From positions 1 to 51,478 of the forward strand of contig JAUCGL010000016.1 in assembly GCA_030378105.1 (NCBI GenBank): a stretch of DNA of 51,478 nucleotides. Direction: 5' to 3'. Positions within the stretch are counted from its first letter, which is position 1. Every line of letters begins with the position of its first letter. The DNA comes from Candidatus Halobeggiatoa sp. HSG11. Its GTDB lineage: Bacteria; Pseudomonadota; Gammaproteobacteria; Beggiatoales; Beggiatoaceae. The notes under the pieces are model-generated. The model saw only the letters and a program-made list of their open reading frames with translations. It was not told the origin of the DNA and did no database searches. Both the position numbers and the translations under genes were made by a program. This document shows, one piece after another, positions 1-51,478 of the stretch.

Positions 1-127
1 AAAAGACGTTGCTTTGGTATCATTAATGTTGGACATTTGTTCCAACGCATATTTTTGGATACTTCAGATAGAAAATTATATGCTTTATAATCAATATATT
101 ATATTCAACGCAAATTACCAAAGAGCC

Positions 128-391
128 TTATTTTTTGGTTGCCTTTGCATTGGGTCGCACTAAACTCATGACAGCCGTGCCATCATTCAAAATATATCCT
201 TCACAGTTTGCAGGGAATTAATTCAATTTTTCCGTAGTGTACGGCTTCTTGCATACTCCGTTAAAAATTATATCATACTGAATTTGTTGGTTGATAAACA
301 AGATTTGGTGGGAGCGTATCCATGAATTGAAAATATTCAAATCTATCCCAATATTAGTTATTGTAATTTGTAATAATTTCAACTTTAAGAG
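128..391 (-). pseudogene. possible coding remnant upstream of the caspase gene
   Basis: In this 400-base gap the minus strand keeps one frame almost open for about 85 codons, broken only by a TAA at 218-220 and ending at a TAA at 128-130. The last stretch reads like a real C-terminus (GYILNDGTAVMSLVRPNAK). I see no start codon or ribosome binding site and do not recognise the family. It may be the decayed end of a lost gene, or a chance open frame. The rest of 1-400 holds the presumed caspase promoter and nothing else I can name. Confidence 0.25.
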
Positions 392-400
392 GGCTACTTA

Positions 401-1519
401 ATGAAAGCTGTAAATATGCGTATTGTTATATGTGTGTTGTTGGTGGGTATAGTTCAATCCACTTATGCTATAGATTCACCTCGCATTGCTTTGCTGATTG
501 GTAATGCCACGTATGAACATGCCGATGATAAATCACTTAGGTCGTTGAATGGACCAATAAATGATGTGAATGGTATGGAGAATATTTTAAGTAATTTGGG
601 GTTTGAAGTTCTTACTTTGGAAAATGCAACTAAATCCGATATGGAAACTGCTTTTAGTAAGTTTGGCCAAAGATTACAAGAAGTTAAAACAGAGCAGAAT
701 GATGTAGTAGCATTGTTTTATTATTCTGGTCATGGAGTTCAGGTTAATGGAATAAATTATTTGTTATCTGCTGATTATGTTCCTCTGCCAAAATTGCCTG
801 ATTTGTTTAAAGAGATTGAAGAGGCTGGTGGTAACAAAAAAAAGATGAATAACATGAGTTATATGTTAAATACTAATCATATTTCAAAGTTAAAAGTTAA
901 ATCTATTTTTGAAAAGCTAAAGAAAATTGGTAATATAGACCAAATTGCAGACAGAAAGTATCTGTTATCTGCTGGTAACAGTGATGTTAATGATTCTGGA
1001 ATTATTCCTTTGCCAAAATTGTACAAAAAAATTAATGATATTAATAAGTTAGGTACTGAGACTTCCAATATTTTTATTATTGATGCTTGCCGTAATAATC
1101 CTCTTCTATCACTTGCTGATATTAGTGATATTGATAAGGCTCTACCTATTGAAGAACTACCATTATCTAATCCTAAGTCTTTTGCTATAGAGACACTTCA
1201 GCAGTTGTTGAATAAAAATATTGGTGATTATAAAGAACCTAATAATTCTATTATTGCTTATGCCTCAACTAGTGGTAAGAGGGCTTATGATATTTTAAAT
1301 GAAAGTATGGATTTTAATAGTCCATACACAGAAAATTTGTTGAAGATAATACCTCAAAGAGGAATATCTGCTTATGAAGTATTCCAAAGGGTGGGGAATT
1401 TAGTTATGGAAGATACAAAGAAAATCCAACAGCCTTGGTTATCTGGTTCATCTTTAGATAAAGATTTTTATTTTGCTGGAGAAATCAAAGCTAGTATGGA
1501 TAGAGGAGGATTTGAGTAA
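401..1519 (+). CDS. secreted caspase-like protease (peptidase C14)
   Basis: Predicted cysteine protease of the caspase/metacaspase clan, probably exported: residues 6-23 form a signal peptide ending near TYA. The p20-like core shows IALLIGNATYEH (29-40), DVNGMENIL (55-63), the catalytic His in YYSGHGVQ (His111) and the catalytic Cys in IIDACRNNP (Cys230). Between these dyad residues lie about 119 residues, roughly twice the usual distance. The extra part looks like a partial duplication, since YLLSA...VPLPKL (about 120-132) recurs as YLLSA...IPLPKL (about 187-206). The start is supported by GAGG eight bases upstream; ATG codon 6 is an alternative. A hairpin follows the stop. The substrate is unknown. 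The family call is firm from the His/Cys motifs; the export call is inference. Confidence 0.85.
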   Translation: MKAVNMRIVICVLLVGIVQSTYAIDSPRIALLIGNATYEHADDKSLRSLNGPINDVNGMENILSNLGFEVLTLENATKSDMETAFSKFGQRLQEVKTEQNDVVALFYYSGHGVQVNGINYLLSADYVPLPKLPDLFKEIEEAGGNKKKMNNMSYMLNTNHISKLKVKSIFEKLKKIGNIDQIADRKYLLSAGNSDVNDSGIIPLPKLYKKINDINKLGTETSNIFIIDACRNNPLLSLADISDIDKALPIEELPLSNPKSFAIETLQQLLNKNIGDYKEPNNSIIAYASTSGKRAYDILNESMDFNSPYTENLLKIIPQRGISAYEVFQRVGNLVMEDTKKIQQPWLSGSSLDKDFYFAGEIKASMDRGGFE

Positions 1520-1526
1520 ATTATAG

Positions 1527-1548
1527 TGGCGGATAAATTTTTCCGCCA
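1527..1548. terminator. bidirectional terminator-like hairpin
   Basis: TGGCGGA and TCCGCCA form a perfect 7-bp stem with an 8-base, T-rich loop, between two convergent genes that end at 1519 and 1558. AT-rich DNA on both sides suits termination in either direction. Confidence 0.6.
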
Positions 1549-1557
1549 TATATTATA

Positions 1558-2559
1558 TTACCAATTAAAATCGTAATTTAAGGATGCTCTAAAACCGACT
1601 ATACTTTCTTCAATTGAACTAAGTTCACTATTTTCATCTTTGTTATCGACAGCTTTCATGTCATATCCATACCAATCTATTGATAAACCATATTTTAAGT
1701 TGTTGGTAATTGGTCCAATCCACGTAACACCAACTCGTCTACCATCAGTTGAATCTGGCTCAACATCAGTTGGTAGGAGTGTACTATAATCAGCGTTCAA
1801 CCATGGTGTATATGCTAAGTTTATTCCTATTATATTCCTACCTATGGGAAAACCATAAGCAATTCCAACAGTAACTCCCTGTGTTGTAAATTTTATATTG
1901 TTTGGATAATTAAATGCATCTAATAATTCTCCTGTTTCTTCTTTAAACCTGTTTGTTCTACTAACTACATCAATGTTAGTTTCACCAAATTTGTAACCGA
2001 CAGAGAATAATAAATTATCATCTAAATTAGTAAATAAATTCGTCGTTTTATAACTTATATTCAATGAATAATCTACACGATAAAATTCTGCACTATTATC
2101 TTCTTCCAAAATAAACCCTCTAGATGGTGGGTTTTCCTCAAAAAAACTATCTTTAGCCGATTGAGATTGTTGAGCATAAATATCAAGAGAAAAATTTTTA
2201 TAACCAGCTGTTATTCCAACTCCAACAATAGGCATGTTACCTTGCCACTCAACATCTTCACTATTTTCATATACTTGTTTGTAAGTTTGAGATATTTTTC
2301 CTATTACGGCTCTTGGTTTAATAAAAAACTTAGGTGCTTGTTCTGCTACCATTTTCAATGGTTTTTTAAAGGAAAATTTTGATTGGAATTTTTTTCCGGT
2401 AGCCTTCGGTACAGATTTTGTAGCATTTCCATCTATATCCTGGTCAATATCAGATACAAAAGCATCAGTTGTTTTTTTTATTTGGGTCGATGTATCAACT
2501 TCAGTAGCAAAAACATCTACAAATATACTTAATAAAATACAAAAGAAAACATTTCTCAT
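1558..2559 (-). CDS. predicted outer-membrane beta-barrel protein
   Basis: A 333-residue protein with an N-terminal signal peptide (hydrophobic residues 4-16, cleavage near VFA). A Lys/Ser-rich linker (about 40-90) follows, then a C-terminal region of alternating hydrophobic residues typical of transmembrane beta strands (GVGITAGYKNFSLDIYAQ, NLKYGLSIDWYGYDM). The last residues, NYDFNW, end in an aromatic residue as in many barrels recognised by the BAM complex. I do not recognise a specific family. It converges on the caspase gene and lies about 300 bases downstream of another secreted protein on the same strand. A porin-like or adhesion role is possible but not shown. Confidence 0.6.
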   Translation of the reverse strand: MRNVFFCILLSIFVDVFATEVDTSTQIKKTTDAFVSDIDQDIDGNATKSVPKATGKKFQSKFSFKKPLKMVAEQAPKFFIKPRAVIGKISQTYKQVYENSEDVEWQGNMPIVGVGITAGYKNFSLDIYAQQSQSAKDSFFEENPPSRGFILEEDNSAEFYRVDYSLNISYKTTNLFTNLDDNLLFSVGYKFGETNIDVVSRTNRFKEETGELLDAFNYPNNIKFTTQGVTVGIAYGFPIGRNIIGINLAYTPWLNADYSTLLPTDVEPDSTDGRRVGVTWIGPITNNLKYGLSIDWYGYDMKAVDNKDENSELSSIEESIVGFRASLNYDFNW

Positions 2560-2679
2560 TATAAGCTATCTCCATTGTTAGGAATCCAAATTGTGGTTTT
2601 TAATACCAAGATAAATATTTGCTGACTATAACAGATTTTGTTGATGATAATAAACTCAATAATTAACAAAGCTCTGTAG

Positions 2680-2760
2680 GGTCGGTGTAATGCAATGAAA
2701 CCGACCATTTCAATGAAATCAATAATGCAAATGGTCACAAATGCAATGCTCCACCGACCT
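2680..2760. repeat. palindromic intergenic repeat (GGTCGGTG family)
   Basis: GGTCGGT at 2680-2686 pairs with ACCGACC at 2700-2706, and the outer GGTCGGTG also pairs with CACCGACC near 2752-2759. ATGCAATG occurs in both halves. It is a short nested inverted repeat in the 309-base gap between two minus-strand genes, of the kind seen as dispersed REP/MITE-like elements. The rest of the gap shows no gene. Confidence 0.5.
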
Positions 2761-2868
2761 CAACAATACTGTTTTATTAAAGTATCAATTAATCCGTTAT
2801 AGCCATATAGTCAGAAATCTTAGATTCCAAAATAATATATCACAATATCAGGCATACCACCGCATCCA

Positions 2869-4788
2869 CTATTTATTAGTAGTAATTTTTGCCACACAAG
2901 TTTCATTACCATTCATTTTTATATTAATCTCTTTATCAGTAAAATTATTATTAATAATACTTTCATTACAGCCAGTCCATTCAACAAACTTTGAATTTGA
3001 AGAAGAGGGAACAATAGCAAGCAAAGTTACTGTTTCTTCAAGATTATATTTTTTGATACAATATGTTTCTGATACAGTATCACTACTCTTACAAGTATCA
3101 TTATGAACACCAATTTTTACTTCACCATCGCCTGTACCAATAAATTGAACTTTCAAATCATAAGTGATTTCTTCAGTAGCTGATTTAGTAAAAATTGCTG
3201 TACAGTCATCCTTATTTTCATTCATTTTGATTACGTTATTTTTCTCATCACATCCTTCCCATTTTTCAAAGTCATAACCATCATTTGGTTCAGCTTCCAA
3301 CTTTACAGGAGTATTTTTCGTGTGTTTACTACAACCAGCACCACAATCTGTACCTTTAGGGTCGGTTGTTACTTTACCGCCTTTGTTATCTTTTACTTTA
3401 ACAGTTAGGGTATATTCAGATTTTGTAGCAGTAAAGGTAGCTGTACAATTCAACTTGTCACTATCCATAGTTACAATAATGTGATTATCATCACCTGTAC
3501 AACCTTCACTCCAACCTTCAAAAATTGATTTAGCATTTTTAGGGACGGCAAACAAATCTACATGGGTCTCAACTTTGTACTTTTCATCACAATCATTGAA
3601 AGTTTCGTTGGTGGTATCATCAGAGGTCCCATTATAACAAGAGATTCCATTAGGATAACTAATAACTTCTCCTTGTCCTGATACTGTTACATTTAGTTTT
3701 TTTGTTTCAACTGGATTTCCTTCCGAATTATACACAAAAATAACTTTTTTTCCTCCATCCCCGAAATAAGCATCCATCTCAAGTTCTTTAAAGAGAAGTG
3801 TATTCTCAATATTTTTTATGTTTGCTACAGCTTCAATAGATGGTAAATAAAGTTTGCCATGTGGTAATGAAACACAATTTTTAGTTTTATTATCACAGTA
3901 TTCATCTGGAATAGAGTCTTCAATTTTAGCAATTGGGATAAAACATTTAGATGGGTCACTATTACACTCCTTCTTACCTTCCTCTTTACCCTTTTCTATA
4001 CCTGCAGAAGTAACAATAGTAATACCACAATTATTCCCTTCATTACACCTTGTATTAACTAACTTCGCAAGTTTGATACTCTGAGTTGCAGTTATTCCAC
4101 AAAAATCTGCACTTTTAGCACAATAATTGTTTATAGAAGTTTTGATATTATCAGGTACTGGCTGTTGAAATATTTTACAATCAACAGGATTTTCCTTACA
4201 TTGTCTTTTACCTTCATTTATACCAGTTAGAGTAACCATTATAGTTTCTCCTTCTGGTGTTGTGATAGTTTTATCGGATTTTAACAATCCTTTACAACCT
4301 TCAATAGTGGGATCTTCCCTACATTGTTTTTTACCCTCATCTACACCAGCTTGAGTGACCATTATGGTTTCTCCTTCTAGTGTTGTGATAGTTGTATCGG
4401 ATTTTAACAACCCTTCACAACCTTTAGTAGTGGGGTATTCCCTACATTGTTTTTTACCCTCATCTATACCAGCTTGGGTAATCTGAGGACAAGTATTCTG
4501 ACCATTACTAAAACCTCTTTCATAGTCTCCTTCTTCACATTTCTTTGGTATATCACATATATCACATTCCTTTTTACCATCAATTTTACCTCTTTCATAA
4601 TCTCCTTCTTCACAGCTCTTTGGTATAGGACATATATTACATTTCTTTGGTTCGGTACAAATGCCGCACTTATCTTTTTGACCAGCATCATAACCTTTAT
4701 CAAAACATATTTGGCAATCTCCTGCTGCAAAAATCAACGCACTAAAAAATACAAAAGCAAATACAAAACTCAACTTAATAAAATTCAT
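2869..4788 (-). CDS. secreted Cys-rich repeat protein with InlB-like repeats
   Basis: I place the start at the ATG at 4788 (GGAA nine bases upstream) rather than the in-frame TTG at 4803. This gives 639 residues beginning with a clean signal peptide (FIKLSFVFAFVFFSALIFAA). The N-terminal third has two 25-residue Cys repeats (IC..PK.CEEGDYERG) and then two nearly identical 41-residue repeats (AG.DEGKKQCRE...LLKSD). The C-terminal 280 residues contain three divergent InlB B-repeat / bacterial-repeat domains, each with a .F..W.GC core and a paired cysteine. The even spread of cysteines suggests disulfides outside the cytoplasm. It is probably a cell-surface or secreted structural or adhesive protein. 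The function is unknown, and the domain call rests on pattern recognition. Confidence 0.65.
   Translation of the reverse strand: MNFIKLSFVFAFVFFSALIFAAGDCQICFDKGYDAGQKDKCGICTEPKKCNICPIPKSCEEGDYERGKIDGKKECDICDIPKKCEEGDYERGFSNGQNTCPQITQAGIDEGKKQCREYPTTKGCEGLLKSDTTITTLEGETIMVTQAGVDEGKKQCREDPTIEGCKGLLKSDKTITTPEGETIMVTLTGINEGKRQCKENPVDCKIFQQPVPDNIKTSINNYCAKSADFCGITATQSIKLAKLVNTRCNEGNNCGITIVTSAGIEKGKEEGKKECNSDPSKCFIPIAKIEDSIPDEYCDNKTKNCVSLPHGKLYLPSIEAVANIKNIENTLLFKELEMDAYFGDGGKKVIFVYNSEGNPVETKKLNVTVSGQGEVISYPNGISCYNGTSDDTTNETFNDCDEKYKVETHVDLFAVPKNAKSIFEGWSEGCTGDDNHIIVTMDSDKLNCTATFTATKSEYTLTVKVKDNKGGKVTTDPKGTDCGAGCSKHTKNTPVKLEAEPNDGYDFEKWEGCDEKNNVIKMNENKDDCTAIFTKSATEEITYDLKVQFIGTGDGEVKIGVHNDTCKSSDTVSETYCIKKYNLEETVTLLAIVPSSSNSKFVEWTGCNESIINNNFTDKEINIKMNGNETCVAKITTNK
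4234..4479 (-). repeat. two tandem 123-bp coding repeats
   Basis: Two adjacent 123-bp units encode near-identical 41-residue blocks of the Cys-rich protein; the start of a third, diverged unit follows. Identity is high at the DNA level, so the duplication is recent or kept alike by recombination. Confidence 0.8.
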
Positions 4789-4817
4789 AATATTAATTTC
4801 CAATCAAGAATTAACAA

Positions 4818-4860
4818 TTAAGAGATAAAATATGTAACTTAATCTAATTTTATCTCTTAA
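4818..4860. terminator. long perfect hairpin between two minus-strand genes
   Basis: TTAAGAGATAAAAT (4818-4831) and ATTTTATCTCTTAA (4847-4860) form a perfect 14-bp stem with a 15-base loop. It lies just after the stop of the upstream lipoprotein gene and 30 bases before the Cys-rich protein gene. It could end the first transcript or act as an attenuator or stabiliser for the second; the stem is AT-rich, so termination is not certain. Confidence 0.45.
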
Positions 4861-4877
4861 AAATAATAATAAACAGC

Positions 4878-5348
4878 TTAACCATCCTTCCTAGCAAACT
4901 CTATCCGATGAACTATATTAGAATCATCATCAAACAAAAAAACTTTAGCATCATAAGCATTAGCTGCATCATAAGCACGTTTATTCTCAACCTGCTCCCA
5001 TACCCAATATGCAACTGTTAAGGTAGCGATAAGTGCTGATCCAAGTGATTTATTATCAATCAACTTATATTCCACATTTCCACCACTGCCCTTAATAGCA
5101 CTTAATAACTTATTCAAGCGATTAGGCATTTTTAATGCACTCAAAGTAAGATATTTTGATGTTTCAACTGTAATTTTCTCTGTCTTTAACGACATAGAAT
5201 CCAGTATATGTTTATCAAAAGCATCAATATCAACAAAGTTAATTCGATCCAAATGTGTAAATTCATTAGAATTCTTTACACTACCAAAACAACCAACAAA
5301 GAATAAAACAATTATTAAATAAAACAATTTCACAAAATAAAATTTCAT
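4878..5348 (-). CDS. predicted lipoprotein, unknown function
   Basis: A 156-residue protein with a lipoprotein signal: a hydrophobic stretch at 8-18 followed by the lipobox VGC (Cys20), so it is probably lipidated and held in the periplasm. It contains a second hydrophobic segment near residues 103-117 (LGSALIATLTVAYWVW) and ends with a charged tail. I do not recognise the family. It is upstream of, and on the same strand as, the Cys-rich secreted protein, but a strong hairpin separates them. A 20-bp palindrome lies about 70 bases upstream of the start codon. Confidence 0.6.
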   Translation of the reverse strand: MKFYFVKLFYLIIVLFFVGCFGSVKNSNEFTHLDRINFVDIDAFDKHILDSMSLKTEKITVETSKYLTLSALKMPNRLNKLLSAIKGSGGNVEYKLIDNKSLGSALIATLTVAYWVWEQVENKRAYDAANAYDAKVFLFDDDSNIVHRIEFARKDG

Positions 5349-5414
5349 TGTTAAATCTCCACAAGTTATAAAAATTAGACATTATACCGATTAAATTTAA
5401 TTACTTGATTTTAC

Positions 5415-5434
5415 TACTATTTAATTAAATAGTA
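5415..5434. promoter_or_regulatory. perfect 20-bp palindrome upstream of lipoprotein gene
   Basis: The core ACTATTTAATTAAATAGT plus one base pair on each side is perfectly self-complementary and has no loop, unlike a terminator. Its place 67-86 bases upstream of the lipoprotein start fits a dimeric repressor or activator site. This is inference from symmetry only. Confidence 0.3.
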
Positions 5435-5588
5435 ATTTCAAATAACTCAATAGGTTACATTAAATTGGTATTAAAGTCTATTATACACCAAACACATACT
5501 AAAATAAATCACAATAACAACCACTACTCAAAAATTTCTACATGCAACATTGCAAGACATAGAAAGGCAAAACTGAAATCAAGATAAA

Positions 5589-6314
5589 TCATATTTTAAT
5601 TCCCTTGGAAGTACAAAACCCTCCACCATAACTCTGTTTCTCACCCAAACCACAAGACAAAGCAACAAACGCCAAAGCTTGACTAGTCTCATCTTCATGA
5701 GGTACTATTTTAAACTTGTTACCAAACAACCTAATTTGTTTCTTATTTTTAATAATGAAAATATTTTCCGGTTTTTGATTCATCAGTTCAATTAATTGAA
5801 TAAAAGTATTTGTTGCTGATATTGGCCTATTATAAACCTGTTGATATTTTTTTGCAACATTATCGTGCAACTGAGTAACTAATTGTACTATATCACCTGA
5901 TTTCTCACGTGTCCAATAAGTGGGTTTGTTATCAATAGTAACAATCGTTGGAGTAACAGTATACAACTCAGTAACAAAAAATTTCTTGACAGTTTTAACC
6001 TTAGTCTCCAGCACCAAAAAATTAGCATTATTGATATTCTTTCTTAATGACTCCACCAAATTATAAATAAAATCTCGATCAACCGCTCGTATAGTCAACG
6101 TATAAATCTTATCCTTTTCATACACTCTACCTTGTTCTGGTGGATAAAAACTGTTAAAACAATAAGGTTTAAAATCCAAACTATTATGGACAGCCAAATA
6201 TCTCTCATCTTGACACATAGAAAAATTTATATATTTAGCAATTATCTCAAAGCTATTTTTAAAAAATATATCTTGTTTAATAAAACATTTACAAGAAAGT
6301 TCAAAGTAATTCAT
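5589..6314 (-). CDS. cas6: CRISPR repeat-processing endoribonuclease Cas6, solitary
   Basis: A 241-residue protein resembling Cas6, which cuts CRISPR precursor RNA within each repeat. Visible family traits are the N-terminal ferredoxin-fold start (FELSCKCFIKQDI), the conserved block ELYTVTPTIVTIDNKP (116-131), the segment FGNKFKIVPHEDE (197-209) and the C-terminal Gly-rich loop GLGEKQSYGGGFC (222-234). From memory it looks closest to the Cas6 type of clostridial and fusobacterial type I-B systems; that is established knowledge recalled, not a search. No other cas gene and no CRISPR array lies in the window, so it may serve a distant array, be an orphan, or have been acquired alone. The catalytic His cannot be assigned by eye. 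No clear ribosome binding site. Confidence 0.75.
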   Translation of the reverse strand: MNYFELSCKCFIKQDIFFKNSFEIIAKYINFSMCQDERYLAVHNSLDFKPYCFNSFYPPEQGRVYEKDKIYTLTIRAVDRDFIYNLVESLRKNINNANFLVLETKVKTVKKFFVTELYTVTPTIVTIDNKPTYWTREKSGDIVQLVTQLHDNVAKKYQQVYNRPISATNTFIQLIELMNQKPENIFIIKNKKQIRLFGNKFKIVPHEDETSQALAFVALSCGLGEKQSYGGGFCTSKGIKI

Positions 6315-6451
6315 AAGGGGGTAGATTCTTTACAATGTTAAAAAAAATAGTAAAATAAGAAAAAATATTACATAAAGATAGTGAATAATCGCAACAATAA
6401 TAGCACAAAATGAAAAAGAATTAACGTTGCAAGTATACTCTGTTGTTGCAA

Positions 6452-6505
6452 GGCATGGGGGAGTCGGTGGGACGGAGCTGCTTTAAGTGCGGCGTTGCCC
6501 GATGA
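6452..6505 (+). repeat. short coding relic, copy 1 (CFKCGVA motif)
   Basis: In the roughly 500-base gene-free stretch 6315-6835, a G+C-richer patch reads GRSCFKCGVAR then stop. The same segment occurs at 48,963-49,019 (RRRCFKCGVAH), and in the CFKCGVA codons the two copies differ only at third positions. This pattern suggests fragments of a once-coding gene family. The parent protein is not identified. The rest of the gap shows nothing I can name. Confidence 0.4.
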
Positions 6506-6835
6506 AACAGGATGTGTCGGGGTAAGTAATAACCTGTTTCGCTGAAAAATTGATTAGTTCACGGAATATGGACGTTCCGGGCATCATGAAATTTCTGCGA
6601 AACTCATTAATTTATTTTTATGATATGTTTTTATAAGAATCTTACTATACGCAGGATAGTTTTAATAAAACATTGTTTAAGTTTTTCTAGTATGTTAATC
6701 TCATTCATGATGGTTTTCTGATGTGTTTATTTTAGGAATGAAACAAAAATAACTTTTCCATTTAATCATGATATAGCAAGTGAAAAAATAGTAAAAATGA
6801 TATAATATTGAAAACATCTGACAAGAAACCCAAGC

Positions 6836-7582
6836 GATGCAAACATATTACCCACGAAACAAACAATGCGTTCTTTCTTCAATACGTTAAATGAAAAAGA
6901 CCGCCGTCGATATGCTGGAATAGGGGCATTGAAGCTTGGACACGGAGCTATGATATACATAGCAGGTGTACTTGGTAGCCGTAAAATAGTTAAAAAAGGT
7001 GCAAGGGAGGTCAGTGGTTTATCTTCGCTGGAAGTACAGGAACGTATTCAATAACTTAAGCGTATTCGGAAACATGGCGAATGTTATTCGTAGGTGGGAT
7101 GAGTAGCAAACTACTGACAATCCAATTATCAGTAGGATACCAAGAAAAAAGAACATTTGGGTAATTTTTATCGGGAAGAACGACTATATACCCTTGAAGA
7201 GTTGCATGCCTTCGAACATGATTTTAAAAGCCATGCAAACGGTATTATCATTCCCAATAGCATTTACGACATGAAGCTCAATACCGGGTATATCCAAATC
7301 GGAACTAGTTGTGATACAGGTGAATTTGCTTGTGATAGTTTCCGTCATTGGTGGTACAATTTTGGTATTGTGTGATAGTGGTGGTAGCAATAGTTCTCGC
7401 CATTATTTGTTCAAATCTGATCTCCAAGCACTAGCACAGGTCTGACAGCATTCGTTCACATCATTGACAAGGTATATCAAACTAGCAGGAAAGTTGCGGA
7501 TGACTTCAAAAAAAATATGCTGATTATGTTTGATGACTTTATGCCTCAATGGAATTATCAGGCTATTCCACAATCTTTTTCA
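6836..7582 (+). pseudogene. decayed ISAzo13-family transposase
   Basis: Fragments of one transposase can be read in order in shifting frames. 6866-7054 gives the N-terminal helix-turn-helix part (EKDRRRYAGIGALKLGHG). 7157-7375 gives the catalytic-core part (YDMKLNTGYIQIGTS, then EFACDSFRHWW). After an in-frame TGA the text continues as CDSGGSNSSRHYLFK, then jumps to HIIDKVYQTSRKVADDFKKN and DDFMPQWNYQAIPQ. Compared with the family as I recall it, a large middle part of the core is deleted at least twice and several stops and frameshifts are present. It is therefore a dead element. I found no clear terminal inverted repeats. Confidence 0.75.
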
Positions 7583-7676
7583 AATGGGAAAGTTATTTTA
7601 AGTTTCATTCCTTAATTATTTTATCAGAAAATAACCTTCTTTTTCATACTTCTTTAGAATTATTCCAAACACCATT

Positions 7677-8783
7677 ATGAACATGCCAATATTAATATTA
7701 ATTCTACTATTACCTTCCATAGTTAATGCCCAAGAAACAAAACCAGATGTTTTTCGGGTTGCCATAAAACCTAGCGAACCTTGGGTTATGTATGACGACA
7801 AATTACCCCCAAAGAAAAGAAATCCAGTTGGTTTTAGTATTGATTTATGGAAAGGTATAGCTGAAAAACTAGAAGTTAAAACTAAATGGATTTATACTAA
7901 AAATGTTTCCGAGCTTTTAACAGTCGTACAAACTAATAAAGCAGAAATTGGTATATCAGCAGTTACTATTCGTAGTGATCGAGAAAAAATTATAAACTTT
8001 TCTACTTCAATGTTTGAACTAGGATTGCAAATTATGCTACGAGCTGATATTGGTGTTAGTACGCCATTTAAAGTCTTGAAAGAGGAAGTAGGTAAATTTA
8101 CCACTGTTCCCAATTTTCTGATTTTTATATTCGCTTTATTTATAGCCATCAACGTCAGATGGTGGGCTGATACTAAGGACACTGGTATTAAACTATTTCC
8201 CCAAACTTATTGGCTAGGTGTTAATTCAGCTTTTTGGTGGTCCATAACTATGTTAATTACTTGGGATGCTCCAAGAAATAGAGGTGGATTAGCTAGATTT
8301 ATTGATCTATGTTGGCATTTTACTGGCCTAGTTGCTATGAGTGTATTGACCGGTATTATTGCGGCAGCTTTGACAATTCAAGCTGTTGGAGGAACTATAA
8401 AAAATGAGAAAGATTTACCCGGTAAACGAGTAGCAGCGGTGGCCACTGATGCCCCAAAAGATTATCTTAAAAGTATTGGAGCTATAGTTATTCCAGTTAA
8501 TACTTTAAATCAAGGTATTAACATGCTGATAAATAAAAAAGTTGAAGCTTTAGTGCATGATGGCCCACGTTTATTATATTTGGCCGAACAGATTAATCAA
8601 ACTGAGGAAAAAGTTATAGTTTTACCGGCAGTGTTTAACTATCAAAATTATGGTATTGTGCTACCCAATGACAGTAAATATTTAGAAGAAATCAATTTAG
8701 AGTTATTAAAATTGCGTGAATCAGATGGATTAGATAGCTTTCATTCAAGGCTGAAAAAGAAGTGGATTCCAGAATTCGAGTAA
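7677..8783 (+). CDS. GluR0-like ligand-gated ion channel (SBP-pore-SBP)
   Basis: A 368-residue protein: signal peptide (1-18), first half of a periplasmic amino-acid-binding domain (about 24-130, with the ligand-type motif SAVTIRSDRE, Arg102 being the likely carboxylate ligand), TM1 (146-163), re-entrant pore loop (180-200), TM2 (213-236), then the second half of the binding domain (about 240-368, GKRVAAVATD, VHDGP). This is the architecture of prokaryotic ionotropic glutamate receptors, which work as tetramers in the inner membrane. The pore loop reads FWWSITMLITWDAPRN and lacks the K+ filter TVGYGD of GluR0, so its ion selectivity may differ. No clear Shine-Dalgarno sequence precedes the start; ATG codon 3 is an alternative. 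The ligand cannot be told from sequence. Confidence 0.75.
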   Translation: MNMPILILILLLPSIVNAQETKPDVFRVAIKPSEPWVMYDDKLPPKKRNPVGFSIDLWKGIAEKLEVKTKWIYTKNVSELLTVVQTNKAEIGISAVTIRSDREKIINFSTSMFELGLQIMLRADIGVSTPFKVLKEEVGKFTTVPNFLIFIFALFIAINVRWWADTKDTGIKLFPQTYWLGVNSAFWWSITMLITWDAPRNRGGLARFIDLCWHFTGLVAMSVLTGIIAAALTIQAVGGTIKNEKDLPGKRVAAVATDAPKDYLKSIGAIVIPVNTLNQGINMLINKKVEALVHDGPRLLYLAEQINQTEEKVIVLPAVFNYQNYGIVLPNDSKYLEEINLELLKLRESDGLDSFHSRLKKKWIPEFE

Positions 8784-8787
8784 TTTT

Positions 8788-9666
8788 TTAAAGTTTGTGA
8801 TCTAATAATAAGCTAGTTCCGGGCATTTGTAGATATTCCAACATATTTTCTGTTGTGCTTCTATAAACATTTCTTTTATTTTTAAATACTGTATCATTCA
8901 ATAGTAAGGATAAATTTATTGAAATGCCATAGTATAAATGACGTGATGTTTCTTGCATTCCAGTACCGTCAGTTGGTTGATAACCTCTGGTTCCATAACC
9001 AACTGCCAGTTCTAAATAGCGAGAAAAAATATTCTGCCGCAAAAAGGGTATGCCACTTGCTTTAACAACAAATAAATAAGTTTGACCTGAATAATCGGCT
9101 AGTGGATCATATTCTTTTAATTCTTTGGCATCATCAGAAGGCCAGTATTTTAATCGGAAGTCAAATAATTCATCCCATTGTGGATAACTTTCTAAAAATA
9201 CTCCCATACCGATACCAGATAAATTCATGATCACATCTTCGGTACTAAAACCATATTCATCAGTTAAACCATCCATGATTTCAACTCCGACTGACAAAGT
9301 GGCAGAAGTTAAACCTGCTAATTTGGCCGCTTGTTTACTGCCGTGTCCAGCCCACTCAAAACCTTTTTTAAGTAATCTAGTGCTTACATAAAAAGAATAA
9401 CCATGTCCTAACTTATCAGCTCCACCATTTGGAGTATCTGCATCAAACCAACCCTCATGCCTTACTTTAAATGTTGTTGAACTATCATCCCACCATGCGG
9501 TAGCTCCATACAATGCTGTACCTAAAGCTACACTGGAAATTAATAAATTAGTACGAGTTGATTTGAGATCATTATTTTTTGAATTATATTTGGAAATTGG
9601 AGAAATAATTTCGGCATTTGCATATGTTGAAACAGACATACAAATTATTATCAAATATTTCTTCAT
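8788..9666 (-). CDS. DUF2279 family envelope protein
   Basis: A 292-residue protein with a signal peptide (cleavage near ANA, residue 18). It has the DUF2279 signature: DKLGHGYSFYVSTRLL (about 84-99) and, further on, GVEIMDGLTDEYGFSTEDVIMN (spanning about 126-147), in which the Glu/Asp and the D..N..G pattern are the conserved part. The C-terminal third is rich in aromatic and small residues (RHLYYGISINLSL), like beta strands of an outer-membrane domain. The family is related to the E. coli lipoprotein YfiM and has no known function. It starts 3 bases after the pilE-like gene, so the two are probably cotranscribed, and its stop converges within 4 bases on that of the channel gene. Confidence 0.65.
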   Translation of the reverse strand: MKKYLIIICMSVSTYANAEIISPISKYNSKNNDLKSTRTNLLISSVALGTALYGATAWWDDSSTTFKVRHEGWFDADTPNGGADKLGHGYSFYVSTRLLKKGFEWAGHGSKQAAKLAGLTSATLSVGVEIMDGLTDEYGFSTEDVIMNLSGIGMGVFLESYPQWDELFDFRLKYWPSDDAKELKEYDPLADYSGQTYLFVVKASGIPFLRQNIFSRYLELAVGYGTRGYQPTDGTGMQETSRHLYYGISINLSLLLNDTVFKNKRNVYRSTTENMLEYLQMPGTSLLLDHKL

Positions 9667-9669
9667 ATA

Positions 9670-10128
9670 TTACCAACATTTATCGTTTGGTTGTCCCGTA
9701 TTATCTGTAGCAGTTTTCTGACCAACATGGTTTATGGTAAAAATAATACAGTTTGTATCTTCTGTTTGTGAACCAGTGGCTGTTGCAGTCAATGTATATG
9801 TAGCATTAGTACCAATCAAATTAAGCTGATAATAACCATTAATTAAATCTAGATTAGGATTTATAGATACAAAATTTCCACCATCTCTTGCAAAACCAGC
9901 TTGTGCAGCATTCAACTCATTTTCAGTGAAATTTGTGGCATAACGATTGTTTTCAACAAAAAAATTTTCTTGTAGTTGAGATAATTCCATCAAAGATGAT
10001 TTTGCTTCAATACGGTTACTGGTTAACACATTCTGCCTGTAATAAGGATAAGCTACAATAGTTAAAATGCCGATGATCACAACCACAACCATCATTTCAA
10101 TCAATGAAAAACCTTTATTTTTCATCAT
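9670..10128 (-). CDS. pilE: type IV pilus pilin-like protein PilE
   Basis: A 152-residue class IVa pilin-like protein. The prepilin leader MMKNKG is followed by FSLIEMMVVVVIIGILTIVA, with the PilD cleavage point G|F and Glu at mature position 5. After the helix comes the PilE/ComP-type region (RIEAKSSLMELSQLQENFFVENNRYA). Two cysteines near the C-terminus (CIIF and the final KCW) are placed for the usual D-loop disulfide. Gammaproteobacterial pilE commonly follows pilY1, as here, separated by about 410 bases of repeats. AGGAA lies 7 bases upstream of the start; the second ATG is equally possible. It probably joins the minor-pilin complex at the pilus tip. Confidence 0.85.
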   Translation of the reverse strand: MMKNKGFSLIEMMVVVVIIGILTIVAYPYYRQNVLTSNRIEAKSSLMELSQLQENFFVENNRYATNFTENELNAAQAGFARDGGNFVSINPNLDLINGYYQLNLIGTNATYTLTATATGSQTEDTNCIIFTINHVGQKTATDNTGQPNDKCW

Positions 10129-10300
10129 ATATCTATTCCTAAGAAAATTGTTTTGGTAGACCTACCTTAAAATTTGACAGGTCTTGTTAATATATAAAAT
10201 TCGAATAATCTTAAATAAATCAATATTAAACCAGATAAATTTTTATAACTTTTCTCAATTTTGTGAAGTACAAATACCCACCACTCCCCTCTTAAGCGAG

Positions 10301-10348
10301 TCACTGCCATTTGCGTTAAGCAGGGCGAACACATAGGTTCACCCCTGT
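10301..10348. repeat. dispersed repeat (GGGCGAACACATAGGTTC), copy 1
   Basis: TCACTGCCAT...GTTAAG followed by CAGGGCGAACACATAGGTTC recurs in inverted orientation at 49,244-49,284. It is a short interspersed repeat inside the 413-base gap between pilE and pilY1, which contains no gene I can support. Confidence 0.6.
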
Positions 10349-10416
10349 ATAATATTGATTCGGTTACACTCCTCTTAAACTTAAGAAAAAGATGAGAGAG
10401 GTATACGAGAAACACC

Positions 10417-10511
10417 ATATAGTTTTTCAGATAAATAACTTCACAAAACCTGACAGGTCTTCGAGATATGTCAGGTTTGCCTATGGAAAATATTTTTCTG
10501 AAAGTCTATAG
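10417..10511. repeat. 95-bp palindromic element, copy 1
   Basis: The element starts ATATAGTTTTTCAGATAAAT and ends TTCTGAAAGTCTATAG; the ends are imperfect inverted repeats (11 of 13 bases). The centre holds a hairpin with perfect 10-bp arms, AAACCTGACA (10446-10455) and TGTCAGGTTT (10469-10478). A second copy of identical length lies at 40,452-40,546 and a partial one at 42,504. Here it sits just downstream of pilY1, so its hairpin could also end that transcript. Confidence 0.7.
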
Positions 10512-10541
10512 CAATTAACAAATTTTCGAGTGAGTATTATA

Positions 10542-13500
10542 TTATTTTTGCAGCCAAAATACTCGAGCTGGTGGTACTGGTCTTCTAACTGCTGTTTCTT
10601 GACCGGCCAACACCACTTCTTCTGAAGTATCTGTGTACATAACGATAGGATCAAAAGCCAAAGTAGAAACATCTATCGAACGATCAGATGAACCATCGCC
10701 ACGTTGCTTTTCATCGAATGTAGCTTCTTCGCCTTCTCCATTTTTTTCAAAAGATGGACCACCATCTAGTAGGTTAATAGCATAAAAACGACTAGTACCA
10801 GGATTAAATTTACCACAACTACCATCAACAGTTTTAGCACTTGAAAAAGATGGCGGAACATAAGTGATAAAAAACACTTCATTATCAACCACTACTGGTC
10901 TACCTAAGCCTTTTTCTCCTATCCACTCGTCACTAGATTCCTGTAAACTAAAATACCAACCATCTTTATCAGTATCTTTTAAATTAACTATATCAGAATC
11001 CCAATCAGTAACATCAGCTAAGTTACCCAATGAAATTGGTTTTGTAAAATCAAAATTTATTTCGTTGTCAAGAATAGCATAAAATTGGTCATGTGCATAG
11101 TACTGACTACCTGAACCAGTCCCAAGAGCTAAAGGGTTAGGACGAGCACCAGTAACTGCTGTTAAGACATTTTTGCCATCTAAACGAGCTAAGGCTGGTG
11201 GATAAAAAAAGCTACGTTTATTAGGATGATTAGCAGTAGCTAACCTAGCCATAACACCAGCTTTCTTAGGATCAGAATCATCTTTGTTTAAATCAATTCG
11301 CCATAATTGACCACCAATATCACCAACGTAAATTCGATCTGTAATTTTATATTTATCGCCATCAATATCTTGCAATAATACATCAGAAGGAATCGCATAT
11401 TTCATATCTGGCAATTCTAAATTTGCACCACTACCAATACCACCAGCCCACCATAAAAGTTCGCCTGTTTCAGGGTCTACCATATAAATAGCATTGCCCA
11501 TACCAACTTCTTTAGTTGGATTAAATGTACTTTCTGATTCTACAATAGTATCATAACCACCAGCAAATACTACCACTCTACACCATGCGTAATTACAGTA
11601 ACTCGAATTAACCTCTGTTATCAAAGGAGCAGACCAAGTTTGTCCTAATTTGGTAAAATCACCTTTACCGCCTTCAATAGTCCACATGAGGTCTGGTGTT
11701 CCATCTTTATCACTTACATCAAAAGCATAAATATTTCTACCTCCACGTCGCATACTAGCAAACATAGTAGCGAAATTACCTCTTTCTGGAATAATTTGCC
11801 CATCACTTGTATTAATAAAAAAAGTAGGAGTGGCATCAACACCATAAGCATGTTGATCACCTATTTGGTCTCTCATACCTAGTTGCTTATCTAATAGAAT
11901 TTGTGGTAGAAATGACCATTTTTCTTTACCATTAGCAACATCTGCCATTCTTATCAAACCATCATTAGTACCAACAAATAATCGACTTTCTTCTTTTACT
12001 TCACTGCTCTCCTCACTTTCTTCACCTTCTTCTTTTGTTCCAGTGTAAAGAATTATTCTAGGAGTACTATGCAGTGGATCAGAAAACGCCCAACGATCAC
12101 CTTCACCAATCCTTATATCATTTTGTGGTTCTGGGTCTTCTGTATCATCTACAGGTTGCTCTGTTTCTGTGGATTGATCAACAGTAGATGAACCTTCACC
12201 TTCAGTGACGTTTTTACCAAGAATCCATTTTATTAATTTGTTGGCTTCTGCTTCTTTGATTGCTTTTTCTTCTTCAGGTGATTCAGCTTCTTCTGAAGCT
12301 TCATAATTTAATAATAGCTTATCAACTAATTTTTCATCAGGAGAACCGGGAGTCACAGATTCAAAATTTTGTATCTGATGAAGAGTATTAAAGTAAGTGT
12401 AAACTTTTCTATTTCCACTAACCAATTCTTCACCAAGACCACCAGCAGTAACGTTACCACCATCTTCATCATCACTCCAAAGACTTGTAGTTCCATCAGC
12501 AATATGACCTTCACTGGTAGCTTCAGCCCCATATTTGTCTTTTAAACTACCGTTTATATACTTATACCTTTTAATGTTACCATGCCAACGAGGTTCTGGC
12601 CCAGGTCTAAATACAGAATAATAAACATCATTTTTATGCCTTAGCTGATTGAGATTATTAACCGATATACTAGGAGCAGCAAATGAACTGTTGGTTGTTG
12701 TTGCTTGGGCACTGATACTTGAAAAAGCAGTTGATAATTCTTCAACAGTTCCGGCTAAATAAAAATTCCGACCACTGCATTCACTATAATTACCAGTTCC
12801 CGGGGAGGCTAATCGACACAGATAGTCAACTGCTTTTATGTTATCTACAGTTTCATCTACATCTTTAATATTTTTACCTATTCTTGACCCAAGTTTAGAT
12901 TTGCCTATATACCTTCCTTTCTTGCCGATAGTACTAATTGTTGTACTAAATTCAGTTGTATCAAAATATTCTCCTAGTTTTGGTCCAGCAACATAAGTAC
13001 CATCTACTAAATATCTTCCTAACCAAGCCGTCCCTAACTGAAAACCAATAGTATGGACAATAATATTTTTTTTCGATGCTAAATAATCAGCCAAATCAAT
13101 ACCACATAATTCATCCTCAGAAATTTGAATAGTTTTATCGCCCAATGTAAAGGTATCGACACAAGTATTTGATAATAAGCTTTCAACATCAGATTTTTGC
13201 TTGCGAGCGTTCTCATCATTTACATTAGCTCTACCATCCGTTAGCAATACAATATGACTACTTTGACAACTACTAGTCGATTGGTTAGGAGGAGTATACT
13301 TTGCTGAACTGGAAACAATCTCTTCACCAGCACACTCTACCGCATAAGGATTCATGTTAATATTACAACCGTCTGGAACATTATTTTCACTGTTATGTGT
13401 TGCTGGATGACTAACTAGGTGAAAAGATTCATTGTTACGAGTTCTACCATTAACAACATTTTTACCTAAATAATACTGGGCTGATTCAAACAATGCTCCT

Positions 13501-16500
13501 ACAATAGGGGTAGTACTGTTAGGAATTCGCATTCTTTTAACCAAAGTTTGCAAACGTCTACGCACTGTTACAATATCGCCTTGTCCATCTTCCCCTAATT
13601 TTCCTTTAATCTGAATACGAAAACTAGCACCAAGTGATTGATTTTCATCAAAAGAAATTACATCCCGTCGACCGGAACCTTTGATAAGTAAAATTATATC
13701 ATTGTAAGCTTTCCACTCTGGCTGATCAACTATTTCTTGAATTATGCTAGAAAGATTAGGTGTTCTATAAACTCTGCCTTTTTTCCAAATACCAGGTTTC
13801 CACTCAACAGTAGTAGTCGAACTTCTGCTACTTAGGTTAAAATCTTCAGAAGAAAATTCTTGTGGGTCGGTAGATAACTCACCATACACTTGAAAGGTAG
13901 CATCGTTATCCATATCTTTCTTAGAAGTTAGCATTAAATTAGCTCCAACAACTTCAGCACCATTACCGATTGGAAGCTCTCTAAAACGGAACCCAACTAA
14001 ACGTGATTCACCATCACGTACACCTACTTCTAATTCTGGACTGGCTAAAAATACCAAACCATCTTCACTACCACTTATTTTTTCTTCTGCATCATCAAAT
14101 CGTTCTGAAACTTTAGAATAGTAAGTTTGATTCACACAGCCACCACCAGGTTTAATATTTTCTGTATCAAATCTCACTCGTAGTTCTGGAGCATGTCCTG
14201 GCATATAGTCAAATGATGAAGCTTTACGAATTGAAGTTAAATCATCTGAAGAAATAACAAATGTCAAATTACCACTACACCAATCACTACCATCAACAAC
14301 TTCCTGTATAACATCTTTCAGTTCAGGACTTTCATAAGATAATCCATTATTCCAACTGTTTGGTGACCAGTCAACTGAAGCATTAGTTAATGTACGGTTG
14401 CTTATGTTAAATGGCTCTTCGGTAAACATTTCAGAGCTACCTGCCTCGGCTTGAATAGTCATATTTGCACTTGTACTTGTATCCTCTGAACTAGTAAAAA
14501 CTAAATAAGCACTTTCAACTTTAGCACCACGCGGAATATCAATGGCTTCAAATCGTAAGCCTATCTTTTGTTTCTCAGCTATATCTTCCTTAAAAGCAAT
14601 TTCATAAGTCACTTCTAATTTAGGAAGAGTTGTATTATTCGTAGTTGTATCAGTGTATGAGTCAATATCTCCTCCCATATTACTATCGGGATCGGTTGGT
14701 GCAACAATCCTTCTAAATCCAACGGAATCTGGTAGACTTTCATCTGCGTTTCTATTATTAGCATTGGTCTCAAATAAAAATACCACACTACTTTCTCTTT
14801 TCCAATCATTTCGTGCGACTATTTTTTGTAAAATAGAACTTAGATCGGGAGTAGTAAACTTGATACAATCAGAATCAGTCACCATACCATTTTCATCCAT
14901 AGTACAATATCCACTTGGTGCATCTCCGTCACCTTCCCAAATAGTTTTTAAACCACTAGGTGGGCTTCCCGTACCATCCCAACTTGTATCTTCTGCCATA
15001 ACAGATGGTAATGGTGGAACATTATTCCATTCTATTGATGAATCGACTCTATTACGCACTGGGCATGTTGAACATAGATTTGGCTCTGCTAACAATCCAT
15101 TATTTTTGCTAGAAAAATCTCTAGGATTAATTGTATTTTCAGCATGTATAAATAAATTTAAATTTTTCCTACCAGTTGTAGTTGATTCAATACCATTTTG
15201 ATGGGTAAAAGTAATTTTAGCACTAGTAATTTCGGCATCTTTTGGAACATCTAATTCTGGAAAACGCACCCCAACTATAGCTTCGTTTTTGTATTTACAA
15301 TCTGTTCCTATTGTTCCTGGTCCTCCTTCACACCTTCTACCCAACTGAATTTTTGCATTATATAAATTATCTCTCCAAGTATCAGGTGAATCACCATCTT
15401 TCCTTTGAAATTTTAAATCATTAAGTTCTTTAGCTATAGAAGCTGGACTTCCACCTTTTTCCCAAGTTATACGAATTTTAGGAGGAACTTTATCAAAAGT
15501 ATCTGCGGAATAAAAACTTCTACTTTTGTTCATATCAGTTGCTGGAGAAGTACCATCTCTCTTAAATAATAAAACTAAACTGTTATGTGGATGGTGTTGA
15601 TCAGTCCCATCATTCCAACCATCACGGTCTATAATTGCTTGAACAATATCTTTAATACTAGGACTATTAAATATTTGTCCAGTCCCTAAAGCATCTACTT
15701 TATTCCAAAGGACTTTTATAACTGTATCACTATCATCCTCAATATAGGAAAAATTTGGTGTAGTATAGCCGGTACCACTAAGATAACCATCGGTAGTTCC
15801 ATTTGAACATGTACCTGCATCTACACCATTTTGAAAACATGAATGTCCAAGATGAACTCCTGAAGGGTCTTTAAGATATAAACCATCATTAGCAGCACCA
15901 TAAATAGCAACATTAAAATCGGTAATCTCTCCATATGAATCAGCACTAACAAACATAATATCTGCTTCCAAGACTTTACTGCCGGGAGGAATGTTAATGG
16001 CATCAAATCGTAGAGCAACTATATTATTAGTGTTTGCTTGTAAGGGGGGGATAACACTTGATGGTCTGGTTCCTAAATATAAAATATCACTACCACTATA
16101 GAAGGTATGATCACTATTTAAAAATTCCTCTGCATCATTTTGTTTATCAGAAACAAAACTTTGAGTAGTAACAGTTCTATCATTGACTTGTTCACCACCA
16201 TAACTAATAACTTCATTTTGTTTAGTAGCCATATCTAAGTCAGTTTCATATAAAAACATTTCACCAGATTTTTCAAATTGTTCAGCATCATCTGAATCTT
16301 GAATGATAGAAGCAGTTATATCTCCAATACTATCTTGTTCTTCACCTTTCAGTTCACTAACGTCTTTATCAATAAATTCAACCGGAAATATAATTGGAGC
16401 ATTAACCGGTGGCTGATTTCTTATAAGTGCTGCAAAACGCCCTAATCCCACGTTAACGTTAGTTGCATTGTCTAGCATTAAATCCAATGCTTCTTTTAAT

Positions 16501-16724
16501 ACATCTATACGACGTTGACCGGAAGGGTTACCATCTTTGTCTGTAATTGTTAGATTCATACTACCAGAATTATCTAGCATAAATAAGATGTTAGAACCTT
16601 CACTTGTACTTACTACTTCAGTTTTACGAGAATAAATTTCGGTATCATCTGCAAAGCTAGAGATGGATAATCCGGGTAATATGACTATTAATATAGAAAT
16701 TAATAAGGTACGTAAGTTAATCAT
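10542..16724 (-). CDS. pilY1: giant PilY1/PilC pilus-tip adhesin with split VWA domain
   Basis: A 2060-residue exported protein (signal peptide 1-25), about twice the usual PilY1 size. A VWA domain opens with the MIDAS motif DNSGSMN (51-57) and runs to about 125. Residues about 190-1040 then hold four copies of a beta-sandwich-like module (pattern LRF..I.IP.G..V..A...F.S, ..W.., I.Q.IV....W, ending in L.V.Y-type strands), resembling DNRLRE/CBM96-like domains. The VWA fold resumes near 1050 with SSHIVLLTDGRAN (about 1155-1167). The C-terminal PilY beta-propeller (about 1500-2060) carries the calcium loop DIDGDKYKITD before YVGDIGGQLWRID. PilY1 sits at the pilus tip and affects retraction, adhesion and surface sensing. 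GGAGAA lies just upstream of the start. It is the last gene of the fimT-pilV-pilW-pilX-pilY1 series. Confidence 0.9.
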   Translation of the reverse strand: MINLRTLLISILIVILPGLSISSFADDTEIYSRKTEVVSTSEGSNILFMLDNSGSMNLTITDKDGNPSGQRRIDVLKEALDLMLDNATNVNVGLGRFAALIRNQPPVNAPIIFPVEFIDKDVSELKGEEQDSIGDITASIIQDSDDAEQFEKSGEMFLYETDLDMATKQNEVISYGGEQVNDRTVTTQSFVSDKQNDAEEFLNSDHTFYSGSDILYLGTRPSSVIPPLQANTNNIVALRFDAINIPPGSKVLEADIMFVSADSYGEITDFNVAIYGAANDGLYLKDPSGVHLGHSCFQNGVDAGTCSNGTTDGYLSGTGYTTPNFSYIEDDSDTVIKVLWNKVDALGTGQIFNSPSIKDIVQAIIDRDGWNDGTDQHHPHNSLVLLFKRDGTSPATDMNKSRSFYSADTFDKVPPKIRITWEKGGSPASIAKELNDLKFQRKDGDSPDTWRDNLYNAKIQLGRRCEGGPGTIGTDCKYKNEAIVGVRFPELDVPKDAEITSAKITFTHQNGIESTTTGRKNLNLFIHAENTINPRDFSSKNNGLLAEPNLCSTCPVRNRVDSSIEWNNVPPLPSVMAEDTSWDGTGSPPSGLKTIWEGDGDAPSGYCTMDENGMVTDSDCIKFTTPDLSSILQKIVARNDWKRESSVVFLFETNANNRNADESLPDSVGFRRIVAPTDPDSNMGGDIDSYTDTTTNNTTLPKLEVTYEIAFKEDIAEKQKIGLRFEAIDIPRGAKVESAYLVFTSSEDTSTSANMTIQAEAGSSEMFTEEPFNISNRTLTNASVDWSPNSWNNGLSYESPELKDVIQEVVDGSDWCSGNLTFVISSDDLTSIRKASSFDYMPGHAPELRVRFDTENIKPGGGCVNQTYYSKVSERFDDAEEKISGSEDGLVFLASPELEVGVRDGESRLVGFRFRELPIGNGAEVVGANLMLTSKKDMDNDATFQVYGELSTDPQEFSSEDFNLSSRSSTTTVEWKPGIWKKGRVYRTPNLSSIIQEIVDQPEWKAYNDIILLIKGSGRRDVISFDENQSLGASFRIQIKGKLGEDGQGDIVTVRRRLQTLVKRMRIPNSTTPIVGALFESAQYYLGKNVVNGRTRNNESFHLVSHPATHNSENNVPDGCNINMNPYAVECAGEEIVSSSAKYTPPNQSTSSCQSSHIVLLTDGRANVNDENARKQKSDVESLLSNTCVDTFTLGDKTIQISEDELCGIDLADYLASKKNIIVHTIGFQLGTAWLGRYLVDGTYVAGPKLGEYFDTTEFSTTISTIGKKGRYIGKSKLGSRIGKNIKDVDETVDNIKAVDYLCRLASPGTGNYSECSGRNFYLAGTVEELSTAFSSISAQATTTNSSFAAPSISVNNLNQLRHKNDVYYSVFRPGPEPRWHGNIKRYKYINGSLKDKYGAEATSEGHIADGTTSLWSDDEDGGNVTAGGLGEELVSGNRKVYTYFNTLHQIQNFESVTPGSPDEKLVDKLLLNYEASEEAESPEEEKAIKEAEANKLIKWILGKNVTEGEGSSTVDQSTETEQPVDDTEDPEPQNDIRIGEGDRWAFSDPLHSTPRIILYTGTKEEGEESEESSEVKEESRLFVGTNDGLIRMADVANGKEKWSFLPQILLDKQLGMRDQIGDQHAYGVDATPTFFINTSDGQIIPERGNFATMFASMRRGGRNIYAFDVSDKDGTPDLMWTIEGGKGDFTKLGQTWSAPLITEVNSSYCNYAWCRVVVFAGGYDTIVESESTFNPTKEVGMGNAIYMVDPETGELLWWAGGIGSGANLELPDMKYAIPSDVLLQDIDGDKYKITDRIYVGDIGGQLWRIDLNKDDSDPKKAGVMARLATANHPNKRSFFYPPALARLDGKNVLTAVTGARPNPLALGTGSGSQYYAHDQFYAILDNEINFDFTKPISLGNLADVTDWDSDIVNLKDTDKDGWYFSLQESSDEWIGEKGLGRPVVVDNEVFFITYVPPSFSSAKTVDGSCGKFNPGTSRFYAINLLDGGPSFEKNGEGEEATFDEKQRGDGSSDRSIDVSTLAFDPIVMYTDTSEEVVLAGQETAVRRPVPPARVFWLQK

Positions 16725-16750
16725 GATATATTCTCCATTAAAAAATTTGT

Positions 16751-17446
16751 TTATTCAGAAACACCGTTAACTATATTTGAAAATATCTTGGCACAATAAG
16801 TAGGTAAAGCTATTCCATCTTCAGTTTCCCCACAATCTCCAGGAACAGTATCAAGAGGTGTGCAAGAAGAGTCATTAACACAATCATTAAAGTTTGTAAA
16901 AAAAGTTTGACAAGTAGGGACAGAAGCATTAAGACATCTTTGTAATTCATCACTTTGTTCACCAGTCCCTGTAGCCCCCTTAAATGACCAACCTTCAACT
17001 AACTGTACTTGATGACCTGTACAATTTTTTCCATTAACACAACCAGTACGACCAGTACTTTCTATTATAAAAAAATTTTTTGATGTTTCTGGTATAACTA
17101 CTTTTTTAACTCGCAAACTAGCAGCAGCATCATTGTCAAATTGTAAGCCAGCAGTGGTTAAATGTTCTGAAATCACTGGTTCTGTCACACTCCATTCATC
17201 TTTTGGAAAATCTTGCAAATTTTCAAAATCATTCTCAATTCCTTTAAAAACATAATGATGATATGCTTGATCAATACCAGCATTTGCTGCTTGAAAAGCT
17301 GTATGATCTTCTTGAATATTGGCTGCCATTCTGGTTTCTAACTTAGTTGAGTCCAAAGCACTTATACCCAATAAAGTTAATACTATTAGCAACACCAAAG
17401 ACATGAGTAATACAGCACCTTGTTGCTGTATATGATTAATTTTCAT
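16751..17446 (-). CDS. pilX: type IV pilus assembly protein PilX
   Basis: A 231-residue minor-pilin protein. The N-terminus QQQGAVLLMSLVLLIVLTLL is the PilX N-terminal motif, in which G|A replaces the usual G|F pilin cleavage site. LETRMAANIQEDHTAFQAAN (about 36-55) is the second family signature. The C-terminal half has cysteine pairs (CVNGKNC, CLNASVPTC, CVNDSSC) that could form disulfides. The gene lies between pilW (21-base gap) and pilY1 (26-base gap). PilX helps form the priming complex that carries PilY1 to the pilus tip. Confidence 0.85.
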   Translation of the reverse strand: MKINHIQQQGAVLLMSLVLLIVLTLLGISALDSTKLETRMAANIQEDHTAFQAANAGIDQAYHHYVFKGIENDFENLQDFPKDEWSVTEPVISEHLTTAGLQFDNDAAASLRVKKVVIPETSKNFFIIESTGRTGCVNGKNCTGHQVQLVEGWSFKGATGTGEQSDELQRCLNASVPTCQTFFTNFNDCVNDSSCTPLDTVPGDCGETEDGIALPTYCAKIFSNIVNGVSE

Positions 17447-17467
17447 AATGTTATACCTATTATATGT

Positions 17468-18538
17468 TTAAGGAGTATATGGAAAAACCCCATTTCTAAC
17501 TCCAACAGTTGTGGTAAATAAGCGATGACAATAGCCTTCTTCATATTCTTTATTATCTTCTAACGGTTGATATGAACCGTCTTCACATATATTACAATCT
17601 AAGTCCACATCAAGAAAAAATTTTTTGTTAAACGGGCATTTTACCCCTCGTTTTTTAGCAGTCCTCATTAATATGGTTAAACGTACACTGGCCACATCGG
17701 CATTATTTGTTCCTTGAGCCGGAGGTATATTATTATATATATTGGGAATTCCATTTCCACTAGTGTCAATTCCATACCTTATTTGCATATTTTGTACTCC
17801 TTCAACAAACAATTCCTGAGTTATTGGATCACCTGAATCACCATGACCTATAGTTTTATATAAGCCAAATTCACCGTTATCATCTGCTCTAACTTCATAC
17901 ATAACAGTACTTTTATTTATATTTGGTACTCCACCGTCCATAAAAATATCAATAGGAGTTTGGTAAACCATTTCTGGTGTCCGGTCAAGCGTTATAATAT
18001 TATCAACTTGTGTTGCATTATAATAGTCAGTATTAGCACAATCACGCATCCCAACGCCCCAATTAACTCCTAAATTATCAATTAAAGCATTACTACTAGC
18101 AGTCAAACTTATAGTATTTGCAATTACCAAAAACTGTGCTTCATCATCCGGAGTTAAGATAAGTTCTTGTTGAACAGATTTATCAATCTTAAAAACTAAT
18201 CTATCACTTGGTGGATAAGTATCTGAATCAGTACCAGGAATATCATCATCATTAATCGAAACATTAATTCCAAGGTCAGCCGTGTTGTCAAGAAATGGTT
18301 TATCAAGATTCTCAATATCAGCAGAATCTAAACAACCTTCGTAACCAATTACCCTTAACTCATCAATTAATTCATTCATAACAAATCTGGCATTAGATTG
18401 TAAATCAGATAGACCACTTTGCAGAGTATAAGTACGCTTACTCATATTAAAAATTGAGACTACTCCAGCTAACAAAATAGTACTGATGGCTAATGCAACC
18501 ATTATTTCAACTAAACTGAACCCATGTAATTTTTTCAT
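17468..18538 (-). CDS. pilW: type IV pilus minor pilin PilW
   Basis: A 356-residue minor pilin. The prepilin leader MKKLHG precedes FSLVEIMVALAISTILLAGV, with Glu at mature position 5. SGLSDLQSNARFVMNELIDE (about 37-56) is typical of PilW/PilJ-type minor pilins. The C-terminal part has clustered cysteines (VKCP, CNICEDG, YCHRLF). GAGGA is 6-10 bases upstream of the ATG. It lies between pilV and pilX with short gaps, so one transcript is likely. In the pilus it should be part of the minor-pilin initiation complex with PilV, PilX and FimT/FimU. Confidence 0.85.
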   Translation of the reverse strand: MKKLHGFSLVEIMVALAISTILLAGVVSIFNMSKRTYTLQSGLSDLQSNARFVMNELIDELRVIGYEGCLDSADIENLDKPFLDNTADLGINVSINDDDIPGTDSDTYPPSDRLVFKIDKSVQQELILTPDDEAQFLVIANTISLTASSNALIDNLGVNWGVGMRDCANTDYYNATQVDNIITLDRTPEMVYQTPIDIFMDGGVPNINKSTVMYEVRADDNGEFGLYKTIGHGDSGDPITQELFVEGVQNMQIRYGIDTSGNGIPNIYNNIPPAQGTNNADVASVRLTILMRTAKKRGVKCPFNKKFFLDVDLDCNICEDGSYQPLEDNKEYEEGYCHRLFTTTVGVRNGVFPYTP

Positions 18539-18564
18539 ATTCTATCCTCACCTTATTTGAAGTG

Positions 18565-19056
18565 CTATATTTGAGGTGCTATGTGATGCCAAACTTGTTC
18601 TTCGCTTCCATCTATATCACAACCTGTTTTACTTGTATCAAGTATATTTTTCCAACAAATTCTGACTGTATATTCATTAATAACAGGGTTCCATTCAATA
18701 ATAGCTTCTGCTTCTGGTAAAGTATTTCTCAAAAGAAAACACCAATTGTTTAAATCATAATCTTTTAAAGCGTCAGTAGTACATGAACTAGTATCGCAAG
18801 CAGTTGACAAATTGTCTACATTTGGACAAGTATTTAGATTTAGTCCATAAGCTCCTTCAGCAGCTTGTTGAAAATTGACTTGCATTCTATCCATTATGTC
18901 ATCAGCTAAAAAAGTAGCTTGACTTCTATAATATGAAACAAAGGTAATCTGTTGTCCGCGCATCTGTAAGGATGCCACACCTAAAAGTCCTATAGAAACA
19001 ATTAATAAAGCAACTAGTATTTCCATTAAAGTAAAACCTTGGTTGTTTTTAAACAT
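18565..19056 (-). CDS. pilV: type IV pilus minor pilin PilV
   Basis: A 163-residue minor pilin with a prepilin peptide ending NNQG|FTLMEILVALLIVSIGLLG and the PilV-type continuation VASLQMRGQQIT, followed by YRSQATFLADDIMDRMQVN (about 42-60), which is characteristic of PilV. Four cysteines in the middle (CPNVDN, ACDTSSC) may form disulfides. AAGGA precedes the start. It is second in the minor-pilin series and is expected to act in pilus initiation. Confidence 0.85.
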   Translation of the reverse strand: MFKNNQGFTLMEILVALLIVSIGLLGVASLQMRGQQITFVSYYRSQATFLADDIMDRMQVNFQQAAEGAYGLNLNTCPNVDNLSTACDTSSCTTDALKDYDLNNWCFLLRNTLPEAEAIIEWNPVINEYTVRICWKNILDTSKTGCDIDGSEEQVWHHIAPQI

Positions 19057-19071
19057 GATATTTAATCCTTA

Positions 19072-19527
19072 TTAATTACAATTAAAATTATCAGTGACAG
19101 CTCGTCCACTCCGTCTGACGGTTATTTGCCGACCTTTAGGATAATCAGCATTACATATATTAAATGTTATTGTGCTTTGTAAATAACCTCGACTCGTATA
19201 TCTAAATTTAGGAAGAGGGTTTGTAACCTTTATACTGTCTCCTTTAAATTCAAATATTCTCAGCAATGTGTCATTACTAGCATCAACAATTTCCCAACCA
19301 TTAGACCAATCATCGTCAATTTGCTGAATTTGTATAATTCTGTTGGCATTTATAATCGCCTCACTTCTTGCATAATTAATTGCATGAATTAACTGATTAT
19401 TTTTTGTTACTATACGATTATTAATTAATAATGAACGTACATTTGGTATAGCAAACATAGTTAAAATAATAATTAATACAACTACTACTACTAATTCGAT
19501 TAATGTAAAAGCAGTTTGATTTTTCAT
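19072..19527 (-). CDS. fimT: GspH/FimT-family pseudopilin
   Basis: A 151-residue minor pilin: short leader MKNQTA, then FTLIELVVVVVLIIILTMFA with Glu at mature position 5, and the GspH/FimT pattern NNQLIHAINYARSEAI (about 42-57). The residue before the cleavage site is Ala, not Gly, which is less common but tolerated by some prepilin peptidases. It is the first gene of the minor-pilin series, so the promoter should lie in 19,528-19,739, where I see no gene. The FimT versus FimU choice is not certain; FimT proteins can bind DNA during uptake. Confidence 0.75.
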   Translation of the reverse strand: MKNQTAFTLIELVVVVVLIIILTMFAIPNVRSLLINNRIVTKNNQLIHAINYARSEAIINANRIIQIQQIDDDWSNGWEIVDASNDTLLRIFEFKGDSIKVTNPLPKFRYTSRGYLQSTITFNICNADYPKGRQITVRRSGRAVTDNFNCN

Positions 19528-19739
19528 ATTATTTTTTTAATTCTGATTCTGAATTTACTTAAATTATAATGGTTATTTAAAGTTTTGTCATCAATGAATA
19601 TGATAAATGGTAGGTTCTTTCTGGTAAATGGCATAATTAACTGATGTTACGTAAAGAAAGATAAATATTAGTTAAGAATTGTAGCTGTGTTCTTTTGTTG
19701 AGAGAGTATTTGTGAGTTAGCTCTTAATTTGCACAAATT

Positions 19740-20333
19740 TTAATACAACCAACCATCCAACTTTTTATGTACTTCTTCCACACCAGTGCGTTTTAAAGCA
19801 GAAAATAACTGTACACTTATATCACCGGATAAACTAGTTAAATGTTTGGTTACTTGTTGTAATATCGCACTACTTTTACCACGACTTAATTTATCTGCTT
19901 TAGTCAATAATATATGTCCCGGCATATCAAAAGCACAGCACCATTTAAGCATTTGTTGATCAAACTCAGTTAATGGATGTCTGACATCCATCATCAAAAT
20001 TACCCCTTTTAAACTATGGCGTTTTTGTAAATAATCGGCTAAAAAATTTTGCCATTTCTCCTTAACAGATTTTGGTACTTTAGCAAATCCATAGCCGGGT
20101 AAATCAACTAAATAGTGTTTTTCATCTAATTGAAAAAAATTTATTTGTTGAGTACGTCCCGGAGTTTTACTGGTACGAGCAAGACTTTTTTGATCAGTTA
20201 TAACATTAATTGCACTTGATTTACCAGCATTAGAACGTCCAGCAAAAGCTACTTCAAACCCATTATCTGCCGGAAGCTGTGAAATTTTATTAGCACTTAG
20301 TAAAAAATTGGCTTGTCGATATAATGACTTCAT
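19740..20333 (-). CDS. engB: ribosome biogenesis GTP-binding protein EngB/YsxC
   Basis: A 197-residue GTPase of full family length. G1 is [12 protein letters not shown] (32-43), G2 is [11 protein letters not shown] (57-67), G3 is [11 protein letters not shown] (about 76-86), G4 is TKADKL (about 143-148) and G5 lies near the C-terminal LFSALKRTG. EngB is an essential GTPase that helps assemble the large ribosomal subunit in the cytoplasm. No strong Shine-Dalgarno sequence precedes the ATG. It is a single gene between the pilin locus and a DUF302 gene. Confidence 0.95.
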
Positions 20334-20376
20334 ATAATTAACCGCCCGGATATTGGCCGAACGGTATTAAAATTAA

Positions 20377-20997
20377 TTAAAATTCGCCGTGTGAGGCACT
20401 TTCCATAATAGCAACAATAGTATCTCTCACTTTAATAGCACCAGCTTTTAATTTTGGAGGCAATTCTTTACCACCATAAATCATTAAATCAAGATTCATA
20501 GAATATAACCATAATTTACCTTGTTTATCTTCAACTACGGAGATACGACAAGGCATAAAAGCTGTATAAGCATCGTTATAATCAGCCATCTGCACTCCAA
20601 CCCCTACATCACAAAAAGATAAAAAACTAACATGGCGATAAGGATTGCCAGTAACAGCTTCTACTTGTTTGTAAAATGGCGATTCGCCTACAAACAAGAA
20701 ATTACGATCAGTAGCTAAACTTTTTAATGAATCTTTAACATCTTCAACTGATACATCTTCATCGACTGGAAATTTCCATACCATTGCATCACCAGGGTCT
20801 TTATTTTCCATAAATTTTTTGGCAAAATCTGCATAGGTTTCCATCGCTTTAGGGTCTAATTCTGACATTAAATTTTTAACATCATTAATACTCATACCAG
20901 CTTCTAACAACATCCCGTTGATTTTACTATATCCAACACCAATTCCAATAATGGTAATTAAACCAACAATTGCTAAAATATTTACAATAAATCTCAT
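20377..20997 (-). CDS. membrane-anchored DUF302 protein
   Basis: A 206-residue protein with one N-terminal transmembrane segment (about 4-24) and a C-terminal DUF302 domain (about 85-190). Visible pieces are VEDVKDSLKSLATDRNFLFVG, CDVGVGVQM, AFMPCRISVVEDKQGKLWLYSMN and the Leu/Met-rich end. DUF302 proteins are small alpha/beta proteins of unknown function; several occur in sulfur oxidisers, some near redox genes. AAGGAGA lies 9 bases upstream of the start, a strong ribosome binding site. It is transcribed towards engB with a 43-base gap and may share its transcript. Confidence 0.75.
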   Translation of the reverse strand: MRFIVNILAIVGLITIIGIGVGYSKINGMLLEAGMSINDVKNLMSELDPKAMETYADFAKKFMENKDPGDAMVWKFPVDEDVSVEDVKDSLKSLATDRNFLFVGESPFYKQVEAVTGNPYRHVSFLSFCDVGVGVQMADYNDAYTAFMPCRISVVEDKQGKLWLYSMNLDLMIYGGKELPPKLKAGAIKVRDTIVAIMESASHGEF

Positions 20998-21224
20998 TAA
21001 ATAAATCTCCTTTAATATAAAAAATAGTTTAAAATTAAATAGTTTAAACTTGTTTCAACAGTCAAAACGTTAATTACATGGATATTTAATCAAAAGATAT
21101 TATAATATCACAGGGTTCATAATATCAAACTTAAATTAGAATTTGTATATGATTGTTAAAATAAGATTCATCATTTTTTTTGATAAATATGATTTTTAAT
21201 AATTTAAATACAAACAATACACAT

Positions 21225-21695
21225 ATGCCAAAATATAGTTTTGAAGATTATAATGAACATAATGTATTAAAAATACCATCATTATTGATATTACTTAATT
21301 TATATTTACTTAAATATATCATTATTTTTATCTTGCCGATGATTTCAAAAATATCGGCAATAAAAGCATTTGCTCATGACCATTTTACTGTTATCTTACT
21401 ATTACCGGCCATTCCTGCTTTTTTAGTATTAGTTAGCATGATACTACGAGTTCCAGAAAGTCGTTATCTAAAAATAGTTAAACAGATTTGGGGAATGGGT
21501 CGTTGGCTATTGTTGTCAAGTGCAATACTGGAAATTATTATTATCAGTGTGTATTTACTATTAGATATTAAACAATTTGGTCAAACGTTGTTAATTTTTC
21601 TCTATCTTGATTTTATGGCAATTATTTTTTTATTAAAATCACAACGATTACGAGATGTTTTTGCTGAATTTCCAACCAAGGAAATAAATTCCTAA
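21225..21695 (+). CDS. DUF2919 (YfeZ-like) inner-membrane protein
   Basis: Starting at the ATG at 21225 the protein has 156 residues and begins MPKYSFEDYNEHNVLKIP, which matches the usual start of DUF2919 proteins. Upstream in-frame ATG (21189) and TTG (21180) codons are less likely. None has a clear ribosome binding site. Four hydrophobic segments are visible, with a short cytoplasmic motif RVPESRYLKIVKQIWGMGRW between the second and third. The function of this family, which includes E. coli YfeZ, is unknown. It stands alone upstream of the multiheme cytochrome gene. Confidence 0.65.
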   Translation: MPKYSFEDYNEHNVLKIPSLLILLNLYLLKYIIIFILPMISKISAIKAFAHDHFTVILLLPAIPAFLVLVSMILRVPESRYLKIVKQIWGMGRWLLLSSAILEIIIISVYLLLDIKQFGQTLLIFLYLDFMAIIFLLKSQRLRDVFAEFPTKEINS

Positions 21696-21872
21696 GACAA
21701 TTTTACAAAAATTATTGCATTCTTTTATTTATTTTTGTTATCATATCTTAAGATATATAAGTTAGTATTGAGATTATTATTTGGTATATCATTAAGATAC
21801 ATAAAAAACTTTATGTTATAAACCAATAATTATATTTAGATACTTATTTTTTTTAACCAAAGGAAACTTTTT

Positions 21873-23333
21873 ATGTACATGAAGCGAACTTTGTCACTAA
21901 TTTTTGGTACTATATTTATACTATTTAGTGGCGTAGCTTTTGCGGATAAAGCAGAAGATGCTGCAGCCAAGAAAGCAGTTAATGATGATTGTATTGGTTG
22001 TCATATCAATGTCAATCCCGGTATTGTTAAGCAATATCTCAATAGCCCTATGGCTAATCCTAAATCAAAGGTAGATACTGTTGGTTGTACAGATTGTCAT
22101 AGCGATGGGCATAAAACGGCTGAGGACTATGAAAAAGCCTCAATGCCTACCCCAGAAACTTGCGGAGAATGTCACGAAGATCAAGTTGATCAATTGCGTG
22201 AAGGTAAACATAATCTAGCTTGGGTGGGAATGAAATCTCAAGTGGCTTGGCATGGTCAACCCGGTTCTATTGTTGAAGAAGGATATCGTGGTTGTTCTGG
22301 CTGTCATAAGATTGGTCAAAAAGACCTTATCGTTGAAGGAGAAGGTTTAGAAAGTAGCCTAGTTGTTGATGAAAACCATAAAGAATCTGCTAAATATCGT
22401 TATGGTAATGCTCAATGTGATGCTTGTCATACTCGCCATAGTTTCACGAAAGCAGAAGCCAGCGATCCAAGAGCTTGTTCTAATTGTCATATGGGATTTG
22501 ACCATCCACAGTGGGAAATGTTCATGTCTTCCAAACATGGTATTATTTGGGATATTGAAGGTAATAAAAACGATAAAGGTAGAGCTCCAACTTGCCAAAA
22601 ATGTCATATGAATGAAGGCAATCATACAGTTAAAACTTCATGGGGTTTCTTAGGTTTACGAGTCCCAAGCGAACATAATGTTAGAGCTTTAATTGGTGCT
22701 GCTCCTGAATTAAAAGAGCCTTTGACCAAACTTGCTGACACTTTAAAATCGGCTGGTTTTACTGGTAATTTTAATGATGTTGATGATGATCCTGAATGGG
22801 TATTGGATCGTGCCACTATTTTACAGGCTGCTGGAGTGTTGGATGCGAATTTACAACCAACTGAGCGTTTTGTTGAAATTGTGTTACTTGGTCAAGCAGC
22901 TCGTGGTGTTGAAGAATTTAATGAGTTGCGTGCTAACATGAAGGAAATTTGTAGTGAATGTCATACTAAAGGTTTTATTGATAGTCACTTTAAAGCTTCA
23001 GATGCAATTATAAAATCTGCTGACCATGAATTTGCTAAGGCTATCAGGGCTGTACAAGGTTTGTACAAAGATGGTTTCTTGCAAAAACCAGAAAATTGGA
23101 AATATGCTCCTGATTTACTTCAATATTATGATGCCAAGAGTAAAGTTGAGCAAGAGCTTTATTTAATAATGTTGGAATATCGGCAACGAACTTTCCAAGG
23201 TGCATTCCATGCAAGTAATGATTATATGCACTGGTATGGTTGGGCTCCTTTGAAAACTGCGGTTAATACTATCTTGGAAGAATCTAAAAAGATGCGAGAA
23301 AAAAAATCTTCTTCTATTAATATGAAATTCTAA
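21873..23333 (+). CDS. octaheme HAO-like multiheme cytochrome c
   Basis: A 486-residue exported protein (signal peptide 1-25, ending FADKA) with exactly eight CXXCH haem sites: CIGCH, CTDCH, CGECH, CSGCH, CDACH, CSNCH, CQKCH and CSECH (the last near 361-365). This haem number, the spacing and the long helical C-terminus ending in NDYMHWYGWAPLK match hydroxylamine oxidoreductase (HAO). HAO relatives either oxidise hydroxylamine to NO or nitrite, or, in the epsilon-type, work in the reducing direction in nitrate/nitrite ammonification. I cannot tell by eye whether the Tyr cross-linked to haem P460 is present, so the direction is open. AAGGAAA is 8 bases before the ATG. No cytochrome partner (c554 or cM552) lies next to it. 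Confidence 0.85.
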   Translation: MYMKRTLSLIFGTIFILFSGVAFADKAEDAAAKKAVNDDCIGCHINVNPGIVKQYLNSPMANPKSKVDTVGCTDCHSDGHKTAEDYEKASMPTPETCGECHEDQVDQLREGKHNLAWVGMKSQVAWHGQPGSIVEEGYRGCSGCHKIGQKDLIVEGEGLESSLVVDENHKESAKYRYGNAQCDACHTRHSFTKAEASDPRACSNCHMGFDHPQWEMFMSSKHGIIWDIEGNKNDKGRAPTCQKCHMNEGNHTVKTSWGFLGLRVPSEHNVRALIGAAPELKEPLTKLADTLKSAGFTGNFNDVDDDPEWVLDRATILQAAGVLDANLQPTERFVEIVLLGQAARGVEEFNELRANMKEICSECHTKGFIDSHFKASDAIIKSADHEFAKAIRAVQGLYKDGFLQKPENWKYAPDLLQYYDAKSKVEQELYLIMLEYRQRTFQGAFHASNDYMHWYGWAPLKTAVNTILEESKKMREKKSSSINMKF

Positions 23334-23343
23334 GTTTTTTGTA

Positions 23344-23372
23344 TCTCCTCTTTCAATCACTGGAAGAGGAGA
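23344..23372. terminator. terminator-like hairpin after the octaheme gene
   Basis: TCTCCTCTT (23344-23352) and AAGAGGAGA (23364-23372) form a perfect 9-bp stem with an 11-base loop, 10 bases after the stop codon. Only a short T run follows. It could serve both this gene and the convergent GGDEF gene. Confidence 0.6.
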
Positions 23373-23483
23373 AATTTCTATACAAATTTAGTTCTCATTC
23401 TGAGCCTCCAATTCCTGCTCATCTGGCCTTGTATACCATTTTAGATTTAAATAATACCATGTCTTAATTAAAAAACTTGATAG

Positions 23484-24767
23484 TCAAGTATCAAAGAATT
23501 TATAGTTCACACTATCATCACGTTTTGCTGCATACATAGCCATATCAGACAGTTTTAATATTTTATTACTATCTGATGAATTATCAGGCGAAATTGATAT
23601 GCCGATACTTAGTGATATCGTGATTGTGTGATCCTGAAAAACAAATGGCTTTGAAAATGTTTTCAGAATATTTTCTACGACTAAATTTGCATGTGTTACT
23701 TGGGTCAAATTTTTTATAATCACAACAAACTCATCACCTCCTAGGCGATACACAGCGTCATCATTTCGAATGGAATTTTTAAGGCGTTTTGATGTTTCTT
23801 CTAGAACTGCATCGCCTACATCATGTCCAAGAGAATCATTCAATTTTTTAAACTTATTTAGGTCTATAAACAGCACTGCTAATTTTTGATTTTCATTTAA
23901 TGCACGAATCGATTCATCAATTTCTGCTTCTAATCCAGCTCTGTTCTTTAATCCTGTCAGGGCATCATGGCTAGCCTCATAGCTCAACGCTTTTGTTTTA
24001 GCACGGACCGTTTCACTCATTCGATAGAAACGTGAGAGTAAATACCCCATTTCATCATTAGGTAAAATATCTGAAATATCTTGTTTTTCACCTTTTTCCA
24101 TTTTATCGGTGCCGTTAATCAACATCTCGAGAGGCTGATAGAGTTTATTTTTTATGAATACACCGGTAAATATCGACATAAAAATAAAAAACAGGAGCTC
24201 AAATCCAACCATCGCTGCTATATATGCACGACTCTCTTTAAATTCCCCTTTTCTTTGTTCCAGAAGTAGCAATTCTTCATTTTTAAAAGAAAAAATCTCA
24301 AGTCTTATCGTATCCATGTATTTCTTGCCTGTATTGTTCTTTACTATAGCGGCTGCTTTTAAGAGAGAGTCTTCAGTATTTTGTTGTGTCAAATCTATCG
24401 TATGTGCCAACTCGTCAAACTTTTTCTTAATTAAAGCATTTATATTTTTCAAACGTTTTTGCTGATTTTTATTGTCTAATGTTAGTCTAAGGAGTGTGTT
24501 GAGATGATTTTTTGATTTTGACACACCGATGTGGTACGGTTCCAGATACTCTGAATCTTGAGTTAAAAGATAGCCTCTTTGTCCAGTTTCTGCATCAGTC
24601 ATTGCACCCAGCAACCGCTCCGATTCAGTTAGAACTTCATGCGTATGAAGTACCCAGGTGAGCTTTTCTTCACCATAGCTATCCAATATAAAAGTAAATA
24701 TGGTATTGCCAATAGCAGCAAGAAAAAGTACAGTTAGTAGAAATCCTAATTTAAAACGAATGCTCAT
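23484..24767 (-). CDS. CHASE3-HAMP-GGDEF diguanylate cyclase
   Basis: A 427-residue membrane sensor. TM1 (about 7-26) is followed by a periplasmic CHASE3 domain whose hallmark is DAETGQRGYLLT (58-69). TM2 lies at about 184-205, then a HAMP-like region (206-258) and a GGDEF domain (about 262-427). The active-site loop RLGGDEF is intact (GGDEF at 343-347), and RNDD (334-337) matches the RxxD product-inhibition site at the right distance. The protein should therefore make cyclic di-GMP and be feedback-controlled; the signal is unknown. Its composition looks somewhat less AT-rich than neighbouring genes, which may hint at transfer. GGGA is about 12 bases upstream of the start. Pilus function next door is often controlled by c-di-GMP, but no direct link is shown. 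Confidence 0.9.
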   Translation of the reverse strand: MSIRFKLGFLLTVLFLAAIGNTIFTFILDSYGEEKLTWVLHTHEVLTESERLLGAMTDAETGQRGYLLTQDSEYLEPYHIGVSKSKNHLNTLLRLTLDNKNQQKRLKNINALIKKKFDELAHTIDLTQQNTEDSLLKAAAIVKNNTGKKYMDTIRLEIFSFKNEELLLLEQRKGEFKESRAYIAAMVGFELLFFIFMSIFTGVFIKNKLYQPLEMLINGTDKMEKGEKQDISDILPNDEMGYLLSRFYRMSETVRAKTKALSYEASHDALTGLKNRAGLEAEIDESIRALNENQKLAVLFIDLNKFKKLNDSLGHDVGDAVLEETSKRLKNSIRNDDAVYRLGGDEFVVIIKNLTQVTHANLVVENILKTFSKPFVFQDHTITISLSIGISISPDNSSDSNKILKLSDMAMYAAKRDDSVNYKFFDT

Positions 24768-25458
24768 ATTAATTTTCCCATCATATAATGTCTGTTTAAA
24801 TTCTACATAATGGTCAGTTTCACTATTTCAATCCAAAAAGTATTTATTTATATGCTTCATTACATCCAACTTAACTAATTGTAAGGTGTGTTGAGGAACG
24901 AAGTACATCAAGTATAACTATAAATTTGATTTATCAACAGAATCAGTTATAGTCAGTTAAAAATTAATTTTACTCTGACCTAAATTCGCATAAAATCTTG
25001 AGTACTACATCGGTTTTCTATTTTTCAGAATACCATCTAATACCTGTGTTGTTTCAAAAACACTTCCTGTCTTTATGTGGATGGTAGATGTATCCGAATT
25101 CGCAAAAACAATCCCAGCCCCAATTACTCGATATCAGCTTCGTCTCCCTATATCTAGCAATAATATATCAATATATAACTAATTTTAATAATTTAAAAAT
25201 AGTGAAGCACACCTTCATAGTAAAATTTATTTGTTTTATCAATATATTATATAAATAATATATATTAATATAGTATTTTTCTAGTAGATGTTATACAATC
25301 AACTTGCTATTCATCAAATATTTAATAATTTATTTTATGTAACCTATTAAGTAAATTCTATAGTTACAAATACACAATTGGTGCAATTCTCTTTATTCAT
25401 TTTATATACTTTGCAAAAAAAACATTAAATATATAAATTATTTAAGTTAAAAATAATT
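24768..25458. other. 690-base gap with repeat and possible coding relic
   Basis: No intact gene is visible. Near 24,890 there is a GGTGTGTTGAGGAACGAAG motif of a dispersed repeat type (compare 36,045). At 25,005-25,133 the minus strand has 43 open codons ending VFETTQVLDGILKNRKPM and then stop. It reads like the C-terminus of a lost protein and is slightly G+C-richer than its surroundings. From 25,160 to the next gene the DNA is extremely AT-rich and should contain the promoter of the amidohydrolase gene. Confidence 0.35.
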
Positions 25459-26688
25459 ATGCAACGTCGTTATTTTCTATTAAGTTTGATGGGATTAGGT
25501 GGTGGAGCTTTTGGTTTAAGTTCGCTACATTGGCCAGACGGTCATAAATTATTTAATGCTTGCAAAGGTAAGTTACCTAAACATCTAGCCCAACATGAAG
25601 TTATACTATCAGCTTTCCACGATATAGATACAACTCAAGTTTGGGACGGACATGTCCATTTAGTTGGTTTGGGAGATACTGATAGTGGTATTTGGGTTAA
25701 TCCAAGTTCTTTGAGTTTACTGGATATTAAACAATATGGTCAATTTCGTTTTTATCTTAATGCCAGTTGTCCAACTCCAAAGTTACCAGTAGATGTTGGA
25801 TTTATTGAACGCTTAAAAAGCTTACAGTGGGGACGTGGTATCAAATTTGTTTTATTGGCATTTGACTATACTTATAATGAACATGGTAAGCGTTTAACTG
25901 AAAAAACTGCTTTTTACGCTCCTAATAGTTATGCAGCTAAAATTCACCAACAATTTCCGCATACTTTTGAATGGCTTGCTTCTATCCATCCCTATCGCAA
26001 AGATTGTGTTGAGGCTTTAGAAGCTGCTTTTATAAAAGGTGCAAGAGGAGTTAAATGGTTGCCACCTGCGATGGGAATGAACCCAGCTTCACCATTATGT
26101 GATCGCTTTTATAAAGCAATGGCACATTGGGATATTCCATTACTATGTCACAGTGGTGATGAAAAAGCGGTACATGGTACTAATACTCAGACTTATGGCA
26201 ATCCTCTTAATTTACGTAGAGCTTTAGAACATGGAGTTAAAGTAATAATTGCTCACTGTGGTTCTCTTGGTAAAAATATTGACACAGACAAGGGTAAAAA
26301 TGGCCCACTAGTTAGTAATTTTGATTTATTTACCCGTTTGATGGATGAAGGGAATAATAACCTATTCGGAGATATATCTGCTATAACTCAAACAGATCGA
26401 GTTTTTGCTCTTAAAACCTTGATTAAACGCACTGATTGGCATTCACGTCTGTTATATGCTTCAGATTATCCATTACCGGGAATAATTCCATTGGTTTCTT
26501 TACGACAATTACAAAATCAACATTACATTACCGAACAACAAGCAAATATTTTAGAACAGGTGCGACATTATAATCCTCTATTATTCGATTTTGTTCTCAA
26601 ACGTCATTTAAAAGTTGATAAACAAGGTTTTAATAAGACAGTTTTTCATACTCGTTCTTTATGGACAGGAACAAGAATTATGAATTAA
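25459..26688 (+). CDS. exported amidohydrolase-family (amidohydrolase 2) metal hydrolase
   Basis: A 409-residue TIM-barrel hydrolase. The N-terminus MQRRYFLLSLMGLGGGAFG looks like a Tat signal (RR followed by a hydrophobic stretch), suggesting export of the folded metalloprotein. Metal-site motifs are in order: DGHVHL (about 64-69, the HxH motif), SIHPYRKD, GVKWLPPAMGMN, LLCHSGDEKA (about 231-240), IIAHCGS and the Asp motif YASDYPLPG (about 334-342). This fits the amidohydrolase 2 group (PF04909), which hydrolyses or decarboxylates varied substrates. The substrate is unknown. The gene is monocistronic and follows a long AT-rich leader without a strong ribosome binding site. Confidence 0.75.
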   Translation: MQRRYFLLSLMGLGGGAFGLSSLHWPDGHKLFNACKGKLPKHLAQHEVILSAFHDIDTTQVWDGHVHLVGLGDTDSGIWVNPSSLSLLDIKQYGQFRFYLNASCPTPKLPVDVGFIERLKSLQWGRGIKFVLLAFDYTYNEHGKRLTEKTAFYAPNSYAAKIHQQFPHTFEWLASIHPYRKDCVEALEAAFIKGARGVKWLPPAMGMNPASPLCDRFYKAMAHWDIPLLCHSGDEKAVHGTNTQTYGNPLNLRRALEHGVKVIIAHCGSLGKNIDTDKGKNGPLVSNFDLFTRLMDEGNNNLFGDISAITQTDRVFALKTLIKRTDWHSRLLYASDYPLPGIIPLVSLRQLQNQHYITEQQANILEQVRHYNPLLFDFVLKRHLKVDKQGFNKTVFHTRSLWTGTRIMN

Positions 26689-26860
26689 CTTGAATTATAT
26701 GTATAAATCCGTTATTGTGGTCAATAATTAATGGTCACAATTATTTACTTGAAATAATATTTTATATAGTAATCAATTTTGCTTATTTTGGAAAATATTA
26801 ATCTCAACTTCCATCATTGTAAATTTAAATCCCTTCTATAAACTTAGGAGAATCATATAG

Positions 26861-27739
26861 ATGTCTATTAAACACCCAGTTGTTTCTATAACTGGTTCAT
26901 CTGGAGCTGGAACTACTACAGTTAAAAAAGCTTTTGAAGATATTTTTCGGCGGGGCAGATACAAAGCTGCCATTGTTGAAGGTGACAGTTTTCATCGTTA
27001 TGACCGAGCTGGTATGAAAGAGGCAGTTATAATGGCTGAAAAAGAAGGCAGAGACCTAAGTCACTTTGGTCCAGAAGCTAATTTATTTGATAAGTTAGAA
27101 GATTTATTTCATCGTTATTCAGAAACCGGTGGCGGACAAACTCGTAAATATTTACATAACGAGGAAGAAGCCGAACCGTATGGACAAGAACCAGGTACTT
27201 TTACTCCATGGGAGGATATTCCATCTGATACCAACATGTTGTTTTATGAAGGTTTACATGGTGGAGTTGTTACCTCAGATGCAAATGTAGCTCAATGGGT
27301 AGATTTGTTAGTTGGGGTTGTACCAAGTGTTAATTTGGAATGGATCCAAAAAATTAGACGTGATGTTGATGAACGTGGTTATTCGGCAGAAGCAGTTACT
27401 CATACTATTCTACGCCGTATGCCTGACTATGTGAAATATATAACACCTCAATTTACTCATAGTCATATCAACTTCCAACGAGTACCATTGGTTGATACTT
27501 CTAACCCATTTATTGCCCGTGATATTCCGTCAGCAGATGAAAGTTTGGTGGTCATTAGATTTAATAAATATCGAGATCAGGATTATGCTTATTTATTAAC
27601 TATGATCCATGATTCATTTATGGCTCGTCCAAATACTTTAGTTGTTCCGGGTGGTAAGATGGGTTTTGCTATGCAGATTATCTTCAGACCAATCGTCAGT
27701 GACATGATGGAAAAACGTCGTAAATTGATGGAATTTTAA
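26861..27739 (+). CDS. prk: phosphoribulokinase
   Basis: A 292-residue kinase that phosphorylates ribulose 5-phosphate with ATP, giving ribulose 1,5-bisphosphate for RuBisCO. The P-loop is GSSGAGTTT (12-20). EGDSFHRYDRAGMKEA follows (about 40-55) with the conserved Asp and the substrate-binding HRYDR. Further on are HFGPEANLFDKLE and FYEGLHGG (about 128-135). The length and the HRYDR motif match the proteobacterial (class I, octameric) enzyme rather than the plant/cyanobacterial form. TAGGAGAA is 11 bases before the start. A hairpin follows at 27,782. It is the main evidence for autotrophy; no cbbL or cbbM is in the window. Confidence 0.95.
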   Translation: MSIKHPVVSITGSSGAGTTTVKKAFEDIFRRGRYKAAIVEGDSFHRYDRAGMKEAVIMAEKEGRDLSHFGPEANLFDKLEDLFHRYSETGGGQTRKYLHNEEEAEPYGQEPGTFTPWEDIPSDTNMLFYEGLHGGVVTSDANVAQWVDLLVGVVPSVNLEWIQKIRRDVDERGYSAEAVTHTILRRMPDYVKYITPQFTHSHINFQRVPLVDTSNPFIARDIPSADESLVVIRFNKYRDQDYAYLLTMIHDSFMARPNTLVVPGGKMGFAMQIIFRPIVSDMMEKRRKLMEF

Positions 27740-27781
27740 GTATTTATTTAAGTTAAGAAATACCAATCATATTAACATAAA

Positions 27782-27800
27782 CCACCGATTTTATCGGTGG
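27782..27800 (+). terminator. terminator-like hairpin after prk
   Basis: CCACCGAT and ATCGGTGG form a perfect 8-bp, G+C-rich stem with a 3-base loop, 42 bases after the prk stop. ATTTTAA follows shortly. It separates prk from ssb. Confidence 0.7.
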
Positions 27801-27876
27801 CCATCCATTTTAACCTCAATTCATTACAAAATTACTTGTAAGTTCATAAAATAAATTATAAATATAGGAATATAAT

Positions 27877-28377
27877 ATGTCTCGCGGTGTCAACAAAGTA
27901 ATTTTAGTAGGAAATTTAGGAGCCGATCCTGAAATACGTTCTACTGCCAACGGTATAACTGTAGCAACGTTAAGTTTGGGTACTAATTTTTCAGTTAAAG
28001 ATCAGCAGACTGGTAATTGGAAAGAAGAAACGGAATGGCATCGAGTAGTGCTTTTTGATCGATTGGCAGATGTTGCTAAACAATATTTAACTAAAGGTAA
28101 GCAAGTTTACGTTGAGGGTCGTTTACGGACTAATAAATGGCAAGATAAAAATGGCCAAGATCGCTATACAACAGAAATTATTGGGCGTGAAATGCAAATG
28201 TTAGGAGGACGTGAAGATTATGCTCCTCAAGGTGTTAATCAATCATATTCACAACCAGCTGCTGCGTCAACCCCAGTACCTGCTCCGCCAGTAACTCCTG
28301 CTGCTCCACCGCCGGTTAGTAATAGACCAGTTACTCCGCCACCAGATAAAAATTTTGATGAAGATGTACCGTTTTAA
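27877..28377 (+). CDS. ssb: single-stranded DNA-binding protein
   Basis: A 166-residue SSB. The OB fold starts [20 protein letters not shown] and includes [19 protein letters not shown] (about 51-69) and [19 protein letters not shown] Pro/Ala/Gln-rich linker (about 120-158) leads to the acidic C-terminal tip DEDVPF, which recruits repair and replication proteins. SSB coats single-stranded DNA in replication, recombination and repair. The rdgB gene starts 3 bases after its stop, so the two are probably cotranscribed. Confidence 0.95.
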
Positions 28378-28380
28378 ATT

Positions 28381-28980
28381 ATGAAAAAAATAGTTATTGC
28401 TAGTGGTAATCAGGGTAAATTAAGAGAATTTGCTCAAATATTACAAAAGTTTGCTTTTGAAGTTGTTCCTCAAAGCCAATTTCAAGTCCCAGAAGTTGCA
28501 GAAACCGGTTTAAGTTTTGTGGAAAATGCTTTAATAAAAGCTCGTTTTGCTGCTCAACATACTGGTTTGCCAGCAATGTCGGATGATTCTGGAATTGAAG
28601 TTGATGCACTTGATGGTTCGCCCGGAATTTATTCGGCTCGCTTTGCTGGGGAAAATGCAACTGATGCAGATAATAATAAGTTGTTAATAGAAAAATTAAC
28701 TAACATTCCAGAGGAGCAACGTACAGCTCGTTATCACTGTGTTATTGTGTATATGCACCATGCTAATGACCCTATGCCTTTGATTTGTCAAGGTAGTTGG
28801 GAAGGAAAGATTGTGCTTGAACCCGTTGGTCAAAATGGTTTTGGATATGACCCTTTTTTCTATGTCCCAACTCATAATTGTACTGCTGCCGAGTTATTAC
28901 CAGAGGTAAAAAACCAGCTAAGTCATCGTGGTCAAGCATTAAGAGCTTTAACAAACAGCATAGAACAGGAACGTAAATAA
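28381..28980 (+). CDS. rdgB: non-canonical purine NTP pyrophosphatase (RdgB/HAM1)
   Basis: A 199-residue enzyme that hydrolyses dITP, ITP and XTP to monophosphates and so keeps deaminated bases out of DNA and RNA. Family motifs are SGNQGKLREF (8-17), FVENALIKAR (46-55), SDDSGIEVDAL (67-77), SPGIYSARFAG, GFGYDPFFYVP (about 153-163) and SHRGQAL (181-187). The length is normal. It follows ssb by 3 bases. It is the last core gene before the accessory island; repeat DNA starts right after its stop. Confidence 0.95.
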   Translation: MKKIVIASGNQGKLREFAQILQKFAFEVVPQSQFQVPEVAETGLSFVENALIKARFAAQHTGLPAMSDDSGIEVDALDGSPGIYSARFAGENATDADNNKLLIEKLTNIPEEQRTARYHCVIVYMHHANDPMPLICQGSWEGKIVLEPVGQNGFGYDPFFYVPTHNCTAAELLPEVKNQLSHRGQALRALTNSIEQERK

Positions 28981-28996
28981 CGTTAAAGAAAATCCA

Positions 28997-29056
28997 TTGG
29001 AGTCCAAAGCGAAGATTTGATATTATTGACTTATAAATTATAATCTTAACAAAGCT
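28997..29056. repeat. half copy of the TTGGAGTCCAAAGCG element
   Basis: The left end TTGGAGTCCAAAGCGAAG and the internal TTGACTTATAAATTA match the complete element at 40,728-40,804. The right terminal repeat is missing and is replaced after AACAAAGCT by other sequence, so this is a truncated copy next to the relic toxin-antitoxin genes. Confidence 0.6.
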
Positions 29057-29086
29057 GGTAGTCCTCCAGAAAGTAGTTGTGTATAA

Positions 29087-29281
29087 AATCAACAAGATTT
29101 GGAACTAAAATTCCTAACTAAAGATGCTGAAGCTCAAAAAATTTTAACCTCTATTCAAAATGGATTAGAGAATATTAAACATGGAAAAACCTATATCCTA
29201 TAGATGAACTTTGGGATAAACTTAATGATTGAGTTTTCAGATAATTTTTTAAAAAAGCTAAGAAATGTCAAAAAAGTTTAA
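29087..29281 (+). pseudogene. relic type II toxin-antitoxin pair
   Basis: The upstream frame reads LKFLTKDAEAQKILTSIQNG...GKTY, and after a 2-base insertion PIDELWDKLND then stop: the C-terminus of an antitoxin. Its stop overlaps, in ATGATTGA, the start of a toxin-like frame (MIEFSDNFLKKLRNVKKV) that ends after 18 codons. The layout and sequence resemble a RelB/ParD-like plus RelE/ParE-like pair reduced to remnants. The assignment is from gene order and short motifs only. Confidence 0.5.
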
Positions 29282-29334
29282 ATTACTCAAATAAGAAATT
29301 ACTAATATAAAAAAATTCAATGTTTCTTTATTCT

Positions 29335-29466
29335 TTATTTGTCAGAATCAGAATTAACAGAATTTAAGGATTTTCAGAATTAAGAAGCAAAAACCATAAC
29401 ACCTTAATTAGTAACTATTTTCTTAGATTTTAAGGTTGTTAATTCTGGAAATTCTGATTCAGACAG
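29335..29466. repeat. long inverted-repeat element, copy 1
   Basis: The left arm (GTCAGAATCAGAATTAACAG, then TTTTCAGAATTAAG) is nearly complementary to the right arm (GTTAATTCTGGAAATTCTGA, then TTCAGAC), making a MITE-like palindrome of about 130 bases. The interior (ACTATTTTCTTAGATTTTAA) is shared with copy 2 at 29,979-30,117. It directly adjoins the first 'tail' repeat. Confidence 0.65.
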
Positions 29467-29518
29467 TCAACTCCCTCCACTCCAACCGCAAGGGTATTTC
29501 TTTGGCGATGTCTTCATT
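29467..29518 (-). repeat. 'tail' repeat copy 1 (EIPLRLEWREL)
   Basis: On the minus strand this reads EDIAKEIPLRLEWREL then TV and stop. It follows the stop codon of the HEPN gene at once. Copies at 30,118-30,190 and 30,943-31,020 are longer and nearly identical in DNA. It looks like the conserved 3' end of an unidentified gene that has been multiplied. Confidence 0.65.
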
Positions 29519-29519
29519 A

Positions 29520-29957
29520 TTATTTGGTAGGAAAACTTAACTTGCTAATTATTTTTTCATATTCAACAAGTTCTTTGATTAATTCATCACAAATTGCAAC
29601 ACTGTCAAAATATCCTTGACAATCAATATCAAAATTATATCTGTATTCTTCTGCACAGACTGTTATGGCAATTAAATCACCTCGATATTTTGATTTATCC
29701 GTTTTAAATGTGGTAGTGGCGATAACTTCTTCTAGTAATTTGTTTAGTTTATGTGATTTGGAATAGGCTCCAAATTGACTTTTGGTTTCTAAAATATGTT
29801 TAAAAAAGCATTCGAACATTTGTTGATAATGAAAGCAGTGAATGGAACAATCTTGGATATTACTACTGCTTAATAGGTCAATTGCCGTTGCATGTTCCCA
29901 AGCTTTACCGCCTAAACTTTTCACATTTTCAAAAGCTTTAAAGATTTCTTGATACAT
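29520..29957 (-). CDS. HEPN-domain-like protein
   Basis: A 145-residue all-helical protein. The pattern CFHYQQMFECFFKHILE (about 40-56), then AYSKSHKLNKLLEEV (about 64-78), then a helix with ICDELIKELVEYE (about 122-134) fits HEPN proteins, which are often toxins or RNases paired with MNT nucleotidyltransferases. The classic Rx4-6H RNase motif is not visible, and no MNT gene is adjacent, so it may be inactive or work differently. AAAGG precedes the start. It lies in the accessory island between two copies of the same repeat block. The family call is moderate and the function is not assigned. Confidence 0.55.
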   Translation of the reverse strand: MYQEIFKAFENVKSLGGKAWEHATAIDLLSSSNIQDCSIHCFHYQQMFECFFKHILETKSQFGAYSKSHKLNKLLEEVIATTTFKTDKSKYRGDLIAITVCAEEYRYNFDIDCQGYFDSVAICDELIKELVEYEKIISKLSFPTK

Positions 29958-29978
29958 TATTTTTACCTTTTATTTGTT

Positions 29979-30117
29979 TGAATCAGGATTTGCAGGATTA
30001 AAGGATTTTCAGAATTAAGAAACTAAAACCATAACACTTTAATTAGTAACTATTTTCTTAGATTTTAAGGTTGTTAATTCTGGAAATTCTTTAATTCTGA
30101 AAATTCTGATTCAGACA
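29979..30117. repeat. long inverted-repeat element, copy 2
   Basis: Same family as 29,335-29,466: arms GGATTTTCAGAATTAAGAAA and TTAATTCTGAAAATTCTGAT are complementary, and the interior matches copy 1. This copy is slightly longer because the right arm holds an additional AATTCTTTAATTCTG unit. It separates the HEPN gene from the second tail repeat. Confidence 0.65.
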
Positions 30118-30190
30118 ATCAACTCCCTCCACTCCAACCGCAAGGGTATTTCTTTGGTGATGTCTTCGTTGTGTTTGCGGATGGTTGTGG
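30118..30190 (-). repeat. 'tail' repeat copy 2
   Basis: On the minus strand this reads PPTTIRKHNEDITK followed by EIPLRLEWREL, then IV and stop. It begins about 22 bases after the stop of the MazF-like toxin gene. Differences from copy 3 are a few point changes. Confidence 0.65.
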
Positions 30191-30211
30191 GGGGAATAAT
30201 GTGTGTAATCA

Positions 30212-30562
30212 TCATAGACCAATTAAAATACGCAATTTATCTTCTGCAAGAATTAGTGTGCTATCAGTGATGTTACCTAATTGTTTTAGTAATCTTTCTG
30301 TGGAAATTGAACGTATATCTTCACATTTAATAAAACTGAGTTCTTTTAAACCGCCTTCTGGTGGTGTTATTTTTACATGCAGAGGAATTTTCTTATTTTT
30401 GGTTGTAATTGGTAATACTACGATTAAGTCGGCTGGGCCATGATTAAATATATCAACAGAAACAATAAGTGCTGGTCTAATTCCTGCCTGTTCATGTCCT
30501 CGTGTTGGGTTAAGATTTACCAACCAAATTTCTCCTCGACTGGGCAATAATGTTTTACTCAT
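30212..30562 (-). CDS. MazF/PemK-family toxin (mRNA interferase)
   Basis: A 116-residue toxin of normal family length. RGEIWLVNLNPTRGHEQAG (9-27) followed by RPALIVSVD is the hallmark N-terminus with the catalytic Arg. LIVVLPITTKNKKIPLHVKI (about 46-65) and KCEDIRSISTERL (about 79-91) complete the fold. MazF enzymes cut mRNA at short sequences and stop growth until the antitoxin is restored. The gene overlaps the upstream antitoxin gene by 8 bases, which points to translational coupling. Confidence 0.9.
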   Translation of the reverse strand: MSKTLLPSRGEIWLVNLNPTRGHEQAGIRPALIVSVDIFNHGPADLIVVLPITTKNKKIPLHVKITPPEGGLKELSFIKCEDIRSISTERLLKQLGNITDSTLILAEDKLRILIGL

Positions 30563-30803
30563 TTTTTAAACCATCAGTTAAAGTATTTTCCCAATTCCGG
30601 CGTTCTTCTATTTCTTCTTCCCATGTTTGGGCATTTTGCTTGAGTTTAGCATAGGCTTTATTTGTTTGGTTTAATACATGTTGACGGCGGTAATTTTCAA
30701 TTGCTTCTTCTAATATTGTATGTATAGAAGTTTTTTCTTGTTGTGATATTTCGTGCAAAATATTTCTGGCACTTTCACTAATTGTAATATTATAATGTGA
30801 CAT
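30555..30803 (-). CDS. ribbon-helix-helix antitoxin of the MazF-like toxin
   Basis: An 82-residue protein: an N-terminal beta strand and two helices (NITISESARNILHEISQQ, then TSIHTILEEAIENYRR) match ribbon-helix-helix DNA-binding antitoxins. The acidic, Trp-containing C-terminus (TWEEEIEERRNWENTL) is the likely toxin-binding tail. It should neutralise the toxin and, with it, repress the shared promoter. A 12-bp palindrome overlapping a TATACT-like -10 sequence lies about 40 bases upstream. Confidence 0.8.
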   Translation of the reverse strand: MSHYNITISESARNILHEISQQEKTSIHTILEEAIENYRRQHVLNQTNKAYAKLKQNAQTWEEEIEERRNWENTLTDGLKNE

Positions 30804-30839
30804 AAGAAGTCTATTTAAGATTCATGGTTTTTAGTTCTG

Positions 30840-30851
30840 ATACTATAGTAT
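30840..30851. promoter_or_regulatory. palindromic operator candidate of the toxin-antitoxin pair
   Basis: ATACTATAGTAT is a perfect 12-bp palindrome. Read on the minus strand it overlaps TATACT, a good -10 hexamer for the antitoxin gene 36 bases downstream. Autorepression by an RHH antitoxin is the usual arrangement. Inference from position and symmetry. Confidence 0.4.
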
Positions 30852-30942
30852 AGTACAACTAATTGGCGAAATAAACGAATAATTCCACACCTAAAATTCG
30901 ATTATTTCGTTAATTCGCTGTACTCAATTCACCTTGTTCAAA

Positions 30943-31020
30943 CCAACTCCCTCCACTCCAACCGCAAGGGTATTTCTTTGGCGATGTCTTCGTAGTGTTT
31001 GCGGATAGTTTCGGGGGGAA
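30943..31020 (-). repeat. 'tail' repeat copy 3
   Basis: The most complete copy: on the minus strand it reads LPPETIRKHYEDIAK followed by EIPLRLEWREL, then V and stop. It starts 4 bases after the stop of the XRE regulator gene. No inverted-repeat element follows this copy; instead the toxin-antitoxin promoter lies next to it. Confidence 0.65.
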
Positions 31021-31024
31021 GGAG

Positions 31025-31417
31025 TTAATTGGACTTGGTTTTCAACAAGGTATTAACTTCTCTCAAGTCAGATATTTGTTGCCTAAGTAAATCTATTTCT
31101 TTGTTTTTTTGTTCTATGATAAGTTGGGATTTTTCTAGTTCGTGTACACATTGAGTTTCAGTTAAAACAATACAGTGATTATTACTATGACAATTTTCAA
31201 CAAAATTAAAAATAGTTTTTTCATTAGAATCAATTAATTCTTGTACATCTACTTCCATTATTTCAGCAACTTTTTTTAACTTTTCTAATTTAATATCTGT
31301 CTCCCCACGTTCAATTTTTGCATAACTATTAATTGCCCAATGTAGCTTATTAGCAATTTCTTCCTGTGTCCATCCTTTGCATTGTCGCATGATTTTTAGT
31401 TTATCGTTAATCTTCAT
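31025..31417 (-). CDS. XRE-family regulator with C-terminal coiled coil
   Basis: A 130-residue protein. Residues 6-60 form a Cro/C1-type helix-turn-helix (LKIMRQCKGWTQEEIANKL, then SYAKIERGETDIKLEKLKK). The middle has Cys/His residues (FVENCHSNNHCIVL) and residues about 92-125 form a coiled coil (ELEKSQLIIEQKNKEIDLLR) that may mediate oligomerisation. It is transcribed away from the three-gene ATPase operon; only 99 bases separate the two starts, so it probably controls that operon and itself. GGGTATTTC before the ATG is a weak ribosome binding site. Confidence 0.75.
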   Translation of the reverse strand: MKINDKLKIMRQCKGWTQEEIANKLHWAINSYAKIERGETDIKLEKLKKVAEIMEVDVQELIDSNEKTIFNFVENCHSNNHCIVLTETQCVHELEKSQLIIEQKNKEIDLLRQQISDLREVNTLLKTKSN

Positions 31418-31437
31418 GAAATACCCAAAAAAATGGT

Positions 31438-31465
31438 TGTAATCGACATAATTAGGTCTGTAATC
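31438..31465. promoter_or_regulatory. paired TGTAATC sites in the divergent promoter region
   Basis: TGTAATC occurs at 31438-31444 and 31459-31465, 21 bases apart, that is two helical turns on the same face. They lie in the 99-base divergent region between the XRE gene and the membrane-protein gene, a plausible binding site for the XRE protein. Not a proven operator. Confidence 0.35.
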
Positions 31466-31516
31466 TTATTATTGGTTAAGATATTATACATGATAAAGAA
31501 ATTTTAAGGTTAATTT

Positions 31517-32221
31517 ATGTTAGAAAAATTTAAAGAAAATATTCCTAAGTATAGTGCAATAACAATATTTATTCTCTTTCTACTAGAACGGCTTTACAAC
31601 GTTGGAATGAGTTATATTGAAGCACTGCTATCTAAAGCAATTATCCACTTATTTAATATTCTTTCATTAAAATATATTGATGATTTACATATAAATATAG
31701 GTAAAGGAACCGATCAACATATATCTTCTTCATATACGTTGCTTTTTATGCTTTTTATTTTAGTTTTAATTATTTTTATTGCTTACATTATTATCTCTAA
31801 TTTAACTCACCTACATTTTATAAGAAAACCCAAAGATACTATAAAAATGGGTTCAATGAAAGTCAAAGTTAAGAAAAGTTCTAGCTACTTAGTTATAATA
31901 CCTATCTTTATTTTTATAATTATAGCAGGTCTTCTTATTGTTGCAGTTACCTATAATTATACCAAAAATAATTATAATAATAATGCTGTTGTTTATATAG
32001 AAAGAACAATAGACATTTTAGCAGCTTATTCTGACACAAAAGAAATTAATTTACTTAAAGCAAGGTATAGAGCAATTGATGGAGCATGTACTTTCCAAAC
32101 ATTTGAGAAACATATTAATAAAGTTAAAAAATCTAGTCAAGATAAGATAACCCAAGATGGCATTAAATTACCATTTTTTGAATCTTATGCTGGTTTAATT
32201 AAAAATTGTGAAAGGAATTGA
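31517..32221 (+). CDS. membrane protein of the ATPase/roadblock operon
   Basis: A 234-residue protein with three hydrophobic segments: about 13-31 (SAITIFILFLLERLYNVGM), 74-95 (LLFMLFILVLIIFIAYIIIS) and 126-148 (LVIIPIFIFIIIAGLLIVAV). A basic loop (RKPKDTIKMGSMKVKVKKSS) lies between the second and third. The C-terminal 85 residues are polar, with two cysteines (GACTF, KNCERN). I do not recognise the family. AAGG precedes the start by 8 bases. Its stop lies 1 base before the start of the ATPase gene, so the two are surely cotranslated. It is the probable membrane anchor or effector of the system. Confidence 0.7.
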   Translation: MLEKFKENIPKYSAITIFILFLLERLYNVGMSYIEALLSKAIIHLFNILSLKYIDDLHINIGKGTDQHISSSYTLLFMLFILVLIIFIAYIIISNLTHLHFIRKPKDTIKMGSMKVKVKKSSSYLVIIPIFIFIIIAGLLIVAVTYNYTKNNYNNNAVVYIERTIDILAAYSDTKEINLLKARYRAIDGACTFQTFEKHINKVKKSSQDKITQDGIKLPFFESYAGLIKNCERN

Positions 32222-32222
32222 T

Positions 32223-33335
32223 ATGAACTGGCATATTTTGACTAGTAGTAAAGGTGGAGTAGGAAAAACTTTACTGTCTTTAATGTTATGGGTAGCTCAT
32301 TTAAAAGCTGGAAAAAAAGTTTTATTAGTAGAACTTAATGGTATGAATCCAGATTTATATAGGTTCACTGCTTTTACAGAATATACTTACAATCAACCAA
32401 CACGAGCTTTTAATTTAGATGATGACAGGGAATTTCCCGAACTACCTGTTTTTAAATGTCAAAATGTAGAATGGCAGGGTTATGAATATGTCATTTTATG
32501 GCCAGCAGACCCTTATGACATGTTATGTGGACATGAAAACTTTTCTAAATTTATAGATGCACTTTATCAAAAGATACAAAATGAAAAGCTATGTAATGGT
32601 TTTGTTCCAGAATCAATCATCATAGATACTAATTTTCATTTTGGTAATATTTTTACAGATGAAGTTGAAAAATATAAGGAATATGGTGTATTTAATGATA
32701 CATCACAAAATTTTAAGATTTGGTTTTTATGGGTATTTAAACAAATACATTCTTTAATAAATATGGATGTTGATACTGGAAAGAAAATTGATGATAATCA
32801 TTTTGGTTTAGGTAGAAGTGTCTTAATGCAGATGGCAAAAGCTTTAGAATCACAAGATGATGGTACCAAACCGCTACCTTGTAGTTCCGATTCTTCTCTT
32901 GTCCATGTTTTTAATACCCCAACATTAATTAAACCTTGTTCTCCTGGCTGGTTTAGGGGAGATATAGCAAGTGAAGCCACAGAAGTTTTACAAAAATTTA
33001 TAGATAAACAACATAATAGTGCTAGTTGTATACGATTTGATAAGTTGGTTTTAGATATAGAAAGACTCGCAAAAGAAGTAATAGATGAGGGGGTAAATCT
33101 TGATGAGAATGATGAAGCAGATATACATGATCTTTTCTTACGAATTTTAGGGAAATTTGCTGATAATTTAAGAATTTGTCATAAAAATATTATAACTATC
33201 CCAGAACATGTTCCTGCTCTTTTAAATTATACGGACAAAATTTATTTTGCAGATGAAATTTTTCAAAAGATCGAAGAAGAGCAGTTATTGCTAGATAAAT
33301 TTTCAAATAGTCTAAGAACATCAGGTATTTTATAA
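32223..33335 (+). CDS. divergent ParA/MinD-like (SIMIBI) ATPase
   Basis: The start is placed at the ATG at 32223 (AAGGAA 7 bases upstream), giving 370 residues. The N-terminus MNWHILTSSKGGVGKTLLSL carries a deviant Walker A motif KGGVGKT (10-16) typical of ParA/MinD. The Walker A' strand reads VLLVELNGMNPDL, with Glu where Asp is usual, and the Walker B-like strand is SIIIDTNFHFGN (about 139-150). The remaining two thirds are unlike plasmid or chromosome partition ParA and end in a helical, acidic region (EEVIDE, DENDEADIHDLF). It should bind and hydrolyse ATP as a dimer at a membrane or on a partner. Gene order suggests that the partners are the membrane protein before it and the roadblock-like protein after it. 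Confidence 0.75.
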   Translation: MNWHILTSSKGGVGKTLLSLMLWVAHLKAGKKVLLVELNGMNPDLYRFTAFTEYTYNQPTRAFNLDDDREFPELPVFKCQNVEWQGYEYVILWPADPYDMLCGHENFSKFIDALYQKIQNEKLCNGFVPESIIIDTNFHFGNIFTDEVEKYKEYGVFNDTSQNFKIWFLWVFKQIHSLINMDVDTGKKIDDNHFGLGRSVLMQMAKALESQDDGTKPLPCSSDSSLVHVFNTPTLIKPCSPGWFRGDIASEATEVLQKFIDKQHNSASCIRFDKLVLDIERLAKEVIDEGVNLDENDEADIHDLFLRILGKFADNLRICHKNIITIPEHVPALLNYTDKIYFADEIFQKIEEEQLLLDKFSNSLRTSGIL

Positions 33336-33337
33336 CT

Positions 33338-34129
33338 ATGTCATGGCCAGAAGAAAGTATTATAGTTATCCCTTACTCTACAAAGTCTATTGTAGTAGAG
33401 AATAATTGTTATAAATTTGCAAAAGCCCCTTCTCTTTTGCTTGGAATTGAAGTTTTTACTTTTTCAAATTCAATAAAATGTACACGTAAGAATTTGGAAG
33501 ATTTTTTTAAATATAATAAAAGAATTCCATGTATTTTTCTTGTTAGTGAAGGAGATATTGACAAAATGAAAGGTTTTCTTGAATTATTTGGATTATTTGA
33601 AAAAGATACAAAAGAAGATTTACCTGATTTACACAAAATAGAGAAGAGTGTTGAAGATTATAATTCTAATATACGCTTGGATTCTAACAAACTTTTAATA
33701 ATGAGGAGTAGTAATAGCATGTCAATGAAAGAGGATTTACTAAAGATATTCAATGATGTTGTCGAAGAGGATAATGAAATAGATGCTGTTTTTGTCTATC
33801 ATCCTAAAGATGGATTGGTTGGTGTACATAGTGATCCTAGCTCAAATAAAACCCGTCAGGTAAACATTGATGCTTTTGAAAGAGTTTTAGGAGATATTGC
33901 AACTAGTAAAATAGTGGTCAAAGGAAGAGCCGATTTAGGTTTACTTGAACACACAACTTACCATTTTTCAGAAGGAATTTTGAATGTTACTATTATGCAA
34001 GAAGGATTTAAAGAACTATTTATTTTGTGTTTTGTTAGTGCTACTCCAGAAGGATTAGGCGAAATGTTAAGATATAAAAGAGGAAATATGTCTGATATTA
34101 ATACTAAACTTCGTGCAGCTGGTCTTTAA
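33338..34129 (+). CDS. protein with C-terminal roadblock/LC7-like domain
   Basis: A 263-residue protein. The N-terminal half (1-120) is unfamiliar. The C-terminal half resembles roadblock/LC7 folds: AVFVYHPKDGLVGVHSDPSS (about 149-168), the helix FERVLGDIAT, KIVVKGRADLGLLEH, strand-rich ILNVTIMQEGFKELFILCFV, then the closing helix EGLGEMLRYKRGNMSDIN. Such domains bind or regulate P-loop NTPases, as MglB does with MglA. It starts 2 bases after the ATPase gene without its own ribosome binding site, so translation is probably coupled. The domain call rests on pattern reading and is moderate. Confidence 0.55.
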   Translation: MSWPEESIIVIPYSTKSIVVENNCYKFAKAPSLLLGIEVFTFSNSIKCTRKNLEDFFKYNKRIPCIFLVSEGDIDKMKGFLELFGLFEKDTKEDLPDLHKIEKSVEDYNSNIRLDSNKLLIMRSSNSMSMKEDLLKIFNDVVEEDNEIDAVFVYHPKDGLVGVHSDPSSNKTRQVNIDAFERVLGDIATSKIVVKGRADLGLLEHTTYHFSEGILNVTIMQEGFKELFILCFVSATPEGLGEMLRYKRGNMSDINTKLRAAGL

Positions 34130-34138
34130 TAATGTTAA

Positions 34139-34155
34139 GGTGCGTTGAACGCACC
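34139..34155. terminator. palindromic hairpin after the three-gene operon
   Basis: GGTGCGTT and AACGCACC form a compact palindrome around one base (stem of at least 6 bp) 9 bases after the last stop. It may end the operon or be another dispersed REP-like repeat. The rest of the 34,130-34,476 gap holds the tRNA and an AT-rich TTAAG/CATTCATAATTAAG repeat near 34,440. Confidence 0.45.
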
Positions 34156-34272
34156 ATAAATTCCACCATTGCAGCAATTCCTCGGCAACTATAAATAATT
34201 ATTAAATTCTGTATAAAGCATTTTTTTAACCAAGATACAACTGTGAACTAATTGAAATGAGAGGATTTTGAA

Positions 34273-34349
34273 TGGTCGGGGCGAGAAGATTTGAACTTCC
34301 GACCCCCACAACCCCATTGTGGTGCGCTACCAGGCTGCGCTACGCCCCG
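34273..34349 (-). tRNA. tRNA-Pro (anticodon GGG)
   Basis: A complete 77-base tRNA on the minus strand with the CCA end encoded. The acceptor stem CGGGGCG pairs with CGCCCCG, followed by A73 and CCA. The D arm is GCGCAGCCTGGTAGCGC. The anticodon stem CCACA/TGTGG encloses the loop ATGGGGT, with anticodon GGG reading CCC and CCU. The T arm contains GTTCAAATC. It forms one border of the accessory island, as tRNA genes often do, but I found no direct repeat of its 3' end. Confidence 0.95.
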
Positions 34350-34476
34350 ACTTGTTAAAAAGCATACTAAAGCTATTGTTATTTGTCAAGTTATATCACT
34401 TCTCAAATAGGTGAGCAATGATATTTACTTTGAAGTTCATTAAGAATTAAGCATTCATAATTAAGAATTACTAAAC

Positions 34477-35448
34477 TCAACTTTGCAAATGACACCAAAC
34501 CAAATGCTTCTCCTCACCAATCACCAGTTCAGGCTCAACAGAACGACATTTTTCCATTGAAACTGGACAACGAGTATGAAAATGACAACCGGTAGGTGGA
34601 TTTAATGGTGAAGGGACATCACCTTCTAACAACTTGTTTTCATGAGCTATATCTGGGTCTGGAATCGGATTAGCAGCAATCAAAGCCTTAGTATAAGGAT
34701 GCTGAGGTGATTTAAACAAAGTTTTTGCTGATGCAACCTCAACCACCTTACCCAAATACATCACCGCAACTCGATCCGCAATATACTGAACCACATTAAG
34801 ATCATGAGAAATAAACAAATAAGCCAGATTATATTCAGCTTGTAAATCACGCAATAAATTAATAATTTGAGCCTGAATGGATACATCCAAAGCTGACACG
34901 GCTTCATCACAAATAATAAACTTAGGATTCAATGCCAACGCCCTTGCTATTCCTATTCGTTGCCGCTGACCACCAGAAAACTCATGTGGATAACGAGAAT
35001 GGTAAGAAGGCGACAGCCCAACTCGATCTAACAACTTACCAAGACGCTGCTCTAATTTAACCCCTCTGGCAATCCCATGAACCTTAAGAGCTTCCCCTAT
35101 TATATTACCTATGGTCATACGCGGATTAAGCGAACTATAAGGGTCTTGAAAAATAACCTGCATACGTTGCCGTATATTACGCAATTCAGACTTATTCATT
35201 GCCAACAGATTATTGCCTTCAAAATGTATCTTACCCGCAGTTGGCTCTAACAGACGCAATAAAACTCGGCCCACAGTTGTTTTGCCACATCCAGATTCAC
35301 CAACCAAGCCAAGAGTTTCACCCGGATAAACCTCAAAAGATATACCATCAACCGCCTTAACCCAACCAGAAATTCGAGATAAAAAACCACTGTGGACAGG
35401 AAAATGTTTTTGTAAATTTTCAGTAGATATAATTGGAATATTTGCCAT
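34477..35448 (-). CDS. oligopeptide/dipeptide ABC transporter ATP-binding protein (OppF/DppF type)
   Basis: A 323-residue ABC ATPase. Walker A is GESGCGKT (about 50-57), the Q-loop lies in [15 protein letters not shown] (about 94-108), the signature is [10 protein letters not shown] (about 151-160), Walker B is [14 protein letters not shown] (about 172-185) and the switch His is in FISHDLN. The C-terminal oligopeptide domain has the iron-sulfur-type cysteines [15 protein letters not shown]. Such proteins pair with an OppD-like ATPase and two permeases to import peptides, nickel or similar solutes; none of these partners is adjacent, so the system is split or the rest lies elsewhere. A lipoprotein gene ends 3 bases upstream, so both may share a transcript. 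Confidence 0.85.
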
Positions 35449-35451
35449 ATT

Positions 35452-35880
35452 CTAACGGATAATATTATCCATACCTAATTCAAAGACATCAGTTCTGTTA
35501 TTAACTTTTACCTTATAAAAACCAGAATATAAACCAGTTACATTAAGCGGGATAACTTCAGCAAATGATTGTTTAACTTTGTTAGAACAAATTTTATCAG
35601 CATGAGGAGCTGTCGTTATTTTCAAAACTAAAGTATTACCATTTTGCTCTTCAGTTATTTGGTCAATAACAGTGCAATTGTCTGGTAAATTACCTCTCGC
35701 TAATACATTTACTTCTATAGGAAATAATTCTGTCATCATAATTTTAATATCATCAACTAATAATATATTGGGATCAGGTTTAGCAATATCTGATACCACA
35801 TGCGAGGCTATTGATTGGTTAGCCGATGATGAACAGCCTACCATAATAAAACTTAATAAAATTACTAATAATCTTAACAT
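35452..35880 (-). CDS. predicted lipoprotein upstream of the ABC ATPase
   Basis: A 142-residue protein with a lipoprotein signal: hydrophobic residues 3-14, then the lipobox MVGCSSS (Cys16). The mature part is a single small domain of mixed charge with two cysteines (NLPDNCTVID and ADKICSNKV) probably bonded to each other; strands LVLKITT and FYKVKVNN are visible. I do not recognise the family with certainty. Its stop is 3 bases before the start of the OppF-like gene, implying cotranscription, but nothing shows that it is the solute-binding subunit, for which it is far too small. Confidence 0.6.
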   Translation of the reverse strand: MLRLLVILLSFIMVGCSSSANQSIASHVVSDIAKPDPNILLVDDIKIMMTELFPIEVNVLARGNLPDNCTVIDQITEEQNGNTLVLKITTAPHADKICSNKVKQSFAEVIPLNVTGLYSGFYKVKVNNRTDVFELGMDNIIR

Positions 35881-36044
35881 ATTTACTCCAAATTAATATT
35901 TATTCCATACCTACATAATAACACTACCTTTAAGTGATGCTAGTTACATGCCTAAAAATATTTCAAATTTTTAAATTAAATGCTGATATTGATTATAACA
36001 GCCAATTAATATTAACATAATAATATTTGCTTCTATTTGAAATT

Positions 36045-36077
36045 TGTTAAGATGTGCCTCGTCACCTCAACACATCC
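36045..36077. repeat. short palindromic repeat (GATGTG/CACATC)
   Basis: TTAAGATGTGCCTCGTCACC followed by TCAACACATCC makes a 6-bp stem and resembles, in inverted form, GGTGTGTTGAGGAACGAAG near 24,890. It lies just after the hemL stop and may double as its terminator. Confidence 0.4.
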
Positions 36078-36092
36078 TACTCCAATCAATAT

Positions 36093-37364
36093 CTATAAAC
36101 CACCTAAAACTGATTTGGCAGCAGCCAAAGTAGCCTCAATATCTTCATCACTATGAGCCGAAGACACAAAACCAGCTTCAAAAGAAGAAGGAGCTAAATA
36201 AATTCCTTTATTCAACATAGCATGGAAAAATTTCTTAAATCTCTCACCATCACAAGCACTTACTTGGTCAAAATTGGTTACTTTATCATCAGAAGTGAAG
36301 AACAAACCAAACATACCGCCAACTGCTACGCCAGTCATAGGAATATTCGCCTCTTTAGCTACAGCCAACATACCACTGACAAATTCTCTGGTTTTAGCAC
36401 CAAGTTCAGTATAAAAATCAGGTTCCGATACAATCTCCAACATAGCCAGCCCAGCCGCCATCGCCACTGGATTACCAGACAAAGTTCCAGCTTGATAAAC
36501 CGCACCCAATGGAGCGATATGCTGCATAATTTCACGCTTACCACCAAATGCACCAACTGGCATTCCGCCACCGATAACCTTGCCTAAAGTAGTCAAATCA
36601 GGAGTCACTTCATAAATAGCCTGAGCTCCACCTAAAGCTACCCGAAAGCCAGTCATCACTTCATCGAAAATTAACACCGTACCATGTTTATCACATACTT
36701 CACGCAACCCTTGCAAGAAGCCGGGAACTGGTGGGACACAATTCATATTACCAGCAATTGGCTCAACGATAATAGCCGCAATTTGAGAACCCATTTCCGC
36801 AAACACAGTTTTAACCTGCTCTATATCATTGTAATTTAAGCTTAAAGTATGCTCCGCTAAAGATGCAGGAACACCGGGACTATTAGGCAAACCCAAAGTC
36901 AAAACTCCAGAACCAGCTTTCACCAGCAAAGAATCAGCATGACCATGATAACAGCCGGTGAACTTAACAATTTTATCCCGACCAGTATAACCACGAGCTA
37001 AACGAATTGCACTCATAGTCGCTTCAGTCCCTGAACTAACCATCCGCACTAATTCGATAGATGGAATTAATTCACATACTTTCTCAGCTATTTGAGTCTC
37101 AATAACAGTTGGGGCTCCAAAACTCAAACCATAAGCCGCCGCTTGTTGAACTGCCGTAACCACCTTTGGATTGGCATGACCAGCAATCATTGGTCCCCAT
37201 GAACCAACATAGTCAATATATTTTTTATTATCAGTATCATATATGTAAGCTGCTTCTGCCCGTTGAATAAATACTGGCTCTCCACCAACTCCTTTGAAAG
37301 CTCGAACAGGTGAATTAACACCACCGGGAATGTATTTTTGTGCAGTAGTTAAATTAGTTGTCAT
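36093..37364 (-). CDS. hemL: glutamate-1-semialdehyde 2,1-aminomutase
   Basis: A 423-residue PLP enzyme that converts glutamate-1-semialdehyde to 5-aminolevulinate in the C5 route of haem synthesis. Motifs: [12 protein letters not shown] (13-24), [18 protein letters not shown] (about 49-66), [16 protein letters not shown] (about 110-125), [30 protein letters not shown] (about 234-243) and the PLP lysine in [18 protein letters not shown]. The length is normal. It supplies precursors for the many haems implied by the multiheme cytochrome. It is transcribed away from thiE/napH only by direction of reading on the same strand, with a repeat-rich gap of 135 bases, so probably from its own promoter. 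Confidence 0.95.
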
Positions 37365-37399
37365 ATTTGTATTTTAGTATGAAAGTCGAGGGATTTTTT

Positions 37400-37498
37400 T
37401 AATTGTGAATGGTTAATAGTCAATGGTTAATTATTAATGAAAATCAACTGATTGTGAGTTTTTAATTAACAATTAACCATTTATAATTAATAATTGCC
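37400..37498. repeat. AT-rich TTAACCATT/AATGGTTAA repeat cluster
   Basis: GTGAATGGTTAATAGTCAA, AATGGTTAATTATTAATGAA and AATTAACAATTAACCATTTA can fold back on each other. The same motifs occur at 40,842-40,873, 42,397-42,462 and 42,583-42,618, always between genes. It is a low-complexity dispersed palindrome family of unknown role. Confidence 0.6.
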
Positions 37499-37499
37499 T

Positions 37500-38105
37500 T
37501 CAAAACAATTGAGCATATTTTTGAGCAGCAGCAGTGATATCGTCCTGTCCAAATACTCCATTTATCACCGCTAAACAGTCGGCACCAGCCGCTATTAAAT
37601 CACTGCCATTACTTGGAGTTATTCCACCAATGGCAACTATTGGACAGGTTAAATTTTTGCGTGCTTGCTGTAATATACTTATTTCACATGGCGTAGCTTG
37701 TGGCTTAGTTGTTGAACTGAAAAAACTCCCAAATGCCACATAACTTGCTCCTTTGGCAACAGCATCTTGAGCTAGGGAAATCTTATTATAACAAGATATA
37801 CCAATTATTGCTTTTTCTCCCAACATGTTACGGGCTATAGCTAAATCAGAATCTTCCTTGCCAAGATGTACACCATCAGCTTTTATCTGTTGGGCAAGCT
37901 GGATATTATCATTAATAATCAATGGAATTTTATATTTTTGGCACAGTTTCTTAACGGCTATAGCTTGCTCAACATGTTGGTCAGACTGCTTATTTCGATA
38001 TTGAATGATTCTAGCTCCGCCAATAATCGCCAGTTCAACAGAGTGAATAAAATTCGCATCTGAAATAAGCTTGCTGTCAGTTATGGCGTTAAGTCCTTGC
38101 ATCAT
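37500..38105 (-). CDS. thiE: thiamine phosphate synthase
   Basis: A 201-residue TIM-barrel enzyme joining HMP-pyrophosphate and thiazole phosphate to thiamine phosphate. Motifs: LNAITDS (5-11), GGARIIQYRNKQ (about 28-39), LIINDNIQLAQQIKADGVHL (about 62-81), IIGISCYN (about 100-107), ASYVAFGSFFSSTTKPQA (about 120-137) and VAIGGITPSN (about 156-165). The length is normal. The napH stop and the thiE start overlap as TAATG, so translation is coupled to napH, an unusual partner. No TPP riboswitch is expected or seen at this internal position. Confidence 0.9.
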   Translation of the reverse strand: MMQGLNAITDSKLISDANFIHSVELAIIGGARIIQYRNKQSDQHVEQAIAVKKLCQKYKIPLIINDNIQLAQQIKADGVHLGKEDSDLAIARNMLGEKAIIGISCYNKISLAQDAVAKGASYVAFGSFFSSTTKPQATPCEISILQQARKNLTCPIVAIGGITPSNGSDLIAAGADCLAVINGVFGQDDITAAAQKYAQLF

Positions 38106-39085
38106 TAGGTTATATGTGACAGCCCTTTTATTTCAAATTTCAGCGAACTGGTTGGACAGACATCAACACAAGCTCCACATAAAGTACAATCAGTCCCAAT
38201 ATCAACTTCAACATGACCAGCTCGACCTTTCTTAACACATTCCAATACATGCGGAACTTCACATACAACATGGCAAGCTGCATCATGTTGACAACTGGAT
38301 AAATTATAGGTTATTTGAAGAGGTGATAAAGCTCCTGTTAAACCATAGGTTAAGCCCATAGGACAGACATAACGACACCAAGCTCGACGAGAATAAAATA
38401 TTTCAAATAAAAACAAAATAAATATCCATATCATAGCTATTCCTGGCCCATAAATCAAAGCCCGACTTATCATGCCAACTGGATTAATGCTGTTGAATAA
38501 TGAGTAACCTAATCCGAAAGCTAATAAAGAAAATACTATGAAAAAAACTGTACGAACTCCTCTATGAAAAGTATGATCGGTTACAAATTTTTTTATTGCT
38601 AATTTTTGATGGATTTTCTCAGCGATATCAGCTAATAAATGATAAGGACAGACCCAAGAACAGAAAGCCCTACCTCCTAATAAAATCCAAATAATAAATA
38701 CCGTTGCAGTCCCAATAATTAGGTTAATAAACATTACTTTATAAGCAAGCACTACTTGTAAAGCTGAATATAGGTCTGCCATGTGAAAACCTAATACTCG
38801 TGAAGCTATTATTGAACCTTCAAATAGTTGTACATCTACCCAAAAAGACAAAGTAAACAACAGATTAATGGTAATAATTGAAATCCAACGTCTAGTTTGC
38901 CATTTCTTACTGTATTTTCCAGCTTCAGCATCTCTTAATTCTTGCCTAATATGTTCAATTTCTTGTTTGGTTATTTTTTTAGAACGCTTTTGTAAATGTA
39001 TAGTTTGAGCTTCTGGAGTGATTTTCTTAGGTTTTTTAGGAGTTTTACCTAACATCGCCAATAATGAATTTAAATTTCCTTTCAT
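38105..39085 (-). CDS. napH: NapH-type ferredoxin membrane quinol dehydrogenase
   Basis: I place the start at the ATG at 39085, within the ATGA overlap with napG and with GGGAGG just before it, giving 326 residues. A charged cytoplasmic extension of about 65 residues, longer than usual, precedes about four to five membrane segments. The conserved cysteine motifs FCSWVCPYHL (about 146-155) and WCRYVCPMGL (about 240-249) face the cytoplasm in this family. A C-terminal ferredoxin cluster CTLCGACVDVCP (about 301-312) and CEVPHVLECVKKG follow. With NapG it should pass electrons from menaquinol or ubiquinol to periplasmic nitrate reductase or a related acceptor; napA and napB are not in the window. 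Confidence 0.85.
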   Translation of the reverse strand: MKGNLNSLLAMLGKTPKKPKKITPEAQTIHLQKRSKKITKQEIEHIRQELRDAEAGKYSKKWQTRRWISIITINLLFTLSFWVDVQLFEGSIIASRVLGFHMADLYSALQVVLAYKVMFINLIIGTATVFIIWILLGGRAFCSWVCPYHLLADIAEKIHQKLAIKKFVTDHTFHRGVRTVFFIVFSLLAFGLGYSLFNSINPVGMISRALIYGPGIAMIWIFILFLFEIFYSRRAWCRYVCPMGLTYGLTGALSPLQITYNLSSCQHDAACHVVCEVPHVLECVKKGRAGHVEVDIGTDCTLCGACVDVCPTSSLKFEIKGLSHIT

Positions 39086-39816
39086 ACTGCCTCCCAAACT
39101 TTACGCTCATCAATAACAATAACAGTTGGTTCAACTGGACAAATCATTTCACAAACTCCACACCCCACACATGTTTTATGTATAACTGGCAATTTACCGT
39201 TACCGTCAACAACATCTTGTAGTGAAATTGCTCCTTCAATTGGACATTCTCGCACACATAAATCACATAATTCTACATCATATGGATAGTCTCGCACTGG
39301 AATTGGAGTCCAACGATCAATTTCCTCTTGCCGTAGTAAACCGGTAAAATTTGGACCTCTCGCTTGCCCCTTAAAACCTAAACCTAATTTAGCCAAACAA
39401 GCTTCTGGTTTAGCAACTCTAGCCAAACCCATACGAACTTCTTCTTTTTTAGCAATTTTATGACTTAATGAGCCAGTTGGACAAGCTAAAACACATTGCA
39501 CTGCATCACAAGAAAAATCACAGGCTTGCAATCTAGCGTCAATATATGGAACTCCAATTCCCATCCCTTCATCAAGTTCAGCTAAAAATATTGCTTCTAC
39601 CGGACAAACTTGGACACATTGCCCACATTTTATACAAGAAGCTAAAAAGTCTGTTTCTTCTATTGCACCAGGGGGTCGTAATCTTGGTGGTATCAATTTA
39701 GTAACTACTGGCAATAAAGTAGCTAATGAAGCTCCCATAACTCCAACAAATAAACCTATTGTACGCAAAAAACGGCGACGAGATGTTTTATAACGTGGTG
39801 ATGACTTTGATAACAT
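39082..39816 (-). CDS. napG: NapG-type periplasmic ferredoxin
   Basis: A 244-residue iron-sulfur protein with a Tat signal SRRRFLRTIGLFVGVMGAS (12-30). Four [4Fe-4S] motifs follow: CIKCGQCVQVCP (about 61-72), CDFSCDAVQCVLACP (about 98-112), CDLCVRECP (about 191-199) and CVGCGVCEMICP (about 223-234). This is the NapG pattern; the protein docks on NapH in the periplasm and carries electrons from quinol. It overlaps napH by 4 bases (ATGA). The gene is divergent from the nuclease gene, with 78 bases between the starts. Alternative: an electron-transfer module for another periplasmic reductase, since napDABC are absent here. Confidence 0.85.
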   Translation of the reverse strand: MLSKSSPRYKTSRRRFLRTIGLFVGVMGASLATLLPVVTKLIPPRLRPPGAIEETDFLASCIKCGQCVQVCPVEAIFLAELDEGMGIGVPYIDARLQACDFSCDAVQCVLACPTGSLSHKIAKKEEVRMGLARVAKPEACLAKLGLGFKGQARGPNFTGLLRQEEIDRWTPIPVRDYPYDVELCDLCVRECPIEGAISLQDVVDGNGKLPVIHKTCVGCGVCEMICPVEPTVIVIDERKVWEAV

Positions 39817-39894
39817 ATTAATTAAACGTTGTTTTGTGACTAGAGAGTATGTTACACTTAACTTATTGAATTATCTTATACTTAATAAACTGTT

Positions 39895-40452
39895 ATGAAA
39901 AATACTAAATCCTTATTAACCTCAGTTAGACAATTACGCAAACAAAAATACCCTTTAGCATTTATAGTAGTTATTGTGACATTATCGTTAATAATGGATA
40001 ATTGCACTAATATATCATCCAATATACCATATATTAGCTCTGATGAATGTCAAGTATTAAAAATTTATGATGGTGATACTATGACGTTACAATGTCCAGA
40101 TAATCCCAAGAAAACTAAAGTGCGTTTGTATTGTATCGACACTCCAGAAATGAAGCAGAAACCTTGGGGGACTGAAGCCCGTGATCATTTACGTTCAATC
40201 ACTGGTGAAAAAGTTAGTTTGGTGAAAATTGATAAAGATCGTTATGGAAGGATTGTTGGAGAGGTGTATAGTAATAATGTTAATTTAAACTTAGCCCAAG
40301 TCAAAGCTGGTAAAGCTGCTGTATATACAAGATATTGTAAGAAATCTGAATATGAAGTTGCTGAAAAAACTGCTAAACAAGCCAAATTAGGAATATGGTC
40401 TAAATCCGGTTTACATCAAGCTCCATGGAAATGGCGTAAAAGAAAGCGGTAA
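39895..40452 (+). CDS. staphylococcal-nuclease-like (thermonuclease) protein
   Basis: A 185-residue protein with an N-terminal signal anchor (about 19-36) and an SNase OB-fold domain (about 47-175). The motifs are KIYDGDTM (Asp), VRLYCIDTPE with the catalytic Arg and Glu, KIDKDRYGRIVGEVY with the second Arg, and the family end AKLGIWS. All catalytic residues seem present, so it should cut DNA or RNA outside the cytoplasm in a calcium-dependent way. The C-terminus is basic (KWRKRKR). The stop codon touches a 95-bp palindromic repeat. Possible roles are nutrient scavenging or DNA processing during uptake. Confidence 0.85.
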   Translation: MKNTKSLLTSVRQLRKQKYPLAFIVVIVTLSLIMDNCTNISSNIPYISSDECQVLKIYDGDTMTLQCPDNPKKTKVRLYCIDTPEMKQKPWGTEARDHLRSITGEKVSLVKIDKDRYGRIVGEVYSNNVNLNLAQVKAGKAAVYTRYCKKSEYEVAEKTAKQAKLGIWSKSGLHQAPWKWRKRKR

Positions 40453-40546
40453 TATAGTTTTTCAGATAAATAATTTCACAAAAAAACTACGAGGTTTCCA
40501 AAACCTCGCAAGTTTCACACAAATACATCTTAATGAATGTCTATAG
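40452..40546. repeat. 95-bp palindromic element, copy 2
   Basis: It begins ATATAGTTTTTCAGATAAAT and ends TGTCTATAG, exactly as long as copy 1 at 10,417. The central hairpin is CGAGGTTT (40490-40497) with AAACCTCG (40501-40508): different bases from copy 1 but again fully paired. It abuts the stop codon of the nuclease gene. Confidence 0.7.
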
Positions 40547-40727
40547 TCAACAAAAATATGAAGTTTTTTATTACAAATCAGCTTCATATCAAAATGATTT
40601 TCAAACATGTTATAATTGAACAACTGATGTAACGCAAAGGTACTTCTTATCACAATTTTTAATTATGAATTGTTATAAATAAAGTTCTCGTTCCCAACCT
40701 TTTGGTTCACTGTCATTAAGTTAATTT

Positions 40728-40804
40728 TTTGGAGTCCAAAGCGAAGCTTTAGATATATTGACTTATAAATTAAATACAACAAAGCTAACGCTTTGAACTC
40801 CAAA
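40728..40804. repeat. 77-bp MITE-like element with 16-bp terminal inverted repeats
   Basis: TTTGGAGTCCAAAGCG at 40728-40743 and CGCTTTGAACTCCAAA at 40789-40804 are inverted repeats with one mismatch. A truncated copy lies at 28,997. The remainder of 40,547-40,947 contains a CACTGTCATTAAGTTAA fragment shared with 49,176 (near 40,708), an AT-rich TTAACCATT repeat (40,842-40,873) and the gltD leader; no gene is seen. Confidence 0.65.
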
Positions 40805-40947
40805 AACGAAGACATAAGGCATTAAAAGTTATTGAATTTAATAATAATTAACCATTCATAATTAAGAATTGCTATACAGTTATCATTTATTCAATGGATT
40901 ACTTGAGTTAAGAACAAATAATTCAAGATTAAAATAGGAGGCTAAAT

Positions 40948-42393
40948 ATGGGCAAAACCACCGGATTTATGGAAATAGACCGTCAAGATCGTAAATATGC
41001 ATCAATTTTTGAGCGTACTCAGCATTATCAGGAATTTGTTATACCATTGACAGAAGATGAACTAAGTCAACAGGGAGCCAGATGTATGGATTGCGGTATT
41101 CCATATTGTCATAATGGTTGTCCAGTGAACAATATTATTCCAGAATGGAACGATTTAGTTTATCAGCATCAATGGCGTGAAGCTTTAGAAATTTTACATA
41201 GTACGAATAATTTTCCAGAATTTACCGGTCGTATTTGTCCAGCACCCTGTGAGGCCTCATGTACTTTAAATTTAACAGATAATCCAGTAACTATCAAAAC
41301 AATTGAATGTGCTATTGTTGATAAAGGTTGGGAAGAAGGTTGGATTAAACCGCAAATTCCAGAACATCGCACTGGTAAAAAAACTGCTATTGTTGGTTCT
41401 GGACCAGCCGGGCTTGCTTGTGCTCAACAATTAGCTCGTGTCGGCCATGATGTTGTTGTGTATGAAAAAAGTGATCGTATAGGTGGTTTATTGCGTTACG
41501 GTATTCCTAATTTTAAAATGGATAAAACAGTTATTGACCGCCGAATGACACAGTTACAAGCTGAAGGAATAATTTTTAAACCAAATAGCCATATTGGTGT
41601 TAATATCCCAGCTAAACGACTGTTAGAACAATTTGATGCAGTGGTTTTAACCGGCGGTTCCGAAAAACCACGAGATTTAGACACTACACCGGGTAGAGAG
41701 CTAACCGGGATTCATTTTGCAATGGATTTCTTGCCTCAACAGACTAAACGAGTGTTTGGGGATGAAATTAATGCGGAAAAAATTATTTCTGCTAATGGTA
41801 AACATGTTATTGTCATTGGTGGAGGTGATACTGGTTCTGACTGTGTTGGAACCTCAATTCGGCAAGGTGCAATATCAGTAGTTCAATTAGAATTGTTGCC
41901 TAAACCTCCAGAAAAGGAAAATAAAAATTTGACTTGGCCGAATTGGCCACAAAAATTACGCACTTCTTCTTCTCATGAAGAGGGCTGTCAAAGAGAATGG
42001 AGTGTCTCAACTAAGTCTTTCGCTGGTAAAAATGGAAAGATAAATAAAATCAAATTAATTCGAGTTGATTGGCAAAAAGATAATAACGGGCGTTGGCAAA
42101 TGTCAGAAGTTCCGGGTACTGAATTTGAATTGCAAGCTGATTTGATATTTTTAGCAATGGGATTTGTACATCCGATACATACTGGTATGCTTGAAGAATT
42201 GGGAGTTAGCTTAGATGAACGTGGTAATGTTCAGGCTAATAGAGAAAATTACCAAACTTCAATTGATAAGGTATTTGCTGCTGGTGATATGCGGCGTGGT
42301 CAATCCTTAGTTGTACATGCAATTCGGGAAGGTCGTCAAGCTGCAAGAGCCGTAGACCAATATTTAATGGGTAGCTCGGAATTACCTAGATAA
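40948..42393 (+). CDS. gltD: glutamate synthase small subunit
   Basis: A 481-residue flavo-iron-sulfur protein. The N-terminal adrenodoxin-reductase-like cluster domain has [14 protein letters not shown] (about 47-60) and CPAPCEASC (about 96-104). The FAD site is [18 protein letters not shown] (about 150-167), the NADPH site [15 protein letters not shown] (about 290-304), and the C-terminal FAD motif [20 protein letters not shown] (about 439-458). It passes electrons from NADPH to the large subunit GltB, which makes glutamate from glutamine and 2-oxoglutarate. gltB is not adjacent, so the pair is split, or this is a GltD-like subunit for another partner. GGAGG lies 7 bases before the start. 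Confidence 0.9.
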
Positions 42394-42396
42394 TTT

Positions 42397-42618
42397 TTTA
42401 ATTGTGAATGGTTAATGATTAATTGTTAATGAAAATAAAAACCATTGATAATTAATCACTTATCTTGCCGCAGCATTCATTATTCTGAAGGAATTGAATG
42501 TGAATATAGTTTTTCAGATAAATAATTTCATTTAAAACCTCGCGGATTTCGTATGGGTGGAATAAGCTTTCTGCGACAAGTTTAGTTAATCATTTATAAT
42601 TAATAATTAACCATTAAT
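42397..42618. repeat. repeat-filled gap with partial 95-bp element
   Basis: The 239 bases between gltD and the next gene are mostly repeat. TTGTGAATGGTTAATGATTA opens the gap, ATATAGTTTTTCAGATAAAT at 42,504-42,523 starts a third, incomplete copy of the 95-bp element (continuing to 42,530, then AAACCTCGCGG), and TTAATCATTTATAATTAAT closes it. No gene is visible. Confidence 0.6.
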
Positions 42619-42632
42619 AAAAAGGCATAACA

Positions 42633-43205
42633 ATGACTAAAGATGATACAAACGATTATTATAATTATGATATTGAAGATAGACAAGAAAGGCTTGTTCC
42701 AGAAAAACCTTTACCTCCAAGGAAAAAGTTATTTACCGGTTTAGAACAGTTTTTAAGACCAGATGTGCATGGTTTATGGGACTTGTTTAAAGAAAGAGTT
42801 TACACTTTAGCACATGTACCCAAAAGTTATACAGAAAATTTAGCTCATACTCCGGTTCATTATACAACTGCTTTAGCACATATACGCCCACGTTATACGG
42901 AAAATTTAGCTCATACTCCGGTTTACCACTATACGAGTGCTTTAGCACATATACGTCCACGTTATACGGAAAACTTAGCTCATACTCCGGTTCATTATAC
43001 AACTGCTTTAGCAGATATACGCCCACGTTATACGGAAAATTTAGCTCAGACACCTCTTTATTATAAAAGCTCTTTGGCAAGTATACGCCAACGTTATACG
43101 GAGAATTTAGCTCATACTCCAGTTCAAGGGATTGAACCTTTAGTTGATATTCCAGAAAATACTTATATGAATCGCTTAAAACAACGTTATCATTTTGAAT
43201 GGTAG
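42633..43205 (+). CDS. hypothetical protein with 11-residue YT..LAH repeats
   Basis: A 190-residue protein without signal peptide or membrane segment. After an acidic, Tyr-rich start (DYYNYDIEDRQERL), residues about 55-165 consist of nine or so 11-residue units alternating RYTENLAHTPV and HYTTALAHIRP types, with the consensus YT..LAH.P/R. One unit has an extra residue. The C-terminus (YMNRLKQRYHFEW) is unique. I know no such family. It ends 10 bases before aat, so the two are probably cotranscribed. Because of the repeats the opposite strand is also open for 151 codons, which I regard as a by-product. A role in binding or scaffolding is only a guess. Confidence 0.6.
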   Translation: MTKDDTNDYYNYDIEDRQERLVPEKPLPPRKKLFTGLEQFLRPDVHGLWDLFKERVYTLAHVPKSYTENLAHTPVHYTTALAHIRPRYTENLAHTPVYHYTSALAHIRPRYTENLAHTPVHYTTALADIRPRYTENLAQTPLYYKSSLASIRQRYTENLAHTPVQGIEPLVDIPENTYMNRLKQRYHFEW

Positions 43206-43215
43206 TTGTTAACTT

Positions 43216-43938
43216 ATGCACAAACCTTATTGGATTCCTCATAATGCAAAAGCAGATGATTTTCCACCTTTAGAACAAGCTTTGGAACACCCAGATGGAC
43301 TGATTGCTATAGGTGGAGATTTGACTTGTAATCGAATAATAACGGCTTATCGATTGGGAATTTTTCCTTGGTACAGCGACAATGAACCGATTTTATGGTG
43401 GTCTCCAAATCAACGGATGGTATTGTTTCCTGAACAGTTAAAGGTTTCAAAAAGCTTGCGGAAAACTATACGGAAAAATAAATTTACTTTAACTTTAGAT
43501 CAAAGTTTTAGAAAAGTTATTGTTGCATGTGCTGGTCTCAGACGTTATCAGCATGGAACTTGGATAACTAATGATATACAGGAAGCTTATTGTCAATTGC
43601 ATAATAAGGGTTTTGCTCATTCCGTTGAAGCTTGGTATGAAGGTGATTTAGTTGGTGGATTATATGGAATAGCATTAGGAAAGGTATTTTTTGGGGAATC
43701 AATGTTTACTAAAGTAAATGACGCTTCTAAAGTAGCATTTACTTGTTTTGTATGGCAATTACAAGAGTGGGGTTATGAATTAATTGATTGTCAAGTAGCA
43801 AGTGAGCATTTACGTAACTTTGGAGCAAAAGAAATTCCACGTCCAAAATACCGTAAATTATTAGATGAATTATGTGAACAGACAGGCTTAATAGGTAAAT
43901 GGAAATTTGATGAGCATAGTAACTATGGCAATTATTAA
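43216..43938 (+). CDS. aat: leucyl/phenylalanyl-tRNA--protein transferase
   Basis: A 240-residue enzyme of the N-degron pathway: it moves Leu or Phe from tRNA to proteins that start with Arg or Lys, marking them for ClpS/ClpAP. Motifs: FPPLEQALEHPDGLIAIGGD (16-35), YRLGIFPWYSDNEPILWWSP (about 45-64), TWITNDIQEAYCQLH (about 115-129), HSVEAWYEGDLVGGLYGIAL (about 135-154), GKVFFGESMFT and IDCQVASEHLRNFGAKEI (about 193-210). The length is normal. It is downstream of the 11-residue-repeat gene with a 10-base gap. Confidence 0.95.
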   Translation: MHKPYWIPHNAKADDFPPLEQALEHPDGLIAIGGDLTCNRIITAYRLGIFPWYSDNEPILWWSPNQRMVLFPEQLKVSKSLRKTIRKNKFTLTLDQSFRKVIVACAGLRRYQHGTWITNDIQEAYCQLHNKGFAHSVEAWYEGDLVGGLYGIALGKVFFGESMFTKVNDASKVAFTCFVWQLQEWGYELIDCQVASEHLRNFGAKEIPRPKYRKLLDELCEQTGLIGKWKFDEHSNYGNY

Positions 43939-44095
43939 TTAAATTCTACAAAAATATCAATTATTTACTTTGTATTACTGTAATCTATTTAATCGGGAAA
44001 TGCTATAAACTTCCTTTAGCTAAAGATAAAACTCATATAATGAGATTTAAGCAAATACAATAGAACGAATACCTTCGCCAATGTCAGAATTCGTT

Positions 44096-44130
44096 GTTTC
44101 GGGAAATCCATTTCTCTTCATTCCCGAAAC
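44096..44130. terminator. bidirectional terminator-like hairpin
   Basis: GTTTCGGGAA (44096-44105) and TTCCCGAAAC (44121-44130) form a perfect 10-bp stem with a 15-base loop, between the convergent aat and surface-protein genes. It may end both transcripts. Confidence 0.65.
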
Positions 44131-44167
44131 AAATATTCAATTGACGATGGTATCACAGAACTAGAAC

Positions 44168-47100
44168 TTATTTACATTCCAATTCCCAAGTTATACCCTC
44201 AATATCATCATAAGTTGGCGTTTCAACTTTGACTTCAAGAGCATCTTGGCAAGCTTTAATGTTATTCACATCCCAAGCATGAATCTTCAAATCAGAGCTT
44301 TCATTCAGCCCAAATAACAATACATTATTTGAATACATATCAAGAGCTTCTGTTTGACCCGGCATATGTAAATCTTCACAAGCTAATTCTACAACTCCAG
44401 AATTACTGTTCCAAGTCCACAAATTATCATCGGCAGTAGCATAAAGAATTTCACCAGTATTATCCCAAGTCAATGCTTCAATAGCTAAATCAGAAGCAGT
44501 CACCAAAGTACCTTGACCAGTTGCCAAATCAATAGTCAGCAAACCTTCTCGATCTGCCCAAGCCCATAAAACACCATCAGATGGACGGAAAGATATACCA
44601 GAAACTTCACCAAATCCAGTAGCTCCGATAAGAGTTATTGCACCAGTTTGTTTATCAACTTGATACAAAGTTCCATTTGGATAACCATCGTCTGGATCAT
44701 CGCCGGAAGCGGCATACATTAACCCAGTAGTTGGATGAATATCTAAAGTTTCAATATCATGTCCCGGATACACTGGTCCCAAAGAATTAACTTGTAATTC
44801 AGAATCAACTGTGAAGAATTGAGTATTATTCAATCCACCATCATGTACGCCGTACATTTTGACGATTTCACATTCTTGAATCTCAGGTTCATGGAAACCA
44901 AAATCAACGGTTAGGTTGCTATAAGCTTGATCATCAGTGGCATCGACTGGATTATCAAGAGCCATTGCAGTTGTCAATACACCTTTAGCAGTCCTTGCAT
45001 TACCATTATCATCGTGGTCAATATCACTGGCTGTAGAAGCACCAGAGCTACTTGCTAGACCATCCAAAGGTTTACCAGGAGCAAAGTTGCTTGGATCAAT
45101 CTGTACGATATATTTACCTGCTTTCAGTTCTTCAAACAGATAATAACCATCAACATATTTCTTAGTGATGGTTTTCATACTAGCGATTTCGGCATCAACA
45201 CCTTGAGTATAAAGACCATTGTTATCACTATCAAGATATAAGTTGACCTTCACATCATTGATACCTTGCTCAGTACTCGCATCGTACAAGCCATCTTTAT
45301 TAATATCTAACCAAACTCGATTACCCAAAGATAATTGGCCGATTGACAACACAATACCAGCATCCCAACTACGGTCAAAAGTACCAGTGCTTAAGCTAAT
45401 AACTTTTGTTAAACCATTGGTATCAGCATTAGAATCAGTTAAATCTGAACCTTCAGTATTAGCAGTAAAAGTTGCATCACCATTTGGCAATCCAAATTTA
45501 ATAACGTACTGTCCTGCATCAAGTTCTTCAAACAGATAATAACCCGGCTTACCATCGGTATTATTGCTAGTAACAGTTGATTTAATTGGTTCATCACCCA
45601 AAATATCAGTTGCACCTTCAGAATAATGATACAAATCAACCTTAATACTATTTAGGCCATTATCAGCACTTTCATTTTGTAGACCATCTTGATTACGGTC
45701 GAACCAAACGTAGTTACCCAATGCAGCAGTACCTTGTTTAACTAGACCCATATCCCAAGTTTCATCTCTTGTATCTTGATATAGATAGGTTACAACAGTT
45801 GTATTAGTAGCTGAATCAACATCTGAATCTAAATTATCATCATCTCCACTATCCGGTGGCGAGATGCTATAACCAACTGGTGGTAAGAACTTAGCAAAAT
45901 AATTGCCTTCTTTCAAATATGAAAAGATATAAAATCCTGGTTTTCCATCTGAACCATTAGCAGTTAGAGTAAAGTCAATAAATACATCATCAGGAGTGTT
46001 AGGCATGTTATCTTGACCCGGTTGATACAGTTCAACTCGAACTCCATTTAAGCCCAGTTCATTTTCATCCTGTATACCATTACCATTATCATCTAACCAA
46101 ACTCGATCACCATAAATTGCTGGTTCAATATCTAACACTTCAATCCCAACTTTAATTGGTTCGGAAGGTAATAATTGACTACCAGTATCAGTTCGGGTAG
46201 CAACATAACCAAATGAATTCCAAGCAATAGTATTAATTGGAGCATTTGCTGGAGCATACATTGGCCAAGTTAATTTCAACTCGTCCCCAGCATCAACCAC
46301 TTTATCACCAAAATCAAATTGCAAAGAGCGTACAGTAGTTATATCTTCTGGTAAGATAGTTGTCCAATTAGCTGGCTTACAACCATCAACGACAGAAACT
46401 TGAGGCCGACATGGATTTTCTTCAGTACTGTAAGATACGATAATACCATTACCTGCATCAACTGCACCGATTAACTGTGGCCGCCAACCAGATTCACGTT
46501 GTGACAAGTCAATCACACCAGCATCACCTGTAAATGGTAAAATATCAACAACTACAATATTTGTCATTGGCACATTACCGATATTCTTGACATTTAACCG
46601 ATATTGCAATGTACCAGATAGAGCAGTTTTACCCCAATTTGGATAACGATGATATTCGGTATCTAATTGGCCTTTAACCCATTTTTTAGAATCCATAGCT
46701 GCTACAGAAGCAATAGTTACAGATGTATCTTTGCTCACACAAATCATATCTAAATTCTTATCAAAATCATAAGTATCAGCTAAAGTTTGGTGACATTTAC
46801 CTAAGTTAATATTTTCGGCAGGGTTTTCTGCAAATACATAAGCTTGGTTTGTTATAGGTCCAGCTGATGCGGTGGATTTAGCTTGAGTCATTAAACGAAC
46901 TCTAAAATACGGATCACCGGCTTGATAATTATACAAACCTAAGGAATAAGCAGAAGCATCAGTCCAACTCCAAGTCAATAAAGTTTTACCAGTTCCAGCA
47001 TAATTATCTACTTTATTGAAAATAGGTTCTGGACCATTGGCTGGATTTTTATAGAGTTCCCAACTAACATATTCCAAATTGCTATCTAATAAATCAACAA

Positions 47101-48637
47101 TAGTTGGATTAACTAATGGAGTTACATTTCTATTGTATAAAGAAAGATCGAAGCGAACATTAGTTCCGGGCATCGTTGTAGATGGAGATACATATTTAGT
47201 TACTCTTGGTGCAGCAGTTCCATGCACAACGGTAGTCTTTCTTAATATACTACCTTCTCTACGCCGTTCATCATACATATATTTAGCGGTATTAATAATT
47301 TCTGTACCAGCAACAACTTGATTGCCATCTCTATCTATTGGTAAAGTATTTGCTGAAAAACCTGCCAATTCAACTCTCTTGCTAGATGTTGAACGGAATC
47401 CAACTGGTAAAGTTCCTAATTGCCAACGTAATTGAGTTATATATTCGTTACCAATTAAGCCTAAATCAGATACATTAATAGATTCTGGAGTAGCAAGTGG
47501 ACTACCAGCTACAGTTTTCCATTCATCAATGCCCATAACGTTAGTTTGATAATCAATGCTAATAGAAAATGTTTCTTGATTATTAGTACCAGTTCGTAAG
47601 GTAGTAACTTCTATTTGAGGTGGAATAGTATCTCGAATCACCATGTTATTTAAAGCAACATTACCAGTATTCTTTACATTGAAACCGTAGTCTATACTGT
47701 TTCCAAGCATTATTTCTCTAGGCCCATTTTTATTTATAGAAATTCTAGCGGTATTTTCACCTAATCCAGCAGCAAATGGAGTTATTATATTAGCTGTATA
47801 AGTCTGTGTATCTTCACCAAGAGGAGTTGCTGTTGTTGTAACTGTGTTGGTTATATCTCCTTCACTAAAATAATTAGAAGAATAAATAACAACCACATAA
47901 GATGTAAAACAATTACCTGTTTTTAGTAAATCTATTTTTGGCCAACTAATTGTATTAGTTTCTGAATTATAAATTCCATCTTTAGTAGCAGAAATAAATG
48001 TTGTATTAGGTAATAATTGATCAATCATTATTGCATTTTGCAAATTAGGACTGCCAGTTTTATTGCATAATGCAACTTTGTAAGTTACTTCATTATCTAA
48101 TTTATGACTACTACCATTAATTGTTTTTTCTAAAGTTACTTGACTTTCAACTATTGCGGTAATAGTAGTAATGTTACTAATAGCTATATCAGCATTAACA
48201 GCTTCCATGGTGGCCTGATTTTCAACAGTTGTACCATTAATAGTAGTTCCTTTAGTAAATTTTACCTCAAGGGTTATTTCACCAGTAGAACCGGCTGGCA
48301 AGATATCTTCAAAATACCAGGTTGCTTCTTGTCTTGAATTGCTATACCAAAAGGTTTTAATGTGAGGACTACCAGTCATTGCGACTCTAGATAGATAAGG
48401 TGATAAAGGATTTATAATTTTCACTTTTTCACAATTTTCAGTGGTACTGGCACAGCGATATTTCAATTTATAGGTAAAAACCTCATCTGCTTGTATTGTT
48501 GTTATACCACCAACAATGCTTTGTTCAATTGTTAGTTGTGGTTTGGCTTGCACTTGCCCCACAAACATCATTCCCACTCCAAGTAATAGCAAGTATGTGG
48601 GAGTGAGTTGCAGTAGAAATAAAAAAAGTTTTTTCAT
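44168..48637 (-). CDS. large DUF11/SdrD_B-repeat surface protein
   Basis: A 1489-residue exported protein (signal peptide ending QVQA, about residue 31). Residues about 35-830 hold several DUF11-type Ig-like modules (NTGNVALNNMVIRDTIPP, NIGNVPMTNIVVVDILPF). Three SdrD_B-like domains follow, starting DRVWLDDNGNGIQDENE (about 842), NYVWFDRNQDGLQNE (about 972) and NRVWLDINKDGLYD (about 1100), each with a calcium-type Asp/Asn loop. The last 240 residues look like a small beta-propeller (LDIHPTTGLMYAASGD, ISFRPSDGVLWAWAD, LTWDNTGEILYATAD). GGAG lies 9 bases before the ATG. It is probably cell-surface or sheath material or an adhesin. No sortase or C-terminal anchor motif is seen. Confidence 0.8.
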   Translation of the reverse strand: MKKLFLFLLQLTPTYLLLLGVGMMFVGQVQAKPQLTIEQSIVGGITTIQADEVFTYKLKYRCASTTENCEKVKIINPLSPYLSRVAMTGSPHIKTFWYSNSRQEATWYFEDILPAGSTGEITLEVKFTKGTTINGTTVENQATMEAVNADIAISNITTITAIVESQVTLEKTINGSSHKLDNEVTYKVALCNKTGSPNLQNAIMIDQLLPNTTFISATKDGIYNSETNTISWPKIDLLKTGNCFTSYVVVIYSSNYFSEGDITNTVTTTATPLGEDTQTYTANIITPFAAGLGENTARISINKNGPREIMLGNSIDYGFNVKNTGNVALNNMVIRDTIPPQIEVTTLRTGTNNQETFSISIDYQTNVMGIDEWKTVAGSPLATPESINVSDLGLIGNEYITQLRWQLGTLPVGFRSTSSKRVELAGFSANTLPIDRDGNQVVAGTEIINTAKYMYDERRREGSILRKTTVVHGTAAPRVTKYVSPSTTMPGTNVRFDLSLYNRNVTPLVNPTIVDLLDSNLEYVSWELYKNPANGPEPIFNKVDNYAGTGKTLLTWSWTDASAYSLGLYNYQAGDPYFRVRLMTQAKSTASAGPITNQAYVFAENPAENINLGKCHQTLADTYDFDKNLDMICVSKDTSVTIASVAAMDSKKWVKGQLDTEYHRYPNWGKTALSGTLQYRLNVKNIGNVPMTNIVVVDILPFTGDAGVIDLSQRESGWRPQLIGAVDAGNGIIVSYSTEENPCRPQVSVVDGCKPANWTTILPEDITTVRSLQFDFGDKVVDAGDELKLTWPMYAPANAPINTIAWNSFGYVATRTDTGSQLLPSEPIKVGIEVLDIEPAIYGDRVWLDDNGNGIQDENELGLNGVRVELYQPGQDNMPNTPDDVFIDFTLTANGSDGKPGFYIFSYLKEGNYFAKFLPPVGYSISPPDSGDDDNLDSDVDSATNTTVVTYLYQDTRDETWDMGLVKQGTAALGNYVWFDRNQDGLQNESADNGLNSIKVDLYHYSEGATDILGDEPIKSTVTSNNTDGKPGYYLFEELDAGQYVIKFGLPNGDATFTANTEGSDLTDSNADTNGLTKVISLSTGTFDRSWDAGIVLSIGQLSLGNRVWLDINKDGLYDASTEQGINDVKVNLYLDSDNNGLYTQGVDAEIASMKTITKKYVDGYYLFEELKAGKYIVQIDPSNFAPGKPLDGLASSSGASTASDIDHDDNGNARTAKGVLTTAMALDNPVDATDDQAYSNLTVDFGFHEPEIQECEIVKMYGVHDGGLNNTQFFTVDSELQVNSLGPVYPGHDIETLDIHPTTGLMYAASGDDPDDGYPNGTLYQVDKQTGAITLIGATGFGEVSGISFRPSDGVLWAWADREGLLTIDLATGQGTLVTASDLAIEALTWDNTGEILYATADDNLWTWNSNSGVVELACEDLHMPGQTEALDMYSNNVLLFGLNESSDLKIHAWDVNNIKACQDALEVKVETPTYDDIEGITWELECK

Positions 48638-48932
48638 GATTACAGCTCCGGTTGAAAGATTTGAATATGAATGTGAACTTGGACTATTTTAAAATTTATA
48701 AATATATCAATATGTTATGCAAAAATACTAACACTTGTAACTATAAATATTTAACAAGATTTATTTTTTCTTAATAGTCAATACTAAATATCGAATTTGC
48801 ATCATTCGATTTAAGTGATTAAGCAAATTTTTTGCCAAAATTATTTAACTTAAATATATTGAATAATAATAATTTTTTGGAATTATTCTGATTATAGCAG
48901 GTTCTGTTGATAAAAAAGCTTGGTAATAGTTT

Positions 48933-49019
48933 CTTGAAATTTTGAACAAGTTCGGTGTTACGTTGGAGGTGGTGAGACGGAGATGTTTTAAGTGCGGAGT
49001 CGCTCACAGAATGTATTAA
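48933..49019 (+). pseudogene. short coding relic, copy 2 (CFKCGVA motif)
   Basis: The frame reads LEILNKFGVTLEVVRRRCFK followed by CGVAHRMY and stop. The part around CFKCGVA matches 6,452-6,505 with third-position changes. No start or longer frame is present, so it is a remnant of an unidentified gene. It lies in the 700-base gap 48,638-49,351, whose first 170 bases are AT-rich leader of the surface protein. Confidence 0.4.
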
Positions 49020-49175
49020 TCGGATATATATGGCTAACAAGTGGCACTGGGGTCGTTGAATGGGATTTTTTAGGATAATTGCTCAAAAATAAAAGAATAA
49101 TCAATAATTTAAAGTATTATTTACATACTTGCAGTAATTTATTGAGTTTATTAATATCCCCACTCAATGCCCAAT

Positions 49176-49284
49176 GCCATTAAGTTAAGGGCAGACACGC
49201 AGGTCTGCCCCTACAAAATACAATATATTTCAATATAGTATGGGCAAACCTATGTGTTCGCCCTGCTTAACTTAATGGCAGTGA
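49176..49284. repeat. inverted pair of the CACTGCCATTAAGTTAAG repeat
   Basis: The left unit GCCATTAAGTTAAG leads into the hairpin GGGCAGAC-ACGCAG-GTCTGCCC (49189-49210). The right unit is its inverted relative, AAACCTATGTGTTCGCCCTG then CTTAACTTAATGGCAGTGA. The right unit also matches 10,301-10,348. The two units face each other around a 33-base AT-rich spacer. Confidence 0.6.
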
Positions 49285-49351
49285 CCCGGCTAGTTATTTG
49301 GTGGGCAACGGTGATGCGTGTTGCACATATTACCAGGCTGATTTCCAATTA

Positions 49352-49923
49352 TTATGGTGCTATTCCTAAGATTAAAACTGGAAGATCAATATTTGATACT
49401 CCTCTATTTTTTAAATCCCAAACAAACTGTTCAAAGTAGCTAACTCCAGTGGACATTTCATCAGCTAAGTCTTTAATAGGAACGATTTCAACTCCAACTT
49501 CTATACCAGCCAATTTACTAAAAATAGTCATTTTTGCACAGACGTTATACACCATAAAGGCATATTTTCCAAATTGTACTTCTACACCAACTTTAATCTT
49601 TGACAAAATTCATTTCTCTGAAAGGTATTTTACCAACAGATTTTGGTTGATAACCTTTTAATGTAATGCTCATTAGAATAATCACACCGTACCTTATAAT
49701 TTGTCCATTCCTTTGGAGTAAAATATTTTTTAAATTCTTTATTTAACTCAACTGGACTAAATAGCATTTTATCTGTCATTGTTTTTTCTTTGCTTTTCTT
49801 ATTCTTACATAATAAAGCATCTGCACATGTAATGACTTCTTTTATTTCCTTCAGATAAGATGGATATTCGGTTTCTATTTTTTCTTTACCAGCATTGAAA
49901 GAATATTCAGCAGCTATAATCAT
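49352..49923 (-). pseudogene. frameshifted type II restriction endonuclease (BstYI/BglII-like)
   Basis: The start ATG at 49923 overlaps the methyltransferase stop as ATGA. The frame reads MIIAAEYSFNAGKEKIETEY...SKEKTMTDKMLFSPVELN and runs off near 49,661; a +1 shift restores GYQPKSVGKIPFREMNFVKD, and a second shift near 49,603 restores VGVEVQFGKYAFMVYNV through VEIVPIKDLADEMSTGVSYF to VLILGIAP. From memory this matches BstYI (RGATCY) and more distantly BglII (AGATCT), including the E-x-Q of their active site in VEVQFGKY. Two frameshifts should abolish activity unless they are sequencing errors. Confidence 0.7.
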
Positions 49924-50873
49924 AACAATTTTTCCTGTTGTGGTAATTTCCATTCGCTTGGAACTTGCGATATTTTTCCTGTTGGCTTATGAACCGGTTT
50001 TCCTAATTCCCTTTTTCTCAATATTCCATTTTCTAAATCGTTAATTCTGCTTATTGCAATATCACAATATTCTTTTTCTTTGTCAATACCAATGGCTTTT
50101 CGGTTATGTAATAATGCTGCTAGTAAGGTTGAACCAACTCCCATAAAAGGGTCCAACACTATACCAAACTCATTCGTCATAGACAAAATTAGTCTTTCTA
50201 CCAGTTCAATTGGATATTGACAAGGGTGAATCGTTTTTTCCGGATGATTAGACTTAACATTTGGAATATCCCACATACAAGTATCAAAATCTGTGACAAT
50301 TATTTCCCAAATATCAGAAGGATTTTTTCCTTTTGGGTTGCAAGAAAGTTGGCCTTTCTTATTACCTTTAAAATGTCTTTTGCCGGGATATTTAGAAGGT
50401 ACTCTAACTGGGTCTAAATTAAAAATATAATCATCAGTTTTAGAAAACCATAAGATAGTTTCATATCTTCCAGAAAACCTTTTCTTTGCATGTAATCCAT
50501 GTCCAAAATACCAGATAATCCGATTTCTTAACTTCATTCCCAAATCAAATTTAAATATATCATAGTAGTAAATATCAAGTGGGAAAACTTCACCTTTTTC
50601 TATGTAGTTACCGACTTGCCAACAAAAATTACCTTTTGGTTTTAAGATTCTGTAACATTCTTCTATAACTTGTTTCTGGAATACAAAATATTTTTTGAAG
50701 CTTTGGCGGTTCTCGTATGATTTTCCTAGGTTATATGGTGGAGAACTAACGATTAATTCAACTGTTTCGCTTGGTATTGTTTTTAATAATTCTAATGTAT
50801 CTGTGTTTGCAATCAGTACATCAAAAGGTTGTTCATATGTATTACTTGCTAATATATTTAATTTGTCAAACAT
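49920..50873 (-). CDS. type II DNA methyltransferase, beta class (N4-C or N6-A)
   Basis: A 317-residue methyltransferase. Motif IV, SPPYN (44-48), comes first, then the target-recognition part (about 130-230), then the AdoMet motif I LDPFMGVGSTLLAALLHNR (about 240-258) with AIGIDKEKEYCDIAISRI. This order is the beta class. SPPY is typical of N4-cytosine enzymes, which fits an endonuclease of the BglII/BstYI kind. The reading frame is intact, unlike the endonuclease that follows it, so the enzyme may persist as an orphan methyltransferase. No strong ribosome binding site is seen before the ATG. Confidence 0.85.
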   Translation of the reverse strand: MFDKLNILASNTYEQPFDVLIANTDTLELLKTIPSETVELIVSSPPYNLGKSYENRQSFKKYFVFQKQVIEECYRILKPKGNFCWQVGNYIEKGEVFPLDIYYYDIFKFDLGMKLRNRIIWYFGHGLHAKKRFSGRYETILWFSKTDDYIFNLDPVRVPSKYPGKRHFKGNKKGQLSCNPKGKNPSDIWEIIVTDFDTCMWDIPNVKSNHPEKTIHPCQYPIELVERLILSMTNEFGIVLDPFMGVGSTLLAALLHNRKAIGIDKEKEYCDIAISRINDLENGILRKRELGKPVHKPTGKISQVPSEWKLPQQEKLL

Positions 50874-51027
50874 TGATAATAAATGATGTATCCTTCTTAA
50901 AATAGTTATCAGGTTAAATGATATTGATTTAATTCAATAAAATTAGTTTATTATGTGGGTTATTTATTGGCGGGCAATGGTTAATTAGTTACCCGGTTTA
51001 CGAGTTCAAACGCTTCGTTATACAAAT

Positions 51028-51219
51028 TTATTTGTTTGATAAAGCTTCATTGATTTTTTGTTCAGTTTTGTATTGACTCAAAGCATAGGTAGACCAGATT
51101 GCGGCGGGTATCCAACCGATTAAAGTAAGTTGCAATAGAATACAAATTATACCTGCGAAAGGTCTGCCAATAGTAAAAAATTGAAACCATGGAAGAAATA
51201 TAGCTAAAATGAGTCTCAT
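51028..51219 (-). CDS. Pmp3/YqaE (UPF0057) family small membrane protein
   Basis: A 63-residue peptide with two membrane segments: LILAIFLPWFQFFTIG (2-17) and GIICILLQLTLIGWIPAAIWSTYAL, spanning about 23-47. The pattern FLPW near the start and LIGWIPAAIWSTYAL in the second segment match Pmp3/YqaE proteins, which influence membrane potential and salt or cold tolerance in other organisms. The charged tail SQYKTEQKINEALSNK is cytoplasmic. AAGGA lies 8 bases before the ATG. It stands alone between the methyltransferase and the window end. Confidence 0.75.
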   Translation of the reverse strand: MRLILAIFLPWFQFFTIGRPFAGIICILLQLTLIGWIPAAIWSTYALSQYKTEQKINEALSNK

Positions 51220-51433
51220 AATAATATCCTTAATAGATCAACTTAGAATTTATGTAACTTAACGAAAGGCACTTTAAAATAGAATAATGGGATATTCAAA
51301 ACACCAATTCAACAAATATACTCATTATTTAGTTATGAGTAACTTCAAATCAGGTAGTCCCTACAAACCGATGTAGGTATGTTATCATAGTATTTTATAT
51401 CAAGATAAACACTTAATAAAGGTATTGGAATAT

Positions 51434-51478
51434 ATGTGCGAAAAAATTAATACAGAAATAATAATTTTATGTCCAGAT
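51434..51478 (+). CDS. start of a gene cut by the window edge
   Basis: ATG at 51434 opens a frame of 15 codons (MCEKINTEIIILCPD) that runs to the last base. AAAGG and TTGGAA lie 6-17 bases upstream. Too short to identify; it may be a chance frame. Confidence 0.4.
   Translation, partial: MCEKINTEIIILCPD

Follow-up and report, generated by a model that had tools for sequence, protein, structure and literature searches.

An open reading frame in the genome of Candidatus Halobeggiatoa sp. HSG11 encodes a protein of the prokaryotic ionotropic glutamate receptor type in which a short acidic loop, T-W-[D/E]-x-P, stands in place of the K+ filter TVGYGD. Judging from sequence, we consider it fairly probable that this protein is an amino-acid-gated, non-selective and perhaps Ca2+-permeable cation channel. 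Animal glutamate receptors are non-selective cation channels, and GluR0, the bacterial receptor named as functionally characterized, is K+-selective. A short acidic non-K+ filter and a K+-type paralogue in one genome would provide a compact system for testing K+-filter replacement, and the same system may show what use bacteria make of amino-acid-gated depolarization. The gene lies in the stretch of DNA analyzed here (51,478 nucleotides; hereafter, the window), which belongs to a genome of 5.2 Mb in 326 contigs.

Architecture of the protein

The original prediction assigned to positions 7677-8783 of the forward strand a GluR0-like order of lobe, transmembrane helix, loop, transmembrane helix and lobe, and translation, Pfam and hydropathy all bear this out. 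The 368-aa product comprises, in order, a signal peptide, S1, M1, a pore helix and loop, a second pore-lining helix and S2, so named in the following features:

7677..8783, + strand: coding sequence of the glutamate-receptor-like protein, 368 aa (open reading frame translation, Pfam, homologues)
7677..7730, + strand: predicted signal peptide, aa 1-18 (hydropathy; probable cleavage after VNA, judged by eye)
7749..8066, + strand: S1 half of the ligand-binding domain, aa 25-130 (SBP_bac_3, Lig_chan-Glu_bd, alignment to 2pyy; borders chosen by us)
7980..7982, + strand: Arg102, the presumed ligand-carboxylate arginine of S1 (R aligned in 62 of 63 homologues; role from PMC2950845)
8103..8168, + strand: M1 transmembrane helix, aa 143-164 (hydropathy; helix 144-167 in a low-confidence model)
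8226..8258, + strand: pore helix SAFWWSITMLI, aa 184-194 (alignment to TVGYGD-type receptors; helix 182-194 in a low-confidence model)
8259..8267, + strand: short filter T195-W196-D197, at the place of TVGYGD in K+-type receptors (alignment; T-W-[DE] in 8 of 8 clade sequences)
8268..8309, + strand: loop exit APRNRGGLARFIDL, aa 198-211 (alignments)
8310..8384, + strand: second pore-lining helix, aa 212-236, corresponding to M2 of GluR0 and M3 of eukaryotic receptors (alignments, hydropathy)
8388..8762, + strand: S2 half of the ligand-binding domain, aa 238-362 (Pfam, PDB matches; borders chosen by us)
8559..8561, + strand: Asp295, the presumed ligand-amino-group aspartate of S2 (D aligned in 59 of 63 homologues; role from PMC2950845)

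Translation could alternatively begin at an in-frame ATG at 7683. By hydropathy the signal peptide spans aa 1-21, M1 about 137-166 and the second helix about 208-242, and there is one marginal segment within S2 (aa 267-285, score 1.32). The Pfam model SBP_bac_3 runs from aa 27 to 364, across the insertion, at 60.5 bits (cut-off, 26.4), and the S1 model Lig_chan-Glu_bd scores 37.2 bits (cut-off, 30). The Pfam model Lig_chan falls below its cut-off in the window protein (24.1 versus 30.8) and is subthreshold in two orthologues tested as well; Ion_trans_2 was not found by Pfam in any of the three. An AlphaFold monomer model, built from six sequences (that of the window protein and five homologous ones), is of poor quality (mean pLDDT, 46; pTM, 0.36); its helices at 144-167, 182-194 and 205-236 fit M1, the pore helix and the second helix, a fit that carries little weight at this confidence.

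The two halves S1 and S2 thus flank two membrane helices and a P loop, as in prokaryotic ionotropic glutamate receptors. ABC solute-binding proteins have no inserted helices and are encoded alongside a permease and an ATPase. The window protein does not belong with them, because two membrane helices sit inside its binding domain, ABC permease and ATPase domains are absent among the 10 window proteins scanned with Pfam (out of 44 open reading frames of at least 120 aa), and no NCBIfam model, transporter models included, reaches its cut-off (the best, GlnH, gives 84 bits of 303).

The nearest PDB match is 2pyy, a bacterial receptor ligand-binding domain (E value, 6e-31), which we take to be that of the Nostoc receptor; PDB matches also include the Slr1257 domain of Synechocystis. 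Prokaryotic receptors hold their ligand with an arginine in S1 and an aspartate in S2, and both are present here as R102 and D295; Ger et al. describe the arginine as contacting the α-carboxyl group of the ligand and the aspartate its α-amino group (PMC2950845).

The loop and its distribution

As predicted, the loop is not TVGYGD; it reads ITMLITWDAPRN, and the stretch between the helices is SAFWWSITMLI-TWD-APRN (aa 184-201; 8226-8279). The second pore-lining helix carries SVLTGIIAAALT at the position of SSYTANLAAFLT in AMPA receptors.

A scan of genome contigs found five loci matching at 63-86%, from Thioploca sp. (three), Thiotrichales bacterium HSG1 and Candidatus Parabeggiatoa. Some homologue is present in 15 of 42 Beggiatoaceae genomes at an E value of 0.001, an order-level search giving the same 42 genomes, and the T-W-[D/E]-x-P-[R/K] form is found in nine of them (G000, G002, G009-G012, G024, G027 and G028), from 4 of 25 genera. 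After de-duplication, the T-W-[D/E] set numbered eight: the window protein and L003-L007, L013 and L014, the L005 sequence starting at the end of a contig and L013 being about 29 residues short in S2. The loop is not a product of chance, because seven other distinct, near-full-length homologues (51-86% identity) keep it. The G024 copy was counted among the nine genomes and left out of the eight-sequence comparisons; its loop is LLTWEAPKNRG. In this homologue (G024:C411:985-2075) a single TGA splits the reading frame into overlapping pieces, pointing to a pseudogene or an assembly error. Beyond the family, matches at an E value of 1e-15 occurred in 13 of 369 genomes of a class-level draw and 23 of 398 of a phylum-level draw, the source genome being counted in both. 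Plasmid records with a match numbered 33, of which 11 were taken in. Among the aligned homologues from outside Beggiatoaceae, which come from these partial draws on one phylum and from plasmid records, none has a T-W-[D/E] loop, and a scan of viral contigs gave no relative. A phylum search with Pfam Lig_chan drew many short K+ channels lacking a binding domain, eight of which were kept solely as an outside comparison.

Loop types were compared in 63 homologues of at least 300 aa, a collection gathered by similarity to the query and with Pfam Lig_chan that is not a census and whose classes are patterns of our own. The TVGYGD type accounts for 27 (one of them TVDYGD), an SGKxxxxNLFG-like loop for 10, T-W-[D/E]-x-P for 8, an NGGFEE-like loop for 5, QADQMPR-like and T[KR]GPFNY loops for 4 each, MTQA for 3, and other loops for 2. 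TVGYGD is absent from 36 of the 63, and the lack of it is not unusual in itself, because it is one of several prokaryotic loop types. The alignment of prokaryotic pore loops that the original prediction proposed as a check therefore sustains one part of it, in that the loop differs from TVGYGD, and qualifies another, in that several other non-K+ types exist; T-W-[D/E]-x-P differs from QADQMPR, SGKxxxxNLFG, T[KR]GPFNY, NGGFEE and MTQA alike. The T-W-[D/E] loop is also shorter. From the aromatic pair to the next loop proline there are 10 residues in all eight T-W-[D/E] rows, 12 in all four QADQMPR rows and 14 in 25 of the 27 K+-type rows (for the other two the automatic count failed); in the SGK and Vibrionaceae types, some of which give counts of 10 or 8, the position of the proline is not comparable.

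A tree of 59 rows was built with the loop columns excluded and no root inferred, after 16 of 75 hits (fragments, hits without the membrane block and K+ channels without a binding domain) had been dropped. The eight T-W-[D/E] rows fall on one branch with L017 (support, 100/100), inside which L017 has a very long branch and a weak placement (84/25). The T-W-[D/E] label needs two changes on this tree, and one change in 14% of 200 bootstrap trees; because L017 sits within the clade, weakly placed, the T-W-[D/E] rows are not established as one group. The non-K+ loops do not form one clade. At least four changes separate K+-type from other loops (three of them forced by starred branches), and the loop type has therefore switched several times; since the root was not inferred, gain and loss are indistinguishable on this tree. 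L017 itself (G001:C43:36251-37303, minus strand; 374 aa) lacks the S1 arginine stretch, has asparagine in place of the S2 aspartate and carries the loop IIGWEGVDTSRG; it may be a subunit that does not bind ligand, or a receptor in decay.

The membrane block: channel or anchor

The original prediction would have failed had homologues pointed to a solute-binding protein with a non-channel membrane insertion. That case is disfavored both by homology of the membrane block and, within the genus, by constraint on the loop and second helix. A profile of the membrane block from the eight sequences (aa 132-250, including 13 S2 residues) matches five Beggiatoaceae TVGYGD-type receptors in hhalign with a probability of 98.6% (E value, 5e-16; 100 columns), whereas one reversed and five shuffled controls gave 0.09-0.57%, at most 0.6%. 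The block is thus homologous to that of K+-type members, with the 13 S2 residues forming part of the matched segment. Against eight plain K+ channels the same profile found no pore match, giving 23% over 29 columns around M1 (scrambled, up to 1.2%), and the TVGYGD receptors matched these eight at 99%. Plain K+ channels thus match the TVGYGD receptors but not the pore of the T-W-[D/E] profile, which makes its kinship with K+ pores an indirect one.

Constraint was compared over six regions with borders of our choosing. Within the genus (five sequences, 10 pairs), dN/dS is lowest in the second helix (0.018) and in the pore helix plus filter (0.037), against 0.142 for S1, 0.069 for S2, 0.169 for M1 and 0.088 for the linker between M1 and the P region. 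Invariant columns tell the same story: the two pore regions have 45 of 50, compared with 153 of 231 in the ligand-binding domain (Fisher P = 0.0005) and 12 of 22 in M1 (P = 0.0013). Over all eight sequences the differences are not significant (pore, 25 of 50; ligand-binding domain, 81 of 231, P = 0.054; M1, 6 of 22, P = 0.12); dN/dS is then 0.113 for the pore helix plus filter and 0.083 for the second helix, with the other regions at 0.095-0.247 and S2, at 0.095, falling between the two pore regions.

The chief alternative, which we regard as unlikely yet worth weighing, is that the protein has lost its pore and, no longer conducting, acts as an amino-acid sensor or binding protein tethered to the membrane, its helices serving to anchor or oligomerize it and the protein perhaps handing its ligand to a transporter. 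The lack of a recognizable K+ filter and the subthreshold Lig_chan score would fit such a protein, as would the absence of significantly greater pore conservation over all eight sequences. Degeneration does occur in the clade, L017 having neither the S1 arginine nor the S2 aspartate and L013 being short of S2 residues, and the Candidatus Parabeggiatoa homologue has a gene for a sodium:alanine symporter at a distance of about 0.7 kb (L007:1909-3267). However, a pure anchor predicts drift in the loop and second helix like that in M1; within the genus it is these regions and the pore helix that are most constrained while M1 drifts, which makes a mere anchor less probable. Invariance of T-W-[D/E]-x-P would also be needless for an anchor, the membrane block shows homology with that of TVGYGD receptors, and none of the 10 scanned window proteins has an ABC transporter domain.

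Ion selectivity and proposed mechanism

The filter acid is aspartate in five of the eight sequences (all of those from the genus) and glutamate in the other three, so that the charge is kept while the residue varies. Cyclic nucleotide-gated (CNG) channels offer a comparison: their filters TIGE and TVGD are described as non-selective and repelling Cl- (PMC10761061), the glutamate of TIGE attracting cations and accompanying non-selective monovalent permeation. On this analogy of the filter acid, passage of mixed cations would be expected; mixed positive ions probably pass upon amino-acid binding, selectivity is probably not K+-like, and anion permeation is unlikely. With a tryptophan in the filter, the pore could be constricted or blocked.

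We envisage a protein that resides in the inner membrane and faces the periplasm. A ligand, which we infer to be an amino acid, would bind between S1 and S2, touching Arg102 and Asp295, and close the clamshell, and closure would tug on the two membrane helices of a putative tetramer. The pore would then open, with the shortened T-W-[D/E] loop as its filter on the cytoplasmic side. There, four carboxylates would encircle a filter both wide and short, which would let Na+, K+ and possibly Ca2+ through with little discrimination and keep anions out. The cell would be depolarized by such a channel, whereas the TVGYGD-type paralogue that this genome also encodes would conduct K+.

It is also conceivable, if rather improbable, that the channel is selective for a single cation such as Na+ or Ca2+, the carboxylates and the tryptophan forming a high-affinity divalent or Na+ site. 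Acidic rings form such sites in Nav and Cav channels, and the window protein has one conserved acidic position with an adjacent tryptophan; against this, the loop seems too short for several defined sites, and the predicted structure is of low confidence. That the receptor is anion-permeable or K+-selective we find very hard to credit, even though Arg200 and Arg202 follow the filter and the K+-type paralogue makes a K+-type ancestor plausible on an unrooted tree, as Arg200 occupies a P-R/P-K position common to 11 of 27 K+-type loops (by our count), which means that its charge is not new, the filter acid is kept in eight of eight sequences, and the GYG residues are gone. The anion permeability raised in the original prediction hence finds no support, the filter acid being retained as in CNG channels.

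We offer a further reading as a tentative suggestion that we hold to be possible but somewhat doubtful: a CNG-like short acidic filter (T-W-D/E) may have evolved independently in the inverted pore of a bacterial glutamate receptor, giving an excitatory, Ca2+- or Na+-passing amino-acid receptor that would work in one cell together with a paralogue conducting K+. The paralogue in the source genome (L002, G000:C281) is of the TVGYGD type, with 33% identity and an Ion_trans_2 domain, and a TVGYGD- or TVDYGD-type homologue accompanies the T-W-[D/E] form in four of its nine genomes (G000, G002, G012 and G027), some of the others being incomplete.

Relation to known receptors and channels

The closest description in the literature is that of the Group 2 prokaryotic receptors of Ger et al. 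(2010), 10 of 22 sequences without a K+ filter, whose P regions were not recognized by the authors as resembling channels of known selectivity (PMC2950845). Like them, the window protein has the S1-M1-P-M2-S2 topology, the arginine and aspartate ligand residues and a P region without a K+ signature; it answers to the description of Group 2, a group defined by an absence. The expectation that its selectivity would be unlike that of known bacterial receptors has consequently to be given up in that form, as other non-K+ prokaryotic receptors are both known (PMC2950845) and found here. The window protein would represent, on sequence grounds, a new loop class within a protein type that is itself already known. 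Both the T-W-[D/E]-x-P loop and, in the present sampling, its confinement to a single family look new, the comparison with the 2010 set being one with its published description. A literature search over titles and the beginnings of abstracts, mostly outside subscription journals, turned up no report of currents through a non-K+ prokaryotic receptor.

With GluR0 of Synechocystis and its Nostoc relative (Group 1, K+-type), the window protein shares its architecture and ligand-binding domain but not the filter, TVGYGD being replaced and the distance from the aromatic pair to the proline reduced; the K+ signature and Ion_trans_2 domain of Group 1 are absent from it and present in L002. The loop exit and second pore-lining helix align with those of the AMPA receptor GluA2, albeit weakly (E value of 0.083 for the M1-to-M3 stretch alone). 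Unlike GluA2, it has no M4 helix and no N-terminal domain, as is the case for GluR0 (PMC6385376). The likeness to CNG channels, a short filter of threonine, a hydrophobic residue and an acid (TIGE; PMC10761061), is one of comparison only: the ligand domain is different, the filter of the window protein has no glycine, and the membrane orientation of glutamate receptors is expected to be the opposite (PMC2950845).

Two further kinds of loop were seen among the relatives. Ten receptor-like proteins (L042, L043, L046, L047, L049-L051, L076, L101 and L102) have a basic, acid-free loop such as SGKSPSRKNLFGW, and six of the seven named ones come from alphaproteobacterial plasmids. If any prokaryotic receptor passes anions, these may be better candidates than the window protein. 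The K+-type receptor L023 (G027:C307) has the filter TTVDYGD and not TTVGYGD.

Genomic neighborhood

The 10 scanned window proteins comprise a caspase-like, an InlB-repeat, a Cas6-like and a DUF2279 protein, four of type IV pilin type and two without a match. A DUF2279 gene also follows in L004 and L006 and was not found in the examined stretches, of unequal length, of L003, L005, L007, L013 and L014. Neighbors elsewhere include the symporter of L007, an AAA protein (L003) and a radical SAM protein (L005), and no fixed partner gene is evident. The Cas6-like gene (5589-6314, minus strand) matches Cas_Cas6_C at 30.4 bits; positions 1-9000 of the window showed no CRISPR array, all direct-repeat families of at least 22 nt having at most three copies. 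A protein with a caspase domain (Peptidase_C14) is encoded at 401-1519 on the plus strand. The gene at 2869-4803 on the minus strand encodes InlB-type B-repeat domains and contains tandem repeats of 123 and 75 bases, both multiples of three.
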